Positions 1-64,000 of a stretch of DNA of 64,000 nucleotides are shown piece by piece; positions within the stretch are counted from its first letter, which is position 1, and every line of letters begins with the position of its first letter. A model generated the notes under the pieces. The model had not been told where the DNA came from and made no database searches. It was given only the letters and a program-made list of their open reading frames with translations. Origin of the DNA: Ruegeria lacuscaerulensis ITI-1157 (lineage in GTDB: Bacteria > Pseudomonadota > Alphaproteobacteria > Rhodobacterales > Rhodobacteraceae); NCBI GenBank assembly GCA_000161775.1, contig GG704596.1, forward strand, positions 685,825 through 749,824, given 5' to 3'. Made by a program: the position numbers and the translations under genes.

Positions 1-968
1 GTACTGCCGGTGGTCTTTCGCGCCTCGAGCGCGCGATGCGCCTCGGCAACTTCATCCAGCGCAAACCGCTGGTCGATGTGGATCTTGACCTCGGCACCGG
101 TGACCTTGCTGAACAGCCGCCGGGCCATCGCCTGACAGACCGAGTGATCGGCGATATGTGTGAACAGCGTCGGGCGCGTGATTTTCAGAGACCCTTTCTT
201 GGCCAAAATCCCGATGTCGAACAGCGGCACCGGCCCCGAGGCATTCCCGAACGAGATCATCATGCCCAGGGGTTTCAGGCAATTCAGCGACCCGCTGAAC
301 GTGTCGGCGCCGACCGAATCCATCACGACGTCGACGCCCTTTCCGCCCGTGATCTCGGCGACCCGGGCCACGAAATCCTCGGTGCGGTAATTGATGCAAT
401 GGGTCGCGCCGTTGAACATCGCCAGCCGGCACTTGTCATCGGTACCCGCGGTTCCGATCAGCTTGATGCCTTCGGATTTGGCCCATTGACAGGCGATCAG
501 GCCCACGCCCCCGGCGGCGGCGTGGAACAGAACCGTATCGCCCCGCTTGAGCGGCGTCGTGCGGTGGAACAGGTATTCGACCGTCAGCCCCTTGAGCATC
601 ATGGCAGCCGCCGTCTCGAATGAAATCCCGTCGGGCAGCGGGCAAACCTGCGCCGCAGGCATTACCCGTGCTTCACAATAGGCACCCGGCGGCATGGCGG
701 CATAGGCTGCCCGCTGACCGGGCTCCAGATGCGTGACCCCTTCGCCCACGGCCTCGACGATGCCGGCGGCCTCCATGCCCAGCGCATGCGGCAGGTCCAG
801 CGGATACAGGCCCGAACGTTGGTAGACATCGATGAAATTCAGACCGCAGGCATGGTGCCGGATCAGAATCTCGCCCGGTCCGGGATCACGCAAGGGCCTG
901 TCCTCGATCTTCAGAACCTCGGGGCCGCCGGTTTCTTGGATGACTACGGTACGCGCCGATTGCTGCAT
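1..968 (-). CDS. qor: NADPH:quinone oxidoreductase (zinc-independent MDR), 3' end cut by window edge
   Basis: This is a medium-chain dehydrogenase/reductase of the QOR type, which passes electrons from NADPH to quinones in the cytosol. About 322 residues are visible. The start reads MQQSARTVVIQETGGPEVLK and follows a GGAGG ribosome site. The substrate-domain segment CGLNFIDVYQRSG lies near residue 45, and a glycine-rich Rossmann turn near residue 150 precedes a GATHCINYRTEDF segment. The frame stays open to base 2 without a stop, so only the last few residues are missing compared with the usual 325 or so. No zinc-ligand cysteines are seen. A second, different quinone reductase lies at 2039-3025. 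Confidence 0.85.
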   Translation of the reverse strand, partial: MQQSARTVVIQETGGPEVLKIEDRPLRDPGPGEILIRHHACGLNFIDVYQRSGLYPLDLPHALGMEAAGIVEAVGEGVTHLEPGQRAAYAAMPPGAYCEARVMPAAQVCPLPDGISFETAAAMMLKGLTVEYLFHRTTPLKRGDTVLFHAAAGGVGLIACQWAKSEGIKLIGTAGTDDKCRLAMFNGATHCINYRTEDFVARVAEITGGKGVDVVMDSVGADTFSGSLNCLKPLGMMISFGNASGPVPLFDIGILAKKGSLKITRPTLFTHIADHSVCQAMARRLFSKVTGAEVKIHIDQRFALDEVAEAHRALEARKTTGS

Positions 969-1160
969 GCTCACCTCCTGCAAATCGGGGCCAAGCTAGC
1001 ACGCCTGCGCGACAGGGCAATCCCGTGATCTCGCAACGGTGAAGAGCCGCCGGGCGGAACTGTGCTAAACTGGGCGCGAGAGTTGCCGGGTCATCCGGCC
1101 ACGGGCAGCCCAATGCCGGATGCATTCCGCGGCACGAAAAGGCCAAGGAAGGGAATGATT

Positions 1161-2018
1161 ATGGCGAAAACGATCGGCAATCCAGTCAGCTGGGCCGCCC
1201 GCAATCTGGGTGCGACCGGTGAACACATCGCGGAAAACGTCACCGGGATCGGCAGCGCCGATACAGGGCACATGCCCGTCGTGCAAACACTGACCCTGCA
1301 GGACCTGCGGGCCTGTCTGAAGGCCGGCTACGAAGATTTCAAGGCGGTTCGCGCCGATGCGATCTTCATCGTTCTCATCTATCCGATCGCCGGGCTGGTG
1401 ATGTTCGGGCTTGGCATGCGGGCCGACATGGTGCCCCTGCTGGCCCCGCTGATCGCGGGATTCGCCCTGATCGGCCCGGTGGCGGCACTTGGCCTGTACG
1501 AAATCAGCCGCCGACGTGAACAGGGGCACGAGGTGCATTGGCTGGACGCATTCGGCGTGTTCCGTTCGCCGTCCCTGGGCGCGATTCTGGCGTTGGGTCT
1601 CTACCTGGTGATGTTGCTGCTGGTCTGGCTGGCGGCGGCGCATGCCATCTTCGTGCACACGATGGGGCCGCAGGCGCCAACGGCGCTGGGCCCGTTCCTG
1701 ATTCAGACCGTGACCACCGGCGCGGGCTGGACGATGATCCTGGTCGGCACGGCCGTGGGCTTTGTCTTTGCGCTGATCGCTCTGGCCATCAGCGTGGTCA
1801 GCTTTCCTCTGCTTCTGGACAGGAAGGTCGGCCTGCCGGTGGCCGTCGTTACCTCGGTCCGGGTGCTGCGGCGCAACCCCCGGGTCATTTTGACCTGGGG
1901 CTGCATCGTGGCCACGTTTCTGGTGCTTGGCGCGCTTCCGCTTATGCTGGGGCTGATCGTGGTGATCCCGGTTCTGGGTCACGCCACCTGGCACCTGTAC
2001 CGCCGGGCCGTCGCCTGA
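1161..2018 (+). CDS. DUF2189-type integral membrane protein
   Basis: This is a 285-residue protein with about six hydrophobic segments: near residues 65-85, 90-110, 135-160, 180-215 and 245-275. The start at 1161 (MAKTIGNPVSWAARN) is chosen because AAGGAAGGG lies just upstream; an ATG at 1155 is too close to it. The PVVQTLTLQDLRACLKAGYEDF segment leading into the first helices is typical of the DUF2189 membrane family, whose function is unknown. It stands alone, convergent with the quinone reductase that ends at 2039, with only 20 bases between them. Confidence 0.75.
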   Translation: MAKTIGNPVSWAARNLGATGEHIAENVTGIGSADTGHMPVVQTLTLQDLRACLKAGYEDFKAVRADAIFIVLIYPIAGLVMFGLGMRADMVPLLAPLIAGFALIGPVAALGLYEISRRREQGHEVHWLDAFGVFRSPSLGAILALGLYLVMLLLVWLAAAHAIFVHTMGPQAPTALGPFLIQTVTTGAGWTMILVGTAVGFVFALIALAISVVSFPLLLDRKVGLPVAVVTSVRVLRRNPRVILTWGCIVATFLVLGALPLMLGLIVVIPVLGHATWHLYRRAVA

Positions 2019-2038
2019 AGCACGCGGGGCCGCCGCCC

Positions 2039-3025
2039 TCAGCCCGAGACCTTCAGAACGATCTTGCCGATATGGCCCGAGCTTTCCATGCGGGCGTGGG
2101 CGGCCGCCGCTTCGGCCAGATCGAACTCGCTGTCCATGACCGGCGCCACCTTGCCGGCCTCCAGCAGCGGCCATACCGCCTCGCGCAGATCCTGCGCGAT
2201 ACGGGCCTTGGCCAGGTCGCTTTGCGGGCGCAAGGTGCTGCCGGTCAGGGTCAGACGCTTGACCATCATCAGGGCAAAATTCAATTCGGCCACCGGTCCC
2301 TGCAGAAAGGCGATCTGGACCAGACGCCCGTCCTCGGCCAGGGACTTGACGTTGCGGGGGATATAGTCGCCGCCCACCATGTCGAGGATCAGGTCGGCCC
2401 CGCCCTCGGCCCGCATCACCGCCACAAAGTCGTCGGTCTTGTAGTTGATCGCCTTTTCCGCCCCCAGCGCCACGCAGGCCGCGCATTTCTCGTCGGACCC
2501 GGCGGTGGCAAAGACCCGGGCACCGAACGCGTTGGCCAATTGGATCGCGGTGGTCCCGATGCCGCTGGAGCCGCCATGCACCAGGAACCGCTCGCCCGCC
2601 TTCAGCCCGCCGCGGGTGAAGACGTTCGACCAGACGGTAAAGAAGGTTTCGGGCAGGCAGGCGGCCTCTTTCAGGCCCATGCCGTTGGGCACCGGCAGAC
2701 AATGCGCCGCGGGCGTGGCGACATATTCGGCATAGCCGCCACCGGGCAGCAAGGCGCAGACCTTGTCGCCCAGGGCCAGACCCGAGACCCCCGCGCCGAT
2801 GGCGACCACCTCGCCCGACGCCTCGAGCCCCGGAAGATCGCTGGCCCCCGGCGGCGGATCGTAGGCTCCGGCCCGCTGCAACGCATCAGGGCGGTTCACG
2901 CCGGCATAGGCCACTTTCAGAACGACCTGACCATGGCCGGGTTCGGGTATGGGGCGTTCGGTCAGTTGCAGAACATCCGGGCCGCCCGGCGAGGTGATCT
3001 CGACAGCGCGCATCATCTTGGTCAT
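2039..3025 (-). CDS. NAD(P)H quinone oxidoreductase, PIG3/TP53I3-like
   Basis: This is a 328-residue medium-chain reductase of the PIG3 subgroup, predicted to reduce quinones with NADPH. The start at 3025 (MTKMMRAVEITSPGGPDVLQL) follows AAGGAGAT at a normal spacing. The cofactor domain shows VHGGSSGIGTTAIQLA near residue 145 and AEKAINYKTDDF near 190. The catalytic-domain segment AGVNRPDALQRAGAYDPPPG lies near residue 48. It is expressed away from COQ9, whose gene ends at 3090 on the same strand just upstream, so the two may share a transcript and a quinone theme. The match to the family is clear; the physiological substrate is not. Confidence 0.85.
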   Translation of the reverse strand: MTKMMRAVEITSPGGPDVLQLTERPIPEPGHGQVVLKVAYAGVNRPDALQRAGAYDPPPGASDLPGLEASGEVVAIGAGVSGLALGDKVCALLPGGGYAEYVATPAAHCLPVPNGMGLKEAACLPETFFTVWSNVFTRGGLKAGERFLVHGGSSGIGTTAIQLANAFGARVFATAGSDEKCAACVALGAEKAINYKTDDFVAVMRAEGGADLILDMVGGDYIPRNVKSLAEDGRLVQIAFLQGPVAELNFALMMVKRLTLTGSTLRPQSDLAKARIAQDLREAVWPLLEAGKVAPVMDSEFDLAEAAAAHARMESSGHIGKIVLKVSG

Positions 3026-3089
3026 CGGCAAATCTCCTTTGCGCAACGGGTATCAGGCGAATCCGGAAAGGCCCAGCGGGAACAGCCGG

Positions 3090-3782
3090 TTACTTGCGCG
3101 GGTGCAGCATGCCTGGCAGGTCGGCGCGCATCCGGATCGGGGCACGCACCTGACCTGCCAGCCAGTTGGGAACCGCAAGGAACGGTTTGAACAGCGGATT
3201 GTTGTTCACCTGCGCCTTGAGCTTTTCGAACTGCATCACGTTTTCGATGCGACGGTCCAGAAATTCCCATGTGCGCTGATGGTCGGGGCTGTCATCGCCC
3301 AGCCAGAACAGCACGGTCGAGGAATATACCCCCGACAGCGTCGCGCGTTTGGTGTACCAGTTCACGTCTTCGGACGTGTCGCCCAGCGCATCCCAGATCA
3401 GGTCACAGGTGCCCCAGACCGCCTTTGCCCCGTCAGCCGCGTACATGGGCAAGGAGAACAAGGCCACGCCCCGACGCACGGCCTCTTTGTCGGGAACCGC
3501 CTGCAGGCGGAAACGAACCGCCGCCGCGATCCGGTCGCGGAATTTCAGATCGCTCAGATCCTCGGATTTCAGCCGTTCCAGCATCGCCGCATCGCCCCGG
3601 TCGTGAAAGGCCAAGGCCAGATCGACCGCGCCGCGCGGACAGATCGCGCGCGCCAGGCCCTCGTCCAGGCCACAATCGGCGATCGCCGCGCGAAAACTGG
3701 TGTCCGACCATCCGTCGAAGGGCACATGGGTCAGGATGGCGTCCAGCAACTGCTGTTTGGCGTCTTCATAGATCACGGTCAT
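3090..3782 (-). CDS. COQ9 family protein
   Basis: This is a 230-residue alphaproteobacterial COQ9 homologue. Mitochondrial COQ9 binds lipid and supports the COQ7 hydroxylation step of ubiquinone synthesis. The start at 3782 (MTVIYEDAKQQLLDAILTHV) is preceded by GGAG. The chain is all alpha-helical in appearance, with the family-typical stretch TSEDVNWYTKRATLSGVYSS near residue 150. Divergent pairing with rpsU is the arrangement that gave the family its older name, rpsU-divergently transcribed protein, and it is seen here. A role in ubiquinone biosynthesis is inferred from the family. Confidence 0.88.
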   Translation of the reverse strand: MTVIYEDAKQQLLDAILTHVPFDGWSDTSFRAAIADCGLDEGLARAICPRGAVDLALAFHDRGDAAMLERLKSEDLSDLKFRDRIAAAVRFRLQAVPDKEAVRRGVALFSLPMYAADGAKAVWGTCDLIWDALGDTSEDVNWYTKRATLSGVYSSTVLFWLGDDSPDHQRTWEFLDRRIENVMQFEKLKAQVNNNPLFKPFLAVPNWLAGQVRAPIRMRADLPGMLHPRK

Positions 3783-3811
3783 GGCGGCTCTCCAACTGTC
3801 TGGCATAGTAC

Positions 3812-3840
3812 TAGACAAGTTAGGCCTGCTTTGCTATACG
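3812..3840 (+). promoter_or_regulatory. Probable sigma-70-type promoter of rpsU
   Basis: TAGACA (3812-3817), a 17-base spacer and TATACG (3835-3840) lie about 55 bases upstream of the rpsU start. The boxes differ from consensus TTGACA/TATAAT at few positions and the spacing is ideal. Assignment is by eye. Confidence 0.55.
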
Positions 3841-3894
3841 GCCAATTCCTGCAATTTCCTTGCAACTCGAACTTAGAAAGGTGGTGACAACCAC

Positions 3895-4101
3895 ATGCAG
3901 GTTAGTGTTCGCGACAACAATGTCGATCAGGCGCTTCGTGCCCTGAAGAAAAAGCTGCAGCGCGAAGGCGTGTTCCGTGAAATGAAGCTGAAGCAACATT
4001 TCGAGAAACCGTCCGAGAAAAAAGCGCGCGAGAAAGCTGAAGCGATCCGCCGTGCCCGTAAACTGGCACGCAAGAAAGCCCAGCGCGAAGGTCTGCTCTG
4101 A
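3895..4101 (+). CDS. rpsU: 30S ribosomal protein S21
   Basis: This is a 68-residue basic protein starting [20 protein letters not shown], with the lysine/arginine-rich tail typical of S21. S21 joins the small ribosomal subunit near the mRNA 3'-end binding site and helps initiation. The ribosome site GGTGGTGA lies upstream of the ATG. The gene is monocistronic: it has a near-consensus promoter, sits divergently from COQ9, and is followed by a strong terminator hairpin at 4135-4170. Length and sequence match the family throughout. Confidence 0.97.
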
Positions 4102-4134
4102 GCAAACCTCCTCCAGCTTTGGATGACACTATTT

Positions 4135-4170
4135 GACGACCCCCGAGGCATCGCCCGGGGGTTTGTCGTT
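4135..4170 (+). terminator. Rho-independent-type terminator between rpsU and ppk2
   Basis: A GC-rich hairpin pairs CCCCCG with CGGGGG, and the outer arms ACGAC and GTCGT also pair. A short T-rich run follows. It lies between the convergent rpsU and ppk2 and could serve both. Confidence 0.7.
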
Positions 4171-4184
4171 TCCGTGCCCCCGCT

Positions 4185-5147
4185 TCAATAGATCTTGGGC
4201 ACGTACAGCTCGTCCGGCAGCACCCGGCGCTCGTATTCGGGGTTGTACTTGCGGTCGGGCAGCGTGACCTTTTCGTGCGGGACCTCCTCATAGGGGATCT
4301 TGGTCAGGATGTGCTCCATGCAGTTCAGGCGTTCGCGCTTCTTGTCGTTGCCTTCGACGATGTACCAGGGCGCCTCGGGGATGTTGGTGCGGAACAGCAT
4401 GTCCTCCTTGGCCTTGGTATAATCCTCCCAGCGGATGCGCGATTCGAGATCCATCGGCGACAGTTTCCACTGCTTCATCGGGTCGTGGATCCGCATCAGG
4501 AACCGCAGCTGCTGTTCCTCGTCGGTGATCGAGAACCAGTATTTCAGCAGGATGATGCCGGACCGGACCAGCATCCGTTCGAATTCCGGAACGTCCTGGA
4601 AGAACTGTTCCACCTGGTCCTCGGTGGCAAAGCCCATCACCCGCTCGACCCCGGCGCGGTTGTACCAGGACCGGTCGAACAGCACGATCTCGCCCGCGGC
4701 CGGCAGGTGGGGCACATAGCGCTGGAAATACCATTGGCTCTGTTCGCGCCGGCTGGGGGCCGGCAACGCGACGACCCGTGCGACCCGGGGGTTCAGGCGT
4801 TGGGTGATCCGCTTGATCACGCCCCCCTTGCCCGCCGCATCGCGGCCTTCGAACAGAATGCAGACCTTGGCACCGGTATGCTGAACCCAGTCCTGCACCT
4901 TGATCAACTCGGCCTGAAGGCGCAGCAGGTTGCGGAAATAGACCCGGCGGTCCAGCATGTCGGGGTGCTGCTCGCGGTAGATCTTGCGCACCTCCATCGA
5001 CAGCATCGGCTCACTGAACTCGATCTCGATATCCTCGTCCAGCGTGTCCTGAAGCTCGGCCTTCAGCCAGTCGGGAGTATCGTCCTCGGCACCACGGCCG
5101 TTTTCATTCTGGTCGGCCATCGGGGTTTTTTGTTCTTCTTCGGCCAT
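4185..5147 (-). CDS. ppk2: Polyphosphate kinase 2 (PPK2 family)
   Basis: This is a 320-residue PPK2-type kinase. The family transfers phosphate between inorganic polyphosphate and nucleotides, mostly making NTP or NDP from polyphosphate. The Walker A-like loop FEGRDAAGKGGVIKRI lies near residue 100. The Walker B and lid region FDRSWYNRAGVERVMGF lies near residue 158. The C-terminal SRIRWEDYTKAKEDM helix is also typical. An acidic, low-complexity N-terminus (about 45 residues) precedes the domain. Length fits single-domain PPK2. Which nucleotide is preferred cannot be read from the sequence. Confidence 0.92.
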   Translation of the reverse strand: MAEEEQKTPMADQNENGRGAEDDTPDWLKAELQDTLDEDIEIEFSEPMLSMEVRKIYREQHPDMLDRRVYFRNLLRLQAELIKVQDWVQHTGAKVCILFEGRDAAGKGGVIKRITQRLNPRVARVVALPAPSRREQSQWYFQRYVPHLPAAGEIVLFDRSWYNRAGVERVMGFATEDQVEQFFQDVPEFERMLVRSGIILLKYWFSITDEEQQLRFLMRIHDPMKQWKLSPMDLESRIRWEDYTKAKEDMLFRTNIPEAPWYIVEGNDKKRERLNCMEHILTKIPYEEVPHEKVTLPDRKYNPEYERRVLPDELYVPKIY

Positions 5148-5279
5148 TGGGCTGCTCCTTGTCTTTCGTGGCTGCGGGTCTTAGCCATCCCATGTAACCG
5201 GAACATGACTCGGCGACCACTGCCGCCGGACCCCGATCTTGGCGCGGTCGCCCGGCTGATACAACCGCCCGGGCCGCGC

Positions 5280-5738
5280 TCAGACCGGCAACGCGGTGGT
5301 CTTGAACACTGTCCGCAACGCGAACGAGCTTTGCATCTGTGCCACCCCCGGCAGGCGAGACAGATACTGGCGGTGGATACGCGCGAAATCCTCGGTGTTT
5401 TCGGCCACGACCTTCAGCACATAGTCCGCAGTCCCGGCCATCAGGTGGCATTCCAGCACGTCGGGGATGCGGCGCACGGCCTTCTCGAAGGCCTCCAGAA
5501 CCTCTTCGGCCTGACCCTGCAGGGTGATCTCGACGAACACGGTGGTCGGAACGCCCAGCTTGCGCGCGTCCAGCAGGGCGACATAGTCGCGGATATAGCC
5601 TTCGGCCTCCAGCCGCTGCACCCGGCGGTGACAGGCCGAGGGCGACAGGTTCACCTGGTCGGACAGCTCGGCATTCGACATCCGCCCCTTGCGCTGCAGC
5701 GCGCCCAGAATCTTTCGGTCAGTCGCATCCAGGCTCAT
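5280..5738 (-). CDS. Lrp/AsnC family transcriptional regulator (likely ald regulator)
   Basis: This is a 152-residue feast/famine regulator. An N-terminal helix-turn-helix (SNAELSDQVNLSPSACHRRV, near residues 20-40) is followed by the RAM ligand-binding domain ending near residue 145 (MAGTADYVLKVVAENTEDF). The start at 5738 (MSLDATDRKILGALQRKGRM) is the usual Lrp start; longer frames upstream run through the regulatory region. It is divergent from alanine dehydrogenase, and a perfect palindrome lies between the two. By analogy with other Lrp-ald pairs it probably controls ald in response to alanine or another amino acid. Confidence 0.9.
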   Translation of the reverse strand: MSLDATDRKILGALQRKGRMSNAELSDQVNLSPSACHRRVQRLEAEGYIRDYVALLDARKLGVPTTVFVEITLQGQAEEVLEAFEKAVRRIPDVLECHLMAGTADYVLKVVAENTEDFARIHRQYLSRLPGVAQMQSSFALRTVFKTTALPV

Positions 5739-5836
5739 GCACGCACATTTTTCCCAAGTATTATTGTTTTCATCGAAGGTTCTCCCACAGTTTACCCAAA
5801 TTGCGCACCGGTTTTCACAAGAAATTGCACCGCGTT

Positions 5837-5855
5837 CTGCACATAATTTGTGCAG
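5837..5855. promoter_or_regulatory. Palindromic operator in the lrp-ald intergenic region
   Basis: CTGCACA (5837-5843), a five-base AT spacer and TGTGCAG (5849-5855) form a perfect inverted repeat 20 bases upstream of the ald start codon. Its size and position fit an Lrp/AsnC-type site. Whether it activates or represses is unknown. Confidence 0.55.
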
Positions 5856-5874
5856 TTCATGAACGGAGAGCCCA

Positions 5875-6993
5875 ATGAAGATCGGTTGCCCCAAAGAAAT
5901 CAAACCGCAGGAGTTCCGCGTAGGCATGACCCCGAACGCCGCCCAGGAGGCCGTCGCGCGCGGGCATGAGGTCATCATCGAACGCGGCGCCGGCCTGGGT
6001 TCGGGATTTGACGACGACGCCTATGTCGCAGCCGGCGCCCGTATCGTAGACACCGCCGAAGAGGTGTTCGCTACCGCCGAGATGATCGTCAAGGTCAAGG
6101 AACCCCAGGCGGTCGAACGCAAGATGCTGCGCGAAGGCCAGGTGCTGTTTACCTATCTGCACCTCGCCCCCGACCCCGAACAGACCAAGGATCTGCTGGC
6201 ATCCGGCTGCACCGCGATCGCCTATGAAACCGTTACCGACGCCAATGGCGGGCTGCCTCTGCTGGCACCGATGTCCGAAGTCGCCGGGCGCCTGGCCCCG
6301 CAGGTCGGCGCGTGGACGCTGCAAAAGGCCAATGGCGGGCGCGGCGTGTTGATGGGCGGCGTGCCCGGCGTGGGGCCAGCCAAGGTCGTGGTTATCGGCG
6401 GCGGGGTGGTCGGCACCCACGCGGCGCGCATCGCAGCCGGGATGGGCGCGGATGTCACGGTTCTGGACCGCTCGCTGCCGCGGCTGCGCTATCTGGATGA
6501 TGTGTTCCGCGGCCAGTTCAAGAACCAGTATTCGACCGCCGGCGCCACGGCCGAGTTGATCCGCGATGCCGACATGGTGATCGGCGCAGTGCTGATCCCG
6601 GGCGCAGCCGCGCCGAAACTGATCACGCGCGAACAGCTTTCAACGATGAAACCCGGCGCGGTTTTGGTGGACGTGGCCATCGACCAAGGCGGGTGTTTCG
6701 AAACGTCGAAACCCACCACCCATGCCGACCCGATCTACGAGGTCGACGGCATAATGCACTACTGCGTGGCCAACATGCCGGGGGCGGTCGCCCGCACCTC
6801 GACCATCGCCCTGGGCAACGCAACCATGCCCTTCATGCTGGCGCTGGCCGACAAGGGCTGGCGGCAAGCCTGCCAAGACGACCCGCACCTGCTGGCCGGG
6901 CTGAATGTCCATGCCGGGCAGTTGACCTACTACGCCGTCGGCAAGGCGCTGGGGATTGACGTGGTCTCCCCGTCGGTTGTGATCAAGGGCTGA
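5875..6993 (+). CDS. ald: Alanine dehydrogenase
   Basis: This is a 372-residue NAD-dependent alanine dehydrogenase, which interconverts L-alanine and pyruvate plus ammonia. The N-terminal [20 protein letters not shown] holds the substrate-binding arginine. KVKEPQ near residue 75 and HLAPD near 97 are typical active-site segments. The Rossmann motif [20 protein letters not shown] lies near residue 170. GGAG precedes the ATG. Length is standard. It is divergent from the Lrp-type regulator and ends at a strong hairpin. It is likely used to catabolise alanine as carbon and nitrogen source. Confidence 0.96.
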
Positions 6994-7014
6994 TCCCGCA
7001 TCGGCGGAAACAAC

Positions 7015-7039
7015 GGCGCCGCGCGTTTCGCGCGGCGCC
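7015..7039. terminator. Strong hairpin between ald and mscS
   Basis: An 11-bp perfect stem (GGCGCCGCGCG against CGCGCGGCGCC) with a three-base TTT loop lies between the convergent ald and mscS genes. There is no T-run, so it may be a Rho-assisted or RNA-stabilising hairpin. Confidence 0.6.
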
Positions 7040-7091
7040 ACGCCCAACCGGAACAGGGCATTTCCAATGCCCGCCTGACGGGCGGGAGCGC

Positions 7092-7898
7092 TCAGCCCTC
7101 TTTGTGGATCTCCACCGAATGCGGATAGGGGATCGAGATACCCTTGGCATCGAACGCCTCTTTCACCGCCTTGGTCAGATCGAACTTGACGTCCCAATAG
7201 TCGTCGGCGGCACACCACAGGCGCGCGGTCAGATCGACCGAGCTGTCGCCCAGGTTGGTCACCCGCACCCAAGGCTCGGGGTCGGCATGAACGCGGCCAT
7301 CCGCTTTTGCGACATCCAGAATGATCTTCATCGCCTCGTCGGCGCTGTCGCCATAGTCGATCCCGAACACCAGGTCCACGCGCCGCGTGTCATGGGCCGA
7401 GTAGTTGGTGATGATCGACCCCCATGCCTGACCGTTCGGTACGATGATCTGCACGTTGTCGGGCGTCACCAGTTCGGTGGTGAACAGGTTCAGGTCCCGG
7501 ACCGTACCCGAGGTGCCGCCGATGTCCACGAATTGTCCCAGTTTGTAAGGGCGGAACACGACCAGCATCACACCGGCGGCAAGATCGCTGAGCGTACCTT
7601 GCAGCGCAAGACCGATCGCCAGCGACGCGGCGCCCAGAATGGCAACGATGCTGGTTGCCTGAATGCCGAAGATGCCAAGAACAGCGACCAGGACGATGGC
7701 CAGGATCACCCATTTGACCGTGCTGGCGGCGAAATTCCCAAGGGTCGGGTCTATCTGCGGGGTTCGATTGATACGCTTTCGAACAACGCCCGAGATCGAC
7801 CCCGCCGCGATCCACCCCAAAACCAGAACGATCAGCGCCTTGCCCGCGCTGATCACCAACGGCCACGCCTGGCCTGCCATATCCATTGCTTGATCCAT
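7092..7898 (-). CDS. mscS: Small-conductance mechanosensitive channel (MscS family)
   Basis: This is a 268-residue MscS-type channel that opens under membrane tension to release solutes on osmotic downshock. Three transmembrane segments lie near residues 10-30, 60-80 and 85-110. The pore helix is rich in Gly/Ala (ILGAASLAIGLALQGTLSDL). The beta domain (FVDIGGTSGTVRDLNLFTTE) and C-terminal cytoplasmic part follow. The start at 7898 (MDQAMDMAGQ) is preferred; 7907 is possible. It lies just downstream of mscL on the same strand, separated by a perfect hairpin, so the two osmotic safety valves are linked. Confidence 0.9.
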   Translation of the reverse strand: MDQAMDMAGQAWPLVISAGKALIVLVLGWIAAGSISGVVRKRINRTPQIDPTLGNFAASTVKWVILAIVLVAVLGIFGIQATSIVAILGAASLAIGLALQGTLSDLAAGVMLVVFRPYKLGQFVDIGGTSGTVRDLNLFTTELVTPDNVQIIVPNGQAWGSIITNYSAHDTRRVDLVFGIDYGDSADEAMKIILDVAKADGRVHADPEPWVRVTNLGDSSVDLTARLWCAADDYWDVKFDLTKAVKEAFDAKGISIPYPHSVEIHKEG

Positions 7899-7922
7899 AT
7901 GCCCCATCCCGCCTGATTCCAG

Positions 7923-7947
7923 GCGGCAACCCTGAACGGGTTGCCGC
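7923..7947 (-). terminator. Perfect hairpin between mscL and mscS
   Basis: GCGGCAACCC and GGGTTGCCGC (10-bp arms, five-base loop) lie directly after the mscL stop codon and before mscS. No T-run follows. It may attenuate or process the mscL-mscS transcript. Confidence 0.5.
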
Positions 7948-7955
7948 AAGCGCAT

Positions 7956-8384
7956 TTATTTTTTCAAAGCGTCGCGGATCTCCATGAGAATATCCAACTC
8001 GCTGGGTCCCGCCGGCGCCTCCTCAGCTGCCTCTTCCTGTTTCGCAGCGGCATCCTTGACCCGGTTCACCATCTTGACCAGAAGGAAGACCACCCAGGCG
8101 ATGATCAAAAAGTTGATGACCGCCATGATGAACGCCCCGTAGGCGAAGACCGAAGCGCCGGTTTCCCGCGCGGCCTCAAGGCTGGCACCTTCCGGAACAT
8201 CGCCGGCCAGAACGGCATAGTTGTTGGTAAAGTCGACGCCACCCGTGAACAGCCCGATGAGCGGGTTGATCAGATCGCCGACCAGCGATGTGACGATTGC
8301 GGTAAAGGCTGCCCCGATGATGATACCGACAGCCATATCCATGACATTGCCTTTGGCAATGAATGATTTGAATTCCTCGAGCAT
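7956..8384 (-). CDS. mscL: Large-conductance mechanosensitive channel MscL
   Basis: This is a 142-residue MscL. It begins [20 protein letters not shown], the amphipathic N-terminal helix and the start of TM1. TM1 carries the family motif [22 protein letters not shown]2 ([21 protein letters not shown]) lies near residues 80-100, and a charged cytoplasmic helix ends the protein. Length is normal. The pentameric channel sits in the inner membrane and is the last-resort emergency valve in hypo-osmotic shock. Confidence 0.95.
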
Positions 8385-8648
8385 TTCTTCCCCTTGCGTT
8401 TCAATTCGCGCATATACGCAACATTCGATATCTCATTTCCACGAACCTTGTGCAGTTTTTCATGGGAAACAGCGCAAACTTTTCCCCAAGATGCATCTTT
8501 TGGGAATCGTTCAGGCCAAGGGCGCACGGCCGAATTTCAGAACCAAGAACAGATCCTCGAGGCCGAGATGCAGCCCGGGCTGCCGGCTGCCGCCGCGTAC
8601 AGCCCGGAAATATGCCGGACATGTGTCGGATTGCGGCCTCTTTTCCGG

Positions 8649-9098
8649 TCAACCGGGCAGCTTTCCGGTCAGCACATATCGCAGGATCTCGACCACCTGG
8701 CGCGGCTCTTCAGCCACCGCCAGCGCGGCGGCATCGACCTCTTTCAGCGCATGCTGATGCTCGGGACCGTGCAGCACGATGATCGACTTGCCCAGGGCTG
8801 CCGCATAGCCCGCATCGAAGGCCGCGTTCCATTGTTTGTACTTGTCGCCGAACCGCACCACGACGACATCGGCATCGGCAATCCCCTTGCGGGTACGGAT
8901 CGCGTTGACCATCGCGCCTTTGTGGTCGTGCCAGTACTTGTTCGGCTCGGCCCCCAAAATGGCGACACCACAATCGTCGCTGGCCGCATGATCGGTGACG
9001 GGGCTGTTGAACGTGACATCCAGCCCCTGAGCGCCTTCGATGATCTGTTCGCGCCAATCCGTGTGGATCTCGCCCGACAGGTAGACATTCAAACCCAT
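8649..9098 (-). CDS. ytoQ: YtoQ family protein
   Basis: This is a 149-residue protein matching the conserved YtoQ family, whose function is unknown. It has nucleoside 2-deoxyribosyltransferase-like features: LSGEIHTDWREQI near residue 8, ADADVVVVRFGDKYKQWNAAFDAGYAAALGK near 75-105, and IIVLHGPEHQHALKEVD after it. The start at 9098 (MGLNVYLSGEIHTD) follows CGGAGG; a GTG at 9191 would add an unlikely leader. It is next to a SAM methyltransferase on the same strand. No substrate can be inferred. Confidence 0.8.
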   Translation of the reverse strand: MGLNVYLSGEIHTDWREQIIEGAQGLDVTFNSPVTDHAASDDCGVAILGAEPNKYWHDHKGAMVNAIRTRKGIADADVVVVRFGDKYKQWNAAFDAGYAAALGKSIIVLHGPEHQHALKEVDAAALAVAEEPRQVVEILRYVLTGKLPG

Positions 9099-9187
9099 AG
9101 CAGCCTCCGCATTTTGCTTCTGGCCCTGTTTACTGTCCAAACCCGCAAAGCCCAATGCGGAAGTTGCCTGCCGATGCGGCGCTGGCG

Positions 9188-9820
9188 TCACAGTTTGCGG
9201 GCCACCAGATAGCGCGAGGGCGGTTTAGCCGGAAAATTCCCGCTTTCGATGATCTCGAACCCGGCCTTTTCAATGGTCGTTTCCAGCGTTCTGATGTCGA
9301 ACTGGCTGACGAATGGCGCCTTGCCCAAAAGCTGCATGATCGGCAGCAGCAGCTTGAGCAAGCCGAACTTGAACCCCAATCCACCCTGGGCAAGACAGGG
9401 CGTTTTTGAAATGAACAGACCGCCGGGTTTCAACACCTCATGGACCCCGGCCAGCGTCGCCTCCAGATCCCGGATCAGGTGCAGCAGATTGAACGCCATC
9501 ACCACATCATAGGCCCAATTCGGGGGTCGGTTGGCGTCGGCCTCGACAAAGACGACGTTTTCGATCTGCTCCTCTTGCGCCAGCCTGCGGCCCACGGCCA
9601 ACATGCCCGGAGAGACATCGCTCGCCGTGATCGTATCCGCATGGCCGGACAGCCGCAGCGCGGTGCGCCCGGTTCCGCAGCCCAGTTCCAGCACCTGGTC
9701 GGTTGGCTTCAGATAGGACACCGTGCGTTGCAACGTGTGCTCATAGGACTCCATGTCGCGGATCGGGGATTTCGCGTATTTCTCGGCGATTCCGTCCCAG
9801 AATTTGGCTGTGGCGGTCAT
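9188..9820 (-). CDS. Class I SAM-dependent methyltransferase
   Basis: This is a 210-residue methyltransferase. Motif I is VLELGCGTGRTALRLSGHAD near residue 48, motif II is VEADANRPP near 96, and DVVMAFNLLHLI near 108 is the post-II region. The family resembles UbiE/Methyltransf_11 small-molecule enzymes. The start at 9820 (MTATAKFWDGIAEKYAKSPI) follows AAAGGAG. The substrate is unknown. It is divergent from a LysR regulator that starts 84 bases away, so that regulator may control it. Confidence 0.82.
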   Translation of the reverse strand: MTATAKFWDGIAEKYAKSPIRDMESYEHTLQRTVSYLKPTDQVLELGCGTGRTALRLSGHADTITASDVSPGMLAVGRRLAQEEQIENVVFVEADANRPPNWAYDVVMAFNLLHLIRDLEATLAGVHEVLKPGGLFISKTPCLAQGGLGFKFGLLKLLLPIMQLLGKAPFVSQFDIRTLETTIEKAGFEIIESGNFPAKPPSRYLVARKL

Positions 9821-9904
9821 GTCGGCTCTCCTTTCAGCGCAAGGTAGTGATACGCGTTTCAAAGGTGAATTGCCGAAATTCGCAGAATCCTTATACATTC
9901 ATGC

Positions 9905-10789
9905 ATGGATGATCCGCGCAAATTCGACTGGAACCATATCCGCGCCTTTCTGGCCACGGCCGAGACGGGCTCGCTTTCGGCCGCGGCACGACGGTTGGAC
10001 CAGACCCAACCGACCCTCAGCCGCCAGATCGCCGCGCTTGAATCCGACCTGGGCGTGATGCTGTTCGAACGGGTCGGCCGATCCCTTCAGATCACCACCG
10101 CCGGGATCGAGTTGTTGGAGCACACGAGAGAGATGGGCGCAGCTGCAGATCGCATTGCGTTGGCCGCGTCCGGTCAGGCGCAATCGATCGAGGGGCAGGT
10201 GCGGATCACCGCAAGCGACGTGATGTCGGCCTATATCCTGCCGGATCTGTTGCGCGAGATTCGCGCGCAGGCTCCGAAACTGCGGATCGACGTGATCGCC
10301 GCAAACGACATTCGCGATCTGATGCGGCGCGAGGCGGATATCGCCATCCGTCATGTCCGCCCCGACCAGCCCGACCTGATCGCAAAACTGGTGCAGGAGG
10401 CTGACGGGCATTTCTATGCCGCCACCGCCTATCTGAACCGGGCTGGACGCCCCAAGTCCCTGTCGGATCTGTCCCGGCACGCGTTCATCAGTTTCGGCGA
10501 CACCGCACAGATGATCGCCTATTTCGAACCGATCGGCCTGCATCTGACCGAAGAAAACTTCCGCCTGGGGTCGCAGAACGGCATCGTCGCGTGGGAGTTT
10601 GCCCGGCAGGGCTTTGGCATCGCGCCCATGTCCGAGCCGGTGGGCGATGCCACACCGGGTATGGAGCGCGTCCTTCCCGACATGGAGCCGCTGCGGTTCC
10701 CGATCTGGCTGACCACCCATCGCGAGCTGCATACCAGCCGCCGCATCCGTCTGGTTTTTGACCTGCTGGCAGAGTTCTTCGCAAAATGA
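9905..10789 (+). CDS. LysR family transcriptional regulator
   Basis: This is a 294-residue LysR-type regulator. The N-terminal winged helix-turn-helix includes GSLSAAARRLDQTQPTLSRQ and DLGVMLFERVGRSLQITTAG (residues 20-70). It is followed by a periplasmic-binding-protein-like effector domain to the end. Length is typical. It reads away from the methyltransferase and is a likely regulator of it. The inducer is unknown. A hairpin follows directly after the stop. Confidence 0.9.
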   Translation: MDDPRKFDWNHIRAFLATAETGSLSAAARRLDQTQPTLSRQIAALESDLGVMLFERVGRSLQITTAGIELLEHTREMGAAADRIALAASGQAQSIEGQVRITASDVMSAYILPDLLREIRAQAPKLRIDVIAANDIRDLMRREADIAIRHVRPDQPDLIAKLVQEADGHFYAATAYLNRAGRPKSLSDLSRHAFISFGDTAQMIAYFEPIGLHLTEENFRLGSQNGIVAWEFARQGFGIAPMSEPVGDATPGMERVLPDMEPLRFPIWLTTHRELHTSRRIRLVFDLLAEFFAK

Positions 10790-10792
10790 AAC

Positions 10793-10813
10793 ACGCGCGC
10801 CATGGGCGCGCGT
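10793..10813. terminator. Hairpin between the LysR gene and pheT
   Basis: ACGCGCGCC and GGCGCGCGT pair perfectly around an ATG loop, between two convergent genes. No T-run is present. It is a probable transcription end for one or both. Confidence 0.5.
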
Positions 10814-10838
10814 GCCACTTCGGGTTAAAGAAGCCGCT

Positions 10839-13235
10839 TCAGCCGCGCAGAACGCCGCCGGTGGCCTTGGTGACCTTGGCGATGATCTTTTCCGCCACCG
10901 CCTCGATGTCTTTTTCCTTCAGCGTGCTGTCGGTCGGCTGCAGACGCACGGTGATGGCCAGAGATTTCTTGCCCTCACCCAGGCTGCCGCCGATGAATTC
11001 ATCGAATACGCGCACCTCTTCGATCAGCGCCTTGTCGGCTCCGGCGGCGGCATTCACCAGCGTCAGCGCCTCGACATCGGCATCGACGACAAAGGCAAAG
11101 TCACGCTCGACCGCCTGCAGGTCGCGCAGTTCCAGCGCCGAGCGGGTGGTGCCGGATTTGCGCGGCAGCGGCACCTCGTCCGGCCAGATGGTGAAGGCCA
11201 CGGCCGGACCCTTGATGTCCAGCTGCTGCAGCACGCGCGGATGAAGTTCGCCGAACACACCCAGCACCTTTTTGGGGCCCAGGCAGATCTTGCCGTGACG
11301 GCCCGGATGCCACCAGGCGTCGCCGTCGCGCAGGATCTGCACCTTGGCGGGGGCACCGATGGCGGCCAGCACCGCCTCGGCATCGGCCTTGGCGTCGAAA
11401 ACATCGACCGGGCGGGCGGTGCCATGCACATCCTTGGGTCCGGTCCGTCCGACCAGAAGGCCTGCGATCTGGGTGCGTTCCTCGCCGGGTTCCCCGCCGA
11501 AAAAGACGGGGCCGACCTCGAACAGGGCCAGATCGGCAAAGCCGCGCGCCTGATTGCGGGCCGCAGCCTGCAGAAGGCCGGGCAGCAGGTCGGGGCGCAT
11601 GTGGCTCATCTCGGACGAGATCGGGTTTTCCAGCATCGTCGCGTCATCGCCGCCACCGAACAGCGCGGCCGAGGCCTGATCGATGAAGGTATAGCTGACG
11701 CATTCATTGTAGCCCAGCGCCGCGCAGGTGCGCCGCGCCATCGACTGACGCCGCTGGGCCGGAGTCATGACCGGCTTGGGAATACCATCCGTGACACGCG
11801 GCAGCGGCTTGCCCTGCAGCTTGGTCAGCGAGGCGATGCGGGCGACCTCTTCGACCAGATCGGCCTCGCCTTGGATGTCGGGGCGCCAGCTGGGCACATG
11901 GGCCATGTCCCCTTCCAGCCGGAAGCCCAACCGGGTCAGGGTCTGGCGCTGCTCGCTTTCGGGGATGTCCATGCCCACCAGCGACTGTACCCGCGCCGCA
12001 TCCAGCCGATAGGCGCGCGAATGGTCCGGCGCCTTGCCGGCCTCGACCACCTTCGAAACCTCTCCGCCGCAGATGTCCAGGATCATCTGGGTCGCGTGCT
12101 CCAGCCCTTCCAGCGTGTATGCCGGATCGACTCCACGCTCGAACCGGTACCGCGCGTCCGAGTTGATCTTGAGCGCGCGCCCCGCCAACGCGATCTGAAC
12201 ATGATCCCAAAAGGCGCTTTCCAAAAACACGTTCACCGTGTCTTCGGTACAGCCGGTCTCCATCCCGCCCATGATGCCGGCGATGGATTCCGGGCCGTTG
12301 TCGTCGGAAATCACCAACATGCCGGGCTGCAGCGTGTATTCCTTTTCATCCAGCGCCATCAGCTTCTCGCCGCCCTTGGCGCGGTGCACCCGCAGGTTGC
12401 CCTTGACCTTGTCGGCGTCAAAGACGTGCAGCGGGCGGTTGCTGTCGAAGGTCATGTAGTTGGTGATGTCCACCAAAGCCGAAATCGGACGCAGACCGAT
12501 CGCCTTCAGCTGATCCTGCAGCCATTGCGGGCTGGGGCCGTTCTTGACGCCACGGATCAGGCGGCCGGTGAAATGCGGGCAGCCATCCAGCGTGTCATCG
12601 TCGATCGTCACCTTGATCGGGCTTTCGAAATCCCCCGGCACCGGCACATAGTCACGCTGCTTCAGCGTGCCCAGACCCCGCGCCGCCAGATCGCGCGCGA
12701 TGCCCGCAACGCCCAGCGCATCGGGGCGGTTGGGGGTAATGGCGATCTCGATCACCGGGTCGATCTTGGCGGGGTCGTTCTCGGCCAGCCAGTCGACGAA
12801 CCGCTGGCCCACCTCGCCCGAGGGCAGCTCGATGATGCCGTCATGTTCGTCCGACAGTTCCAGCTCGCGCTCGGACGCCATCATGCCAAAGCTTTCGACG
12901 CCGCGGATCTTGCCGACGCTGATGGTGGTGTCGAGGCCGGGGATGTAGGTGCCCGGCTTGCAGACCACGACGGTAATGCCCTCGCGCGCGTTGGGGGCAC
13001 CGCAGATGATCTGCAACTCGCCCTCGTCGGTGTCCACCTTGCAGACGCGCAGCTTGTCGGCATCGGGGTGTTTCTCGGCATGTTTCACATAGCCCAGGGT
13101 AAAATCCTTGAGCTTGTCGGCCGGGTTGATGACCTCTTCGACCTCGAGCCCGAGATCGGTCAGCGCCTCGGCGATTTCGTCAACCGAGGCGTCGGTGTCC
13201 AGGTGGTCTTTCAGCCAGGAGAGGGTGAATTTCAT
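10839..13235 (-). CDS. pheT: Phenylalanine--tRNA ligase beta subunit
   Basis: This is a 798-residue PheRS beta chain starting MKFTLSWLKDHLDTDASVDE. The N-terminal EMAP-type tRNA-binding domain (KVDTDEGELQIICGAPNARE, residues 60-80), the B3/B4 editing region (residues 200-380), B5 and the C-terminal anticodon-binding FDX-ACB domain (ending VRLQPTDSTLKEKDI) are all in order. With PheS it forms the (alpha-beta)2 enzyme that charges tRNA-Phe. Unusually, pheS is not directly adjacent: a 0.7-kb insert with a broken gene and a long inverted repeat lies between them. Confidence 0.97.
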   Translation of the reverse strand: MKFTLSWLKDHLDTDASVDEIAEALTDLGLEVEEVINPADKLKDFTLGYVKHAEKHPDADKLRVCKVDTDEGELQIICGAPNAREGITVVVCKPGTYIPGLDTTISVGKIRGVESFGMMASERELELSDEHDGIIELPSGEVGQRFVDWLAENDPAKIDPVIEIAITPNRPDALGVAGIARDLAARGLGTLKQRDYVPVPGDFESPIKVTIDDDTLDGCPHFTGRLIRGVKNGPSPQWLQDQLKAIGLRPISALVDITNYMTFDSNRPLHVFDADKVKGNLRVHRAKGGEKLMALDEKEYTLQPGMLVISDDNGPESIAGIMGGMETGCTEDTVNVFLESAFWDHVQIALAGRALKINSDARYRFERGVDPAYTLEGLEHATQMILDICGGEVSKVVEAGKAPDHSRAYRLDAARVQSLVGMDIPESEQRQTLTRLGFRLEGDMAHVPSWRPDIQGEADLVEEVARIASLTKLQGKPLPRVTDGIPKPVMTPAQRRQSMARRTCAALGYNECVSYTFIDQASAALFGGGDDATMLENPISSEMSHMRPDLLPGLLQAAARNQARGFADLALFEVGPVFFGGEPGEERTQIAGLLVGRTGPKDVHGTARPVDVFDAKADAEAVLAAIGAPAKVQILRDGDAWWHPGRHGKICLGPKKVLGVFGELHPRVLQQLDIKGPAVAFTIWPDEVPLPRKSGTTRSALELRDLQAVERDFAFVVDADVEALTLVNAAAGADKALIEEVRVFDEFIGGSLGEGKKSLAITVRLQPTDSTLKEKDIEAVAEKIIAKVTKATGGVLRG

Positions 13236-13347
13236 TGCACGCGGCCTTTTTTGGCAAACATCCAGTCGGCACAGGCAATGGCAAAGAATGGGCCAAGGTG
13301 CAAGCCTTGGGCGGGGTGGATGGGCCAACCTGTGCGCTTTGCGCCAA

Positions 13348-13489
13348 GCCGCGCCATCGCCAGACCGCAGGGTGGCGATCCTCGGGCTGTGGTGGGCAGT
13401 TCATGCCGGCCAGGTCCATGTGACGTTCAAACGGTGTGCTGGCGGAGACAAATCGCCAGCCCGTGCGGGCGGTCTGGCGATGGCGCGGC
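13348..13489. repeat. 21-bp perfect inverted repeat in the pheS-pheT spacer
   Basis: The arms are 13348-13368 and 13469-13489, 21 matching bases with a 100-base loop that itself contains a CGGGCTG/CAGCCCG pair. A smaller CCAAGG/CCTTGG hairpin lies nearer pheT (about 13297-13314). The 330-base spacer 13236-13566 contains no convincing gene. The structure may be an attenuator, an RNA-processing site or the remains of a miniature mobile element. Confidence 0.65.
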
Positions 13490-13566
13490 GGCCTATCGGC
13501 CTTGGTTCCGCGCTAGGATCACCACACTCTGTTATCTTCGCTTTCCGTTATCCGCGCTAAACCCAA

Positions 13567-13976
13567 CTAGCGTGCAATGCCGAAATATTGCATGACTAGA
13601 ACTGTTAGCACGGCTGCAATGATCGGCATGAGGATTGAAGTCGTTGCTTTGTCGAACCAGTCGCCCAGCTTTCGACTGCTCGCCTATACCAAATATTGTT
13701 CCTGTGAAACTCAAGGCGTTCATGCCCCATTGGTAGCAATTCTAAACAGTAGCAATCGTCAGCGAGATGCGTGACCTTTAGGAAGCCGCGACTCTCCATT
13801 TGGTTAACGTGATAGTCAAAGCGCTCCCATTGCTCCTTTGCTTCAGCAGTTTCGCCACTGTGTTCGATGCCAAACTGCGACAGGAAGCTCGGAAACTCAG
13901 TACTTAGTCCTTCACCATCATCTTCTTTTTCTATCACTTTGAGGATCTTCTCCTCCAGAGATACCAAGTATCTCAC
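13567..13976 (-). pseudogene. Hypothetical protein between pheS and pheT, frameshifted before a C-terminal membrane helix
   Basis: The frame opens at GTG 13976, overlapping the pheS stop by four bases, and reads [20 protein letters not shown]. About 100 residues resemble a small winged-helix protein (FDYHVNQMESRGFLKVTHLA). After NNIWYRRAV the frame turns into unlikely sequence and stops at 13605. The -1 frame at about 13674 instead gives KLGDWFDKATTSILMPIIAA and VLTVLVMQYFGIAR, then TAG at 13567. That is a clean membrane anchor. One base is therefore missing, or a programmed frameshift or sequencing error is present. The family is not recognised. Base composition is less GC-rich than pheS or pheT, suggesting insertion. 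Confidence 0.6.
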
Positions 13977-15046
13977 CGACTAAGCCCCCCGTGCAGCGTC
14001 GGCATATCCAGCGCCGCAAACCCGTAGTGCCGCAGCCAGCGCAGGTCGGAATCAAAGAACGCCCGCAGATCCGGGATGCCGTATTTCAGCATCGCCAGAC
14101 GGTCGATGCCGATGCCGAAGGCAAAGCCCTGATAGACCTCGGGGTCGATCCCGCCGGCGGCGATCACCTTGGGGTGGACCATGCCGGAGCCCAGAATCTC
14201 CATCCAGTCATCGCCCTCGCCGATCTTCAGCTGGCCGCCTTCCCACGAACAGCGGATATCGACCTCGGCCGAGGGTTCGGTGAACGGGAAATGCGAGGCG
14301 CGGAAGCGCAGTTCGACATCGTCGACCTCGAAGAACGCCTTGACGAATTCCTCCAGCACCCATTTCAGGTTCGCCATCGAGATGTCCTTGTCGATGGCCA
14401 GCCCTTCGACCTGGTGGAACATCGGCGTGTGGGTCTGGTCATAATCGGCGCGATAGACGCCGCCCGGGCAGATCACGCGGATCGGCGCGCCCTGCTTCTC
14501 CATCGAGCGGATCTGAACCGGCGACGTATGGGTGCGCAGCACATGCGGCGGGCGATTGTCGCCCGGCGCGCGGTGCATGTAGAACGTGTCCATCTCGGCC
14601 CGCGCGGGGTGGTGGCCGGGGATGTTCAGCGCGTCGAAATTGTACCAGTCGGTCTCGATCCGGGGACCTTCGGCGACGGAAAAGCCCAGTTCGGCAAAGA
14701 TCGCAGTCAGTTCCTCGGTCGCCTGGCTGACCGGGTGGATCGAGCCCTGGCGGCGCGGGCGCGCGGGCAGGGTCACATCCAGCCACTCGGTCCGCAGACG
14801 TTCGTCCAGCGCGGCATCGGCCAATGCGGCCTTCTTGGCGGCCAGCGCCGAATTGATCTCGTCCTTCAGCGCGTTCAGCGCGGGGCCGGCGACCTGGCGT
14901 TCCTCGGGCGTCATCTTGCCCAGTTCGCGCATCTTCAGCGCCACTTCGCCCTTTTTGCCCACCGCGGCCACGCGGATCGCTTCCAGCGTGCTTTCGTCGC
15001 CTGCGTCAGCGATCTGACCCAGGTATTTTGCCTTAAGATCGTCCAT
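13973..15046 (-). CDS. pheS: Phenylalanine--tRNA ligase alpha subunit
   Basis: This is a 357-residue PheRS alpha chain. An N-terminal coiled coil (residues 1-85) leads into the class II synthetase core. Motif 2 region [20 protein letters not shown] lies near residue 210, and motif 3 [19 protein letters not shown] near 320. The start is [20 protein letters not shown]. It makes the catalytic half of the PheRS tetramer. Its stop overlaps the start of the broken small gene, suggesting that gene was once translationally coupled to pheS. Confidence 0.97.
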
Positions 15047-15119
15047 GACGGTCCCCTGAATTCTGTTGCTGTCCTGCTATCACAGCAGCGCACGAAAGCA
15101 AGAGGGCCGGGCTGCGCGA

Positions 15120-15480
15120 TCAGGTCGCGCGCAGAACCGCTGCCTGTCGATCACACCGGACCGGGCGGATCGTGGGGCCATAGCCCTGCGGATGGGTCCG
15201 CAGGTCGGGAAACAGCGCAAACAGCTCGCCCCGCCTGCGATGTTCCAGAAATCGATCACCGAACCCGTGGCCGTGTTGACCACCGCATGGGCCACATGCA
15301 GTTGTTGGCACCGCTGCCATTCGACTTGGTCAGCGAAATCTTGATCCCCACCTGATGCTTGACCTGACATAAGGACACGGTGAAATCCGCCGGATCTTCG
15401 TCCGGGCGAAGGGCGGCCACCGGAACCTCGGGCACTCCCGGTTTTTCTGCACAGACATTGACAGACATTGGAAGAATGCA
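15120..15480 (-). pseudogene. Remnant gene spread over three reading frames
   Basis: Three consecutive minus-strand segments each show GC-rich third positions but lie in different frames. First comes VPVAALRPDEDPADFTVSLC running to SNGSGANNC, then HAVVNTATGSVIDFWNIAG, then GELFALFPDLRTHPQGYGPT ending AAVLRAT at 15120. Joined, they would form one protein of about 110-120 residues that needs at least two frameshifts (near 15300 and 15240). Function is not recognised. The rest of the pheS-gshA interval (15047-15612) shows no other gene. Confidence 0.4.
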
Positions 15481-15612
15481 GCTCGCCGAAATGCGTCGTG
15501 ACAGCACCACGCCCGGAGACTCTGACCCCAATGCACTGCGCAAGCCGCGCGCCGGAACAAGGCAAGATCCGGGAAAGTGGCTAACAGGCCCCTGATTGCA
15601 GCAGGTCGCGCG

Positions 15613-16983
15613 TCAGTAGCTGTATTCGGGGTAGATCCGCGTCAGATCGCCCTGCCAGTCGCCGTGGTAATGCGCGAGCAGCTCGTCCGCCGGCACTTTG
15701 CCGGACTGGATGCTTTCCTTCAGCGCGTTCAGGAAATGGGTCTCGTCCGGGACGAGCCCGCCTGCACCCGGCCGCGCCCGCGCCTTCAGGCCGGACTCGG
15801 CGATGGCCACCACCTCGCGCGCCAGATCGTGCATGTTGATACCGTTGACCTGCGCCTGCAGCCCGTCCCGGGCCGCGGCGACGCGCAGCCCCTCGCGGGT
15901 TTCGGCGTCCCAGCCCTTGACCAGATCCCATGCGGCATCCAACGCGGACTGGTCATAGGTCAGCCCCACCCAGAAGGCGGGCAGCGCACACAGACGGCGC
16001 CACGGGCCACCGTCGGCGCCGCGCATTTCCATGAATTTCTTGATCCGCGCCTCGGGGAAAGCGGTGGTCAGGTGATCGGCCCAATCCGAAAGCGTCGGCG
16101 TCTCGCCCGGCAGCGCGGGCAGCTTGCCCTGCAGGAAATCGCGGAACGACATGCCCAGCGCGTCGATATACTTGCCGTCGCGATAGACGAAATACATCGG
16201 CACATCCAAGGCATATTCCACGTAGCGCTCGAACCCGAAGCCGTCCTCGAACACGAAGGGCAGCATGCCGGTGCGCGCGTCATCCAGGTGCCGCCAGATA
16301 TAGCTGCGCCAGCTTTTCTGGCCGACGGGCTTGCCCTCGAAGAAGGGCGAGTTGGCAAACAGCGCGGTCGCCACCGGCTGCAGGGCAAGCGCCACGCGCA
16401 GCTTCTGCACCATGTCCGCCTCGGAGCCGAAATCGATGTTGACCTGAACCGTGCAGGTCCGGCGCATCATGGCGCGGCCCATGTCGCCGACCTTTTCCAT
16501 GTAGTCGTTCATCAGGACATATCGGCCCTTGGGCATCAACGGCATGTCCTCGTGCTTCCAGATGGGTGCGGCGCCCAGCCCGATGAAACCCACGCCGATC
16601 TTCTCGGCGATGTCCTTCACGTCCCGCAGATGCGCGTTCACCTCGTCGCAGGTCTCGTGGATGGTTTCCAGCGGCGCGCCCGACAGTTCCAGCTGCCCGC
16701 CCGGTTCCAACGAGACGTTGGCCCCGTCCTTTTCCAGCCCGATCAGCTTGCCCGCCTCTTCCACGGGGGCCCAGCCATGCCCGTCGCGCAGCCCCTGCAG
16801 CACCGCCAGGATCGAGCGTTCGCCCTCATAGGGCAGCGGCTTCAGCGTGTCCTTGCAATAGCCGAATTTCTCGTGCTCGGTCCCGATGCGCCAGTCGCTT
16901 TTGGGTTTGCAGCCATCGGCCAGGTATTCGGCCAGTTGTTCGTGGCGTTCGATCGGCCCGCCGCCGGACTGAGGAATGGACAT
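15613..16983 (-). CDS. gshA: Glutamate--cysteine ligase (plant/alphaproteobacterial type)
   Basis: This is a 456-residue gamma-glutamylcysteine synthetase of the long type shared by plants and alphaproteobacteria, which catalyses the first step of glutathione synthesis. WRIGTEHEKFGYC near residue 33 gives part of the ATP/Mg site. RTCTVQVNIDFGSEADMVQK near 180 and FVYRDGKYIDALGMSFRDFL near 265 are strongly conserved segments. The start at 16983 (MSIPQSGGGPIERHEQLAEY) is chosen over an upstream ATG by family alignment. Length is normal. Confidence 0.93.
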   Translation of the reverse strand: MSIPQSGGGPIERHEQLAEYLADGCKPKSDWRIGTEHEKFGYCKDTLKPLPYEGERSILAVLQGLRDGHGWAPVEEAGKLIGLEKDGANVSLEPGGQLELSGAPLETIHETCDEVNAHLRDVKDIAEKIGVGFIGLGAAPIWKHEDMPLMPKGRYVLMNDYMEKVGDMGRAMMRRTCTVQVNIDFGSEADMVQKLRVALALQPVATALFANSPFFEGKPVGQKSWRSYIWRHLDDARTGMLPFVFEDGFGFERYVEYALDVPMYFVYRDGKYIDALGMSFRDFLQGKLPALPGETPTLSDWADHLTTAFPEARIKKFMEMRGADGGPWRRLCALPAFWVGLTYDQSALDAAWDLVKGWDAETREGLRVAAARDGLQAQVNGINMHDLAREVVAIAESGLKARARPGAGGLVPDETHFLNALKESIQSGKVPADELLAHYHGDWQGDLTRIYPEYSY

Positions 16984-17060
16984 GAACCGTGCTCCGATCC
17001 TGATGTGTCGAGTCGTGGGGGTCAGTGGTGGTCGCAATCCGCACCGGTGTCAATGCACCG

Positions 17061-17588
17061 TCAGTTCAACCGGATGTGCGCCGGACGCGAGGGGTGGCGT
17101 TCCCAGATCACCACCGGATGCGACGCCCCGGACCTCAGTTCCGACAGCATTCGCTCGGTCCGCAGCCCCGGCAGGGCCGAGAACACGTCGAACAGCGCCT
17201 CGGCGCCCTCGGCATTCACGGGAATGTGAAGCGGCGGCTGGCCGGGCTGTTCCAGCACCCAATGCGCGGGGCTGGCGGTGGGGTCCAGCGTCAGGCTCTC
17301 GATTTCGCGGGTGGCGACGATGCCACCTTCCAGTGGCCCCAGATAGGCAATCTGCCCTTCATCCACCGACACCACGCCCGGCCCGCCCGCGCCCAGCCGG
17401 AAGCGGGCCCGCTGTACCCCGATCACGGCCAGCGCGACCGAGACCAGCACAAGCACCCAGCCCAGCCAGCCCAGCAACCCGCCCGGACCGCCGATCCAGC
17501 TGAGGCCAAGGATCAGAACGAACCCGGCGGCCAGCACCTCGCGCCAGCGCCACAGGGCCAGCTTGGCTTCGGGTCGGATGAAACTCAT
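17061..17588 (-). CDS. Two-TM hypothetical protein
   Basis: This is a 175-residue protein. Two hydrophobic segments (AAGFVLILGLSWIGG and GWLGWVLVLVSVALAVIGV, residues 20-57) are followed by a soluble domain of about 110 residues with alternating polar and hydrophobic strands, possibly PH-like. The start at 17588 overlaps the stop of the upstream acetyltransferase gene as ATGA, so the two are translationally coupled in an rsmE-GNAT-this order. The function is not recognised. It is conserved-looking and GC-typical. Confidence 0.75.
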   Translation of the reverse strand: MSFIRPEAKLALWRWREVLAAGFVLILGLSWIGGPGGLLGWLGWVLVLVSVALAVIGVQRARFRLGAGGPGVVSVDEGQIAYLGPLEGGIVATREIESLTLDPTASPAHWVLEQPGQPPLHIPVNAEGAEALFDVFSALPGLRTERMLSELRSGASHPVVIWERHPSRPAHIRLN

Positions 17589-18433
17589 GACGCTACCTCC
17601 ATCTGATCGCTGAACAGGACCAATGAAAAGGTCCCGGCAGGGGCAAACCCAATAGCAACATAAGCACGCACGGCGGCGTTTGAAGCCGCAAACAGAACAG
17701 CTTTGCGAACGCCGGCAGCCCGCGCCTCGGCCAGATGCAGGGCGACGGCGGTTCGGGCATAGCCCCGACCGCGCAGCGCGGGCGGGGTGAACACGCCACC
17801 GATCTGGACGATCTCGGGCAGCGCGGCATTGAAGCCTGTCATGCTGACGGTCTGGCCGTCGACCATCAGCAGCCGGTGGGAGTCGCGCTGAATATATCCG
17901 TCGATGTCCTTCTGCGCAGCCTTGCGGGCCATGCCCGGGTCGGTGCCCAAGGATTCCAGATGATAGGCCTCGCGCCAGCGGATCAACAGGCTTCGGTCGC
18001 CATCCGCCAGCGGCACCAGCCGTGCGTTTTCCGTTGGAGGAACGATCAGGTCGCGCAGATCCAGCGCAAAGGAGGGCTCGTCCCGATCCAGATGCGCGGC
18101 GCGGTCCTGCCATCCGGCCTGTTGCAGAAACCGGCGGGCTTGCGTGGCCTCGCCCGCCAGCCCGACGACCCGGCGCCCCCGGATCAGGTCCGCTGCCGCG
18201 GTCAGGTCGGCCTCGGGCAGATCCGGGCATTGCGGCAGGATCATGCCTTCGTTGGTGATGCCGAACACGCCACGCAACGGGTCGCCCAGCATCCACATGT
18301 TCATCGCGCGCGGCGCGGCTGCGTTCAGGCCGAACTCTCGCAGGTTGGCCAGCGCGAACATCGAGCTTTGCACATGATCCAGAAGAAACCGCTCAATCGA
18401 AGGAATGTCCTGTTGCTGCGCCGGACGCCACAT
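17585..18433 (-). CDS. GNAT family N-acetyltransferase
   Basis: This is a 282-residue protein with the C-terminal GNAT acetyl-CoA-binding signature IGGVFTPPALRGRGYARTAV (residues 211-230) and the following ASNAAVRAYVAIGFAPAGTF segment. The N-terminal 130 residues form a degenerate second domain, as in two-domain GNAT proteins. The start at 18433 overlaps the rsmE stop as ATGA and the end overlaps the next gene the same way. The acceptor substrate is unknown. Confidence 0.82.
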   Translation of the reverse strand: MWRPAQQQDIPSIERFLLDHVQSSMFALANLREFGLNAAAPRAMNMWMLGDPLRGVFGITNEGMILPQCPDLPEADLTAAADLIRGRRVVGLAGEATQARRFLQQAGWQDRAAHLDRDEPSFALDLRDLIVPPTENARLVPLADGDRSLLIRWREAYHLESLGTDPGMARKAAQKDIDGYIQRDSHRLLMVDGQTVSMTGFNAALPEIVQIGGVFTPPALRGRGYARTAVALHLAEARAAGVRKAVLFAASNAAVRAYVAIGFAPAGTFSLVLFSDQMEVAS

Positions 18434-19158
18434 CAGGACCAGTCCCCCAGCGCCTGCTGCCACAGGGTCATCGCGGCCACCGCCGCCGTGTCGGCCCGCA
18501 GGATGCGCGGCCCCAGGCTGACCACATGCGTGAAGGGCAAATCCTTCAGCCGCTGGCGCTCGGCATCGGAGAACCCGCCCTCGGGGCCGATCAGGATGGC
18601 CCACGGCCGGCCTTTGTCCTGTGCGGCCAGGCGCAGGGCCGATCCGGCCTCGGCCTCGTCGCAAAACATCAATTGGCGGCCGTCGGGCCAGTTGTCCAAC
18701 AGCTTGTCCAGCCGCTGCAGGTCGCAGACCTCGGGCACGAAGGTGCCGCCGCATTGCTCGGCCGCCTCGACCGCATGAGCCTGCAGCCGGTCCTGACGGA
18801 TGCGCTCGGAATTGGTGAAGGCGGTCTGGACCGGCATGATCTTGGCGGCCCCCATCTCGGCGGCCTTTTCGACGATGAAATCGGTCCGCGCCTTCTTGAT
18901 CGGGGCAAACAGCAGCCACAGGTCCGGCGGCAGTTGCAGCGGTCTGGTCTGTTCGAGACAGCTCAGAACGCCGCCCCGCTTGCCCGCCTCGGCCACCTCC
19001 GCCAGCCACTCGCCATCGCGGCCGTTGAACAGGGCCACCTGCCCGCCCACCGCCAGACGCATCACGCCGAACAGGTAATGGGCCTGCTCGCGCGTCAAAG
19101 GAACCGATTGCCCCGCACCCAGAGGGTGATCTACATACAGCCTGATCTTCGCACTCAT
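18433..19158 (-). CDS. rsmE: 16S rRNA (uracil1498-N3)-methyltransferase
   Basis: This is a 241-residue RsmE. The N-terminal PUA-like part (VPLTREQAHYLFGVMRLAVG) is followed by a SPOUT methyltransferase domain. The knot motifs ILIGPEGGFSDAERQRL (near residue 190) and VSLGPRILRADTAAVAAMT near the C-terminus bind SAM. It methylates U1498 of 16S rRNA. It is the first gene of a three-gene overlapping run. Its start codon is only 12 bases from the divergent ubiA start. Confidence 0.93.
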   Translation of the reverse strand: MSAKIRLYVDHPLGAGQSVPLTREQAHYLFGVMRLAVGGQVALFNGRDGEWLAEVAEAGKRGGVLSCLEQTRPLQLPPDLWLLFAPIKKARTDFIVEKAAEMGAAKIMPVQTAFTNSERIRQDRLQAHAVEAAEQCGGTFVPEVCDLQRLDKLLDNWPDGRQLMFCDEAEAGSALRLAAQDKGRPWAILIGPEGGFSDAERQRLKDLPFTHVVSLGPRILRADTAAVAAMTLWQQALGDWS

Positions 19159-19170
19159 GAGACCCTACAT

Positions 19171-20133
19171 ATGCAAGGCAATGCCCCAACACCAGACGGT
19201 CAGGTCGCCGACGCCGTTACCGGCAACTGGGTCGATACCCGCGCCCCGGCCTTTGCCCGCCCCTATCTGCGGCTGTCGCGCGCGGACCGGCCGATCGGGA
19301 CGTGGCTGCTGCTGATTCCGTGCTGGTGGGGCCTGGCGCTGGCGATCCTTCATGACGGTCAGCCGCGGTGGGGCGACCTGTGGATTGCCGTTGGGTGCGC
19401 GGCCGGGGCCTTTCTGATGCGCGGCGCGGGCTGCACCTGGAATGACATCACCGACCGCAAGTTCGACGCGCAGGTCGCCCGCACGCGCTCGCGGCCCATC
19501 CCCTCGGGTCAGGTCAGCGTGCGGCAGGCGGTGATCTGGATGGGCATCCAGTGCCTTCTGGCGCTCGCGATCCTGCTGACCTTCAACCAGGCGGCCATCG
19601 CGATGGGCGTCCTGTCGCTGCTGCCGGTGACGATCTACCCTTATGCCAAGCGCTTCACCTGGTGGCCGCAGGTGTTTCTGGGGCTGGCCTTCAACTGGGG
19701 CGCCTTGCTGGCCTGGGCGGCGCATCGCGGCACGGTCGAATGGCCCGCGATCCTGCTGTACCTGTCCGGCATCGCCTGGACGCTGTTCTACGACACGATC
19801 TATGCCCACCAGGACGCCGAGGATGACGAGCTGATCGGCATCAAGTCCACCGCACGCCTGTTCGGGACCGACACCGCGAAATGGCTGAAGTATTTCCTTG
19901 TGGCGACCGTGGCGCTGATGGGGCTGGCCATCATCGAGGCCGCCCTGCCGAATGCCAGTGTCCTGGCGCTGGCCGTGGCCATCGGCGGGCCATGGGCGAT
20001 GGGATGGCACATGGCCTGGCAACTGCGCGGACTGGACATCGAAGACAACGCGAAACTGCTGCAGCTGTTTCGCGCAAATCGGGACACCGGCCTTATTCCG
20101 CTCATCTTCCTTTGCGTCGCTTTGCTCCTCTGA
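19171..20133 (+). CDS. ubiA: 4-hydroxybenzoate octaprenyltransferase
   Basis: This is a 320-residue UbiA membrane prenyltransferase that attaches the polyprenyl chain to 4-hydroxybenzoate in ubiquinone synthesis. The first Asp-rich motif NDITDRKFD lies near residue 93 and the second, DTIYAHQDAEDD, near residue 209. About eight or nine hydrophobic segments are visible. The start MQGNAPTPDGQVADAVTGNW is the only good one. No Shine-Dalgarno sequence is evident, because the divergent rsmE start lies 12 bases upstream. Confidence 0.93.
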   Translation: MQGNAPTPDGQVADAVTGNWVDTRAPAFARPYLRLSRADRPIGTWLLLIPCWWGLALAILHDGQPRWGDLWIAVGCAAGAFLMRGAGCTWNDITDRKFDAQVARTRSRPIPSGQVSVRQAVIWMGIQCLLALAILLTFNQAAIAMGVLSLLPVTIYPYAKRFTWWPQVFLGLAFNWGALLAWAAHRGTVEWPAILLYLSGIAWTLFYDTIYAHQDAEDDELIGIKSTARLFGTDTAKWLKYFLVATVALMGLAIIEAALPNASVLALAVAIGGPWAMGWHMAWQLRGLDIEDNAKLLQLFRANRDTGLIPLIFLCVALLL

Positions 20134-20171
20134 TTGCACCTCGGTACCGGTGCCTGTAAGAGTCCCGCCCA

Positions 20172-22130
20172 ATGGCCCGAGGAGATAAGAAACCGCTCAT
20201 GCGCTTGCCGTTTTTCCTGACATCCGGGGTGATTTTTGCGGTTGCGGCGGGGCTGTGCCTTATCGCCGCCAGCCTGGCTGTCACCAAGATCGAAGAAAGC
20301 TCGGAGGCGGCGGTGCGCCACGCCCTCAGCTTGCAGGGCCACGAATGGGCCGAAGTCGAAGCGGATGGTCTGCGCGTGGTGCTGACCGGCACCGCCCCCG
20401 ACGAAGCGACCCGATTCAATGCGTTGACGGCCGCTGGGACCGAAGTCGACACCTCGCGCGTGATCGACGAGATGGACGTCGCTCCCTCGGGGAACCTGAC
20501 GCCCCCGAGATTTTCGGCCGAGATTCTTCGCAATGACAGCGGCATCTCGGTGATCGGCCTGATTCCAGCCGAAGCCGACCGCACCGACCTGGTCCGGCGG
20601 CTGCAGGCCTTGGACAAATCGGTGCCCGTTGCGGACCTGATGGAAGTCGCCGACTACCCGACGCCCGAGGGTTGGGACGACGCGATCTCATACGCCATTG
20701 CGGCCTTGGCCAAACTGCCGCAGGCCAAGATTTCGGCCAGCCCCGGCTTGGTCAAGATCAAGGCCATCGCCGACAGCCAGCGGGAAAAGGGCCGGTTGGA
20801 ACAGGAGTTGACGCGGGCCGCTCCGCCCAGCCTGCGCATCGGGCTGGCGATTTCCGCGCCGCGTCCCGTCGTCACGCCCTATACTTTGCGCTACCTGATA
20901 GATGACAGTGGCGGGCGTTTCGATGCCTGCACAGCTCAGAACGAACGAGCGCGCGATTCCATCGTGGCGGCTGCGCGAGACGCGGGCCTGACCGAGTCGG
21001 CCAGTTGCACGATCGGTCTGGGCGTGCCCTCGCCCCGCTGGGCCGATGCCGCCGGGCAGAGCATCAAGGCGCTGGCTCAGATCGGCAAGGGTTCGGTCAC
21101 CATGTCGGATGCAGACATCACGCTGATCGCCGAGGAGGGAACCGATCCGGCCTTGTTCGACCGTGTGGTTGGCGAGTTGGAGAACGCGCTGCCGGAAGTG
21201 TTCGCCCTGCATGCGGTGCTGCCGAAACCTGAAACCGACAAACACGACGGCCCGGTCGAATTCACCGCCACGCGCAGCCCCGAGGGGTTGGTGCAACTGC
21301 GCGGGCGTCTTGGCGATGAGCTGCAGCGCGACATGGTCGACAGCTATGCCCGGGCCGCCTTCGGCTCGGACCGGGTGCACACGGCGGCCCGCGTGGTCGA
21401 GGAACTGCCCCAGACCTGGCCCGTGCGCGTGCTGGCAGGTCTCGAAGCCCTTTCATGGCTGACCAATGGCGCTCTGACCGTGACGCCCGACAATGTCGCG
21501 CTTTCGGGCATCAGCCACGACCAGGACGCCCGCGCAAAAATCGCGGGGCTGTTGTCCGAGAAGCTGGGAGAGGGGCAGAACTTCGACCTGTCGATCACCT
21601 ATCAGCCGGTGCCCGAACCCGCAGAAACCCGGCCTGACCCAGACGCGTGCGAAGCACGGATCGTCGAGGTGCAGTCCGGTGGCAAAATCACATTTGAACC
21701 GGGTTCGGCCACGGTATCTGCGGACTCGCGCGACAGCCTGAACCAGATCGCCGAAATCCTGCGCGAATGTGGGCCGATCCGCATGGAGATCCAAGGCCAC
21801 ACCGACAGCCAGGGCCGCGAAGAAATGAACCAGCAACTGAGTCAGGCGCGCGCGCAATCCATTTTGAACGAACTGCGCGCCCGGCGGGTGCCCACCTCAA
21901 GCTTCTCGGCCGTGGGCTATGGCGAAACGCAACCCATCGCGGACAACGGAACCGAGGAGGGCCGCGAAGAGAATCGCCGCATCGAATTCCGCCTGATCCG
22001 GCCCGAGCCGGTCACGAGCGAAGAAACCGGATTGGAGGCGTTGGAAACCCCGGTCGGGGCGGACACGCCCGAGCAAGCGCAAGAAGATGGGTCCGAACCG
22101 GACGCAGAAGACCAGGCAGGGGATCAGTAA
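20172..22130 (+). CDS. OmpA family protein with N-terminal membrane anchor
   Basis: This is a 652-residue envelope protein. An N-terminal hydrophobic segment (FFLTSGVIFAVAAGLCLIAA) serves as signal or anchor. A long central region has repeats reminiscent of BON-like domains (HEWAEVEADGLRVVLTGTAP). The C-terminal OmpA peptidoglycan-binding domain lies near residues 500-615 (MEIQGHTDSQGREEMNQQLS, then SARAVGYGE-like SSFSAVGYGETQP). A proline/acidic tail follows. Starts at 20172 or 20199 are possible; GAGGAGAT would suit 20199. It probably ties the envelope to peptidoglycan. Confidence 0.85.
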   Translation: MARGDKKPLMRLPFFLTSGVIFAVAAGLCLIAASLAVTKIEESSEAAVRHALSLQGHEWAEVEADGLRVVLTGTAPDEATRFNALTAAGTEVDTSRVIDEMDVAPSGNLTPPRFSAEILRNDSGISVIGLIPAEADRTDLVRRLQALDKSVPVADLMEVADYPTPEGWDDAISYAIAALAKLPQAKISASPGLVKIKAIADSQREKGRLEQELTRAAPPSLRIGLAISAPRPVVTPYTLRYLIDDSGGRFDACTAQNERARDSIVAAARDAGLTESASCTIGLGVPSPRWADAAGQSIKALAQIGKGSVTMSDADITLIAEEGTDPALFDRVVGELENALPEVFALHAVLPKPETDKHDGPVEFTATRSPEGLVQLRGRLGDELQRDMVDSYARAAFGSDRVHTAARVVEELPQTWPVRVLAGLEALSWLTNGALTVTPDNVALSGISHDQDARAKIAGLLSEKLGEGQNFDLSITYQPVPEPAETRPDPDACEARIVEVQSGGKITFEPGSATVSADSRDSLNQIAEILRECGPIRMEIQGHTDSQGREEMNQQLSQARAQSILNELRARRVPTSSFSAVGYGETQPIADNGTEEGREENRRIEFRLIRPEPVTSEETGLEALETPVGADTPEQAQEDGSEPDAEDQAGDQ

Positions 22131-22131
22131 G

Positions 22132-22452
22132 TTGAACAGAACCGAATTCGTCATCGCCACCGCCATCATCCTGTTCGCGGCCTTCTGCATGGGCTGGTTC
22201 GCGAACTGGCTGGTCCATCGCCTGACCCGCGTCCGTCAGACTGACGTTGCCGATCTGGACCGCATGAGCCAGGAGTTGCACGAGGCCGAAGAAGCGCGGG
22301 ATCAGGCCATCACCTATCTGCAGCAGCGCGAGGCCGAGTTGACCAACCAGCTGACCCAGACCGAGGCCGAACTGGCCGCGGCCATGGACGGGCTGCGCGC
22401 CGCACGTCAGGAAGCCGAGGAATTGCGCGGCCGGATCAACAACGCCGACTGA
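22132..22452 (+). CDS. Small membrane-anchored coiled-coil protein (TTG start)
   Basis: This is a 106-residue protein starting at TTG 22132, one base after the OmpA-gene stop, behind a good AGGGGAT site. MNRTEFVIATAIILFAAFCM forms one transmembrane helix. Residues 40-100 are a heptad-like, Glu/Gln/Ala-rich coiled coil (ELTNQLTQTEAELAAAMDGL). The translational coupling suggests it works with the OmpA protein at the envelope. The family is not named with certainty. Confidence 0.72.
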   Translation: MNRTEFVIATAIILFAAFCMGWFANWLVHRLTRVRQTDVADLDRMSQELHEAEEARDQAITYLQQREAELTNQLTQTEAELAAAMDGLRAARQEAEELRGRINNAD

Positions 22453-22456
22453 GCGC

Positions 22457-22900
22457 CTACCAGCGCGACAGCGCGTCCTCGTCCTCGTCCTTGGCAGCGA
22501 CCCACTCCGCGCCCGAACCTGTGATTTCCTTCTTCCAGAACGGGGCGCGGGATTTCAGGTAATCCATCAGGTATTCAGCGGCCTCGAACGCATCCTTGCG
22601 GTGCGGGGCTGCTGTTGCGACCATCATGATCCGGTCACCCGGGGCCAGACGCCCATAGCGATGGATCACCAGCACATCGCCCAGCGACCAGCGGGTCTTG
22701 GCTTCCTCGGCGATCTTGGCGATGGCGCGTTCGGTCATGCCGGGATAATGCTCGATCTCCATGTAGGCCAGATCGGTCTGGGCCAGATCGCGCACGACGC
22801 CGGTAAAGGTGACGATGGCGCCATTGGCCGTGTCACCCGCGGCAAAGGCATTGGCCTCGGCCCCCAGATCGAACGGCTCTTGCTGGACGGAAATCCGCAT
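22457..22900 (-). CDS. moaE: Molybdopterin synthase catalytic subunit
   Basis: This is a 147-residue MoaE. Conserved segments are MEIEHYPGMTERAIAKIAEE (near residue 50), VIHRYGRLAPGD, and the catalytic HRKDAFEAAEYLMDYLKSRA followed by PFWKKE. With MoaD thiocarboxylate it converts cPMP to molybdopterin. It lies four bases downstream of moaD in a moaD-moaE pair, with pgsA upstream. Confidence 0.94.
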   Translation of the reverse strand: MRISVQQEPFDLGAEANAFAAGDTANGAIVTFTGVVRDLAQTDLAYMEIEHYPGMTERAIAKIAEEAKTRWSLGDVLVIHRYGRLAPGDRIMMVATAAPHRKDAFEAAEYLMDYLKSRAPFWKKEITGSGAEWVAAKDEDEDALSRW

Positions 22901-22904
22901 CGCC

Positions 22905-23150
22905 CTAGCCGCCGGTCATGGGCGGGAAAAAAGCCACTTCGCGGACGCCGGCCAGGGGCGCGTCGAAATCCGCCAGCTCCTGATCCAGCGCGACCCGCAG
23001 GGCCGACAGGTCGGCAAAGGCCGCGGCATAGCGGTCTTCGCGGGCGCTGAGTTCCGCCACCAGATCGGAGACCGTCGCCGCGGTGGTTTCCACCTTTTCC
23101 TTCGGCACGCCGATCCGCTCGCGGACCCAGGCGAAATACAGAACATCCAT
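22905..23150 (-). CDS. moaD: Molybdopterin synthase sulfur carrier subunit
   Basis: This is an 81-residue ubiquitin-fold protein ending in the essential Gly-Gly tail (FFPPMTGG). The start is MDVLYFAWVRERIGVPKEKV. It carries sulfur as a C-terminal thiocarboxylate for MoaE, whose gene follows directly. It starts three bases after the pgsA stop, so the three genes probably form one transcript. Confidence 0.93.
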   Translation of the reverse strand: MDVLYFAWVRERIGVPKEKVETTAATVSDLVAELSAREDRYAAAFADLSALRVALDQELADFDAPLAGVREVAFFPPMTGG

Positions 23151-23153
23151 GTG

Positions 23154-23822
23154 TCAGCCCTCCTTCAGATGGGGCATGGCTTTACGTAGGTAGTCGTAGC
23201 CGGTGATCAATGTCAGCGTCGCCGCGACCCACAGCAGCCACAACCCGATGCGGCCCGCCCAGAACATACCATCCAGCTTCCATTGCAGGCCCGCGATGTC
23301 CTCGACCTGGCCCGACAGGATCTGGTCGATCAGCGCGGCATCCATGCCGAAGGTGGACATGACGAAATAGTGCTCGAATATGCCCTGCGAAAACAGCACG
23401 GCGATCGCCACCATCTGCGCGGTCGTCTTCCACTTGGCCAGCTTGGTGACCTTGAGCGTTCCGGCCACGTCGCCCAGATACTCGCGCAGGCCCGAGACGA
23501 AGACCTCGCGGAACAGGATCACGGTGGCGGGCAGCACCAGCCAGGGCGTCCAGTGCTCGGTCGAATAGCCCACCAGGATCATCAGCGCGATCACCACCAT
23601 CGCCTTGTCGGCGATCGGGTCCAGCATCGCACCCATCTTGGTTTCCTGCTTCCAAGCGCGCGCCAGATAGCCGTCGAACCAATCGGTTATGGCCGCCGAC
23701 AGGAACAGGATCAGCGCAAACCAATCGGCATAGGGCCGCGTGAAATACAGAAACATCACCGCCAGGCCGGGCGCGGCCAGAAGGCGCAGCAAAGTCAGAA
23801 TATTCGGCAGGTTCCACTTCAT
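23154..23822 (-). CDS. pgsA: CDP-diacylglycerol--glycerol-3-phosphate 3-phosphatidyltransferase
   Basis: This is a 222-residue inner-membrane enzyme that makes phosphatidylglycerophosphate. The CDP-alcohol phosphotransferase signature is complete: DGYLARAWKQETKMGAMLDP followed by IADK, near residues 60-83. The start at 23822 (MKWNLPNILTLLRLLAAPGL) matches the family. Four to six hydrophobic segments are visible. It is upstream of moaD and moaE. Confidence 0.93.
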   Translation of the reverse strand: MKWNLPNILTLLRLLAAPGLAVMFLYFTRPYADWFALILFLSAAITDWFDGYLARAWKQETKMGAMLDPIADKAMVVIALMILVGYSTEHWTPWLVLPATVILFREVFVSGLREYLGDVAGTLKVTKLAKWKTTAQMVAIAVLFSQGIFEHYFVMSTFGMDAALIDQILSGQVEDIAGLQWKLDGMFWAGRIGLWLLWVAATLTLITGYDYLRKAMPHLKEG

Positions 23823-24013
23823 GCGCCGGACCCTACAACCATGGCCGGGAACAGAAAAGACGGCATGACAAAAAACTGCCAAGAACGCAGGTGTTTGGGC
23901 CACGTCAGATCATTCCGTCGCAGGCCGCCGATCGATGACCGTTTCCCCCTTGGCGCGGCGCCAAGAACGGTTCAGGTTGCGCAGGTATCGGCACACCAGG
24001 AAAGACCCGCCCC

Positions 24014-24913
24014 GTGACCTCACATATCAGAATCGACGCGCGCGCCAACCTGATCGGCAGCGCCTGGATGATCGCGGCCATGGCCGGCTTCGCTCTGGAG
24101 GACGCGCTGTTGAAAAGTGCCGCCAATGTGCTGCCCATCTGGCAGGTTCTGGTGCTGTTCGGGCTGGGCGGCGCGTTGGTTTTCGCCGGGGCCGCGTTGA
24201 TTCAGGGGCGGCGGTTGCTGCACCCCGATGTCCTGTCCAAGCCGATGAAGATCCGCGTGCTGTTCGAAGTCTTCGGCCGCCTGTTCTATGTGCTGGCCAT
24301 CGCCCTGACGCCGCTGTCCTCGGCCACGGTGATCCTGCAGGCCACGCCGCTGGTCGTGGTGGCGGGTGCCGCGCTGTTCTTCGGGGAAACCGTCGGCTGG
24401 CGCCGCTGGAGCGCCATTCTGGTCGGACTGATCGGAGTGGTGATCATCATCCAACCAACCGGAGACAGTTTCTCGGCCCTGTCCATTCTTGCAGTGCTGG
24501 GAATGCTGGGCTTTGCCGGCCGCGATCTGGCCAGCCGCGCGGCCCCGGCCACGCTGGGCACCACCGTTCTTGGGTTTTACGGCTTTCTGTCAATTGTCGT
24601 CGCCGGCAGCCTGTACCGGGCGTTCGAAGGCGCCGCCGCGGTGCCGGTGGACGCCCAAACCGCCCTGCACCTGACCGGAGCCGTGGTGATGGGCGCGGTG
24701 GCCTATTCTTCGCTGATGCTGGCCATGCGGACGGGCGAAGTGTCGGCTGTTACCCCGTTTCGCTATACCCGCCTTCTGTTCGGCATCGGGTTGGGCGTGC
24801 TGATATTCGACGAGCATCTGGACCAGACCATGTGGCTGGGCAGCGCGCTGATCGTGGCCTCGGGGCTGTACATTCTGTGGCGCGGGCGCCAGCGGCCTCA
24901 GCCCTTGTCGTGA
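24014..24913 (+). CDS. DMT-superfamily transporter (EamA type)
   Basis: This is a 299-residue membrane protein with about ten hydrophobic helices forming two EamA repeats (residues 10-140 and 150-290). It starts at GTG 24014 behind [27 protein letters not shown] in the first half and [20 protein letters not shown] in the second are typical DMT/RhaT-like segments. The substrate is unknown. Its 3' end overlaps the convergent uvrC end by 16 bases. Confidence 0.85.
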
Positions 24914-26778
24914 AAGAAATCATAGACCTTCTGCGCCAGACCGGCCGAGATCCCGTCCACCGCCTTCAGATCCGCCAGATTGGCGCGGCTGACCGCCTTT
25001 GCGCTGCCGAAATGCGCCAGCAGGGCGCGTTTGCGGGCCGCGCCCACGCCCGGGATTTCATCGAGCGGCGTCGCCCCCATCGCCTTGGCCCGTTTGGCGC
25101 GGTGGGTGCCGATGGCAAAGCGGTGCGCCTCGTCCCGTAGCCGCTGAATGAAATACAGAACCGGGTCGTTGCGTTTCAGGGCAAAGGGGCGCTGGCCGAT
25201 GCGGTGGAATTCTTCCTTGCCGTGGTCGCGATCGACGCCCTTGGCGACGCCGACCATGGGGATGTCCTCGACCCCGTGCGCCTGCATGATCTCGTGCACG
25301 GCGCTCACCTGCCCCGCACCCCCGTCGATAAGCAACAGGTCGGGCCACAGGCCCTTGTTGCGGTCGGGGTCCTCTTTCAGCAGGCGGGTGAAGCGGCGGG
25401 TCAGAACCTCTTTCATCATGCCGAAATCGTCGCCCGGCGTCAGGTCGTCGCCGCGAATGTTGAACTTGCGATAGGCGTTCTTCATGAACCCCTCGGGACC
25501 CGCCACGATCATCGCGCCCACCGCGTTGGTGCCCTGGATATGCGAGTTGTCATAGACCTCGATCCGGTTCGGCGGCGCGTCCAGATCGAAGGCTTCGGCC
25601 AGACCGCGCAGCAGCTTGGCCTGCGTCGCGCTTTCCGACATACGCCGCGCCAGAGCCTCGCGCGCGTTGCGCAGCGCGCCCGAGACCAGTTCCAGCTTTT
25701 CGCCCCGCTGCGGCACCAATATCTCGACCTTGCGGCCCGCCTTTTCCGACAGCGCCTGCTGCATCAGGTCGGCGTTCTCGATCGCGTCCGACAGGATCAG
25801 TTGGCGCGGCGGTTCCTTGTTGTCGTAGAACTGGCCCAGAAAGGCCTCCATCACCTCGGCCGGGGACACGTCGGGGCCGACCCGCGGATAGAAATCGCGG
25901 TTGCCCCAGTTCTGATTGGCGCGGATGAAGAACACCTGAACACAGGCCTGGCCGCTGTCCATATAGAGGCCGATCACATCCGCCTCGGCCACGCCGCGCG
26001 GGTTGATGCCCTGCGCCGTCTGCACCTGCGTCAGCGCGCGAATCCGATCGCGCAGGGCGGCGGCGCGCTCGAACTCCATCGCGTCCGAGGCTTCCTGCAT
26101 CTGCGCGGCCAGTTCCTCTTGGATCCGGGTCGAGCGTCCGGACAGGAACCGCTCGGCATCGCGCACGCTTTCGGCATAGTCGGCCTGCGAAATCATACCC
26201 ACGCACGGCCCCGAGCAGCGCTTGATCTGGTAGAGCAGGCAGGGCCGGGTGCGACTGTCGAACATCGAATCCGAGCAGTTGCGCAACAGAAACGCCTTCT
26301 GCAGCTGGTTCAGCGTGCGGTTCACCGCGCCCGCGCTGGCGAAGGGGCCGAAATAGGCGCCCTTTTCCTTCTTGGCCCCGCGATGCTTCTTGATCTGCGG
26401 AAACGGGTGGTCCTTGGCCACCAGAATGTTGGGAAAGCTTTTGTCGTCGCGCAGCAGCACGTTGTATTTGGGCTTGAGCTGCTTGATCAGGTTCTGCTCC
26501 AGCAGAAGCGCCTCGGTCTCGGTCCGGGTGGTCAGGAACATCATCGAGGCCGTGGACGCGATCATCCGCTCGATCCGGGGGGAATGGCCCGGGCGGGTAT
26601 AGTTCGACACCCGCGCCCGCAGGTTGCGCGCCTTGCCGACATACAGAACCCGGCTGTCCGCATCCAGCATCCGGTACACGCCCGGCGAGTTGTCGAGCGT
26701 CTTCACATAGCCCTGGATACAGGCGTAACCGGTGCGTTGGGGATCAGTTTGAGAGCTGCTGTCGGCGGTCATGTACAC
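24898..26778 (-). CDS. uvrC: Excinuclease ABC subunit C
   Basis: This is a 626-residue UvrC. The N-terminal GIY-YIG nuclease ([20 protein letters not shown], near residue 34), a UVR domain near residue 215, the RNase-H-like nuclease domain ([20 protein letters not shown] near 405) and a C-terminal helix-hairpin-helix pair ([20 protein letters not shown]) occur in order. It makes the two incisions of nucleotide-excision repair with UvrAB. Length is standard. Confidence 0.95.
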
Positions 26779-27062
26779 CAGATACGATTCTCAGCCCTCG
26801 GCTGCAATCTTGAGCGCCCCAGATCAAGAGAAAACAAATCCACGATTCCTGTGGATAACTGTGCGGACAAGTTTCCTTGGACTGGGGTTTTTCCTTGAAT
26901 CCATGCACTTTCGCCAGTTTGCACAAAAAATAGGCATTAACATAAACCACTGATAATTATGTATATTTTTCTTCATTTCGTACAAGCGCATGAAAAATAA
27001 GACAATTTTGTAACGGACATGTAACGCGGCCGCGAGCGGTGCAAAACTTGCGCCGGATTCAC
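26779..27062. other. AT-rich intergenic region with a lone DnaA box
   Basis: About 280 bases without a gene lie upstream of uvrC. They hold a perfect DnaA-box sequence, TGTGGATAA, at 26850-26858, and a markedly AT-rich block at about 26920-27020. It probably contains the uvrC promoter. A single box does not make an origin. Confidence 0.4.
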
Positions 27063-27842
27063 CTATTCAACACCCAGAACATCCGGCGTTTGCCAGCCCA
27101 GATGCTGCCCGCCGTCGACACACAGCAACTGCCCTGTAACCGCATGTGCATCCAGGAAATAGCCCAGCGCAGCGGTGATGTCCGACGGGTTTGCGCCACG
27201 CTCCAGAACCGTGTTCCTGCGCTGCGCCTGAAAATGCTCGGGGCTTTGCCGGTGGCCCTGCAAGGTCGGCCCCGGCCCGATCGCATTGACGCGGATCGTC
27301 GGGGTCAGCGCCTGCGCCGCCGTGCGTGTCAGGGCCCACAAACCCATCTTGGCAATGGTGTAGGACATGAATTCGGGCGTCAGCTTGCGCACCCGCATGT
27401 CGATCATGTTGACGATCAGGCCGGTCGCCACCGGCTCGCCGCTGTCGTCTACCGCCGGCTCCAGCCCTTGCCGGGCCATGGCCTGGGTCAGCACGAAAGG
27501 GGCCCGCAGATTACTCTCCATGTGCCGGTCCCAACTTTGGCGGGTCGCGGTATGGATGTTGTCGTACTCGAAGATCGACGCGTTGTTGACCAGGCAGGTG
27601 ATCGGCCCGCCCAACGCCTCGGCCGCGCGCGGCAACAGGTCTTCGACCTGGGATTCGTCCAGCAGGTCGGCCTGCAACGCAACAGCCTTGCGGCCCAGCG
27701 ACTCGATTTCGGAGACGGTTTCGGACGCGGCCCCTTGCGAGGTCGCGTAATGCACCGCCACGTCCATGCCGCGCCGCGCAAGATAAAGCGCCATGGCCCG
27801 CCCCAGGCGAACGCCCGCGCCAGTTACCAATGCTCGGGTCAT
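27063..27842 (-). CDS. Short-chain dehydrogenase, FolM/pteridine-reductase-like
   Basis: This is a 259-residue SDR enzyme. The N-terminal TGAGVRLGRAMALYLARRG has the Arg-Leu-Gly form typical of pteridine reductases. NNASIFEYD is the NAG-like motif. The catalytic segment has Asp in place of the usual Ser (NMIDMRV) followed by YTIAK, as in FolM/PTR1. It probably reduces a dihydropterin with NADPH. It could be a general SDR if that reading is wrong. It lies 21 bases downstream of an antiporter gene on the same strand. Confidence 0.78.
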   Translation of the reverse strand: MTRALVTGAGVRLGRAMALYLARRGMDVAVHYATSQGAASETVSEIESLGRKAVALQADLLDESQVEDLLPRAAEALGGPITCLVNNASIFEYDNIHTATRQSWDRHMESNLRAPFVLTQAMARQGLEPAVDDSGEPVATGLIVNMIDMRVRKLTPEFMSYTIAKMGLWALTRTAAQALTPTIRVNAIGPGPTLQGHRQSPEHFQAQRRNTVLERGANPSDITAALGYFLDAHAVTGQLLCVDGGQHLGWQTPDVLGVE

Positions 27843-27863
27843 GGACAGCCTCCCCAGGTCAGA

Positions 27864-28814
27864 TCACGCCAGCAGCGACACGACATAGGCCGCATAAAGA
27901 AACGTCAAGATGAAACCCCAAGTGCGGGTTATGTCACGCTTGAGAAACACGAAAGGGATCAGCAGAAGCGACGACGCCAGCATGACCCACAGGTCGAATC
28001 GCAGGAATTCGGGATCGACCGGGATGCGCCCGAACAGCGTGGCGATGCCGACGATGGCCAGCAGGTTGAACATGTTCGACCCAATCACGTTACCCAGCGC
28101 AACATCTGCCTGCCGGCGCAACGCCGCCATCACCGTCGTCGCCAGTTCCGGCAGGGATGTGCCGATCGCCACCAATGTCAAACCGATCACGGTTTCGCTG
28201 ACGCCATAGGTGCGGGCAATGACCGTGGCGTTGTCCACCAGCAGATGCGCCCCCATCGGCAGGCCGACCAACCCCAGGATCAGGAACATCGCCACCTTCC
28301 AATAGGGCATGTCCGGGTCGGCCTCTTCCAGAAGCTCAATCTCTTCCTGTGCGGCGCAGGCGTTGCGGTGGGCCCGCGCCTCGCGGAAGGCGTTCATCAG
28401 GATCAGGGCCAGCCCCGCCAGCAGGATCGCGCCGCTGAACAGGGTGAAGACCCCGCAAAAGGCCAGCCCGATGAACAGCACCGTGGCCAGGATCATGTAG
28501 ATGAAGTTCCTGCGCGTGTCGCATTCGCTGCTGTGGATGGTTGCCAACAGCGCCGGCAACCCGAGGACCAGCAGAATATTGGCCGTGTTCGAGCCCACGA
28601 CATTGCCCAGCGCGATGCCGGGCGCGTGTTCCTGCACCGCCTTGATCGCGATCAGCAATTCGGGCGCCGAGGTACCGAACGCCACGATCGTGAGGCTGAC
28701 GATCAGTGCCGGAACGCCCAGCCGCAGGCTGAGGTTCACCGCGCCACGCACCAGCGCGTCGCCCGCCAGCAAAAGGATCAGCAGACCAAGGCCAGAAAGC
28801 AGCCAAGCCGTCAT
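27864..28814 (-). CDS. Calcium/sodium antiporter (CaCA, YrbG-like)
   Basis: This is a 316-residue membrane antiporter with two inverted alpha repeats. Repeat 1 has FGTSAPELLIA and GNVVGSNTANILLVLG. Repeat 2 has IGTSLPELATT and GNVIGSNMFNLLAIVG. These acidic and Asn-containing motifs form the cation site. About ten helices are visible. It exports Ca2+ or another cation in exchange for Na+ or H+. Its start overlaps the stop of a 56-residue gene as ATGA. Confidence 0.9.
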   Translation of the reverse strand: MTAWLLSGLGLLILLLAGDALVRGAVNLSLRLGVPALIVSLTIVAFGTSAPELLIAIKAVQEHAPGIALGNVVGSNTANILLVLGLPALLATIHSSECDTRRNFIYMILATVLFIGLAFCGVFTLFSGAILLAGLALILMNAFREARAHRNACAAQEEIELLEEADPDMPYWKVAMFLILGLVGLPMGAHLLVDNATVIARTYGVSETVIGLTLVAIGTSLPELATTVMAALRRQADVALGNVIGSNMFNLLAIVGIATLFGRIPVDPEFLRFDLWVMLASSLLLIPFVFLKRDITRTWGFILTFLYAAYVVSLLA

Positions 28815-28981
28815 CCACGGCCTCCTTTTTCACAGGCACAGGGGCCCTTGCCTATACGGAATCGCCCGCAGCGCGGGCATTTGGCCGAGCTCAGACGTCT
28901 CTGACCGGGAAAGCGCAGCTTGCCGAACATCGCCAGCACGCCCATCGCGATCAGGAAAAGTGTGACGGCCTTGATGATCAT
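28811..28981 (-). CDS. 56-residue membrane protein with Cys-rich tail
   Basis: This is a tiny protein: one N-terminal helix (MIIKAVTLFLIAMGVLAMFG), a basic stretch, then CPRCGRFRIGKGPCAC, a zinc-ribbon-like four-cysteine motif. It starts one base after the S49 peptidase stop and overlaps the antiporter start by four bases, so it is part of a tight peptidase - small protein - antiporter run. Its function is unknown. Coding is supported by the couplings on both sides. Confidence 0.7.
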   Translation of the reverse strand: MIIKAVTLFLIAMGVLAMFGKLRFPGQRRLSSAKCPRCGRFRIGKGPCACEKGGRG

Positions 28982-28982
28982 G

Positions 28983-29780
28983 TCACATGCCGAAACGCGC
29001 GAAGGCCGCGCGCTCCTCGAGCATTGCCAGCGCGTCCTGGGCCATGTCCGCCCCGAACCGCGACCAGATCGGCTTGCGCAGGCCATAGCGGCGGAACCGG
29101 ACCTTGTCGCCGAACAGCTCCTGCATCTTGGGTTTCAGATGCGCGATACCGTCGATCAGGCCCAGATCCTGCGCGCGCCGCGCCAGCCAGACCTCGCCGG
29201 TGAACAGATCGGCTGTTTCGTCCAGCCGGTCGCCCCGGCGGGCTTTGACATGCGCGATGAAGTTTTGATGGATATCCTCGAGCAGCCCCCTCAGCCGCGC
29301 GACATCCTCGGGCTTTTCCGGGGCGAAAGGGTCCAGCATGGATTTCGACTGCCCCGCCGTATGCACGCGCCGCTCGATGCCCTGACGCGCGATGAAGACA
29401 TGCGCACCGAACCCCGAGGAAATCACCCCGATCGACCCCAGAACCGAGCTGTCGTCGGCCCAGATCCGGTCCGCCGAGGCCGCCAGCCAATAGCCGCCCG
29501 AGGCCGCCACGTCCTCGACGAAGGCATGCACGGGCACGTTCAGCTCGTCGGCGAGCCTGCGGATTCGCGCGCCGATCAGCGAGCTTTGCACCGGAGAGCC
29601 GCCGGGCGAGTTGATCTCGAGCGCGACGGCGGAGGGCTTGCCCTTACGGAACGCCTTTTCAAGAACCGGGGCAAGCGCGGTATCGCTCATCGAGGCGCGA
29701 CCGGCCATGCCGATGGCGCCCGACAGACGGACCACGGCAACGACGGGGTGCTTTTTCAGAAACGGCAGGCTGAGTTTCAT
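28983..29780 (-). CDS. S49 family peptidase (SppA/SohB-like)
   Basis: This is a 265-residue signal-peptide-peptidase-type Ser/Lys protease. The nucleophile region is DVAASGGYWLAASADRI near residue 108, and the general-base Lys lies in VHTAGQSKSMLDPF near 162. The start at 29780 (MKLSLPFLKKHPVVAVVRLS) gives a short N-terminus without a clear signal peptide. It probably degrades membrane-released peptides or acts in phage-shock-like membrane quality control. Confidence 0.88.
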   Translation of the reverse strand: MKLSLPFLKKHPVVAVVRLSGAIGMAGRASMSDTALAPVLEKAFRKGKPSAVALEINSPGGSPVQSSLIGARIRRLADELNVPVHAFVEDVAASGGYWLAASADRIWADDSSVLGSIGVISSGFGAHVFIARQGIERRVHTAGQSKSMLDPFAPEKPEDVARLRGLLEDIHQNFIAHVKARRGDRLDETADLFTGEVWLARRAQDLGLIDGIAHLKPKMQELFGDKVRFRRYGLRKPIWSRFGADMAQDALAMLEERAAFARFGM

Positions 29781-29882
29781 GGATGCCGATGTAGAGTGCA
29801 CCCAACCCGTAAACAAGGGACCGGAACCGGCGGAAACGCGACGTGACTGAAATTCGCGGCCGTGATCGGCAAAAATGCAACG

Positions 29883-30644
29883 CTAGCTGCGGATGCGCCA
29901 CCCGGTTTTGAAGATCCAGCCGATCACCGCAAGGCAGATGCCGGTAAAGGCAAGGATTGCCAGCAGACTAAGCAGGATGGGCACGTCAGACAGCCCGTAG
30001 AACGACCAGCGAAAGCCGGAAATCAAATAGACCACCGGGTTGAACAGCGAGATCGTCTGCCACACCGGCGGCAGCATCGAGATCGAGTAGAACGTGCCGC
30101 CCAGAAAGATCAGCGGCGTCACCACCAGCTGCGGCACCAGCGACATCTGCTCGAAATTGCTGGCCCAGATCCCGATGATGAAGCCCAGCAGCGAAAAGCT
30201 GAGGCAGGACAGGATCAGGAAAGCGGCCATCGCAAAGGGATGCTCGATGCGGATTTCCACGAAGAAGGTCGCCGTGACCAGGATCACCAACCCCACGAAC
30301 AGCGCCTTGGTCGCCGCCGCGCCGACATAGCCAATCACGATCTCGATGAAATTCACCGGGGCCGAGAGCAGTTCGTAGATCGTGCCAAGGAACTTGGGAA
30401 AATAGATGCCGAAGGACGCGTTCGAGATCGACAGCATCACCACCGACAGCATGATCAGCCCCGGCACGATGAAGGCGCCGTAGGACACGCCCTCGACCTG
30501 CTGGATACGGCTGCCGATGGCGGTGCCGAACACCACGAAATACAGCGAGGTCGACAGCACCGGCGACAGAAAGCTCTGCGCGAGGGTGCGGAAGAACCGG
30601 GCCATTTCGAACCGGTAGATGGCGGCGATGGCAGTCCAGTTCAT
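29883..30644 (-). CDS. ABC transporter permease (ABC-2 type)
   Basis: This is a 253-residue permease with six hydrophobic segments. The ABC-2 signature region [20 protein letters not shown] lies near residue 170. Its start overlaps the ATPase stop by four bases (ATGA), so the two form one exporter of the YadG/YadH type. The substrate is unknown. Confidence 0.9.
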
Positions 30645-31570
30645 GCGGCGTCTCCGGACACGAGCGTGACGAAAATCTCCTCGAGGCTCGATTGCCGGGT
30701 CTGCACGTCGCGCAGGATCAGCCCGGCCTCGGCCACGTCGTTCAACAGGGTGGTGATGCCGGTGCGTTCGGCATTGGTGTCATAGGTATAGATCAGCGCA
30801 TCCCCCTGCCGGTTCAGAACCAGGTTGTGATGGGCCAGGCTGTCGGGAATGGACGGGATCGTGCAGGTCAGCATGACCTCGATCTGTTTCTTGCCCATCT
30901 GCGCCATCAGGGTCTTCTTGTCCTGGACCAGCAGCAGCTCGCCCTTGTCGATCACGCCCACGCGGTCGGCGATGGCCTCGGCCTCTTCGATGTAGTGGGT
31001 GGTCAAGATGATGGTGACGCCTGCGGCCTTCAACTCGTCGACGATGGCCCACATGTCCTTGCGCAGCTCGACATCGACCCCTGCGGTGGGTTCATCCAGA
31101 AACAGCACCCGCGGCTCGTGCGCCAGCGCCTTGGCGATCAGCACCCGCCGCTTCATGCCGCCCGACAATTCCTTGATCGCGTTCTTGCGCTTGTCCCACA
31201 ACGACAGCTTGCGCAGGATCTCCTCGATACGGGCGCTGTCATGGCCCAGGCCGAACAACCCGCGGGAAAAGCGCACGGTATTCCAGACCTTCTCGAACGG
31301 CTCCAGCGCGATTTCCTGCGGCACAAGGCCGATCATCCGCCGCGCGGCCCGGAAATCGGCCTGAATGTCGTGCCCGCCCACGGTGACGGTGCCCGATGTC
31401 GGCGTGGTGATCCCGCAGATGGTCGAGATCAGCGTGGTCTTGCCGGCGCCGTTGGGCCCCAGAAGAGCCAGTATCTCGCCCTGCCGGATATCCAGTGACA
31501 CGCCCTTGAGCGCCTCGAACCCATCGTCGTAGGTTTTGCGAAGATCCTTGATCGAAAGAATGGTCGTCAT
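30641..31570 (-). CDS. ABC transporter ATP-binding protein
   Basis: This is a 309-residue ATPase of the DrrA/CcmA/YadG class. Walker A is GPNGAGKTT (near residue 39), the signature is LSGGMKRRV, and Walker B is [14 protein letters not shown]-terminal domain of about 80 residues follows. The start at 31570 ([20 protein letters not shown]) follows GGAAGGA. It is coupled to the permease gene. Confidence 0.92.
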
Positions 31571-31660
31571 GCGTCCTTCCCGTTCCGGCGCAGACCCTAG
31601 CGCGCCCATCCCGCCCGGAACAGGCCAAATCCGCACAAGGGCATGCGCATCCGTGCAGAC

Positions 31661-32185
31661 CTAGTCGCGTCCGGTCAGGCGGCCCAGCCACCCTTTCTTT
31701 TCGGGCTCCGCCTCGGGGTCGGCACTCTCGTCAGGCTGGGCCGGACCTTCGAAATGCTCCTGCAGGTTGGCGAAGAACTGGTCGGCCATCTTCTTGGCAA
31801 AGCCGTCGATCAGGCGGCTGCCCAGTTGCGCCAGCTTGCCGCCGACCTTGGCCTCGACGTCATAGGACAGGACCGTCCCGCCATTTTCGCCGGGTGCGAA
31901 AGTCACGGTCGCGCTGCCCTTGGCAAAGCCCGCGGCCCCGCCCTTGCCTTCCCCCTCGATGGTCAGGCGCTGTCCCTCGACCATGTCCGACATGGTCACC
32001 GTCCCCTTGAACGTCGCTTTCACCGGGCCGACCTTCTGCACCACGGTGGCCTCGTACCCGTCGGTCGGATTGCCGGTGACCTCTTGCGCGCCGGGGACGC
32101 AGGCCTTCAGGACCTCGGGGTCCAGCAGGGCCGCATAGACATCCGCAGGTGCCGCCTGAATCTCGCGCGTGTCACTCATCTGCAT
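31661..32185 (-). CDS. CoxG-like SRPBCC protein
   Basis: This is a 174-residue SRPBCC-fold protein of the CO-dehydrogenase subunit G family. AAPADVYAALLDPEVLKACV and GYEATVVQKVGPVKATFKGT are typical. A C-terminal charged tail ends GWLGRLTGRD. CoxG helps membrane attachment or maturation of molybdenum hydroxylases, but no such enzyme genes are adjacent here. The start at 32185 (MQMSDTREIQAAPADVYAAL) is clear. Confidence 0.85.
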   Translation of the reverse strand: MQMSDTREIQAAPADVYAALLDPEVLKACVPGAQEVTGNPTDGYEATVVQKVGPVKATFKGTVTMSDMVEGQRLTIEGEGKGGAAGFAKGSATVTFAPGENGGTVLSYDVEAKVGGKLAQLGSRLIDGFAKKMADQFFANLQEHFEGPAQPDESADPEAEPEKKGWLGRLTGRD

Positions 32186-32258
32186 GGGGCACCCCTTTTC
32201 TGATCTTGCATGGTTCCCCAAAGACCTAGCCCCGAAAGACCGTGCCGTGCAACCACCA

Positions 32259-32784
32259 TCACGTGCGAACCGCGCCAGCCTCCGGTTTGCGGCAGCGGTT
32301 CGGACCGATCTGCACCTGCAAATCATCCAGCCGTTCCCGCACCAGTTCAAGGTGCAACAGCGCGGCGTTGCTGACCGGCAGACCCGGTCCAACGGCGCCG
32401 GGAAATGTGCCCGCTCCGCTGTTGATGCGCAGTCCCCGCCAGAACGCCAGGTTTCGTGGAATCCGCGCCTCAGCGCACGTCGGAAAAACGATTCGTTCAA
32501 ACAAGGCCGACCGTATCGCCTCGGCGCGGTTCGGGTCGATTTGCCCCCTTGCAACAACGCGGCATCGACTGCGCCGCTTTCGATCAAGCGCGCATGTGCC
32601 ACGGCCCCCCGGGTTCGAGAGTTACGAGCCGGGTGTCGTCAAGGCCCCTATAGCTTTGGGTCACTTGTTCACGGGCGCCTCCGGCCGGACCGGACGCCAT
32701 TCGCAAATCTCCCGGAAGGTGCAGGAACAGTGTGATGGCACCCAAGACCGCAACCGGAAACGCAGGGACAGCCAAACGGTGCAT
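32259..32784 (-). pseudogene. Secreted solute-binding-protein-like gene with two homopolymer frameshifts
   Basis: The frame opens at ATG 32784 with a signal-peptide-like start (MHRLAVPAFPVAVLGAITLF). It continues to DDTRLVTLEPGG, shifts at a six-base G/C tract (32605-32610) to AHARLIESGAVDAALLQGG, and shifts again at a five-base tract (32544-32548) to QIDPNRAEAIRSALFERIVF and GLRINSGAGTFPGAVGPGLP. It ends GAVRT at 32259. Adding one base at each tract restores a single frame of about 175 residues. The LVT-EPGG, ARL-ESG-VDAALLQGG and LRIN-GAG pattern suggests a truncated TAXI/TRAP-type binding protein. This is inferred from pattern only. Confidence 0.5.
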
Positions 32785-32902
32785 TCAAGCACACCGACAG
32801 TGTTCGCGTCACGGCAGTCACCGCCCCGACGCCACGTCCTTAAGACCGAGTGCTTGCATTCATGCGCCCAAGCCCGAAACATCCCATCAAGGGGGACTGC
32901 AC

Positions 32903-33997
32903 ATGCTCGACGGAATCCGTGTTGTCGAAATCGAGGGACTCGGCCCCGGCCCGTTCGCTGCCATGCTTCTGGCGGATCTGGGTGCCGATGTCATCACCAT
33001 TCACCGCAAGGGAGGCGCCGTAACTCAGGGCATGCCGGACCGATCCGTTCTGGACCGGGGCAAACGGTCGATCGCGCTCGATCTGAAAAACACCGATGAT
33101 CTCGAAACCGCCAGACAGCTGATCGCATCGGCCAACGCGCTGATCGAAGGCTTTCGCCCCGGCGTGATGGAAAAGCTGGGACTGGGCCCTGATACCTGCC
33201 ACCGCCTGAACCCGGCGCTGGTCTATGGCCGCATGACCGGCTGGGGGCAGGACAGCCCGCTGGCGCACACAGCCGGGCATGATCTGAACTACATCTCATT
33301 GTCCGGCGCCTTGTGGTACGCCTCGGCCCCGGGCGACGCGCCCCTGACCCCCGCGACATTGGTCGGCGACATCGGCGGTGGCGCGTTATATCTTGTCGCA
33401 GGGCTTCTGGCCGGGCTGCTGAACGCACGCGAGACAGGCAAAGGTACCGTGGTCGATGCAGCGATCTATGACGGCTCCGCACATATGATGAATTTGCTGA
33501 TGAGCCTGCGCCAGACCGGCAACCTGTCAGACAAGCGCGGCCACAGCCTGCTTGACGGTCCGCATTGGAGCCGCAGCTATGTGTGCGCCGATGGCGACCA
33601 TGTCACTGTGCAATGCCTCGAACCAAAATTCTACGCCGAATTTCTTGCCATTCTTGGCCTGTCGAAAGACCCCGAGTTTCAGAGTCAGCACGATCAGGAT
33701 CTGTGGCCCCGCCTCACCGGCCGCCTCACAGCCTTGTTCGCGTCCCAACCCCGCGATTACTGGGCAGACCTGTTCGAAGGAAGCGATGCATGTGTCGCCC
33801 CGGTTCTCAGCCCTGACGAAGCCGCCCGCCACCCGATGAACACGTCCCGCCGCGCCTGGCAACACGCGCATGGCGCCTTTCAGGCATCCGCTGCGCCGCG
33901 TTTCTCGACAACCGACTGGCACCCCAAGCCAAGCCCGTCGCGCGGCGAACACACTCAGGAAATCCTGAAAGAACTGAAAACGGACCAGAAGCCCTGA
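32903..33997 (+). CDS. CaiB/BaiF CoA-transferase family protein, alpha-methylacyl-CoA racemase-like
   Basis: This is a 364-residue family III CoA-transferase fold. Residues H126 and D156 fall exactly where the catalytic pair of mycobacterial alpha-methylacyl-CoA racemase lies (AGHDLNY and LVGDIGG), and E240 fits the third conserved acid. This favours racemase over transferase activity. The start at 32903 (MLDGIRVVEIEGLGPGPFAA) follows AAGGGGG. It would act on 2-methyl-branched acyl-CoAs. Confidence 0.88.
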   Translation: MLDGIRVVEIEGLGPGPFAAMLLADLGADVITIHRKGGAVTQGMPDRSVLDRGKRSIALDLKNTDDLETARQLIASANALIEGFRPGVMEKLGLGPDTCHRLNPALVYGRMTGWGQDSPLAHTAGHDLNYISLSGALWYASAPGDAPLTPATLVGDIGGGALYLVAGLLAGLLNARETGKGTVVDAAIYDGSAHMMNLLMSLRQTGNLSDKRGHSLLDGPHWSRSYVCADGDHVTVQCLEPKFYAEFLAILGLSKDPEFQSQHDQDLWPRLTGRLTALFASQPRDYWADLFEGSDACVAPVLSPDEAARHPMNTSRRAWQHAHGAFQASAAPRFSTTDWHPKPSPSRGEHTQEILKELKTDQKP

Positions 33998-34052
33998 TCC
34001 ACATCCTTCATCTGGCCTCAAATATCCCGGGGGTGAATTGGCCAACGGCCAA

Positions 34053-34070
34053 GAGGGGGCTGGCCCCCTC
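34053..34070. terminator. GC hairpin between CoA-transferase gene and hemE
   Basis: GAGGGGGC and GCCCCCTC pair across a two-base turn in the convergent gap between the racemase-like gene and hemE. A second GGCCAAC/GGCC pair precedes it. It is a likely bidirectional transcription end. Confidence 0.5.
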
Positions 34071-34079
34071 CCATGCACC

Positions 34080-35114
34080 TTACCCGCCGCGTACCGTGTC
34101 GATCATCAACTGAACATTGCCCGGGTCTGCATCTGGCGTGATGCCATGCCCCAGGTTGAAAATATGCGGCCCCTTCGAAAAGGCGCGCACGATGCGATGG
34201 GTCTCATCCACCAGCGCCTGGCCGCCTGTGACCATGTGCGACGAGGCCAGGTTGCCTTGCACGCAGCCATCCACCTGCACATGCTCGGCCGCCCATTCCG
34301 GCGCAACCGAGTTGTCCAGCGCCACGCAATCGACACCGGTGGCCTTCGCGAAACCGACGTAACCCTCACCTGCCTCACGCGGAAAACCGATGACCGGAAT
34401 ACCAGGGTGACGGTCCTTGAGCGCCCGGGTGATGATCCGGCACGGCTCGACCGCGTATTTGGTGAAAGCCTCACCCTTCAACGATCCGGCCCAGCTGTCG
34501 AAAATCTTGACCACCTCGGCCCCCGATTCGATCTGGGCCGACAGATATTCGATGGTTGCCGCCGTGATCCGGTCCAGCAACGCCTCGAACAGCGCAGTGT
34601 TTTCCTCGCGCAGGGCGTGGGCGGGGGCCTGATCGGGGGTGCCGCGCCCGGCGATCATGTAGGTCGCAACGGTCCACGGCGCACCGGCAAAGCCGATCAG
34701 CGTCGTCTCGGACGGCAATTCGCGCGACAGGATTCGCACGGTTTCATAGACCGGTGACAGGGTCTCGTGGATCGCATCAACGGGTTTCAAGGCGTCAAAA
34801 TCCGATTGCTGCGTGATCGTCGACAGCCGCGGCCCTTCGCCGGTGACGAACCAAAGATCGGCGCCCAGCGCCTGCGGCACCAGCAGGATGTCGGCAAACA
34901 GGATCGCGGCATCGAACCCATAGCGGCGGATCGGCTGCAGCGTCACCTCGGCCGCCAGATCGGGGGTGTAGCACAGCGACAGGAAATCGCCCGCCTGTTC
35001 CCGCGTCGCGCGGTATTCCGGCAGATAGCGTCCGGCCTGACGCATCATCCAGATCGGCGGCGTGTCCAGTACCTCGCCCGCCAGCGCCCGCAGCAGTTTC
35101 TTGTTCTCGGCCAT
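34080..35114 (-). CDS. hemE: Uroporphyrinogen decarboxylase
   Basis: This is a 344-residue HemE. The N-terminal [20 protein letters not shown] (near residue 18) holds the substrate-binding Arg residues, and [18 protein letters not shown] lies near residue 140. It removes four carboxyl groups from uroporphyrinogen III to give coproporphyrinogen III. The start at 35114 ([20 protein letters not shown]) is the family start. It is divergent from hemC, so two haem-pathway genes share a 106-base promoter region. Confidence 0.96.
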
Positions 35115-35220
35115 GTCAGCCCCCACTATTCCGGTTTGCGCAACGGGTCCGCCTTCAGCGGCAAAATGTCAAGCGTGGCCCCCATTGTCAGGGCAATGTG
35201 ACGCGACTAAAGCTGTGCCC

Positions 35221-36183
35221 ATGACATTGACCCTGCCCACCCCCGCATCGCCGCTGAAGATCGGCACCCGTGGTTCGCCGCTGGCGCTGGCCCAAGCCCA
35301 TGAAACCCGTCAGCGGCTGTGCGATGCCTTCGATCTGCCGGAACAGGCGTTCGAGATCGTGGTGATCAAGACCACCGGCGACAACCGCGCCATGATCGAC
35401 GCGGACCGCCCGTTGAAAGAGATCGGCAACAAGGGCCTGTTCACTAAGGAAATCGAAGAGGCGATGCTGGGCGGGTACATCGACATCGCCGTGCACTCGA
35501 CCAAGGACATGCCCGTCGAACAGCCGCAGGGGCTGGTGTTGGACACGTTCCTCCCGCGCGAGGACGTGCGCGATGCCTTCATCTCGCCCCGCCTCAATTC
35601 GATCCATGACCTGCCCGAGGGTGCGGTCGTCGGCACCTCGTCGCTACGGCGGCGGGCACAATTGCTGTACCGCCGACCCGATCTGAACGTCGTCGAGTTC
35701 CGGGGCAACGTGCAGACCCGGCTGAAGAAGCTGGCTGATGGTGTGGCCGAATGCACGTTCCTGGCCATGGCCGGTCTCCGCCGCCTGAACATGCAGGACG
35801 TGCCCGCCACCGCGATCTCGCCGGACGACATGCTGCCGGCCATCGCGCAAGGCACGATCGGCATCGAACGCCGCGCAGATGACCACCGTGCCGCCGAGAT
35901 GCTGGAGGCCATCCACCACCCGGAAACCGCCCAACGCCTGGCGGCCGAACGCGCCCTGCTGGCCGCGCTGGATGGGTCCTGTGAAACGCCGATCGCCGGT
36001 TTGGCAGAAATCACGGATGGGCAGCTGCGCCTGCGTGGCGAAGTCCTCCGGCCGGATGGGTCCGAGTCGGTCGTTTCCGAACAGATGGGCGCCACGGAAG
36101 ACGCCACCGAGATGGGCCGCGCAATGGCCTCAGACCTGCTTCGCCAAGCAGGACCCGGCTTTTTTGAGTGGCGGAATTTGTAA
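35221..36183 (+). CDS. hemC: Porphobilinogen deaminase (hydroxymethylbilane synthase)
   Basis: This is a 320-residue HemC. KIGTRGSPLALAQAHE at the N-terminus, TTGDN near residue 57, HSTKDMPVE near 95, GTSSLRRRAQLL and FRGNVQTRLKKL are all present. The dipyrromethane-cofactor cysteine lies in LDGSCETPIAGL near residue 258. It polymerises four porphobilinogens. The ATG at 35221 is the family start. Confidence 0.96.
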   Translation: MTLTLPTPASPLKIGTRGSPLALAQAHETRQRLCDAFDLPEQAFEIVVIKTTGDNRAMIDADRPLKEIGNKGLFTKEIEEAMLGGYIDIAVHSTKDMPVEQPQGLVLDTFLPREDVRDAFISPRLNSIHDLPEGAVVGTSSLRRRAQLLYRRPDLNVVEFRGNVQTRLKKLADGVAECTFLAMAGLRRLNMQDVPATAISPDDMLPAIAQGTIGIERRADDHRAAEMLEAIHHPETAQRLAAERALLAALDGSCETPIAGLAEITDGQLRLRGEVLRPDGSESVVSEQMGATEDATEMGRAMASDLLRQAGPGFFEWRNL

Positions 36184-36352
36184 AAAATGTCTGCGAGTGT
36201 GAACTGCATCACTGTCGCAATGGTTGAAATGGGTCATTTATATGGCCATCCCGATTGGGGAAACGTACCAGTGTCGAATGTATCGAAAATTTAGTTGGGT
36301 TTTTTTGTAGATAGTATTCGAGGGGGCGATACTGGAGCTGCAGTCCGATCGA

Positions 36353-36389
36353 AAAAGGCCGCTGGCGTCAATGACGGTAGCGGCCTTTT
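36353..36389 (+). terminator. Bidirectional rho-independent terminator
   Basis: AAAAGGCCGCT (36353-36363) and AGCGGCCTTTT (36379-36389) form an 11-bp perfect stem with A- and T-rich flanks and a 15-base loop. It lies 170 bases beyond hemC and no closer gene is visible, so it may terminate hemC or be left from a lost gene. Confidence 0.75.
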
Positions 36390-36720
36390 GCTGACCGACT
36401 CGGAACACTGTTATGCGCCTCGCCTACACCATTGCCGCCCAACGTGTGGGAATCTATTGCCGACCGGACATCACAGGCCAAAATCAACAGTTTTGGCGGA
36501 GTCCCTGAATCTTTTGTTGCGAATACGAGGTGATCGAAGACAGAAGTCGGGCGAACGGTCGTTTGGAGATCGAACGGCAGAAAACTGATGCTCACTTTGA
36601 AATCTTCGGTCCACGTATTTTGTTGGATCACCAAGGCCGCGGATGCGCTTTGATGTTGTGACCGCCCCCGACGGCATCAATGTACCACGGTGGGTTTGTG
36701 TGGATCCACAAAGGACGGTC

Positions 36721-36820
36721 CTCTCGGCGATTGTCACTGCCGGGCTCGGCCTGGCGAAGAATGTTTTTCCAACTTACAGGGCCGATACGTCAGGCCAAGC
36801 GGTGCTGCGCCGGCGAGGTT
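36721..36820 (+). mobile_element. IS110-family transposase N-terminal remnant
   Basis: A plus-strand stretch reads GLGLAKNVFPTYRADTSGQA followed by VLRRR. This matches the N-terminal pattern of IS110 transposases (GLDLAKNVFQ..ADxxG..VLRR), but with the first catalytic Asp of the DEDD site replaced by Gly. The downstream frame is unrelated. It is a dead fragment. Confidence 0.55.
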
Positions 36821-37009
36821 GTGATCGCGATTCTGACGGCTTTTCTGGTCGCTTAGACAAAAAACAAGCTGACCAAATCTTGCCCATAGCCTGTGCCAAT
36901 CCATGCTATTTCGTGCGAATTCAAGGGTTTCGCGCAGTCGCGCAAAAATTTCTGATGAGGCAGGAATTGGCCTTGTATTTCCGTTGCTTGCGCGGCTATA
37001 CCCGTCGGC

Positions 37010-37099
37010 GGAGACGTGGCCGAGTGGTCGAAGGCGCTCCCCTGCTAAGGGAGTAGGCGGGAAACCGTCTCGAGGGTTCGAATCCCTTCGTCTCCGCCA
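37010..37099 (+). tRNA. tRNA-Ser (GCU)
   Basis: This is a 90-base class II tRNA. The acceptor arms are GGAGACG and CGTCTCC, followed by discriminator G and encoded CCA (37097-37099). The anticodon stem CTCCC/GGGAG encloses loop CTGCTAA with anticodon GCT. A long variable arm (TAGGCGGGAAACCGTCTC) and a GGTTCGAATCC T-arm follow. The 3' end is the attachment site of the neighbouring element. Confidence 0.95.
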
Positions 37100-37100
37100 C
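37085..37100 (+). repeat. attL-like direct repeat (tRNA-Ser 3' end)
   Basis: CCTTCGTCTCCGCCAC, the last 15 bases of tRNA-Ser plus one, recurs exactly in direct orientation at 49358-49373. Together with the integrase this marks one border of an integrative element that keeps the tRNA intact. Confidence 0.8.
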
Positions 37101-37218
37101 AACATCAATTTAAGCCATTGAAAATAATGCAATATTTTAGATGGCGAAAAAATCATCCCCCAATACACCCCCCAGAGCTTCGCATATCAAATCATAAGAA
37201 TCTATTGCAGGTTATTGT

Positions 37219-38406
37219 CTACCGCAGAGTTAAAGAGGCGCGCTCGGGATCATACCGGTAGCGAGAAATCGTCCCGTCTTTGATTCTTTCCACAGCCTCG
37301 TTGATAGCGAACAGTGGAACTAAGAACCATTCGCGCGGGACAACAGGCCGCCCAAACCTGTCCATGATCTCTATCTGAAGCCGTGCGGGCTCGAAGATGC
37401 GGTGGATCAGATTTTCGAGCTTGGTTCGGTTGATATTGTAGAGCTCATAGGTCGCCACGATTTCGACATTGGCCATCAAGAAGGTCGGTTGAAGCTGCGC
37501 GCCCGCAATACGCTTTTCGACGCTCATGTTGGTCACGCCGATCTTGTGCACAAGCTCACGATTCTCAGCGACGAGCGGATGATCGGACTTGCTTCGCAGC
37601 ACATAGATTGTACCGCTTGCCTCATCCCCATCGTTCGTCTGATCAGAGAATAAAGGACCGGCGGTCGGTTCAGTGATCCGTCGCCCTGCCTCGTCCTTGT
37701 TCAAAGCACGTTGGAGCGAGCGCATCAGCATGTTGCTCTCGGTGCCGTTGTCGAAGATTACACGAAGGCGGGCATCGGTGCGCCCCTGGTCAGTGATTGT
37801 CGTTTCCCCCTTCTCGGCGACATACGCCTTCTGACCGCCGACGATGAAAAAGCGCCCCTTCTCAATCTCAGCCTTCATCTCGAACGGCCGCGTATCGCGC
37901 AGGCCACTGTCGAGCTCCTTTTGCACCTGCTCAAAGAGCGGCTTGAAGGCCTCGAAGTCCTCGCATCTGTTGCGGCTGGCCACCTCTTCAGCGGCCTTCT
38001 TCTCTGCCGTCGATCGGACGTGTTTCAGCTCGGTGATTGGTGGCGATTCCACCTCAACGCCAAGCTCGGCCAGAAGCTCATCATCATCGAGCTCTTCTGA
38101 ATCCGCCACAATCGATAGTGCCGCGCCAGTGAGAAGCCCTGCTTGATCCAAGGGCGCAACCAACTCCCGGCATTCCTGAAGCTCGCGGATACGGTCTAGT
38201 CGAAGCGCAAATAGACGTTCGAAAATGTCACGGCCTTCACCATGCTGCGGTACGCGCCCATGTTCCTCCGCAAAGCGCTGAATCTCTTCAAAGCCAGCAA
38301 TGATACGCTCTTCGCGCGGAGTGCGCGTGGTCGGCTTCGGAGGTTCAACCTCAACACCAAGTTCAGCCAGAAGCGCGTCATCTTCTTCGGTAAACTCTCT
38401 AGCCAT
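37219..38406 (-). CDS. GIY-YIG (T5orf172-type) protein of the defence operon
   Basis: This is a 395-residue protein. The C-terminal half has a GIY-YIG nuclease-like core of the T5orf172 type: GTIYVLRSKS near residue 260, then HKIGVTNMSVEKRIAGA near 290 and YNINRTKLENLIHRIFEPAR near 325. The N-terminal half is helical and acidic and carries a duplicated motif, LLAELGVEVEPP near residue 13 and LLAELGVEVESPP near 110. It is the last gene of the operon and overlaps the helicase stop by eight bases. It may be the nuclease or a sensor. The exact role is unknown. Confidence 0.75.
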   Translation of the reverse strand: MAREFTEEDDALLAELGVEVEPPKPTTRTPREERIIAGFEEIQRFAEEHGRVPQHGEGRDIFERLFALRLDRIRELQECRELVAPLDQAGLLTGAALSIVADSEELDDDELLAELGVEVESPPITELKHVRSTAEKKAAEEVASRNRCEDFEAFKPLFEQVQKELDSGLRDTRPFEMKAEIEKGRFFIVGGQKAYVAEKGETTITDQGRTDARLRVIFDNGTESNMLMRSLQRALNKDEAGRRITEPTAGPLFSDQTNDGDEASGTIYVLRSKSDHPLVAENRELVHKIGVTNMSVEKRIAGAQLQPTFLMANVEIVATYELYNINRTKLENLIHRIFEPARLQIEIMDRFGRPVVPREWFLVPLFAINEAVERIKDGTISRYRYDPERASLTLR

Positions 38407-40444
38407 TGGCAGCCTCCTGCTTCATGCGGGCCAAAAACGCCACGCCTTCCGCCATCTTCTTTTCCCAAGCGTCAGGTGAAGTGATGGAAGGCAGCCTTCC
38501 CCTCTCCTGCTTGAACTTCACAGCACGACGTGCCAGGTCGCGCGCTTCTTCAGGTGTGAGATGCACCTTCTTCGCCGAGATCACCGCCGCCACCTGCTTG
38601 AGGCTTTCTTCGCTCATGGTCTTTGCGAGGATCGAATAGGCTTCGCCGAACGGATTGATGCGGTCGATCAGATCGATGTCGAGTTCGCGCACGTCCATTG
38701 CAAACTTGCGCACGCCGTCGATCAAAGCCGTGTTGCCGCTCATCTGCGCGTCATCGTCAGCGCTTGCAAGAGCGGCTTCTTTCGCCTTTTGTGTCAGGTT
38801 CAAAGCAGCAATCGCATGTTGACGTACAGCTTCCTGATCCTCGGCATCGAGATCCGGGAATTTCGCGCCGACGATCTTGCCCATACGCATTTGGGTTAAC
38901 TCTTCGGGCACGAGCTCGTCATCGAAAAGCCCGCGCTCAATCGCCGTTTTATCTTGGACAAAGGCTGCGATCACTTCGTTCAAATCTTGCTGGCAGATAC
39001 GCTCGGCCTCCTTGCTCTTGGGCATGGCCAGCCCCTTGATCTCGATTTGGAACTGTCCACTTTCTTCGCTGAACCCAATGTTTTCCTTGCCGGGATCATA
39101 TCCGTCTTCGCCATAGTCATACCCTTCAACCGGCCCGCTCTTTGGCGTCTTCGGGGTGAAGTTGAAGCGCGGGGCAAGTACCTGCTCCATGAGCAAGCTT
39201 GCGGCAATCGCTTTCAGCGTGTCGTTTACTGCCTCTGTGACGGCTGACTCTGAGGCATCGGGCTCAGCAATTAGGTTGGTGAAGCGGGCCCGCGTCTTGC
39301 CCTCGGCGTCGCGGGTCGCGCGGCCGATGATCTGCACTATCTCCGTCAGACTGGCGCGGTATCCTACCGTGAGCGCGTGCTCGCACCAAATCCAGTCAAA
39401 ACCCTCCTTAGCCATGCCCAAGGCGATGATGATGTCCACATGATCGCGGTTACCTTTGTTGGCAGGGTCTTTAAGTGCACCGGATACCTTGTCGCGCTTT
39501 GCCGGTTCGTCATCGACCAAATCTGCGATTTTCAAAACCTTCCCCTCGGGAGTTTTCACTAACTGAAAACCCGTGGACGGATCAGTGCCCTGCCAGTCGC
39601 CTAGAGCATCGATGATGTGTTCGACCTCACGATGTTTGTCCTTTGTGCTCTCGCGCGAATTGACGTTCGGTATATGCACGATCGTCTTTTCGTTCGGATC
39701 AAGCACCTTGAGGATGTCATCGGTGTATGATCCAGAATAGAAAAAATACCCTATATCAAGCGCTTTTAGGTACTTATAGCCGTTCAGCTGCTCGTAATAG
39801 GTGTAGGTGATCGTGTCGAACTTCGCCTCGTTCTCGGGCAAAAGGATCGGTACGGCATCGCCCCTGAAGTAGCTGCCAGTCATAGCCACGACATGAACGC
39901 GGTCGCGGGCAATGAACTCATTCAGTTGCGAGCCAAGAATGCTGTCCTCACTTGCTGAGACATGATGAAACTCGTCCACGGCGATCAGACGGTCATCGAA
40001 CGCCTCGACTCCGAACTTCTCCACGGCGAAGCGAAAGGTGGCGTGAGTGCACACCAGAACTTGGTCGCCGCTTTCGAGAAACGCGCCCACCGATTTGACT
40101 TTGCCGCCGTCAGTACCGGGCGAATTGCACAGGTTCCATTTCGGCGCGACGGTCCAATCTGCCCAAAAGCCGAAATTGCTCAGCGGCTCGTCGTTGAAGC
40201 TCGATCCGATCGACTTCTCGGGCACCACAACAATCGCTTGCTTGAGGCCCTGGTTGTGCAGCTTGTCAAGCGCGATAAACATGAGCGCGCGGCTCTTGCC
40301 CGAGGCTGGCGGCGACTTGATCAGAAGATACTGCTCGCCCCGCTTCTCATAGGCGCGCTCCTGCATCGGGCGCATCCCAAGTTCATTCAACTTGTTGGAA
40401 CTGCCGTTCTGGGCATAGTTGACGGAAACGGAAGGGACAGACAT
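38399..40444 (-). CDS. Superfamily 2 DEAD/DEAH-type helicase or translocase
   Basis: This is a 681-residue SF2 protein. The P-loop LIKSPPASGKSRALMF lies near residue 48, Walker B/motif II is IAVDEFHHVSA near 153, and motif VI is QIIGRATRDAEGKTRARF near 370. It resembles the helicase part of type I/III restriction subunits. The C-terminal 240 residues are helical and not recognised. The start at 40444 (MSVPSVSVNYAQNGSSNKLN) lies one base after the nuclease-gene stop, behind a GGGGGG run. It probably moves DNA for the partner nuclease. Confidence 0.82.
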   Translation of the reverse strand: MSVPSVSVNYAQNGSSNKLNELGMRPMQERAYEKRGEQYLLIKSPPASGKSRALMFIALDKLHNQGLKQAIVVVPEKSIGSSFNDEPLSNFGFWADWTVAPKWNLCNSPGTDGGKVKSVGAFLESGDQVLVCTHATFRFAVEKFGVEAFDDRLIAVDEFHHVSASEDSILGSQLNEFIARDRVHVVAMTGSYFRGDAVPILLPENEAKFDTITYTYYEQLNGYKYLKALDIGYFFYSGSYTDDILKVLDPNEKTIVHIPNVNSRESTKDKHREVEHIIDALGDWQGTDPSTGFQLVKTPEGKVLKIADLVDDEPAKRDKVSGALKDPANKGNRDHVDIIIALGMAKEGFDWIWCEHALTVGYRASLTEIVQIIGRATRDAEGKTRARFTNLIAEPDASESAVTEAVNDTLKAIAASLLMEQVLAPRFNFTPKTPKSGPVEGYDYGEDGYDPGKENIGFSEESGQFQIEIKGLAMPKSKEAERICQQDLNEVIAAFVQDKTAIERGLFDDELVPEELTQMRMGKIVGAKFPDLDAEDQEAVRQHAIAALNLTQKAKEAALASADDDAQMSGNTALIDGVRKFAMDVRELDIDLIDRINPFGEAYSILAKTMSEESLKQVAAVISAKKVHLTPEEARDLARRAVKFKQERGRLPSITSPDAWEKKMAEGVAFLARMKQEAANG

Positions 40445-40445
40445 A

Positions 40446-41543
40446 CTAGAAAACCCCCCAGTCACGCCCGCTTTTCATCTTGAACGCGCCGTTAACGGCA
40501 GCGCTTTTCTTTCGAAACTTTGCGATTTTCGAATTTTTGTGTACCCTCAACTCAAACATTCGTGGCCCAACAGCTCTAAAATGAAGAACTTTGTTATCAT
40601 ATGAATTTGGGCCGTCACCGCCCGGTATCGGTAGCACCAATTTATCCATCTTATTATCACTATATGTCAAAGAGTACTCTTTATAATCATTTCCGTCGAA
40701 GGAAATTCTAATGTCCCCAATATGAGAGTTCTCAGGGATATCGTCGGCAACAAAACCAAAGAAAACTCTGCTCATTCTCTTGAGCATAACCTGATTGCCT
40801 GGCAGATCCGCCCCGCGATTTTTTGTGACGTTTCCTGCATCAATCCAAAAATTCCGGCATGCACGAAGTTTTTTCAAATCTGCTGCTGAAATTGCCGCCG
40901 TGGACACGTCACCGTTCGCGGTATCGTCTTCAACGGCCGTTGGATTAGATAAATTATCGGTGCTCTCGTACAGTCGCGCATATCTATCGAGCAATGCTCT
41001 ATCCAACGGAGTCCCAGCATCCCATAGATCGTTAAACCAAAGTCTGGCCATGTCGATGCTCTGCAAAAGATCAGCGTTTGTCTCTGGGTCACTACGATCA
41101 ATGCCGATTACCAGCCCAGCCTCCACTCCCTTTGAGAGACCAGACCTTGATAGGTTTCCTGACCCTACCAGCCCGACCTCGATATTTTCTCCCAAGCGGA
41201 ATAGATAAGCCTTTGGGTGGAACGGTCGATATGGGATTCCATTGTTTGCTAGCGCGGATTCTGGCTCGTGGATTCTCACAGAAGATTTTGGAAGTGCCAA
41301 AAGCGCTTCTAATGCTACTGGCTCCGTTCTCAAATAGTCAAATGAGGTAAGCCATTTCTTAGACCTATTCGCATCATCAAGGTCAAAGTGATTGCGAAGA
41401 GTTGCGTCGAGATCATACAGACCTGTTGAAGTAATGTACGCGGCAGCTACATCTAGGCTGTCAAAGTTGTGCGCCTGCGCAATCTCTTGGATCGCCGTGC
41501 TTGTTGTTCGATGTGATGGTTGTGAGACGCTACCGAAAATCAT
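40446..41543 (-). CDS. PLD-fold nuclease resembling BfiI/NgoFVII restriction enzymes
   Basis: This is a 365-residue protein. The phospholipase-D active-site motif is PFHPKAYLF (H109, K111), followed by LVGSGNLSRSGLSKGVEAGL near residue 126, the HxK...GSxN form used by metal-independent nucleases. The C-terminal 150 residues (from FWIDAGNV to GRDWGVF) look like the B3-type DNA-binding half of NgoFVII/BfiI enzymes. The start at 41543 (MIFGSVSQPSHRTT) follows GGAGG. It lies between the methyltransferase and helicase genes. Only one HxK motif is present, so it would work as a dimer, as BfiI does. Confidence 0.72.
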   Translation of the reverse strand: MIFGSVSQPSHRTTSTAIQEIAQAHNFDSLDVAAAYITSTGLYDLDATLRNHFDLDDANRSKKWLTSFDYLRTEPVALEALLALPKSSVRIHEPESALANNGIPYRPFHPKAYLFRLGENIEVGLVGSGNLSRSGLSKGVEAGLVIGIDRSDPETNADLLQSIDMARLWFNDLWDAGTPLDRALLDRYARLYESTDNLSNPTAVEDDTANGDVSTAAISAADLKKLRACRNFWIDAGNVTKNRGADLPGNQVMLKRMSRVFFGFVADDIPENSHIGDIRISFDGNDYKEYSLTYSDNKMDKLVLPIPGGDGPNSYDNKVLHFRAVGPRMFELRVHKNSKIAKFRKKSAAVNGAFKMKSGRDWGVF

Positions 41544-41572
41544 CCTACCTCCGATGCAAGTCGTCATTTCGT

Positions 41573-44308
41573 TTAAAACCGAGAAGAGTACAAGCTGAAC
41601 AGCTTTTCCAAGCGTTCAGTGTCATTCTTAAATTTTCTGCCAATATAAATGCGCTCTAGCGTTTCGTCGTTGCGGTCGTGCGCAGCGCGCAGGTCGGAGG
41701 GCATCTTTTCAGGATCGTAGAGATCGGCAATGGTTGCTGGGAAATGCGCTTCCCGCGCCAAAAGGATATCCTCGGCGCAACGGGTGAGGTCTTCCTTGTT
41801 TTTCTCGGTCAGTTTGGGGGTCGGGAAAGTGTTCCAGCCAAGGGTATTCGAGTAGCGATAGTCAGTTTTTAGCTTACCACAAACGGCTGAAACCCAAATC
41901 AAGTGGATACGAGATGCGATAACGGCCATGTGCCAGAGGGGCGCATCGTAAATGGCAAACGCGCTGTCGGCGACAATCGCACGATTGTCCAACAAGCCAA
42001 CTGGAAGGTAGGGACGGCGTTCTGAGCTGACACGAGGAACAATCAAGGTGCTTCGCTTGGAGGTACCTTGAATCTGCACAAAACGGTAGGGAACTTTTGC
42101 AAAGTCACGAGTTGATGCAGCTTTGCTTTCAAGTCGCACTGACTTAACGGCATCGAGCCTTTCACCAATAATTGGAGACTGCAAAGAATCTTCATACTCT
42201 TCCGGCTCGATCCAGAGGCAAAATCTTTTTTTCCCTTTGATAAAATCTTCAGAGCCAAAGAATGGTCTTATGTATTTCATAAATATGGGATCGGCTCCCC
42301 CTCCCGAAATCATCTGCTCATACGAGACAACTAGATGACCGCCATCGCGGGGCATGTTACCGAAGAGCATAGGAGAGTAACCCTTTGGGGGCGCGCGCCT
42401 ACTTTCCACGACTACGTTTGGCCCATCAACCAAATAAGGATTGATGTTGGAGCATATTTTTTCGAGCACCTCACCGCCGGCATCAAGCGAGTAGAGGCGC
42501 TTTTTAGCTCTTCCCATACTTGAAATTCCAACGACGATAACGATGACGCCCGCATTATAGCTCGCCAAGTTAGCCCACTTGAACGAGGTGTAAGCAAACT
42601 CGATTTCGTGTCCTGTGCCGAAGATTGCAGGCCAGAGAATCGGAACCTGCTGCCCCTGGCACAGCGAGTTCGTTGCCACAAAGGCGGAGACAGCTTTGGT
42701 TCGCGTTCCGTAATCAGCGGCTTTCATGAACCATGCGGCTACGTAATCAAGCGATTTCCAGCCGTCTACGCGTCCGTCAAAAACAACGCGAAGATCATCT
42801 TTCTGTTCACTCGATTGTAGCTTATTGCCAAGATAAGGTGGGTTCCCACAGATGTAGGTCTCCCCCCCCTCATTTTCGAAGTCGATCTCGGCTTGATCTA
42901 TGGGTGACATGAACAAATCGTCGGCGTGATGCTTCACCCCCGTACCTGTGGGCGGACAGATGCTCAACCAATCGAGCCGCAGCGCATTGCCGGTCACGAT
43001 CCAGTTCTGCGCATCGAGCGGCAGGAAATCCTGTATTGCCTCTTTCTGGCCGCGATAGAGCACGTCGCACTGATACTCAGCAATAATCAGAGCCAGCCGC
43101 GCGATCTCGGCCGCGAAGTCGCGCAGCTCGATCCCGCGAAAGTTGGTGAGCGGGATTTCGGAGCGCCGATCGGCCTCGCCGCGCCGCCTGTTGATTTCGG
43201 CCTCGATGGCGCGCATTTCCTTGTAAGCGATGACCAGGAAGTTGCCCGAGCCGCAGGCCGGGTCGAACACCCGGATGCGCGACAGCCGCCTGCGCAGGTT
43301 GAGAAGCTTGCGAGGGTTGTCGCCTGCCTCGTCCAGCTTTTCGCGTAGGTCATCGAGGAAGAGCGGATTGAGCACCTTCAGGATGTTGGGCACCGAGGTG
43401 TAGTGCATCCCCAATGCGCCGCGCTCTTCCTCGTCGGCCACGGCCTGGATCATCGAGCCGAAAATGTCGGGGTTGATCTTCTTCCAATCGAGCCCGCCGA
43501 TATGCAGAAGGAAGGAACGCGCGATCTTGCTGAACCGGGGCACATCGGTGTTGCCAGAAAAGAGGCCGCCGTTGACATAGGGAAAGGCGTCGGCCCAGCG
43601 GGGAGTGCCCGCTTCCGCGCGATCCCCTGGCTTCGTGGCCATGGCGCGGAAAATGGTGGAGATCACCTCATGGGTGTTCGAGCTGTCCCGGTCGCTCATG
43701 GTCGCGACGGTGTCGGTGAAGAGGTCATCGCGCGCAAAGATTTCTGTGTCTTCGGCGAAAAAGCAGAAGATCAGCCGCGCCATGAAGTGGTTCATGTCAT
43801 GGCGACGCTCAGCGGCGCCCCAGTCGGGGTTGTCCCTCAGCAGCTGGAGGTAGAGCCTGTTGAGCCGACCCGTGGCCTTGATGTCAAACGAGCTCTCGCG
43901 GATTTGCTTGACGGTACTGATCCCGGCGAGCGGCAGGAAGAAGCCGAAATGGTCGGGGAAGTCGGCATAGGCGCAGGCGATCGTCTCGCCCGAGGATAAA
44001 TCCTCGGCTTCAAGATCAATGCCATCAGTAGCAAGGATGAACTTTGCTTTGGCTTTGGTGGTGGCAGGGCTCGCCTTAAGCTGCGCCAAGGTGGCGGTGA
44101 CCTCCCCCGCCTCACAAACCTTTAGATGAATGTTGTTGGTCTGAAGAACGCCGCCTTTGTCGGATTTGTTCGAAGAGCCGGTGCGCAGGCGCTTAATGGT
44201 GGTCGCCTTGTTTCCGAAAGCTTCGAGAAAGGCGAAAGGGAACTCATCTGCATCGAAAGGTTGCTCGGCCAATGCCGAAATTGCCTCTTCAATTTCAACG
44301 GCATTCAC
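41573..44308 (-). CDS. N6-adenine-type DNA methyltransferase (type IIG/ISP-like)
   Basis: This is a 911-residue class I SAM-dependent DNA methyltransferase. The N-terminal helical region of about 330 residues is followed by motif I, VFDPACGSGNFLVIAYKEM (near residue 348), and motif IV, ETYICGNPPYLGN (near 480), the NPPY form of gamma-class adenine enzymes. The C-terminal 350 residues probably hold target recognition. No PD-ExK nuclease is evident at the N-terminus, so cutting must come from a partner. It is the first gene of the operon, starting MNAVEIEEAISALAEQPFDA. Confidence 0.88.
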   Translation of the reverse strand: MNAVEIEEAISALAEQPFDADEFPFAFLEAFGNKATTIKRLRTGSSNKSDKGGVLQTNNIHLKVCEAGEVTATLAQLKASPATTKAKAKFILATDGIDLEAEDLSSGETIACAYADFPDHFGFFLPLAGISTVKQIRESSFDIKATGRLNRLYLQLLRDNPDWGAAERRHDMNHFMARLIFCFFAEDTEIFARDDLFTDTVATMSDRDSSNTHEVISTIFRAMATKPGDRAEAGTPRWADAFPYVNGGLFSGNTDVPRFSKIARSFLLHIGGLDWKKINPDIFGSMIQAVADEEERGALGMHYTSVPNILKVLNPLFLDDLREKLDEAGDNPRKLLNLRRRLSRIRVFDPACGSGNFLVIAYKEMRAIEAEINRRRGEADRRSEIPLTNFRGIELRDFAAEIARLALIIAEYQCDVLYRGQKEAIQDFLPLDAQNWIVTGNALRLDWLSICPPTGTGVKHHADDLFMSPIDQAEIDFENEGGETYICGNPPYLGNKLQSSEQKDDLRVVFDGRVDGWKSLDYVAAWFMKAADYGTRTKAVSAFVATNSLCQGQQVPILWPAIFGTGHEIEFAYTSFKWANLASYNAGVIVIVVGISSMGRAKKRLYSLDAGGEVLEKICSNINPYLVDGPNVVVESRRAPPKGYSPMLFGNMPRDGGHLVVSYEQMISGGGADPIFMKYIRPFFGSEDFIKGKKRFCLWIEPEEYEDSLQSPIIGERLDAVKSVRLESKAASTRDFAKVPYRFVQIQGTSKRSTLIVPRVSSERRPYLPVGLLDNRAIVADSAFAIYDAPLWHMAVIASRIHLIWVSAVCGKLKTDYRYSNTLGWNTFPTPKLTEKNKEDLTRCAEDILLAREAHFPATIADLYDPEKMPSDLRAAHDRNDETLERIYIGRKFKNDTERLEKLFSLYSSRF

Positions 44309-44546
44309 TGATTCACTACTCCCTTATTTGCGCCGAGAATAACGGGCCAGCCAACGGTCTGCACGCGCAGTGTCTGCAAAAGTTGATACGGTCTCAACTG
44401 CAACAATCGAGTTTCTACAAGCCATGCTTATGGCACAGACTGGCCAGCGACAAGCCCGTCTAACCCCCCTCCAGAAAGCCATATCAGCTCGTTACCGAGG
44501 CAGCTTCCTTTCCGCCCAACCTCACCGCGTGGCCATGGCTTTCTTT

Positions 44547-44915
44547 TTAAGAAGTCTCAGGAAACTCCTTTTTCCCCCTTGCGCACTTCTTTGGGCCCGT
44601 ACTGAGCCCTCCGTGCAGGCGGCACCGTCGCTTTCCGGGCACCACGCGCGCTTTGCAGCAGCCACCAGAACGAGTTTTGGCGCCACACACTGGGCGCTGC
44701 GACTTGGGTAACGGTTTGCCGCAATCATCCAGTCCCAATTCCGCCATTCGCCTACAGGTTACATTGAAGCACTGCGAACAACCTTTCTGGTAGTTCCGGT
44801 GTTTGTGGCTTTCTGCCGGGCATGGTCGCCAATGCGACCGCAGCGCCCACCAATCGATGGGATCGCTTCTAAACAGCGCACGCATCTCAACTTCCTGCTT
44901 TTTCGGTCGCCCCAT
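44547..44915 (-). CDS. Small Cys/Lys-rich protein with HGG-STGP motif
   Basis: This is a 122-residue protein starting MGRPKKQEVEMRALFRSDPI. It ends with the mobile-element motif CGAKTRSGGCCKARVVPGKR followed by CRLHGGLSTGPKK. Such HGG-STGP tails are common on small proteins of phages and islands. Their function is unknown, though the Cys/His pattern suggests zinc binding and possible DNA contact. Positions 44309-44546 upstream of the methyltransferase hold no clear gene. Confidence 0.65.
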   Translation of the reverse strand: MGRPKKQEVEMRALFRSDPIDWWALRSHWRPCPAESHKHRNYQKGCSQCFNVTCRRMAELGLDDCGKPLPKSQRPVCGAKTRSGGCCKARVVPGKRRCRLHGGLSTGPKKCARGKKEFPETS

Positions 44916-45058
44916 CAGAAAACACCAACAATTCTTACCATAGTTTGAAAACCCCATGATGCGCGAAACGGAAATACTATTCGGTCCTACGAAAGCCGAT
45001 GCCGAGTATCGCTTCAGCGAGCTCATTGCATGTGTGGTGCCAACAGTGCGAACCAACA

Positions 45059-45172
45059 GGTGACGCAGCATCACCACCACCCCTCCCCCTTTAGGGGTGG
45101 TGGTGGTGACGCACATGCTTTTGGGGGTGTCTGCGTCACCCCGCGTCACCCTTGATTTTGGGGTGGTGACGC
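45059..45172. repeat. Iteron-like cluster: five copies of GGTGACGC plus a 12-bp hairpin
   Basis: GGTGACGC occurs at 45059-45066, 45105-45112 and 45165-45172, and inverted at 45133-45140 and 45143-45150. CACCACCACCCC (45072-45083) and GGGGTGGTGGTG (45094-45105) form a perfect 12-bp stem. The cluster overlaps the last codons and 3' flank of the RepA-like gene. It could be an origin, an oriT-like site or a strong transcription barrier. Confidence 0.6.
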
Positions 45173-46354
45173 AGACCAAACGGTTGCCCATTCGCCCACC
45201 TCGACAGTCGGAACAGGCTTGCGGATGGGGCCGGTTTTCTGCCCCTTCACTAGCGCCCCGGACTTCAACCAAGCCTCGATCATCTTCTTGATGCGCTTAC
45301 GGTCTGATACCACATCCAAGCCCAGCACTTCGGCCACGGTCACGCCCGCCCAATCGTTGCCTGACTGATCGGAGTAGCGCCGCCCTTTGCCTTCCAAGGC
45401 GCGTTGTACTCTCAGCAGATCATCGACCGAAACGCCGTCGAAAGTATCCGGCCATTTCCAAGCCTCGGCCACGCCCACACTGTCACCGTTGGAAAGGTGA
45501 ACAGACGCCATGCGCCGCCAAACACGTTCCCCGACCGGGGCAAGGTTCGCTTTGTCGCGGGTGACGGCAAAGTAGGTGGACGGGTCTTCCTGAACGCCCG
45601 CCTCGGCTTTCATGTGGTCGTTCATCTTGTTCAACACCCGACCGGACCTTGCAGCCGCCAGCAGCGCCGATGCACCGCGCCCGCTTTCGGTTGTGGCTTC
45701 TTCGCCATTGGTCTTGCGGGTATGGTGGACTAACTCGATTGCGCAATTGCACCGATCCGCCAGACGCGCCCATTCCTTTGCGATCAGGTCAATCGCGCCA
45801 TTGTCGTTTTCCGTCACCTGATGCGATGACACGAAGGGGTCGATCACCAGAACGTCGATGCCCCGAGCCTCGATCTCATTGGCTAACGCGTCCAGTTCCG
45901 GCTTAATGATCTGGACGCCCTCGCGGGTCTGAATGGCGATGGTGAGTTCTCGCTCGCGGCCCGTGTCCACATAGAGCCGTCCCTTAATTTCCTTGGGGCA
46001 AATTTGGTGGTGCTGCATCGCCGCAATAATGCGCCGGTCCATTTCGTCGCGCGGGTCTTCCAGGTTGTACAGCCAGACCCTCAGACCCTTGGCAGTCCAT
46101 TCTCCCAGCAATTCCCGGCCTGACGCCATCGCCAGCGCCTCACATATCGTCAGAGACGATTTGCCAACACCACCAGGCGCCACCGTTACAGACACCTGCT
46201 TGCGGATCAGGTGACACCCGTACAGCCAAGGGCGCGGCGGTATGCTGCTCGGATCTCGCCATACGAACTCCGTAGGCCAGCGATCCATCCGTTGCTGGGG
46301 AAACTCGGCACAATGTGCACCAAGCTGCGTTTCCTTGTCAGAGAAATCCCGCAT
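45146..46354 (-). CDS. RepA-like AAA family ATPase
   Basis: This is a 402-residue ATPase of the RepA/AAA_25 hexameric type. Walker A is SVTVAPGGVGKSSLTICEAL (near residue 57) and Walker B is IDVLVIDPFVSSHQVTENDN (near 165). HHTRKTNGEEATTESGRGAS near 210 is the sensor region. The C-terminal 100 residues resemble a winged helix (VAEVLGLDVVSDRKRIKKMI). The start at 46354 overlaps the upstream gene stop as ATGA. It is probably the replication or maintenance helicase of the element. Confidence 0.82.
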   Translation of the reverse strand: MRDFSDKETQLGAHCAEFPQQRMDRWPTEFVWRDPSSIPPRPWLYGCHLIRKQVSVTVAPGGVGKSSLTICEALAMASGRELLGEWTAKGLRVWLYNLEDPRDEMDRRIIAAMQHHQICPKEIKGRLYVDTGRERELTIAIQTREGVQIIKPELDALANEIEARGIDVLVIDPFVSSHQVTENDNGAIDLIAKEWARLADRCNCAIELVHHTRKTNGEEATTESGRGASALLAAARSGRVLNKMNDHMKAEAGVQEDPSTYFAVTRDKANLAPVGERVWRRMASVHLSNGDSVGVAEAWKWPDTFDGVSVDDLLRVQRALEGKGRRYSDQSGNDWAGVTVAEVLGLDVVSDRKRIKKMIEAWLKSGALVKGQKTGPIRKPVPTVEVGEWATVWSASPPQNQG

Positions 46355-46743
46355 CACGCTACATCCATCCCTTGGACATATTCTAGAAAATCTCGCTGCC
46401 GCGCGGGGTACATGCGTTTGAAGCTGGCAACGCAATAGGCTTCCAGTTCTTCTTGCTCAGCCATATCGGCCCAGAAGATAGCCTGATCCATGAAACCAAA
46501 GAGCGGAGCATCAGGTCTTCCAGCGCCCGTGCCGAGAGCCTTCTCAACAGTTAGAATGCCATCCTCGCGATCCAACGACTTGATTGCTATGAAAGCCAGC
46601 GCGGCACGCTGGTAGGGATCAAGGCGAGCCCGCAAAACCTTTGGCAGACCGAGCCACCGGTTGGCACTGTTCAACCAAAGAGCATATCCGATCGACCGCG
46701 ATACTCGCTTGATGTCTCCGGGAATGTGGTCAGTGATACTCAT
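46354..46743 (-). CDS. Hypothetical protein of the element's replication module
   Basis: This is a 129-residue helical protein starting MSITDHIPGDIKRVSRSIGY. It has no motif I recognise. It overlaps the RepA-like gene by four bases, so it is probably co-translated with it. The 163 bases between it and the AlpA-like gene hold nothing clear. Confidence 0.65.
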   Translation of the reverse strand: MSITDHIPGDIKRVSRSIGYALWLNSANRWLGLPKVLRARLDPYQRAALAFIAIKSLDREDGILTVEKALGTGAGRPDAPLFGFMDQAIFWADMAEQEELEAYCVASFKRMYPARQRDFLEYVQGMDVA

Positions 46744-46906
46744 GAATTAGCCGCTTTGTTCGATTTTCCGCTGAGATGAGGCCGGGGGAACGGATAAAGT
46801 CGCTTGACAAAATTTCCGCTGCCTGGAGCATCTCGAGGAAGCTGCAAGAACTTTTGATTCCGTGCGAAGTGAGAAGGCGATCGCCCTCATCATTGAAGAT
46901 CGTAGC

Positions 46907-47152
46907 TCACTTCGTCCGGGGTTCGCGGCTTTGAAGCCAGACAACGATGTCACTTTCACGCCATGCGACAAGGCGTACACCTAGTTTCACTGGCTGGGGA
47001 AAATCCCCACGTTTCATCCAGTCGTAGAGCGTCGATCGGGAAAGCCCGGTAAGATTCTCGACCTCTGGACGGCGAAGCAAACGGTCATGATCTCTTTGTG
47101 CAAAAACGCTTTGAGGAACGATGTCCATTTTTTTTAACTCGGCATCGGCCAT
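46907..47152 (-). CDS. AlpA-like helix-turn-helix regulator/excisionase
   Basis: This is an 81-residue MerR/AlpA-type DNA-binding protein: LLRRPEVENLTGLSRSTLYD followed by WMKRGDFPQPVKLGVRLVAW and ESDIVVWL. AlpA proteins switch on P4-type integrase or excision genes. The start at 47152 (MADAELKKMDIVPQSVFAQR) follows AAAGGAAC. Confidence 0.85.
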   Translation of the reverse strand: MADAELKKMDIVPQSVFAQRDHDRLLRRPEVENLTGLSRSTLYDWMKRGDFPQPVKLGVRLVAWRESDIVVWLQSREPRTK

Positions 47153-47228
47153 GTTCGGTTCCTTTCGGTATCGGTTGAATACATCGGAACCATGCCAAAT
47201 CATTTTTCGCAGAGATAAGGTGAGTAAT

Positions 47229-47915
47229 TCATTTTTTCATTGAATAATTTCTGTTCACAACATCAATGGCTTTCTTTGTGAAATCCGCGGGGTTAGCTTT
47301 AATTTCACCGGCCGCGAAGATGTCCTTCACAAAACGGTAGAGGCGCCCCTCATAGGTATCAGTGTAGTCATTCCATGTTGGGTAAGTCGGTCGGCCTACA
47401 AACTCTTTGAATGCCGAAGCGCAAAGCTGCGCAACCGTGAGAGGGCCATCTTTTCGGGGCGCTCCCCTTCCAAATTGCTTTAGTTTGGGTTCAAGTTCGG
47501 CGCGGGTTCTTTCGACAGACTGGCGCAGAACATCGATTTGTTCGATCCATTCCTCAACGGCACCGGGATTGCCAATCACGGTGCCAGCCCAGGAGTACCC
47601 CTCCAACTCTCCGCTTGAAAGGTCGAGGAGGCCGAGTTTTTCACGCGCGAGAAGTTCTCTTGCTACGGGATTGAGTTGTTGCATCTTGTTCAAGATACGC
47701 GCTAGCAGCTTTGCAACGTCTTCAAGCTCTATGGTTGCCTGTCTCTTTTCATTTTCAAAGGACCGGCCGATCCGATTTTCCCGCGCGGCCTCCAACGCCG
47801 AAGTGAACAAATTGGTCAGCGCACATTGGATCTCTGCCGGTACGTCTTGAAGCACCAGGTGCTCGTTCAAGACGTCGAAAACGCGGGTGTTCAGAGATTT
47901 CCGGGAAACCGTCAT
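47229..47915 (-). CDS. Hypothetical protein coupled to the integrase
   Basis: This is a 228-residue protein starting MTVSRKSLNTRVFDVLNEHL. It is mostly helical with a basic central stretch (KLKQFGRGAPRKDGPLTVAQ) and is not recognised. It overlaps the integrase stop by four bases (ATGA), so it is translated with it. It may assist recombination or be accessory cargo. Confidence 0.65.
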   Translation of the reverse strand: MTVSRKSLNTRVFDVLNEHLVLQDVPAEIQCALTNLFTSALEAARENRIGRSFENEKRQATIELEDVAKLLARILNKMQQLNPVARELLAREKLGLLDLSSGELEGYSWAGTVIGNPGAVEEWIEQIDVLRQSVERTRAELEPKLKQFGRGAPRKDGPLTVAQLCASAFKEFVGRPTYPTWNDYTDTYEGRLYRFVKDIFAAGEIKANPADFTKKAIDVVNRNYSMKK

Positions 47916-49228
47916 TCGCGTTCAGCCATATACAAAACTTTGCCGTTGTTGGTTGCGTCGCCTCGAACGAAATTTGCCCAAGCAGCCATCATTTCACGTC
48001 GCCGATCGAGCATATCGGACCGCTGATAGGCACGTTCCACCTCTGAACCGATGAAATGCGCCAGCGCGATCTCGGCCATATCACGCGGAAAGCCTCGTTC
48101 CGCAGCCCATTGCCGGAAAGTCGAACGCAGACCATGTGGTACAGCGGGACGCTGGCTTGTAGGGTCGAGATACCCCGTCCCGCCCGCCATTACCTGCGCT
48201 TCCTGCATACGGCGCATGACAGCGGAAATACTCATGTCCGAGAGCATCCCACCGCGCGGTGCAAAGAATACGTAAGGTGAGCCGTCCAGGCGCGGCAGTG
48301 ATTTAAGAAGGGCTATCGCCTCAGAACTGAGCGGCACGCGATGCGCGCGTCCGTTCTTCATCCGCGAAGCCGGAATGGTCCAAATTGCACCTGGTGTCTC
48401 CAATGCCAAGGATTTCGCACCATTCCCGAAGTCGATTTCATCCCACGTAGCACCGCGCACTTCGCCCGAACGTGCGGCGGTCAGGGTTAAAAATTCGAGC
48501 GCGCGGGCGGCCATACCTTCACGCTGTGCGAGGTCAGCCCACCAGCGCGAAACGTCGCCCAACGCAAGAGCCGGTTGATTACCGGCCTTTGCCACCTTCG
48601 ACGGTTTGGGAAGCATTTCAGACAGGTTTCCTTTCCAACGAGCCGGGTTGTCACCTTTGCGATGCCCCGCCACTGTCGCCCAAGACAGCACGTTCTCGAT
48701 CCGCCCGCGTAAGCGGGATGCAGTTTCGGTCTTGTCCTTCCAAATCGGCTCCAGCACACGCAGCACGTCTTGTACCTCGATTTCTGAAACCTGCTTCGTC
48801 CCGATAACTGGCGCGGCATAGCGGTCAAGTGTCGAGCGCCATTGCTGGCGGTGTTTTTCGTTTCGGAACTCCGTCAGCTTGACGGCAAGGTATCTGTCCG
48901 TGGCCTGCGCAAAGGTTAGTCCTTCTCGTTCCTTCCGCTTTTCAGCAAGCGGGTCGCCTCCTAACATGGCCTTACCGCGGTTTTCCAAGGCCAAACGACG
49001 TGCGGTAGCCAGTGACACGGCGGGTGGGCTACCAAGTCCGAGTTCGCAGCGTTTGCCACGAATGGTGATCCGCTGCACCCATTGCCGGGAACCGTTGGAA
49101 TTGACACGAAGGAACAGGCCTTGCCCGTCGAAGTACTTGCCTGGCTTGGAAACAGTTTCGACAAAACGCGCACTCAAAGCCTTTGCCGGTCTCCTAATAC
49201 TTTGCTCACGCAAATTTTTATCCCCCAT
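47912..49228 (-). CDS. int: P4-type tyrosine integrase
   Basis: This is a 438-residue tyrosine recombinase. The N-terminal DUF4102-like part (FDGQGLFLRVNSNGSRQWVQ) and core-binding domain are followed by the catalytic domain: Arg I in LTAARSGEVRGATW, the HxxR box in PHGLRSTFRQWAAERG, and Tyr in EVERAYQRSDMLDRRREMM. It lies 130 bases inside attR and reads into the element. It is the expected enzyme for integration at the tRNA-Ser 3' end. Confidence 0.93.
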   Translation of the reverse strand: MGDKNLREQSIRRPAKALSARFVETVSKPGKYFDGQGLFLRVNSNGSRQWVQRITIRGKRCELGLGSPPAVSLATARRLALENRGKAMLGGDPLAEKRKEREGLTFAQATDRYLAVKLTEFRNEKHRQQWRSTLDRYAAPVIGTKQVSEIEVQDVLRVLEPIWKDKTETASRLRGRIENVLSWATVAGHRKGDNPARWKGNLSEMLPKPSKVAKAGNQPALALGDVSRWWADLAQREGMAARALEFLTLTAARSGEVRGATWDEIDFGNGAKSLALETPGAIWTIPASRMKNGRAHRVPLSSEAIALLKSLPRLDGSPYVFFAPRGGMLSDMSISAVMRRMQEAQVMAGGTGYLDPTSQRPAVPHGLRSTFRQWAAERGFPRDMAEIALAHFIGSEVERAYQRSDMLDRRREMMAAWANFVRGDATNNGKVLYMAERE

Positions 49229-49357
49229 TTAATCCCCCACCTATACATGGATTAGGCCGGATTATGTCGGAACCTGACGGGCATAGGAAGAGAATTTTTT
49301 ATTTTTTCAAAGGAGATACCAGAACATGTCAGATTTGCTCGGAACTATCCTTGGCGG

Positions 49358-49373
49358 CCTTCGTCTCCGCCAC
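49358..49373 (+). repeat. attR-like direct repeat
   Basis: CCTTCGTCTCCGCCAC matches the 3' end of tRNA-Ser (37085-37100) exactly, in the same orientation. Just 130 bases separate it from the integrase start. Chance identity of 16 bases at exactly this place is very unlikely. Confidence 0.78.
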
Positions 49374-49762
49374 TTGTTTTCCCCAACTGCTTCTCCGGCC
49401 TTGGCCACTGCCGGATTTTCTCGTGGTTTTCGAGGGTTATGCGGGCAGGGCTATTCACTGCCTTCGGCGCGACTTCGCCCGAAATCTGTCTCTCTGGGCC
49501 GTTTTTCTCTGAACCTCATGACTGCGGTGATTTGGTGAGTTTTTGGTAATGCCTGGAAATCAAATCATTATTTTGTAGCGCATCCCGAACACTTCGATGC
49601 CGGTGGCGCCTCCCGAAAAACGACCGGAGGCGGACGTTTGCCACCTTCATCACGAGCCGGGTCTGGCCACGTTGCTTCTGGCAAAGTTTGATGGGAACGG
49701 GGGCGGCGGGCAGCATAGTCCGGGGCCTGTGCAACATGGTTGCGATCTGCTGACACGGAAAC
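49374..49762. other. Non-coding stretch right of attR
   Basis: About 390 bases lie between the element border and tcuB. I see no convincing gene or hairpin here. Short open frames have poor codon patterns. Confidence 0.4.
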
Positions 49763-50830
49763 CTAGGCTTTGGTCCGGGTGGCATCTCGCAACAGCGCCG
49801 CAAAGCGGTAGGCCCCGTGCGCCATCTTGGTAAACGGGGCAAGCACGAAAAAGGCCAGCACCGCGCCGAGGTGCAGCGCCAGCAACAGCGGCATCGCCGC
49901 GGTCGATCCCAGCCCGTAGAGCGCAAGGCCGCTTGCCGCGATGAAGGCCAGCAGCAGCACGAAACCCATTTCCGCCGCCCATGCGCGCGGGTCGGAAAGG
50001 CTGCGTTCGGCGCGCGTTTTCAGCGCCGCTATCCACAGCGCGCCGCCACCCAGCAAGACCCCGCCGCTGACTCCAAGAAGCTTGGGCGCCGACAAGAAAG
50101 GATAGGGGGCCGGCATCGCCCAGAGGTAATGCATCAGCGTCGCGACGCCCGTGGCGGCAAAGCAGAGCAGGAAACCATACATGATCGCCTGATGGGCAAG
50201 GCGGCGGGCTTGGCTGAAACGGTCCTCGTCCTCGAAATTGCACCCCTCGCCATGTCCGGCGGCCAAGTCTTTCATCCGCGCGACCTTCCCAAGCGCGGCG
50301 GCGATGTCACGCCCCCGCACCCGCCCGCCGCCGACGGCCCGCCAGTATCGGCGCAGACTGATGGCGAGGCTTGTGAGCGGAAAAAAGAATGCCGGGAGGA
50401 ATATCGAAACCATCAATCCATGCGACATCGCGGCATAAAAGCCGTCGCCCGCGCCGGTGCTGCCCAGCAGATGAACCAGGGCAAGAAGCAGGGCGAACCC
50501 GGCCGCGACGGCGATGGTGACGGCACCCGCGTGCCGCTGGAACATTCGGGCCAGCCCGCCGGGCCAGGCGAAGCGTTCCCAGCTTTCGGTGCGCAGTTCG
50601 GCCAGCGCGCGCGGCAGGTTGACATCGAACTCGTGCGGGGCGGTGTATTGGCAGGCGTAATAGCAGCCCCGGCAATTGTGACATAGGTTGGCAAGCTGGG
50701 TCAGATCGCCGTCGCTGAAGGCGCGGTCCGCCTGTAGCGCGGGGAACACGGAACAGAACCCCTCGCAATAGCGGCAGGCATTGCAGATCTCGGCCTGACG
50801 GCGGGCCTCGGCAAAGACATCATGCGGCAT
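49763..50830 (-). CDS. tcuB: Tricarballylate utilization 4Fe-4S protein TcuB
   Basis: This is a 355-residue membrane iron-sulfur protein. Two cysteine clusters lie at the N-terminus: CNACRYCEGFCSVFP near residue 17 and CHNCRGCYYACQYTAP near 49. Several transmembrane segments follow. In Salmonella TcuB reoxidises the FAD of TcuA and passes electrons to the quinone pool. Its start overlaps the tcuA stop by 11 bases, supporting the pairing. Confidence 0.9.
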   Translation of the reverse strand: MPHDVFAEARRQAEICNACRYCEGFCSVFPALQADRAFSDGDLTQLANLCHNCRGCYYACQYTAPHEFDVNLPRALAELRTESWERFAWPGGLARMFQRHAGAVTIAVAAGFALLLALVHLLGSTGAGDGFYAAMSHGLMVSIFLPAFFFPLTSLAISLRRYWRAVGGGRVRGRDIAAALGKVARMKDLAAGHGEGCNFEDEDRFSQARRLAHQAIMYGFLLCFAATGVATLMHYLWAMPAPYPFLSAPKLLGVSGGVLLGGGALWIAALKTRAERSLSDPRAWAAEMGFVLLLAFIAASGLALYGLGSTAAMPLLLALHLGAVLAFFVLAPFTKMAHGAYRFAALLRDATRTKA

Positions 50831-52211
50831 GGGCGGCGGCCTCCTTTCCGGCGATCCGTCCGAAAACGGTGCCGATGGTCATGCCGAATCCGGCGAGATA
50901 ACCTTGGCCGAGGATCGAACCTGCCATTGTCTCTCCAGCGGCCCAGAGGTTTTCGATCGGTCCATCGGCGGTGGAACATTGCGCCCGGGCCGTCACTTTC
51001 AGCCCCAGATAGGTGAAGGTCACGCCGGTGCGCAGGCTGTAGCCATAGAACGGCGGCTCTGTGATCGGGCGCGCCCAGTTCGTTTTGGGAGGGGTGATCC
51101 CGTTTGTGGCGACGCCGTCCAGCTCGGTCGGGCGAAAACCCGACGTGTCGCCGCAATTGGCGTTGAAGCCGTCAACCGTCGCGCGCAATTCGGCGGGCGG
51201 CAGGCCGAGCTTTTCGGCCAGTTCCTCGATGCTGTTCGCCGATACCGGGGGGAACACCGAGGGCATGAACAGGTCGAGCGACCGGCTGTCGATGATTGCA
51301 TAGGCCACCTGGCCGGGCTGCGCGGCGACAAGGCGGCCCCAGATCGCGTAACGCTTGGGCCAGACGTCTTCGCCTTCGTCGTAGAACCGCTGCGCACTGT
51401 TGTTCACGACGATGGAAAACGGCACGCAATCCAGCCGCGTGACGATACCGCCGTCGAATTTCGGCGCGCGTCCGTCGATGGCCACGGCATGGCATTGCGT
51501 TGGGTCGCCAACGGTTTCGGCACCCTGTTCGATGAGGTCCGCCAGAACCGCGCCCCGGTTGTAGGGCGTGCCCCGGATCAGAAAGTTCTTCGCCGCCGGC
51601 CCCCAGGCGCGGGCCAGCCAGTCGGTGTCGGCCTGAAAGCCGCCCGAGGCAACGATGACCGACCTGGGCCGGAGGCGGTGGCTTTGGCCCATTTGCTCGA
51701 AAACAACCTCTTCGATGCGCCCGCCGGCAAGCGAAAGGTGCGCGACCGGCGCCTCGTAAAGCACCTTGACGCCAAGCGCCTCGGCGGTGCGGTAATAGGC
51801 GTTCACCAGCGCCTTGCCGCCCCCCATGAAAAAGGCATTGGTGCGCCCAAGGCTGAGCGTGCCCGAGAGCGACGGTTGGAAATGTACCCCGTGCGCCTGC
51901 ATCCATGGCAACGCGCGTTCCGAGCCCCGGATGGCGATGCGGGCAAGCGCCTCGTCGGTCTTGCCGCCGGTGACCTTCAGCAGATCTGCGATGTATTCGT
52001 CTTCGCTGTAACTGTCGGTGAGCGGGCCAAGCGGGCCGTGGTGCATGCAGCGAAAATTGCGGGTGTGCCGCGAATTTCCGCCCCGATAGGGGCGCGGTGC
52101 CGCTTCGAGGATGATTACCCTCGCCCCGGCCTCGGCCGCAGTGATCGCGGCGCAGAGCGCGGCGTTTCCGCCGCCGATGACGACAACATCATAGGGCATG
52201 GCTGGACTCAT
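50820..52211 (-). CDS. tcuA: FAD-dependent tricarballylate dehydrogenase TcuA
   Basis: This is a 463-residue flavoprotein of the fumarate-reductase/succinate-dehydrogenase flavoprotein class. The dinucleotide motif DVVVIGGGNAALCAAITAAE lies at the N-terminus, and SVIVASGGFQADTDWLARAW lies mid-protein. The C-terminal NLWAAGETMAGSILGQGYLA closes the FAD site. TcuA oxidises tricarballylate to cis-aconitate. The start at 52211 overlaps the GntR gene stop as ATGA. The substrate here is inferred from family and partner TcuB. Confidence 0.87.
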   Translation of the reverse strand: MSPAMPYDVVVIGGGNAALCAAITAAEAGARVIILEAAPRPYRGGNSRHTRNFRCMHHGPLGPLTDSYSEDEYIADLLKVTGGKTDEALARIAIRGSERALPWMQAHGVHFQPSLSGTLSLGRTNAFFMGGGKALVNAYYRTAEALGVKVLYEAPVAHLSLAGGRIEEVVFEQMGQSHRLRPRSVIVASGGFQADTDWLARAWGPAAKNFLIRGTPYNRGAVLADLIEQGAETVGDPTQCHAVAIDGRAPKFDGGIVTRLDCVPFSIVVNNSAQRFYDEGEDVWPKRYAIWGRLVAAQPGQVAYAIIDSRSLDLFMPSVFPPVSANSIEELAEKLGLPPAELRATVDGFNANCGDTSGFRPTELDGVATNGITPPKTNWARPITEPPFYGYSLRTGVTFTYLGLKVTARAQCSTADGPIENLWAAGETMAGSILGQGYLAGFGMTIGTVFGRIAGKEAAAHAA

Positions 52212-52879
52212 TCGGTCTCGATTCCATGGACCGTTCGCAGGGTGCGAAGGCGGGCGCGTTGCGAGGCTTCGATATGGGCGCGCATCCGCGCCTCGGCGGC
52301 GGCGCCGTCGCGGGCGCGTATGGCGGCGAGAACGACGGCATGTTCTTCCTTAGCCGCTTCCAACCGGTCGCTTTCGGCAAGGGTGGTCGGCCCGAGGATC
52401 ATCAGCGCCTTTTGCAGCGCGGTCATCGAGCGATGCAGGAACCGGTTTTTCGCCGCATCGAGCAGCGCGGCGTGAAACATTCGGTTGAGCCGGAAAGCCT
52501 CGGCGCCGTCCGTGGCGTTGGCGAGATCTCCGTCGATTGCGGCGAGTTCCTCCAGCTCGATGTCGGATGCCGCCCGAGCGGCAAGCCGCGCCGCCGTGCC
52601 TTCAAGCACTGCGCGCATCTCGTATAGCTCCATCACCTCGGCATAGTCGAGCCGCCGTACGCTGGCGCCGATGCGGGGCAAATGGGCGACAAGGCCGTCG
52701 GCCTCAAGCTGGCGGATCGCCTCGCGCACTGGCGTCCGGCTGACGCCCAGCCGTTCGGCCAGCTCGGTTTCGCGCAGCCTGTCGCCCGGAAGAAGCTGGC
52801 CGTTTCGAATCTCGGCCAGCAACCGCTCGTAGGCGCCGTTGCCGTGCAATCCGTCGGCGGGATCGGGTGTTTCAGACAT
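52208..52879 (-). CDS. GntR family (FadR subfamily) regulator
   Basis: This is a 223-residue regulator. The winged helix (RETELAERLGVSRTPVREAI, residues 36-55, then RQLEADGLV) is followed by an all-helical FCD domain that binds carboxylate ligands. The start at 52879 is MSETPDPADGLHGNGAYERL. A 10-bp-arm palindrome lies just upstream, between it and the divergent membrane gene. It probably represses the tcu operon, and perhaps the divergent gene, until a di- or tricarboxylate is present. Confidence 0.9.
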   Translation of the reverse strand: MSETPDPADGLHGNGAYERLLAEIRNGQLLPGDRLRETELAERLGVSRTPVREAIRQLEADGLVAHLPRIGASVRRLDYAEVMELYEMRAVLEGTAARLAARAASDIELEELAAIDGDLANATDGAEAFRLNRMFHAALLDAAKNRFLHRSMTALQKALMILGPTTLAESDRLEAAKEEHAVVLAAIRARDGAAAEARMRAHIEASQRARLRTLRTVHGIETE

Positions 52880-52918
52880 TTGCGGGCAGCGCTCCCATGG
52901 GCATTTCACTTTCTGTAT

Positions 52919-52946
52919 CCTATTGTATACATACGGATACAATAGG
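52919..52946. promoter_or_regulatory. Palindromic GntR operator
   Basis: CCTATTGTAT (52919-52928) and ATACAATAGG (52937-52946) form a perfect inverted repeat with an eight-base spacer in the intergenic region between gntR (52879) and the AbrB-family gene (52967). The central GTATAC-like bases resemble FadR-subfamily sites. It probably serves both directions. Confidence 0.7.
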
Positions 52947-52966
52947 TGACAAGCGGAGAATCGTGA

Positions 52967-54013
52967 ATGTTTGACAGGGCGACGAAAGAGCGCGCGGTGA
53001 CATTGGCGGGGGCGGCTGCGGGGGCGGCGCTGTTTCGTGCCGCCGATCTGCCCTTGCCATTTCTGTTCGGGCCGATGGCGGCCAGTTTGTTGCTGGCGCT
53101 TGCCGGTGTCCGGCTTCGGGGTTTCGGCCAGATTTCGGTGGCGGCGCGCACGATCCTTGGCGTGGCGGTGGGCGCCTCGATCACCCCGGCGGTGGTTGGC
53201 CAGTTGCCGCAGATGGCCGGGTCGGTGGCGCTGGTACCGGTCTACATCGCGCTGATCGGCCTGGTTGGCTGGCAATTCTTCCGCAGGATCTGCGGCTTCG
53301 ATCCGGTGACCGCCTATTTCGCGTCGATGCCCGGCGGATTGCAGGACATGATCATCTTTGGCGAAGAAGCCGGGGGAAACCCGCGAATCCTGTCGCTTGT
53401 TCATGCCACGCGGGTTCTGGTAATCGTGACGCTTGCGCCGGTGATCGCCACCCATCTTTACGGCGCGAGCCTTGCGAACCCGATCGGCAGACCCGCTGCC
53501 GACATTGCGCCGCATGAACTGGCGCTCATGCTGACCGCCGCCGTGGTCGGCTGGAAAGGCGGCGTGCGCGTCGGGCTGTTCGGGGCATCGATCCTTGGTC
53601 CGATGATCGTGACAACGCCGCTTTCCCTTGTCGGACTGCTGCATTCGCGCCCCCCGGCCGAAGCGATCCTGGCCGCGCAATTCCTGATCGGCACCGGCAT
53701 CGGCGTGCATTACGTGGGCGTGACCCTGCGCGAGTTGCGCTCGGTGATCCTCGCGGGCGGGGCCTTCATGCTGATCCTGGCGGCGCTCGCGGCGGGCTTT
53801 GCCCAGCTGGTGCGCGCCCTTGGGCTAGCGCCGCCACTTGAGGCCTTTTTGGCCTATGCGCCGGGGGGACAGGCCGAAATGACCGTGCTGGCCATCGTGA
53901 CGGGCGCCGATCTCGGCTTTGTCATTGCCCACCACCTGACGCGGATCGTGCTGGTCATCACCGGCGCGCCGCTGGTCGCTCGGCTTACGGCCCGCGCATC
54001 GCCTCGGGATTGA
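52967..54013 (+). CDS. AbrB family membrane protein (COG3180)
   Basis: This is a 348-residue protein with about nine or ten hydrophobic segments in two similar halves. SMPGGLQDMIIFGEEAGGNP in the first half is matched by LAYAPGGQAEMTVLAIVTGA in the second, the signature of the AbrB/ammonia-monooxygenase-like membrane family. The start is preceded by GCGGAGAA. Its role is unknown but may be transport. It is divergent from gntR across the palindrome. Its 3' end overlaps the convergent dehydrogenase by 29 bases. Confidence 0.85.
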   Translation: MFDRATKERAVTLAGAAAGAALFRAADLPLPFLFGPMAASLLLALAGVRLRGFGQISVAARTILGVAVGASITPAVVGQLPQMAGSVALVPVYIALIGLVGWQFFRRICGFDPVTAYFASMPGGLQDMIIFGEEAGGNPRILSLVHATRVLVIVTLAPVIATHLYGASLANPIGRPAADIAPHELALMLTAAVVGWKGGVRVGLFGASILGPMIVTTPLSLVGLLHSRPPAEAILAAQFLIGTGIGVHYVGVTLRELRSVILAGGAFMLILAALAAGFAQLVRALGLAPPLEAFLAYAPGGQAEMTVLAIVTGADLGFVIAHHLTRIVLVITGAPLVARLTARASPRD

Positions 54014-54962
54014 TAACGTGTATGGGCGACCCGGCGGCAAAGGCGTTCACCTGGTCGAAGATATCGGAAAACTGCAAGTCCAACTCTTCTTCGGTGACAA
54101 AACCGATATGCGGGGTGGCGATCAGGTTCGGATGCGATAGCAGCGGGTCGGACGGATCGGTGAGCGGTTCGGTGTCGAACACATCGATGGCCGCCATGCC
54201 GGGGCGGCCCGCGTTCAACGCCGCAAGGAGCGCACCGGGGGCAATCAGCCCGGCGCGCGAGGTGTTGACGAACAGTGCCCCCGGTCGCATCGCTGCGAAA
54301 TCCTCTGCCGTGATCAGCCCGCGCGTCGCGGGTTTCAACCGAACATGAAGCGACACGATATCGCTTTCGGCGAAAAAGGCGTCGCGGCTTTCGGCGACGC
54401 GGGCGCCGTCGGCCACGGCCCGCGCGCGGCCTTCGTCAGAGGACCACCAGACCACGCGCGCGCGGAAGGCTTCGGCGTATCCGGCAACGGCCCGCCCGAT
54501 CCGCCCATAGCCGTAAAGGCCCAGCGTGCGCCCCCTCAGCGTCTTGCCGACGCCGGCCTGCCAGTGCCCCGCCTTGAGGCTGACCATTTGCCGGGGCAGA
54601 TCACGCAGCCCGGCAAGGATCAGGGCGAATGTCAGCTCAGCCGCGGCGAATGAGGGCGTGCCGCCATGCATGTTGGAACACAAAAGCACGCCGTGATCCG
54701 TGCAGGCCTGGACATCGACATGCGGATAAACGCTGCGCTGGCTGACGAGCCTCAGGTTCGGCAGCCGTTCCAGCAGCGCCCGCGTGATCGCGGTCCGTTC
54801 CCGGAACAGAACCAGCGCCTCGGCCTCGGCCAGCCGCTTGGCCAGCAGGTCAAGATCGTCGGTGTGATCCGTCCAGACCGTCACATCGTGCGCGGCCAGC
54901 CGGGCAAAGCAGGGCAGGCCGCGCAGGGTATCGAACCAGTCGTCAAGGATATGGACCTTCAT
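53985..54962 (-). CDS. D-2-hydroxyacid dehydrogenase family protein
   Basis: This is a 325-residue NAD-dependent D-isomer 2-hydroxyacid dehydrogenase. The cofactor loop GLYGYGRIGRAVAGYAEAFR lies near residue 149, VNTSRAGLIAPGALLAALNA near 233 and the catalytic His in ATPHIGFVTEEELDLQFSDI near 290. It starts 10 bases after the universal stress protein gene ends, so it ends the tct/prpF operon. It may oxidise or reduce a hydroxy acid made in the pathway. Confidence 0.87.
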   Translation of the reverse strand: MKVHILDDWFDTLRGLPCFARLAAHDVTVWTDHTDDLDLLAKRLAEAEALVLFRERTAITRALLERLPNLRLVSQRSVYPHVDVQACTDHGVLLCSNMHGGTPSFAAAELTFALILAGLRDLPRQMVSLKAGHWQAGVGKTLRGRTLGLYGYGRIGRAVAGYAEAFRARVVWWSSDEGRARAVADGARVAESRDAFFAESDIVSLHVRLKPATRGLITAEDFAAMRPGALFVNTSRAGLIAPGALLAALNAGRPGMAAIDVFDTEPLTDPSDPLLSHPNLIATPHIGFVTEEELDLQFSDIFDQVNAFAAGSPIHVINPEAMRGP

Positions 54963-54972
54963 CCGCCCCCCC

Positions 54973-55791
54973 TCAGTGTGATAGCAGCACCGGCACCGGC
55001 GTATCGCGCAGCACGCGCGTCGTCACCCCGCCAAGAAAATCCTCTCGAAACTTGGAGTGTTCATATGCCCCCATCACCAGAAGCGACGGGGCGGTTTCGC
55101 GCATATGGGCGACAAGCGCGCGCGCCGGGCCGGGAACGGCGGGTATGCGGGCGTGGCTGGCGGCGATGCCGTGGCGTGCGAGGTGGGTGATCACCTCTTC
55201 CGCCGGGCGGGGCAGCGGGGCATCGCCAAGGGTGATGACGCTCACTTCGCCTTGCGCCTCGAGCAGGGCGAGGCTGTCCGACATGGCCCGCGCCGCCGAG
55301 CGGCTGCCGTCCCAGGCCAGCACCGCGCGCGCATGACCCGCCCCGGCGGTGTAGCCGCGCGGCACGACCAGCACCGGCCTGCCGGCAAGCAGGGCAATCC
55401 GGTCGGGGTGCAGGCTCACATGCGAGTCGACCCCCTCGGCACGATCCTGCCCGAGCACGAGAATGTCGAAGTTGCGCGCCGCCTCTGACAAGACCGCATC
55501 GACCCGACCGGCGGCCTGCACGAAATGCAGCCGTGCGCCGAGGCCGAGATCATCGCGCAGCGCGTCGAACCGGGCGCTGATTTCGGTCACGATCTCGGCA
55601 TTCGCTGCCGCGATGATCTCGCGCGCACGGGGCGGAACCCACCGTCCATGGCTATCGACGACCTCGTGGTTGGAATGCGCCAGCAGCGCCGTCACATGCG
55701 CCTGTTCCCCGGCGAGCGCGGCGGCGTATCTGAGCGCGCACGTGGCGCTTTCAGAGCCGTTGAAGGCGACGAGAATGTTGCGGATGGTCAT
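54973..55791 (-). CDS. Universal stress protein, tandem UspA domains
   Basis: This is a 272-residue protein with two UspA domains: residues 1-145 (MTIRNILVAFNGSESATCAL) and 150-272 (ARAVLAWDGSRSAARAMSDS). The second ends with an ATP-binding-like MGAYEHSKFREDFLGGVTTR. The start at 55791 overlaps the prpF stop as ATGA. Usp genes often sit next to TRAP or TCT transporters, and here it is embedded in the transporter operon. Confidence 0.88.
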   Translation of the reverse strand: MTIRNILVAFNGSESATCALRYAAALAGEQAHVTALLAHSNHEVVDSHGRWVPPRAREIIAAANAEIVTEISARFDALRDDLGLGARLHFVQAAGRVDAVLSEAARNFDILVLGQDRAEGVDSHVSLHPDRIALLAGRPVLVVPRGYTAGAGHARAVLAWDGSRSAARAMSDSLALLEAQGEVSVITLGDAPLPRPAEEVITHLARHGIAASHARIPAVPGPARALVAHMRETAPSLLVMGAYEHSKFREDFLGGVTTRVLRDTPVPVLLSH

Positions 55792-56888
55792 GGTGTCGTC
55801 TCCTGTCCCGCCCAGACGCGGCGGGGAATGTAGATGTGCCCATCCGCCAGTTTGCGCGCAGTGCGCACAAGCCCGGCGGCCTTGAGCGAAAAGCCGTTGT
55901 CGCTGGAAAAGGTCACCAGCACGTCCATCCTGCCCGACGGGTGTTCCAGCGTGACCGTGGCGGGGCTTTGGTCGGGGCGATCCAGCAGCCCGTCGGCCAC
56001 CGATCCGGGCGTCAGCGCGCAAGAGGCAATGCACTGCCCGCCGGTCACCGCCATCGACGGGTGGGTGTTCCACGGCATGAAATAGCGCGTGGCGATGGTG
56101 CCGCCGTCGCGCGGCGGGGCTAGGATGGCGAATTTCGGCGTGACCGATCGCGACACGTCGCCCAGCCCCATCAGCGCGCCAGCCTTGCGTCGGATTGCCT
56201 CCATGCGGTCGAAAAAGGCGCGGTTTTCGTCCAGTTCGGCGGCACTTTCGTTGCCGGTCAGGCCGAAATCCGCGGCACGCGCGATGACAACCGGCATGGC
56301 GACATCCATGCAGGTCACCTCGATCCCGTCGATTTCGTCGCGCAAGGTTCCGTTGGGCAGGAAGGCGCCGGTGGACGACCCGACGACGCCCATGAAGGTC
56401 AGTTGCACCGGCGCGGCGGTGCCCGGCGCCCCGGCGATCGCGGTGTCGCCGTCATAGTCCAGCAGGCCGCCCGGCGTCTGCACCCGCGCCACCACCCGCG
56501 CGCCGGTATTGACGGCGCGGATGCGGATTTCGGTTTCGTCGCCAACCGGCTCGACCAGCCCCATCTCGATCGCCGCCGGGCCGACGCCGGACAGGATGTT
56601 GCCGCAGGTGGGTTTGAAATCCACCAGCCTTTCGGTGACCGCGACCTGGGCAAAGAAATAGTCCACCTCGGCCCATCCGTCGTTGGACCGCGACAGCATG
56701 GCGACCTTGGTGGTCACTGCCGCACCGCCGCCGATCCCGTCGATGTTCAGCGGGTGCCCGGCGCCCATGGCCGCGATCAGCACTTCGGCCAGCACGTCGC
56801 GGTCTTCGGGCAGATCCTCGCGCCGGAAATAGGGGCCGCGCGAGGTGCCGCCGCGCATGAAAACGTAGGGGATCGCGGTCTGTTTCAT
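55788..56888 (-). CDS. PrpF family isomerase (aconitate isomerase or oxalomesaconate tautomerase-like)
   Basis: This is a 366-residue PrpF-fold protein. The N-terminal VFMRGGTSRGPYFRREDLPE and LNIDGIGGGAAVTTKVAMLS segments and the NILSGVGPAAIEMG cysteine region-equivalent are family-typical. PrpF enzymes shift double bonds in methylaconitate, aconitate or oxalomesaconate without cofactors. Next to TcuA (product cis-aconitate) an aconitate isomerase role is attractive but inferred. Its start overlaps the tctA stop by four bases. Confidence 0.85.
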   Translation of the reverse strand: MKQTAIPYVFMRGGTSRGPYFRREDLPEDRDVLAEVLIAAMGAGHPLNIDGIGGGAAVTTKVAMLSRSNDGWAEVDYFFAQVAVTERLVDFKPTCGNILSGVGPAAIEMGLVEPVGDETEIRIRAVNTGARVVARVQTPGGLLDYDGDTAIAGAPGTAAPVQLTFMGVVGSSTGAFLPNGTLRDEIDGIEVTCMDVAMPVVIARAADFGLTGNESAAELDENRAFFDRMEAIRRKAGALMGLGDVSRSVTPKFAILAPPRDGGTIATRYFMPWNTHPSMAVTGGQCIASCALTPGSVADGLLDRPDQSPATVTLEHPSGRMDVLVTFSSDNGFSLKAAGLVRTARKLADGHIYIPRRVWAGQETTP

Positions 56889-58915
56889 TTCAGCGGCCAC
56901 GGCAGGTCATAGGCGTGTTGCAGCAGCCCCGGCGGAAAGTCGCGGTTCAGCGCGCCCGCCATCAAGCACATGAACCCGATGCCGGCGGCGGTCAGGATCA
57001 GCGTCTTGGCCCAGCCCGCCCCGGCGCGAATGCGGAAGAAGGCGACAAGGAACCCGACCAGCGCGAGGATAAAGCCGACCACCCAGGTCGCGGCGATCAG
57101 CGCGGCGAACCACGCCAGCGTGCCCCACAGGCCATAGGGCGCGTCGGCGTCCTCGCCCGCGATTTCCTTGTCGGCAAAGATCACGTCGCCTTCGGGCCGC
57201 CGGATCATCTGCGCCAGAAGAACGAGGCAGCACAGCAGCGACACCGAACCCACCGCCAGCGGGATCACCTTGTCGGTCATGGCGTAGTCGGGGATCATGC
57301 TCGCGTTGATGACGGCGGTCAGCAGATAGGCCGCGATCACCAGCAGGAACACCAGCGGCGCGCGCTTGGCGCCGGACTGGACCTCGCCCTCGGACATGAT
57401 GAGCCTGGCCTGCCGGATGCCCAGCACCACGGACACCACGGTGACGATCAGCAGGACGATCACGATCGGGCTGAAGACATAGTGCAGCCCGTCGCTCATG
57501 CCGTGGCGGAACCGGAACGAGGCGATCTGAAACGCCTGGTTGGTGAATTTCTCGACCGGGTTGGACAGAACGAAGCCGATCAGGAAGGCCGGACGCGACC
57601 AGTCGAACCGGCGCAGGAAAATGCCGATCAGGCCGATCGCGAACAGCGCCAGAAGGTCTTCGAAATTCTGCCCCGACTGGAACGCGGCAAAGCTGATCAG
57701 CATGAACAGGAACGGGGCCAGATAGGTGAACCGGATGGTGGTGAGTTTCGCGATCCCGCCCGAGGCCGCGATGCACAGCACCGTGCCGATCACGTTGGCC
57801 AGGGCCAGCAGCCAGACGATTGCATAGGTCAGGTCCAGGTTCGATTTCAGCATGCCGGGGCCGACCTCGATATCGCCGGAACCCAGCAGCGCCACCGCGC
57901 CGATGAAGATCGCCATGCTGCCCGAACCTGGAATGCCGAACAGCAGGGTAGGCACCAGCCCGCCGCCTTCCTTGGCGTTGTTCGAGCTTTCCGGCCCGAT
58001 CACGCCGCGCACTTCGCCCTTGCCAAAGTTGGACTTGTCGCGGGTGGTCTGGACCGTGTGCCCATAGGCGATCCAGTCCACGACAGACCCGCCGAGGCCG
58101 GGGATGACGCCAACGATCACGCCGATGATCGAACAGCGCACCGACAGCCAGATATTGGCGAACCAGTCCTTGACGCCCTGCGCCCAGCCTGCGCCCAAGG
58201 AGGCACCCTTGGCAATCGAACTGTCCTGCCGCAGCAACGACACGATCTCGGGCACGGCAAAGATGCCAAGGCCCACGATCACCAGCTTCAACCCGTCGGT
58301 CAGGTAAGGAATGTCATAGGTGGCCATGCGCAACGACCCGCCGGCATCGCCTTCGCCGATGGTGCCGATCATGATGCCCAGGCCCGCCGCCGCGATCCCC
58401 TTGAGCGGGATGCGTCCGGCCAGAACCGCGACCATGGACAGCCCCAGAACCGTGACCATCAACATCTCGGGCAGGCCAAAGGCCAGAACGATGGGGCGCG
58501 CGACGACGATGAACACGGTCAGAAAGCTGGCCCCCACCAACCCGCCGAACAGCGACGAGGCGAAGGCCGCCGAAAACGCGCGGGCGGCCTGGCCCCTCTT
58601 GGCCATGGGAAAGCCGTCCAGCACGGTAGCCTGCGAGGCCGAACTGCCCGGTATGCCCATCAGCACGCTGGCAAACGTGTCCGAGGTCGGCACCACCGCC
58701 ACCATGCCGATCATCAGCGCGAGGCCCAGAACCGGGGTCATGCCGAACATGAAGGGCAGCAGCAGCGACAGCCCGGCAATGCCGCCGAGGCCGGGAAAGA
58801 CACCCACGGCCAGCCCCATCACCACGCCAAGCGCGAGATAGCCCAGGACGATGGGTTGCAGGATCAGACCCCACGCTTCGCCAAGCGCAGGAAGAGCGGT
58901 CACGAAAATCTCCAT
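56885..58915 (-). CDS. tctA: Tripartite tricarboxylate transporter permease, TctA-TctB fusion
   Basis: This is a 676-residue membrane protein. Residues 1-500 are TctA (GVFPGLGGIAGLSLLLPFMF near 42, MGIPGSSASQATVLDGFP near 86, and GVIPGLGGSVVDWIAYGHTV near 275). Residues 520-670 form the small four-helix TctB domain, normally a separate protein. It imports a di- or tricarboxylate with Na+ or H+ using TctC as receptor. The fusion is a natural variant and keeps the stoichiometry fixed. Confidence 0.9.
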   Translation of the reverse strand: MEIFVTALPALGEAWGLILQPIVLGYLALGVVMGLAVGVFPGLGGIAGLSLLLPFMFGMTPVLGLALMIGMVAVVPTSDTFASVLMGIPGSSASQATVLDGFPMAKRGQAARAFSAAFASSLFGGLVGASFLTVFIVVARPIVLAFGLPEMLMVTVLGLSMVAVLAGRIPLKGIAAAGLGIMIGTIGEGDAGGSLRMATYDIPYLTDGLKLVIVGLGIFAVPEIVSLLRQDSSIAKGASLGAGWAQGVKDWFANIWLSVRCSIIGVIVGVIPGLGGSVVDWIAYGHTVQTTRDKSNFGKGEVRGVIGPESSNNAKEGGGLVPTLLFGIPGSGSMAIFIGAVALLGSGDIEVGPGMLKSNLDLTYAIVWLLALANVIGTVLCIAASGGIAKLTTIRFTYLAPFLFMLISFAAFQSGQNFEDLLALFAIGLIGIFLRRFDWSRPAFLIGFVLSNPVEKFTNQAFQIASFRFRHGMSDGLHYVFSPIVIVLLIVTVVSVVLGIRQARLIMSEGEVQSGAKRAPLVFLLVIAAYLLTAVINASMIPDYAMTDKVIPLAVGSVSLLCCLVLLAQMIRRPEGDVIFADKEIAGEDADAPYGLWGTLAWFAALIAATWVVGFILALVGFLVAFFRIRAGAGWAKTLILTAAGIGFMCLMAGALNRDFPPGLLQHAYDLPWPLK

Positions 58916-59000
58916 GAGAGTCGCTTTCGATGAGGTCAGGTATGTTGGGCGTGGGGCGCGGGCCGTGAAGCCGACCGTCGCGCCCCGATGAGAGGGGCCG

Positions 59001-60095
59001 TTACTTCAGCTCGACGCCATAGGCCTCTTTCAGCCAGGTCTTGACATAGGCCTTGGCGCTGTCCGGCACCGTGGTCGCGGTCTTGACCGCGGCCTTGGCC
59101 TCGTCACCGACATAGACTTTGTATTTGCCGACACGCTTGGACGAAATCGTGGGGAAGTCGTCGCGGTTCCGCACCGCGTCGAACGCCTTGACGTATGTGT
59201 CGATGACCTCTTGCGGAGTGCCCGCGGGCAGGAAGGCGATCTTTTGCGCCGGGAAGCCCGCGATGAAGAACGCCTTCCACGCATCCCACGCCTCGCCGCT
59301 GGTTTCGCAGCCATCGGTGGCCTCACACACTTCCTTGAAGGTCGGGATGTCGGGGAAGGTCGGGTCGCGCACGATGTTGCCGTTCTCGTCCAGCGAGCCC
59401 CAGGTCATCATCGGCACGGCCTTGCCCTCGGCCACCAGATCGGCCGAGCCTTTCACATATCCCGACGAGGTCTGATAGTCGATATTGGCCTCGCCACGTT
59501 CGAACATCAGCCGGCCGTCGCCACGGCCCTTGATGCCGAAAACGGGTTCGACCTTCATCCCCAGCATCTTCCACGCCAGCAGCGGCACCAGATCCAGCCG
59601 CGTCGCGCCCTGGCTGCCGTAGATGAAATCGGTGTCTTTCAGGTTGTTGGCCGAGCCGTCGAATTTCTTGCCGTCCTCGGCGTTCAGATAGGCCACGCCG
59701 CCGGTGCCCGAGGCCATGACCGGGTTCCAGTCCTTGTATTCATAGCGCACGCGCGGATCGCCCAGCAGATAGGGGAACTGGGTGGACCCCGACGTGCCGA
59801 AAAGCAGCGTGCCGTCGCCGTTTTTCTGCTGTTGGAACCAGTTGGCCCCCTTGGTCGAACCCGCGCCAGGCATGAACTTGACCACCACGGTCGGGTTGCC
59901 GGGCAGTTCCTGGCTGAGCAGCGGGGCAAAGAAGTTGGCCCACTTGGCCGAACCGCCGGTTTCCGAGAACGGGATCACCCATTCGACGGTCTTGCCGGAA
60001 AGATCCACGTCGGCCTGGGCCGCGATCGGCGCGGCAAGGCCGGCAGCCGCAACCATCCCCATGACGGCGCGGCGGGTGAAACGGGAAATGGTCAT
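59001..60095 (-). CDS. tctC: TctC-type periplasmic carboxylate-binding protein
   Basis: This is a 364-residue solute-binding protein with a signal peptide (FTRRAVMGMVAAAGLAAPIA, cut after AQA). The mature start is VDLSGKTVEWVIPFSETGGS, the Bug/TctC-like beta strand and loop. FMPGAGSTKGANWFQQQKNG near residue 75 and GSQGATRLDLVPLLAWKMLG near 165 line the site. It is longer than most TctC (about 320). It delivers the acid to TctAB. Confidence 0.88.
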   Translation of the reverse strand: MTISRFTRRAVMGMVAAAGLAAPIAAQADVDLSGKTVEWVIPFSETGGSAKWANFFAPLLSQELPGNPTVVVKFMPGAGSTKGANWFQQQKNGDGTLLFGTSGSTQFPYLLGDPRVRYEYKDWNPVMASGTGGVAYLNAEDGKKFDGSANNLKDTDFIYGSQGATRLDLVPLLAWKMLGMKVEPVFGIKGRGDGRLMFERGEANIDYQTSSGYVKGSADLVAEGKAVPMMTWGSLDENGNIVRDPTFPDIPTFKEVCEATDGCETSGEAWDAWKAFFIAGFPAQKIAFLPAGTPQEVIDTYVKAFDAVRNRDDFPTISSKRVGKYKVYVGDEAKAAVKTATTVPDSAKAYVKTWLKEAYGVELK

Positions 60096-60123
60096 GTTGT
60101 CCTCCTCAGCGACCAGACAAGCA

Positions 60124-60141
60124 CGGAAAGCGGCCTTTCCG
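60124..60141. promoter_or_regulatory. Palindrome between tctC and tctD
   Basis: CGGAAAG and CTTTCCG (7-bp arms, four-base centre) lie 28 bases upstream of the tctC start, within the 138-base divergent promoter region. It may be the TctD binding site or a 5'-leader hairpin. Confidence 0.4.
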
Positions 60142-60233
60142 CCACCGTGAATGCGTTATGATTCAGGGATTGATTCCCCCTCCGATGTGGCCATCATTGG
60201 CACCCAACCTTGCGTGAAGCTTGCGGGGCGGGG

Positions 60234-60902
60234 ATGCGTATCGCGATCATCGAGGACAACGAACCACTGGCGAACGCCATCGCCTATCGCCTGCGCGACC
60301 GGGGGCATGCGGCGGACGTGCTGCAAGACGGGTCCGGCGGCGACGCGTTCCTGCGTCAGGAAGGCGCGGACCTGGTGGTGCTGGACATCAACCTGCCGGG
60401 AACCGACGGGCTGGAGGTGCTGCGCGCGATGCGGGCGCGCGGAGACGGTACGCCCGTGATCCTGCTGACGGCGCGAAGCGAATTGAGCGACCGGGTCAAG
60501 GGACTGGACAGCGGCGCGGATGACTATCTGGTCAAGCCGTTCGAGATGGACGAGCTGGAGGCCCGGATCCGGGCGCTTTCGCGGCGAAAGAACCTCGATT
60601 TCGGCGCCGTGCAGACCATCGGGGCGCTCGCCTTTGATCGCGCGACGCGGCAGGTCCTGGCCGAGGGGGCGCCGCTGGACATTCCGCGCCGGGAAACTGC
60701 CGTTCTGGAATGCCTGCTCGACCGTGCCGGGCGGATCGTGTCAAAGGCGCAATTGACCGATCATGTCTATGGCGTCGGCGCCGATGTTGACGATACCGCG
60801 ATCGAACCGCATGTGTCGCGGCTGCGCAAGCGGCTTGCGGCGCATGGCGTCGTGATCAAGACCGCGCGCGGGTTGGGCTACATGCTTGAAACCACGGCAT
60901 GA
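60234..60902 (+). CDS. tctD: Response regulator TctD (OmpR/PhoB type)
   Basis: This is a 222-residue regulator. The receiver domain (residues 1-115) has MRIAIIEDNEPLANAIAYRL, phosphoacceptor Asp in LVVLDINLPGTDGLEVLRAM (near residue 51), and Lys in DYLVKPFEMDELEARI. The winged-helix effector domain follows (GRIVSKAQLTDHVYGVGADV). It is divergent from tctC and overlaps tctE by four bases. It probably activates the tct operon. Confidence 0.92.
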   Translation: MRIAIIEDNEPLANAIAYRLRDRGHAADVLQDGSGGDAFLRQEGADLVVLDINLPGTDGLEVLRAMRARGDGTPVILLTARSELSDRVKGLDSGADDYLVKPFEMDELEARIRALSRRKNLDFGAVQTIGALAFDRATRQVLAEGAPLDIPRRETAVLECLLDRAGRIVSKAQLTDHVYGVGADVDDTAIEPHVSRLRKRLAAHGVVIKTARGLGYMLETTA

Positions 60903-62305
60903 AGGCGGGCGTTCTCTCTCTGCGGCTCAGGTTGTTCCTGCTGATCCTGGCCCCGCTGGTCGTCATGGCCGTGGTTCTGGGGCTGTGGCGGTATTCGGCG
61001 GCTCAGCGCACCGCCGAAGAGCTGTTTGACCGATCCCTGCTTGCGGCGGCGCTGGCCCTTTCGCGCGATGTGGCGGTGACGGGCGGCGACGCGGTCTCAC
61101 CGACCACCCGAGACCTGGTGCTCAATGCCGCGGGGGGCGAGGTGTTCTATCACGCCACCGGCCCGGGCGGCATCTATGTGACCGGCTATGCTTATCCGCC
61201 GGTGCGCGCCGGAACCGCTGCGCCCGAACTGAATACGCCGGTCTATTTCCAGTCAAACTATCGTGGCGATCCGGTGCGGGTCTTGCAGCTGTCGGAAAGC
61301 GTGACCGTGGGCGATCTCACCGGACCGTCCACGATCACCGTCTGGCAGCGCCTGCATGACCGACAGGTGTTTGCCGACAGGCTGGCGGTGCGTGCCGCTG
61401 TGCTGATGGGCGGGCTGCTCGCCACGCTTTGCGTCGTGGTCTGGTTCGGGGTGAGACTCGGCCTGCGCCCGCTCACCGATCTGCATGACGCCATCGGCAT
61501 GCGCTCGTCCGAAGATCTCAGCCCGATCCGGCGCCCGGTTCCCGCCGAGGTGCGCGGCATCGTCGATACGCTCAATCGGCTGTTTCGACAGGTCGAAAGC
61601 AGCATGCAGGCGCAGCGCACATTCATATCGGACGCCGCCCACCAGTTGCGCAATCCTGCCGCCGCCGTGCTATCGCTCACCGAGGCGGTCCGCGCGGCAA
61701 GGACCGAGGCCGACCGGGACGAGCGGCTGGCCGAGCTCGCCGCCGCGGCGCGCGGCAATGCCCGTGTGGCCGAACAGCTGCTCTCGCTCGACCGGTTGCA
61801 GCGGCCGGGCACGGCTGACGCGGCCGAAACCATCGACCTTGCCGGGCTGGTCCGGGAAATTTGCACCGAAGCCGGGCCGTCCCTGCTGCGCGCCGGGATC
61901 GAGTTCGAACTCGAGGTCGGAAACGCCCCGCTGTGGGTCACGGGTGACGCGGTTTTCCTGGCAGAGGCGATCAAGAACCTTATCGACAACGCGGTCAAAC
62001 ATGGCGGGCCAGAACTTGGCCTGATCCGGGTAACCGTCGGGCGCAGGGACGCGCGTGCAATGGTCACGGTCTATGACGATGGCGCGCCGCTGTCGCCGCG
62101 CGACGAGGCCATTGCGTTCAGCCGTTTCGGCCAGATTTCCCCGTCTGGAGGTAGCGGTCTCGGGCTTGCCATCGTCGCCTCGGTGGCCGAACGCCACGGC
62201 GGCACGCTCCACATCGACGACGTCGCCAAAGGCGCCAGCCTGTCACTCGCACTGCCGGTGTCGGAGGAATCCGAAAAAAGAATGCTCCCTCGAAAAACGG
62301 ATTGA
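60899..62305 (+). CDS. tctE: Sensor histidine kinase TctE
   Basis: This is a 468-residue sensor. Two TM segments (near residues 10-28 and 165-190) flank a periplasmic domain of about 140 residues. A HAMP-like linker and the dimerisation His in FISDAAHQLRNPAAAVLSLT (near 245) follow. The N box is NLIDNAVKHGG and the G box is GGSGLGLAIVASVAERHGG. Partner of TctD. It probably senses external tricarboxylate. Confidence 0.92.
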   Translation: MKAGVLSLRLRLFLLILAPLVVMAVVLGLWRYSAAQRTAEELFDRSLLAAALALSRDVAVTGGDAVSPTTRDLVLNAAGGEVFYHATGPGGIYVTGYAYPPVRAGTAAPELNTPVYFQSNYRGDPVRVLQLSESVTVGDLTGPSTITVWQRLHDRQVFADRLAVRAAVLMGGLLATLCVVVWFGVRLGLRPLTDLHDAIGMRSSEDLSPIRRPVPAEVRGIVDTLNRLFRQVESSMQAQRTFISDAAHQLRNPAAAVLSLTEAVRAARTEADRDERLAELAAAARGNARVAEQLLSLDRLQRPGTADAAETIDLAGLVREICTEAGPSLLRAGIEFELEVGNAPLWVTGDAVFLAEAIKNLIDNAVKHGGPELGLIRVTVGRRDARAMVTVYDDGAPLSPRDEAIAFSRFGQISPSGGSGLGLAIVASVAERHGGTLHIDDVAKGASLSLALPVSEESEKRMLPRKTD

Positions 62306-62431
62306 AGACATGCGTGTTTCGGGGACCGGCCAAGCGGATTACCCCAGCCACGTTCATTCGTGACATGATTGTCGGCATGCCCTTGGCAGGTACCAAGACA
62401 CCCTTCGCGCCGCCCATTGTCAATGCGGTCG

Positions 62432-62821
62432 TCATGAACGGCTGTTTTGACCCCAGATTATCTGCCCTTCCCACTCCACCGGAAACCCCTTCAACAACCG
62501 CCCCAGCGTCACCTCCTGCCCCTGCCGCCCGTCCAGGATCGTTTCGATGATGTCCGGTGCGAGCAGCGTCAGCCGCAGGACGCGGGTCATGTAGGACGGC
62601 GCAATCCCCTCACGCTCGGCAAGCTCGTTGATGGTGGCGAACTCCCCTGATTCCAGCATGCGTTTCCAGCGGAAGGCGCGTGCGAGCGCCTTGACGAGAG
62701 TGCTGTCGGTCTTGCGTTGAACCGGCGCGACGTCGGGCAGCTGCACCTCCTTGCGCCCACCTCGTTTGACCACTCGGAACGGGACGTGCAGGGTGATGGT
62801 GTCGGGCGTGGCTCTGGTCAT
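62432..62821 (-). CDS. Helix-turn-helix protein next to serine recombinase
   Basis: This is a 129-residue protein with a helix-turn-helix (FATINELAEREGIAPSYMTR, residues 61-80). The start at 62821 (MTRATPDTITLHVPFRVVKR) overlaps the recombinase stop by four bases. This pair, serine recombinase then small HTH protein, is common on alphaproteobacterial mobile elements. Its function is unknown. Confidence 0.75.
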   Translation of the reverse strand: MTRATPDTITLHVPFRVVKRGGRKEVQLPDVAPVQRKTDSTLVKALARAFRWKRMLESGEFATINELAEREGIAPSYMTRVLRLTLLAPDIIETILDGRQGQEVTLGRLLKGFPVEWEGQIIWGQNSRS

Positions 62822-63418
62822 GCGGCTTTCTCCCTGTCGCCTGCCAGCATGTCCCGAGCCAGACCGCGCAACCCATCGACCCGCAGCCGGATGTCGAGCC
62901 CCTCTGTGCCGATGTCGATCCGTTCGACCAAGAGCGCCACGATGCGGGCCTGCTCGGCCGGGAAGAGTTCGTCCCAAAGCGGGTCGAGCTGCTGCAGGGC
63001 GGTGCGGGCGTCTGCTTCGGTGACGTCGCCCTGCTGCGCCTTCGCCGCCTTCCACGTGCCCGCCACGATCTCGGGCTGGCGGAACACGGCGCGGAGCCGG
63101 TCGATGACGGCGGCCTCGATCTCGCCCGCGGGCACGCGGCCCAACGGGCAAGTTCCAGCCCCGTGCTTCAGAACCGTCTGGCTGATGTAATAGCGATAGA
63201 GCTTCCCGCCCTTGCGCGTGTGGCTGGGCGAGAAAGCCGCGCCATCAGGGCCGTAGAGCAGCCCTTTCAGCAACGCCGGGGTTTCGGCCCGGGTGCGCGC
63301 GGCGCGCTTACGGGGGCTTTCCTGCAGGATGGCATGGACGCGCTCCCAGGTCTCGCGGTCGATGATGGCATCGTGTTCGCCGGGGTAGCTCTCGCCCTTG
63401 TGGACCGCCTCGCCGATA
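62818..63418 (-). pseudogene. Serine recombinase C-terminal fragment
   Basis: The minus-strand frame reads IGEAVHKGESYPGEHDAIID and RETWERVHAILQESPRKRAA, then LLKGLLYGPDGAAFSPSHTR and the zinc-ribbon/coiled-coil tail to 62818. These are the recombinase and zinc-ribbon domains of a large serine recombinase. The N-terminal catalytic domain and more are missing: homology ends at about 63418, where a phage gene begins on the opposite strand. It is inactive as it stands. Confidence 0.72.
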
Positions 63419-63419
63419 C

Positions 63420-63866
63420 CCGAAGGCCGGCGAGAGCCTGAACGCCGCGGCGCTGGTCTGGTCCAAGGCCCCGGTCATCGTCGGTTCCCATGACACCGGC
63501 CCGCTGATCCGCTCGAAGGACGGCTTCTGGCTCGCGATCCCGCTGCCCGCCGCCGGGAAGGGGCGACGCGGCGCGAAGCTGACACCGGGCGAATGGGAAC
63601 GCCGCCGTGGCCTGCGCCTGCGCTTGGTCTATCGCCGGCGTGGCCCGAGCCTGCTGGTCGCCGACGGGCGGCTCAACACGAAGGGCCTCGGTGTCGCTTC
63701 CCGCTCGAAAACCGGACGCGGCCGCGCAACGGTGCCGATCTTCCTTCTGGTCCCGCAGGTCAAGCTGCCGAAGCGGCTGAATCTCGACCGCGACGCAAAC
63801 CGGGCGCTCGAAAGCGTGCCGGGGCTAATCGTGGCGAATTGGGTGGAAGAACGGCTAATTGGTTGA
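63420..63866 (+). pseudogene. Phage DUF6441-type protein, 5'-truncated
   Basis: A plus-strand frame with strong GC-rich third positions reads PKAGESLNAAALVWSKAPVI, FWLAIPLPAAGKGRRGAKLT and on to IVANWVEERLIG at 63866. It has no start codon at its beginning and abuts the recombinase fragment. The pattern matches the C-terminal part of DUF6441 phage proteins. It is a remnant of prophage structural genes. Confidence 0.55.
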
Positions 63867-63867
63867 T

Positions 63868-64000
63868 TTAGATTGACAGAAAAGCCCGCTTGGCAAAGTT
63901 CGCGCCGTTACTTGGCCGCCCTTGGAACTGCTCTCCGATGATCCCATTCACATACACTTCTCGGTGGAACCGCGTCTTGCTGGTATTTGCGATTTCAGGG
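63868..64000 (-). CDS. Possible 3' end of a gene, cut by window edge
   Basis: The minus frame from base 64000 is open and ends in TAA at 63868, reading PEIANTSKTRFHREVYVNGI, then a short basic tail to AFLSI. It is too short to identify. It may be the end of an adjoining gene. Confidence 0.25.
   Translation of the reverse strand, partial: PEIANTSKTRFHREVYVNGIIGEQFQGRPSNGANFAKRAFLSI

Follow-up and report, generated by a model that had tools for sequence, protein, structure and literature searches.

Does the four-gene operon beside a tRNA-Ser gene in the window (the whole 64,000-nucleotide stretch of DNA analysed here) encode one restriction machine, or a conserved core that houses an exchangeable gene? 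The original prediction was a split, restriction-like system built from an adenine methyltransferase, a PLD nuclease and an SF2 helicase, with a GIY-YIG protein as an extra effector. We refer to the methyltransferase, PLD, helicase and GIY-YIG genes and their products, in that order, as M, P, H and G.

An operon on a mobile element

M, P, H and G are four uninterrupted ORFs in the ORF list of the window, all of them on the minus strand. When start codons were picked from ribosome-binding sites and the N-termini of homologues, the four intact genes and their predicted spacing were borne out exactly, with gaps of 29 bp between M and P, 1 bp between P and H, and -8 bp between H and G. The sequence GGAGG lies just 5' of the ATG start of P. 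In a scan with shuffled controls, the number of promoter and terminator sites was not above that in the shuffles. The operon belongs to an element of 12.27 kb that is sited at tRNA-Ser and bounded by 16-bp direct att repeats of the sequence CCTTCGTCTCCGCCAC. The features are as follows.

37010..37099, plus strand: tRNA-Ser(GCT), the integration site
37085..37100, plus strand: left att repeat, overlapping the 3' end of tRNA-Ser
37219..38406, minus strand: G, T5orf172/MUG113 GIY-YIG protein (YeeC-like), 395 aa, ATG start
38399..40444, minus strand: H, SF2 DExH helicase/translocase (YeeB-like), 681 aa, ATG start
40446..41543, minus strand: P, predicted BfiI/NgoFVII-like PLD nuclease with a B3-like C-terminal fold, 365 aa, ATG start
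41573..44308, minus strand: M, MmeI-family (DnmA-like) adenine DNA methyltransferase, 911 aa, GTG start
44547..45272, minus strand: HGGxSTG-domain ORF, directly upstream of the operon inside the element
45146..46435, minus strand: AAA_25 replication-type ATPase of the element
46907..47203, minus strand: AlpA-family excisionase/regulator
47229..47915, minus strand: 228-aa ORF between the integrase and AlpA genes
47912..49228, minus strand: tyrosine integrase
49358..49373, plus strand: right att repeat

In the congeneric genome G401 we observed a contiguous match over the joined flanks of the element (query 566-853, junction 701). Because this match runs unbroken across the joined flanks, the integration site in G401 is empty. 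Together with the att repeats, the integrase and the AlpA protein, this empty site confirms the predicted mobile element.

The core proteins

A comparison of M with Pfam revealed all five MmeI domains (Mtase, 7e-117; TRD, 3e-81; N, 5e-36; hel, 2e-25; C, 2e-17), and M was also aligned to the MmeI structure 5hr4. Its NPPY motif occupies residues 489-492. The D-x9-ExK nuclease motif is present in nine of nine solitary MmeI homologues, as against one of 83 M proteins of M-H-G loci, and that sole match is a chance pattern match. Where the solitary MmeI proteins have D-x9-ExK, the MmeI_N domain of M-H-G loci has a conserved VLQTNNIHI-like segment. Judged by its sequence, M belongs to the MmeI family but no longer has the nuclease motif, so the predicted adenine methyltransferase stands but is narrowed to this type. 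A solitary MmeI or type IIL restriction enzyme was rejected as an identity for M since the N-terminal D-x9-ExK is missing. A divergent DnmA-like methyltransferase, 45% identical and likewise without the nuclease motif, is found at locus L133 of genome G407, which is of the same genus as the window.

As predicted, H is an SF2 helicase and G, by its sequence, a T5orf172 GIY-YIG protein, and both have Pfam matches above cut-off: DEAD/ResIII for H, and MUG113 (1e-15) and T5orf172 (8e-12) for G. The H motifs PPASGKS, DEFHH and TGSYF are kept in all 121 homologues, and motif VI in 120. In G, residues G265, Y268, K288-I289-G290, R299, E331 and H335 are invariant across 20 sequences, and the YIG tyrosine is replaced by lysine (KIG). 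Residues 258-395 of G give a weak structural match to the Slx1 nuclease (Z 5.4), and no other match of G exceeds this value. The centre of the protein (approximately residues 167-248), flanked by a helical N-terminal part on one side and the GIY-YIG domain on the other, is an EF-P/Tudor/KOW-like barrel. Plain Foldseek with G returned only EF-P/eIF5A-like matches, to this central barrel, and the GIY-YIG domain surfaced in a later look.

Recurrence of the core

The order M-H-G recurs in more than 100 other loci and is thus not due to chance. These loci come from viral contigs, from 80 species genomes and from a sample taken evenly over the window's class, which supplied 17; some of them end at contig borders. 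The class sample comprises 385 genomes; 17 of these, one being the window's own, have full-length H, and 19 have any match. Wherever G was found, it lies downstream of the helicase gene. G is a core component, and it is the PLD protein, not the GIY-YIG protein, that is the extra. The predicted gene order holds outside this genome for M, H and G, but the four-gene order with PLD is rare among the loci compared.

The core is not new: it was already described as the dnmA-yeeB-yeeC cluster of B. subtilis (PMC7261158, PMC9973331), where Morgan et al. 2009 is cited as the first to note it. The same papers report that DnmA of B. subtilis produces m6A at GACGAG, that its nuclease motif has been lost and that its helicase and T5orf172 neighbours are conserved. 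As in that cluster, a helicase gene and then a T5orf172/GIY-YIG gene lie downstream of M on one strand. Homology to the B. subtilis proteins was gauged through relatives: the Bacillota loci L067, L078 and L085 have M proteins with 67-68% identity, one H homologue is annotated YeeB, and there is an MmeI_N signal in B. subtilis.

In B. subtilis, deletion of yeeB or yeeC leaves sensitivity to Nf, SBS-PhiJ and Phi29 unaltered, deletion of dnmA leaves plasmid transformation unaltered, and the authors' verdict on the cluster is that it is a defunct relic (PMC9973331, PMC7261158). If the same is true here, M would be an orphan methyltransferase serving gene regulation, and H, G and P would be relics. 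Nothing weighs more heavily against a type I-like reading of the locus than these negative results with phages and with transformation. However, the active-site motifs of H and G are invariant over 121 and 20 sequences, and the linkage of H to G is universal among the loci seen. Furthermore, as summarised in PMC9973331 (its ref. 35), deletion of the dnmA and yeeB homologues of V. crassostreae leads to greater sensitivity to some phages, a phenotype that is the main functional support for a type I-like reading. We consider an orphan methyltransferase with relic neighbours unlikely.

The PLD protein

The Pfam matches of P, to RE_NgoFVII and PLDc_2, fall below the cut-offs. There is one PLD motif per chain, HxK...GSGN, and it is invariant in six sequences. 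The predicted structure model of P, which is of moderate confidence (mean pLDDT 69, six-sequence alignment), matches the SauUSI PLD (Z 17.9), BfiI (Z 13.5 over 281 residues) and the NgoAVII R protein (Z 11.8), and the C-terminus of the model matches the C-terminal B3 domain of BfiI (Z 9.5). The structures matched are 2c1l, 4rct and 3zi5. Given these matches, the earlier description of P as a PLD nuclease with an NgoFVII/BfiI-like C-terminus holds. DrmC was rejected as an identity for P, the match being 14 bits over 23 residues only.

Eight P loci were compared, namely the window, L039, L051, L053, L088, L099, the OB3b plasmid and the Methylocystis DISARM locus, and a methyltransferase gene lies directly upstream of P in all eight. 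The complete M-PLD-H-G order is present on plasmid pOB3b2 of M. trichosporium. A class-wide search with P returned P itself and weak PLD matches only, and no further PLD relatives were confirmed on viral contigs. On a plasmid of Methylocystis sp. MJC1 (L189/L202), a DISARM operon has, 37 bp beyond drmMI, a relative with 35% identity to P. This BfiI-like PLD gene sits between drmMI and drmA, and its product matched no PADLOC model.

An exchangeable slot between M and H

The gap between M and H is shorter than 200 bp in 51 and longer than 200 bp in 61 of the 112 scorable M-H pairs from other genomes, and nine of 17 M-H slots in the class sample are occupied; because loci were sampled by similarity to the window's H, these frequencies are not population estimates. 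The H-G junction has room for a gene in none of 120 cases, the largest value (228 bp, L168) being an uncorrected alignment start. Members of the PLD family occupy the slot in five of about 120 loci, the window not counted. Elsewhere the slot holds nucleases and other proteins (RhuM, YhcG/DUF1016, Schlafen-AlbA, a second T5orf172 protein, Mrr, CoiA-like, GmrSD-like, DUF559 and PDDEXK_4), toxin-type families (VapC, BrnT, YafQ, zeta toxin and AbiE/DUF6088) and several families with no Pfam match, for example of 137, 264, 277 and 290 residues. Some inserts have no clear gene, and nine loci, in which the contig is cut or a clear gene is absent, were left out of cargo scoring. The cargo leans towards nucleases and toxins, mostly in the same orientation as the operon, and two of its families match the PADLOC candidate defence genes PDC-S02 and PDC-S05.

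Several slots have further peculiarities. At L029, L026, L052 and L178 the cargo is a second, distinct T5orf172-like (GIY-YIG) protein beside the core G. At L030, L094 and L048, H is immediately preceded by 62-residue ORFs in which the peptide 'DRVLI' is repeated; at L030 and L094 they adjoin the Schlafen-AlbA cargo, and the L030 slot also contains a disrupted copy of the first part of H. The 137-residue protein, which is perhaps a small PD-(D/E)XK nuclease, is the M-H cargo on a Paracoccus plasmid, and on a Sphingopyxis sp. 113P3 plasmid (L193) its gene follows a type ISP restriction gene at a distance of 10 bp.

On a FastTree tree of 121 H proteins, which has many weak forks, we counted at least 27 changes of occupancy and at least 54 changes of cargo. 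The cargo differs even between loci whose H proteins are 95-100% identical (L029/L031, L033/L036, L053/L055, L030/L094 and L016/L018). In near-identical core pairs, DNA identity breaks off at the M stop codon and returns at the H start. P is exchangeable cargo in the M-H slot, not core. The nearest relatives of the window's core hold RhuM, a second T5orf172 protein or an empty slot.

Target recognition varies as well. Mean identity is 39-47% over a block of M at approximately residues 495-815 (the end of the methyltransferase domain and the TRD), as against 69-80% over the rest of the protein. L030 and L094 have a common TRD and different cargo, and the pairs L035/L094 and L080/L081 have common cargo and different TRDs. 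As far as sequence comparison can tell, this region is an exchangeable recognition block that swaps independently of the slot cargo.

These observations bear on the model first proposed, in which all four genes form a single integrated machine and the PLD protein is the dedicated cutter for M. The methyltransferase-proximal position of P in all its loci favours such a machine, as do the close spacing on either side of P and the homology of DrmMI to M in its C-terminal half (24% identity, E 9e-19). However, the PLD gene is missing from nearly all other M-H-G loci, the slot is empty in 51 of 112 M-H pairs and filled by unrelated genes in most others, the closest relatives of the window's core do without P, and P has, according to its model, a B3 fold of its own. 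We therefore give the integrated machine a low probability.

At the opposite extreme, the slot could be a mere insertion hotspot, with operon expression and tolerance of inserts explaining the cargo and no functional link between the two. The inserts that have no clear gene fit this explanation, as do the toxin-antitoxin genes VapC, BrnT, YafQ, zeta and AbiE, which may select for their own retention. Against it, inserts are never seen at the H-G junction of these operons, and the cargo is biased towards nucleases and toxins, is mostly co-oriented and includes the two families that match PDC-S02 and PDC-S05. A hotspot without function thus seems very unlikely to us.

Proposed mechanism

We favour, with a probability of roughly 60%, a restriction-modification system that is type I-like, mobile and of the DnmA-YeeB-YeeC kind, and that houses an exchangeable accessory nuclease. 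This reading keeps the predicted split, restriction-like character of the locus. Its domains, lost motif, M-H-G order, turnover of slot and TRD, and mobile element are read from sequence or from structure models; from there we infer the activities of all the proteins, the order of recruitment and the anti-phage outcome. M would methylate adenine at an asymmetric site set by its MmeI-type TRD, thereby marking self DNA. At unmodified sites M would recruit G and H, the latter as an ATP-driven SF2 motor, and the GIY-YIG domain of G would cut the DNA. P, co-expressed from the M-H slot, would be a BfiI-like PLD nuclease in its own right that brings along a DNA-binding B3 fold, and may serve either as an additional cutter, probably independent of metal, or as a stand-alone defence gene. 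Weighing against the type I-like reading are the structural matches of G, at Z 5.4 or below, the lysine in place of the YIG tyrosine, and the moderate confidence of the P model.

A more tentative possibility is that the slot works as an effector bay, the core being a conserved chassis with two cassettes, the TRD block and the nuclease or toxin, that are exchanged independently of each other. The cargo might then act on a signal from the chassis or guard the chassis against phage inhibitors, and the slot would be a natural library of anti-phage effectors that includes PLD enzymes common to DISARM.

Should the type I-like reading prove correct, this restriction-like cluster, which is widespread and was once labelled a relic, would be a defence platform still under active evolution, and its M-H slot would be a convenient place to look for new nucleases and toxins. 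Taken together, the slot genes of different genomes would be a useful set, assembled by nature, of candidate anti-virus effectors. Some cores are almost the same except for their cargo, others except for their target recognition, and such natural pairs make the role of each module directly testable.

Comparison with known systems

BREX was rejected, as PglX models score below 30 bits against cut-offs of 400-900 and the element has no PglZ or BrxC partners. DISARM was likewise rejected, in agreement with the original prediction, since a scan of ten proteins of the element gave no match to DrmA or DrmB; what the locus shares with class 1 DISARM is the homology of DrmMI to the C-terminal half of M. 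With BfiI, NgoFVII and the NgoAVII R protein, P shares the PLD motif and, in its predicted model, a C-terminal B3-like fold, but its sequence similarity to them is marginal and it lies inside another restriction-modification operon. M shares all five MmeI Pfam domains with type IIL MmeI; unlike MmeI, it lacks D-x9-ExK, and the motor and nuclease are on separate genes.

Defence genes embedded in type I restriction-modification and Hma operons are already known (Payne et al. 2024, as cited in PMC12255303 and PMC12629846). Those cases and ours have in common unrelated defence or toxin genes between restriction-modification genes, RhuM and DUF1016 being PADLOC candidates. They differ in the host, which here is DnmA-YeeB-YeeC; we found no description of that cluster as such a host and no earlier description of its M-H slot, the core itself being already known. 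Relative to DnmA-YeeB-YeeC, the window has in addition a PLD gene between M and H and an element at tRNA-Ser. It shares with that cluster an MmeI-like methyltransferase without the nuclease motif, an SF2 helicase and a T5orf172/GIY-YIG protein, encoded in the same order on acquired DNA.
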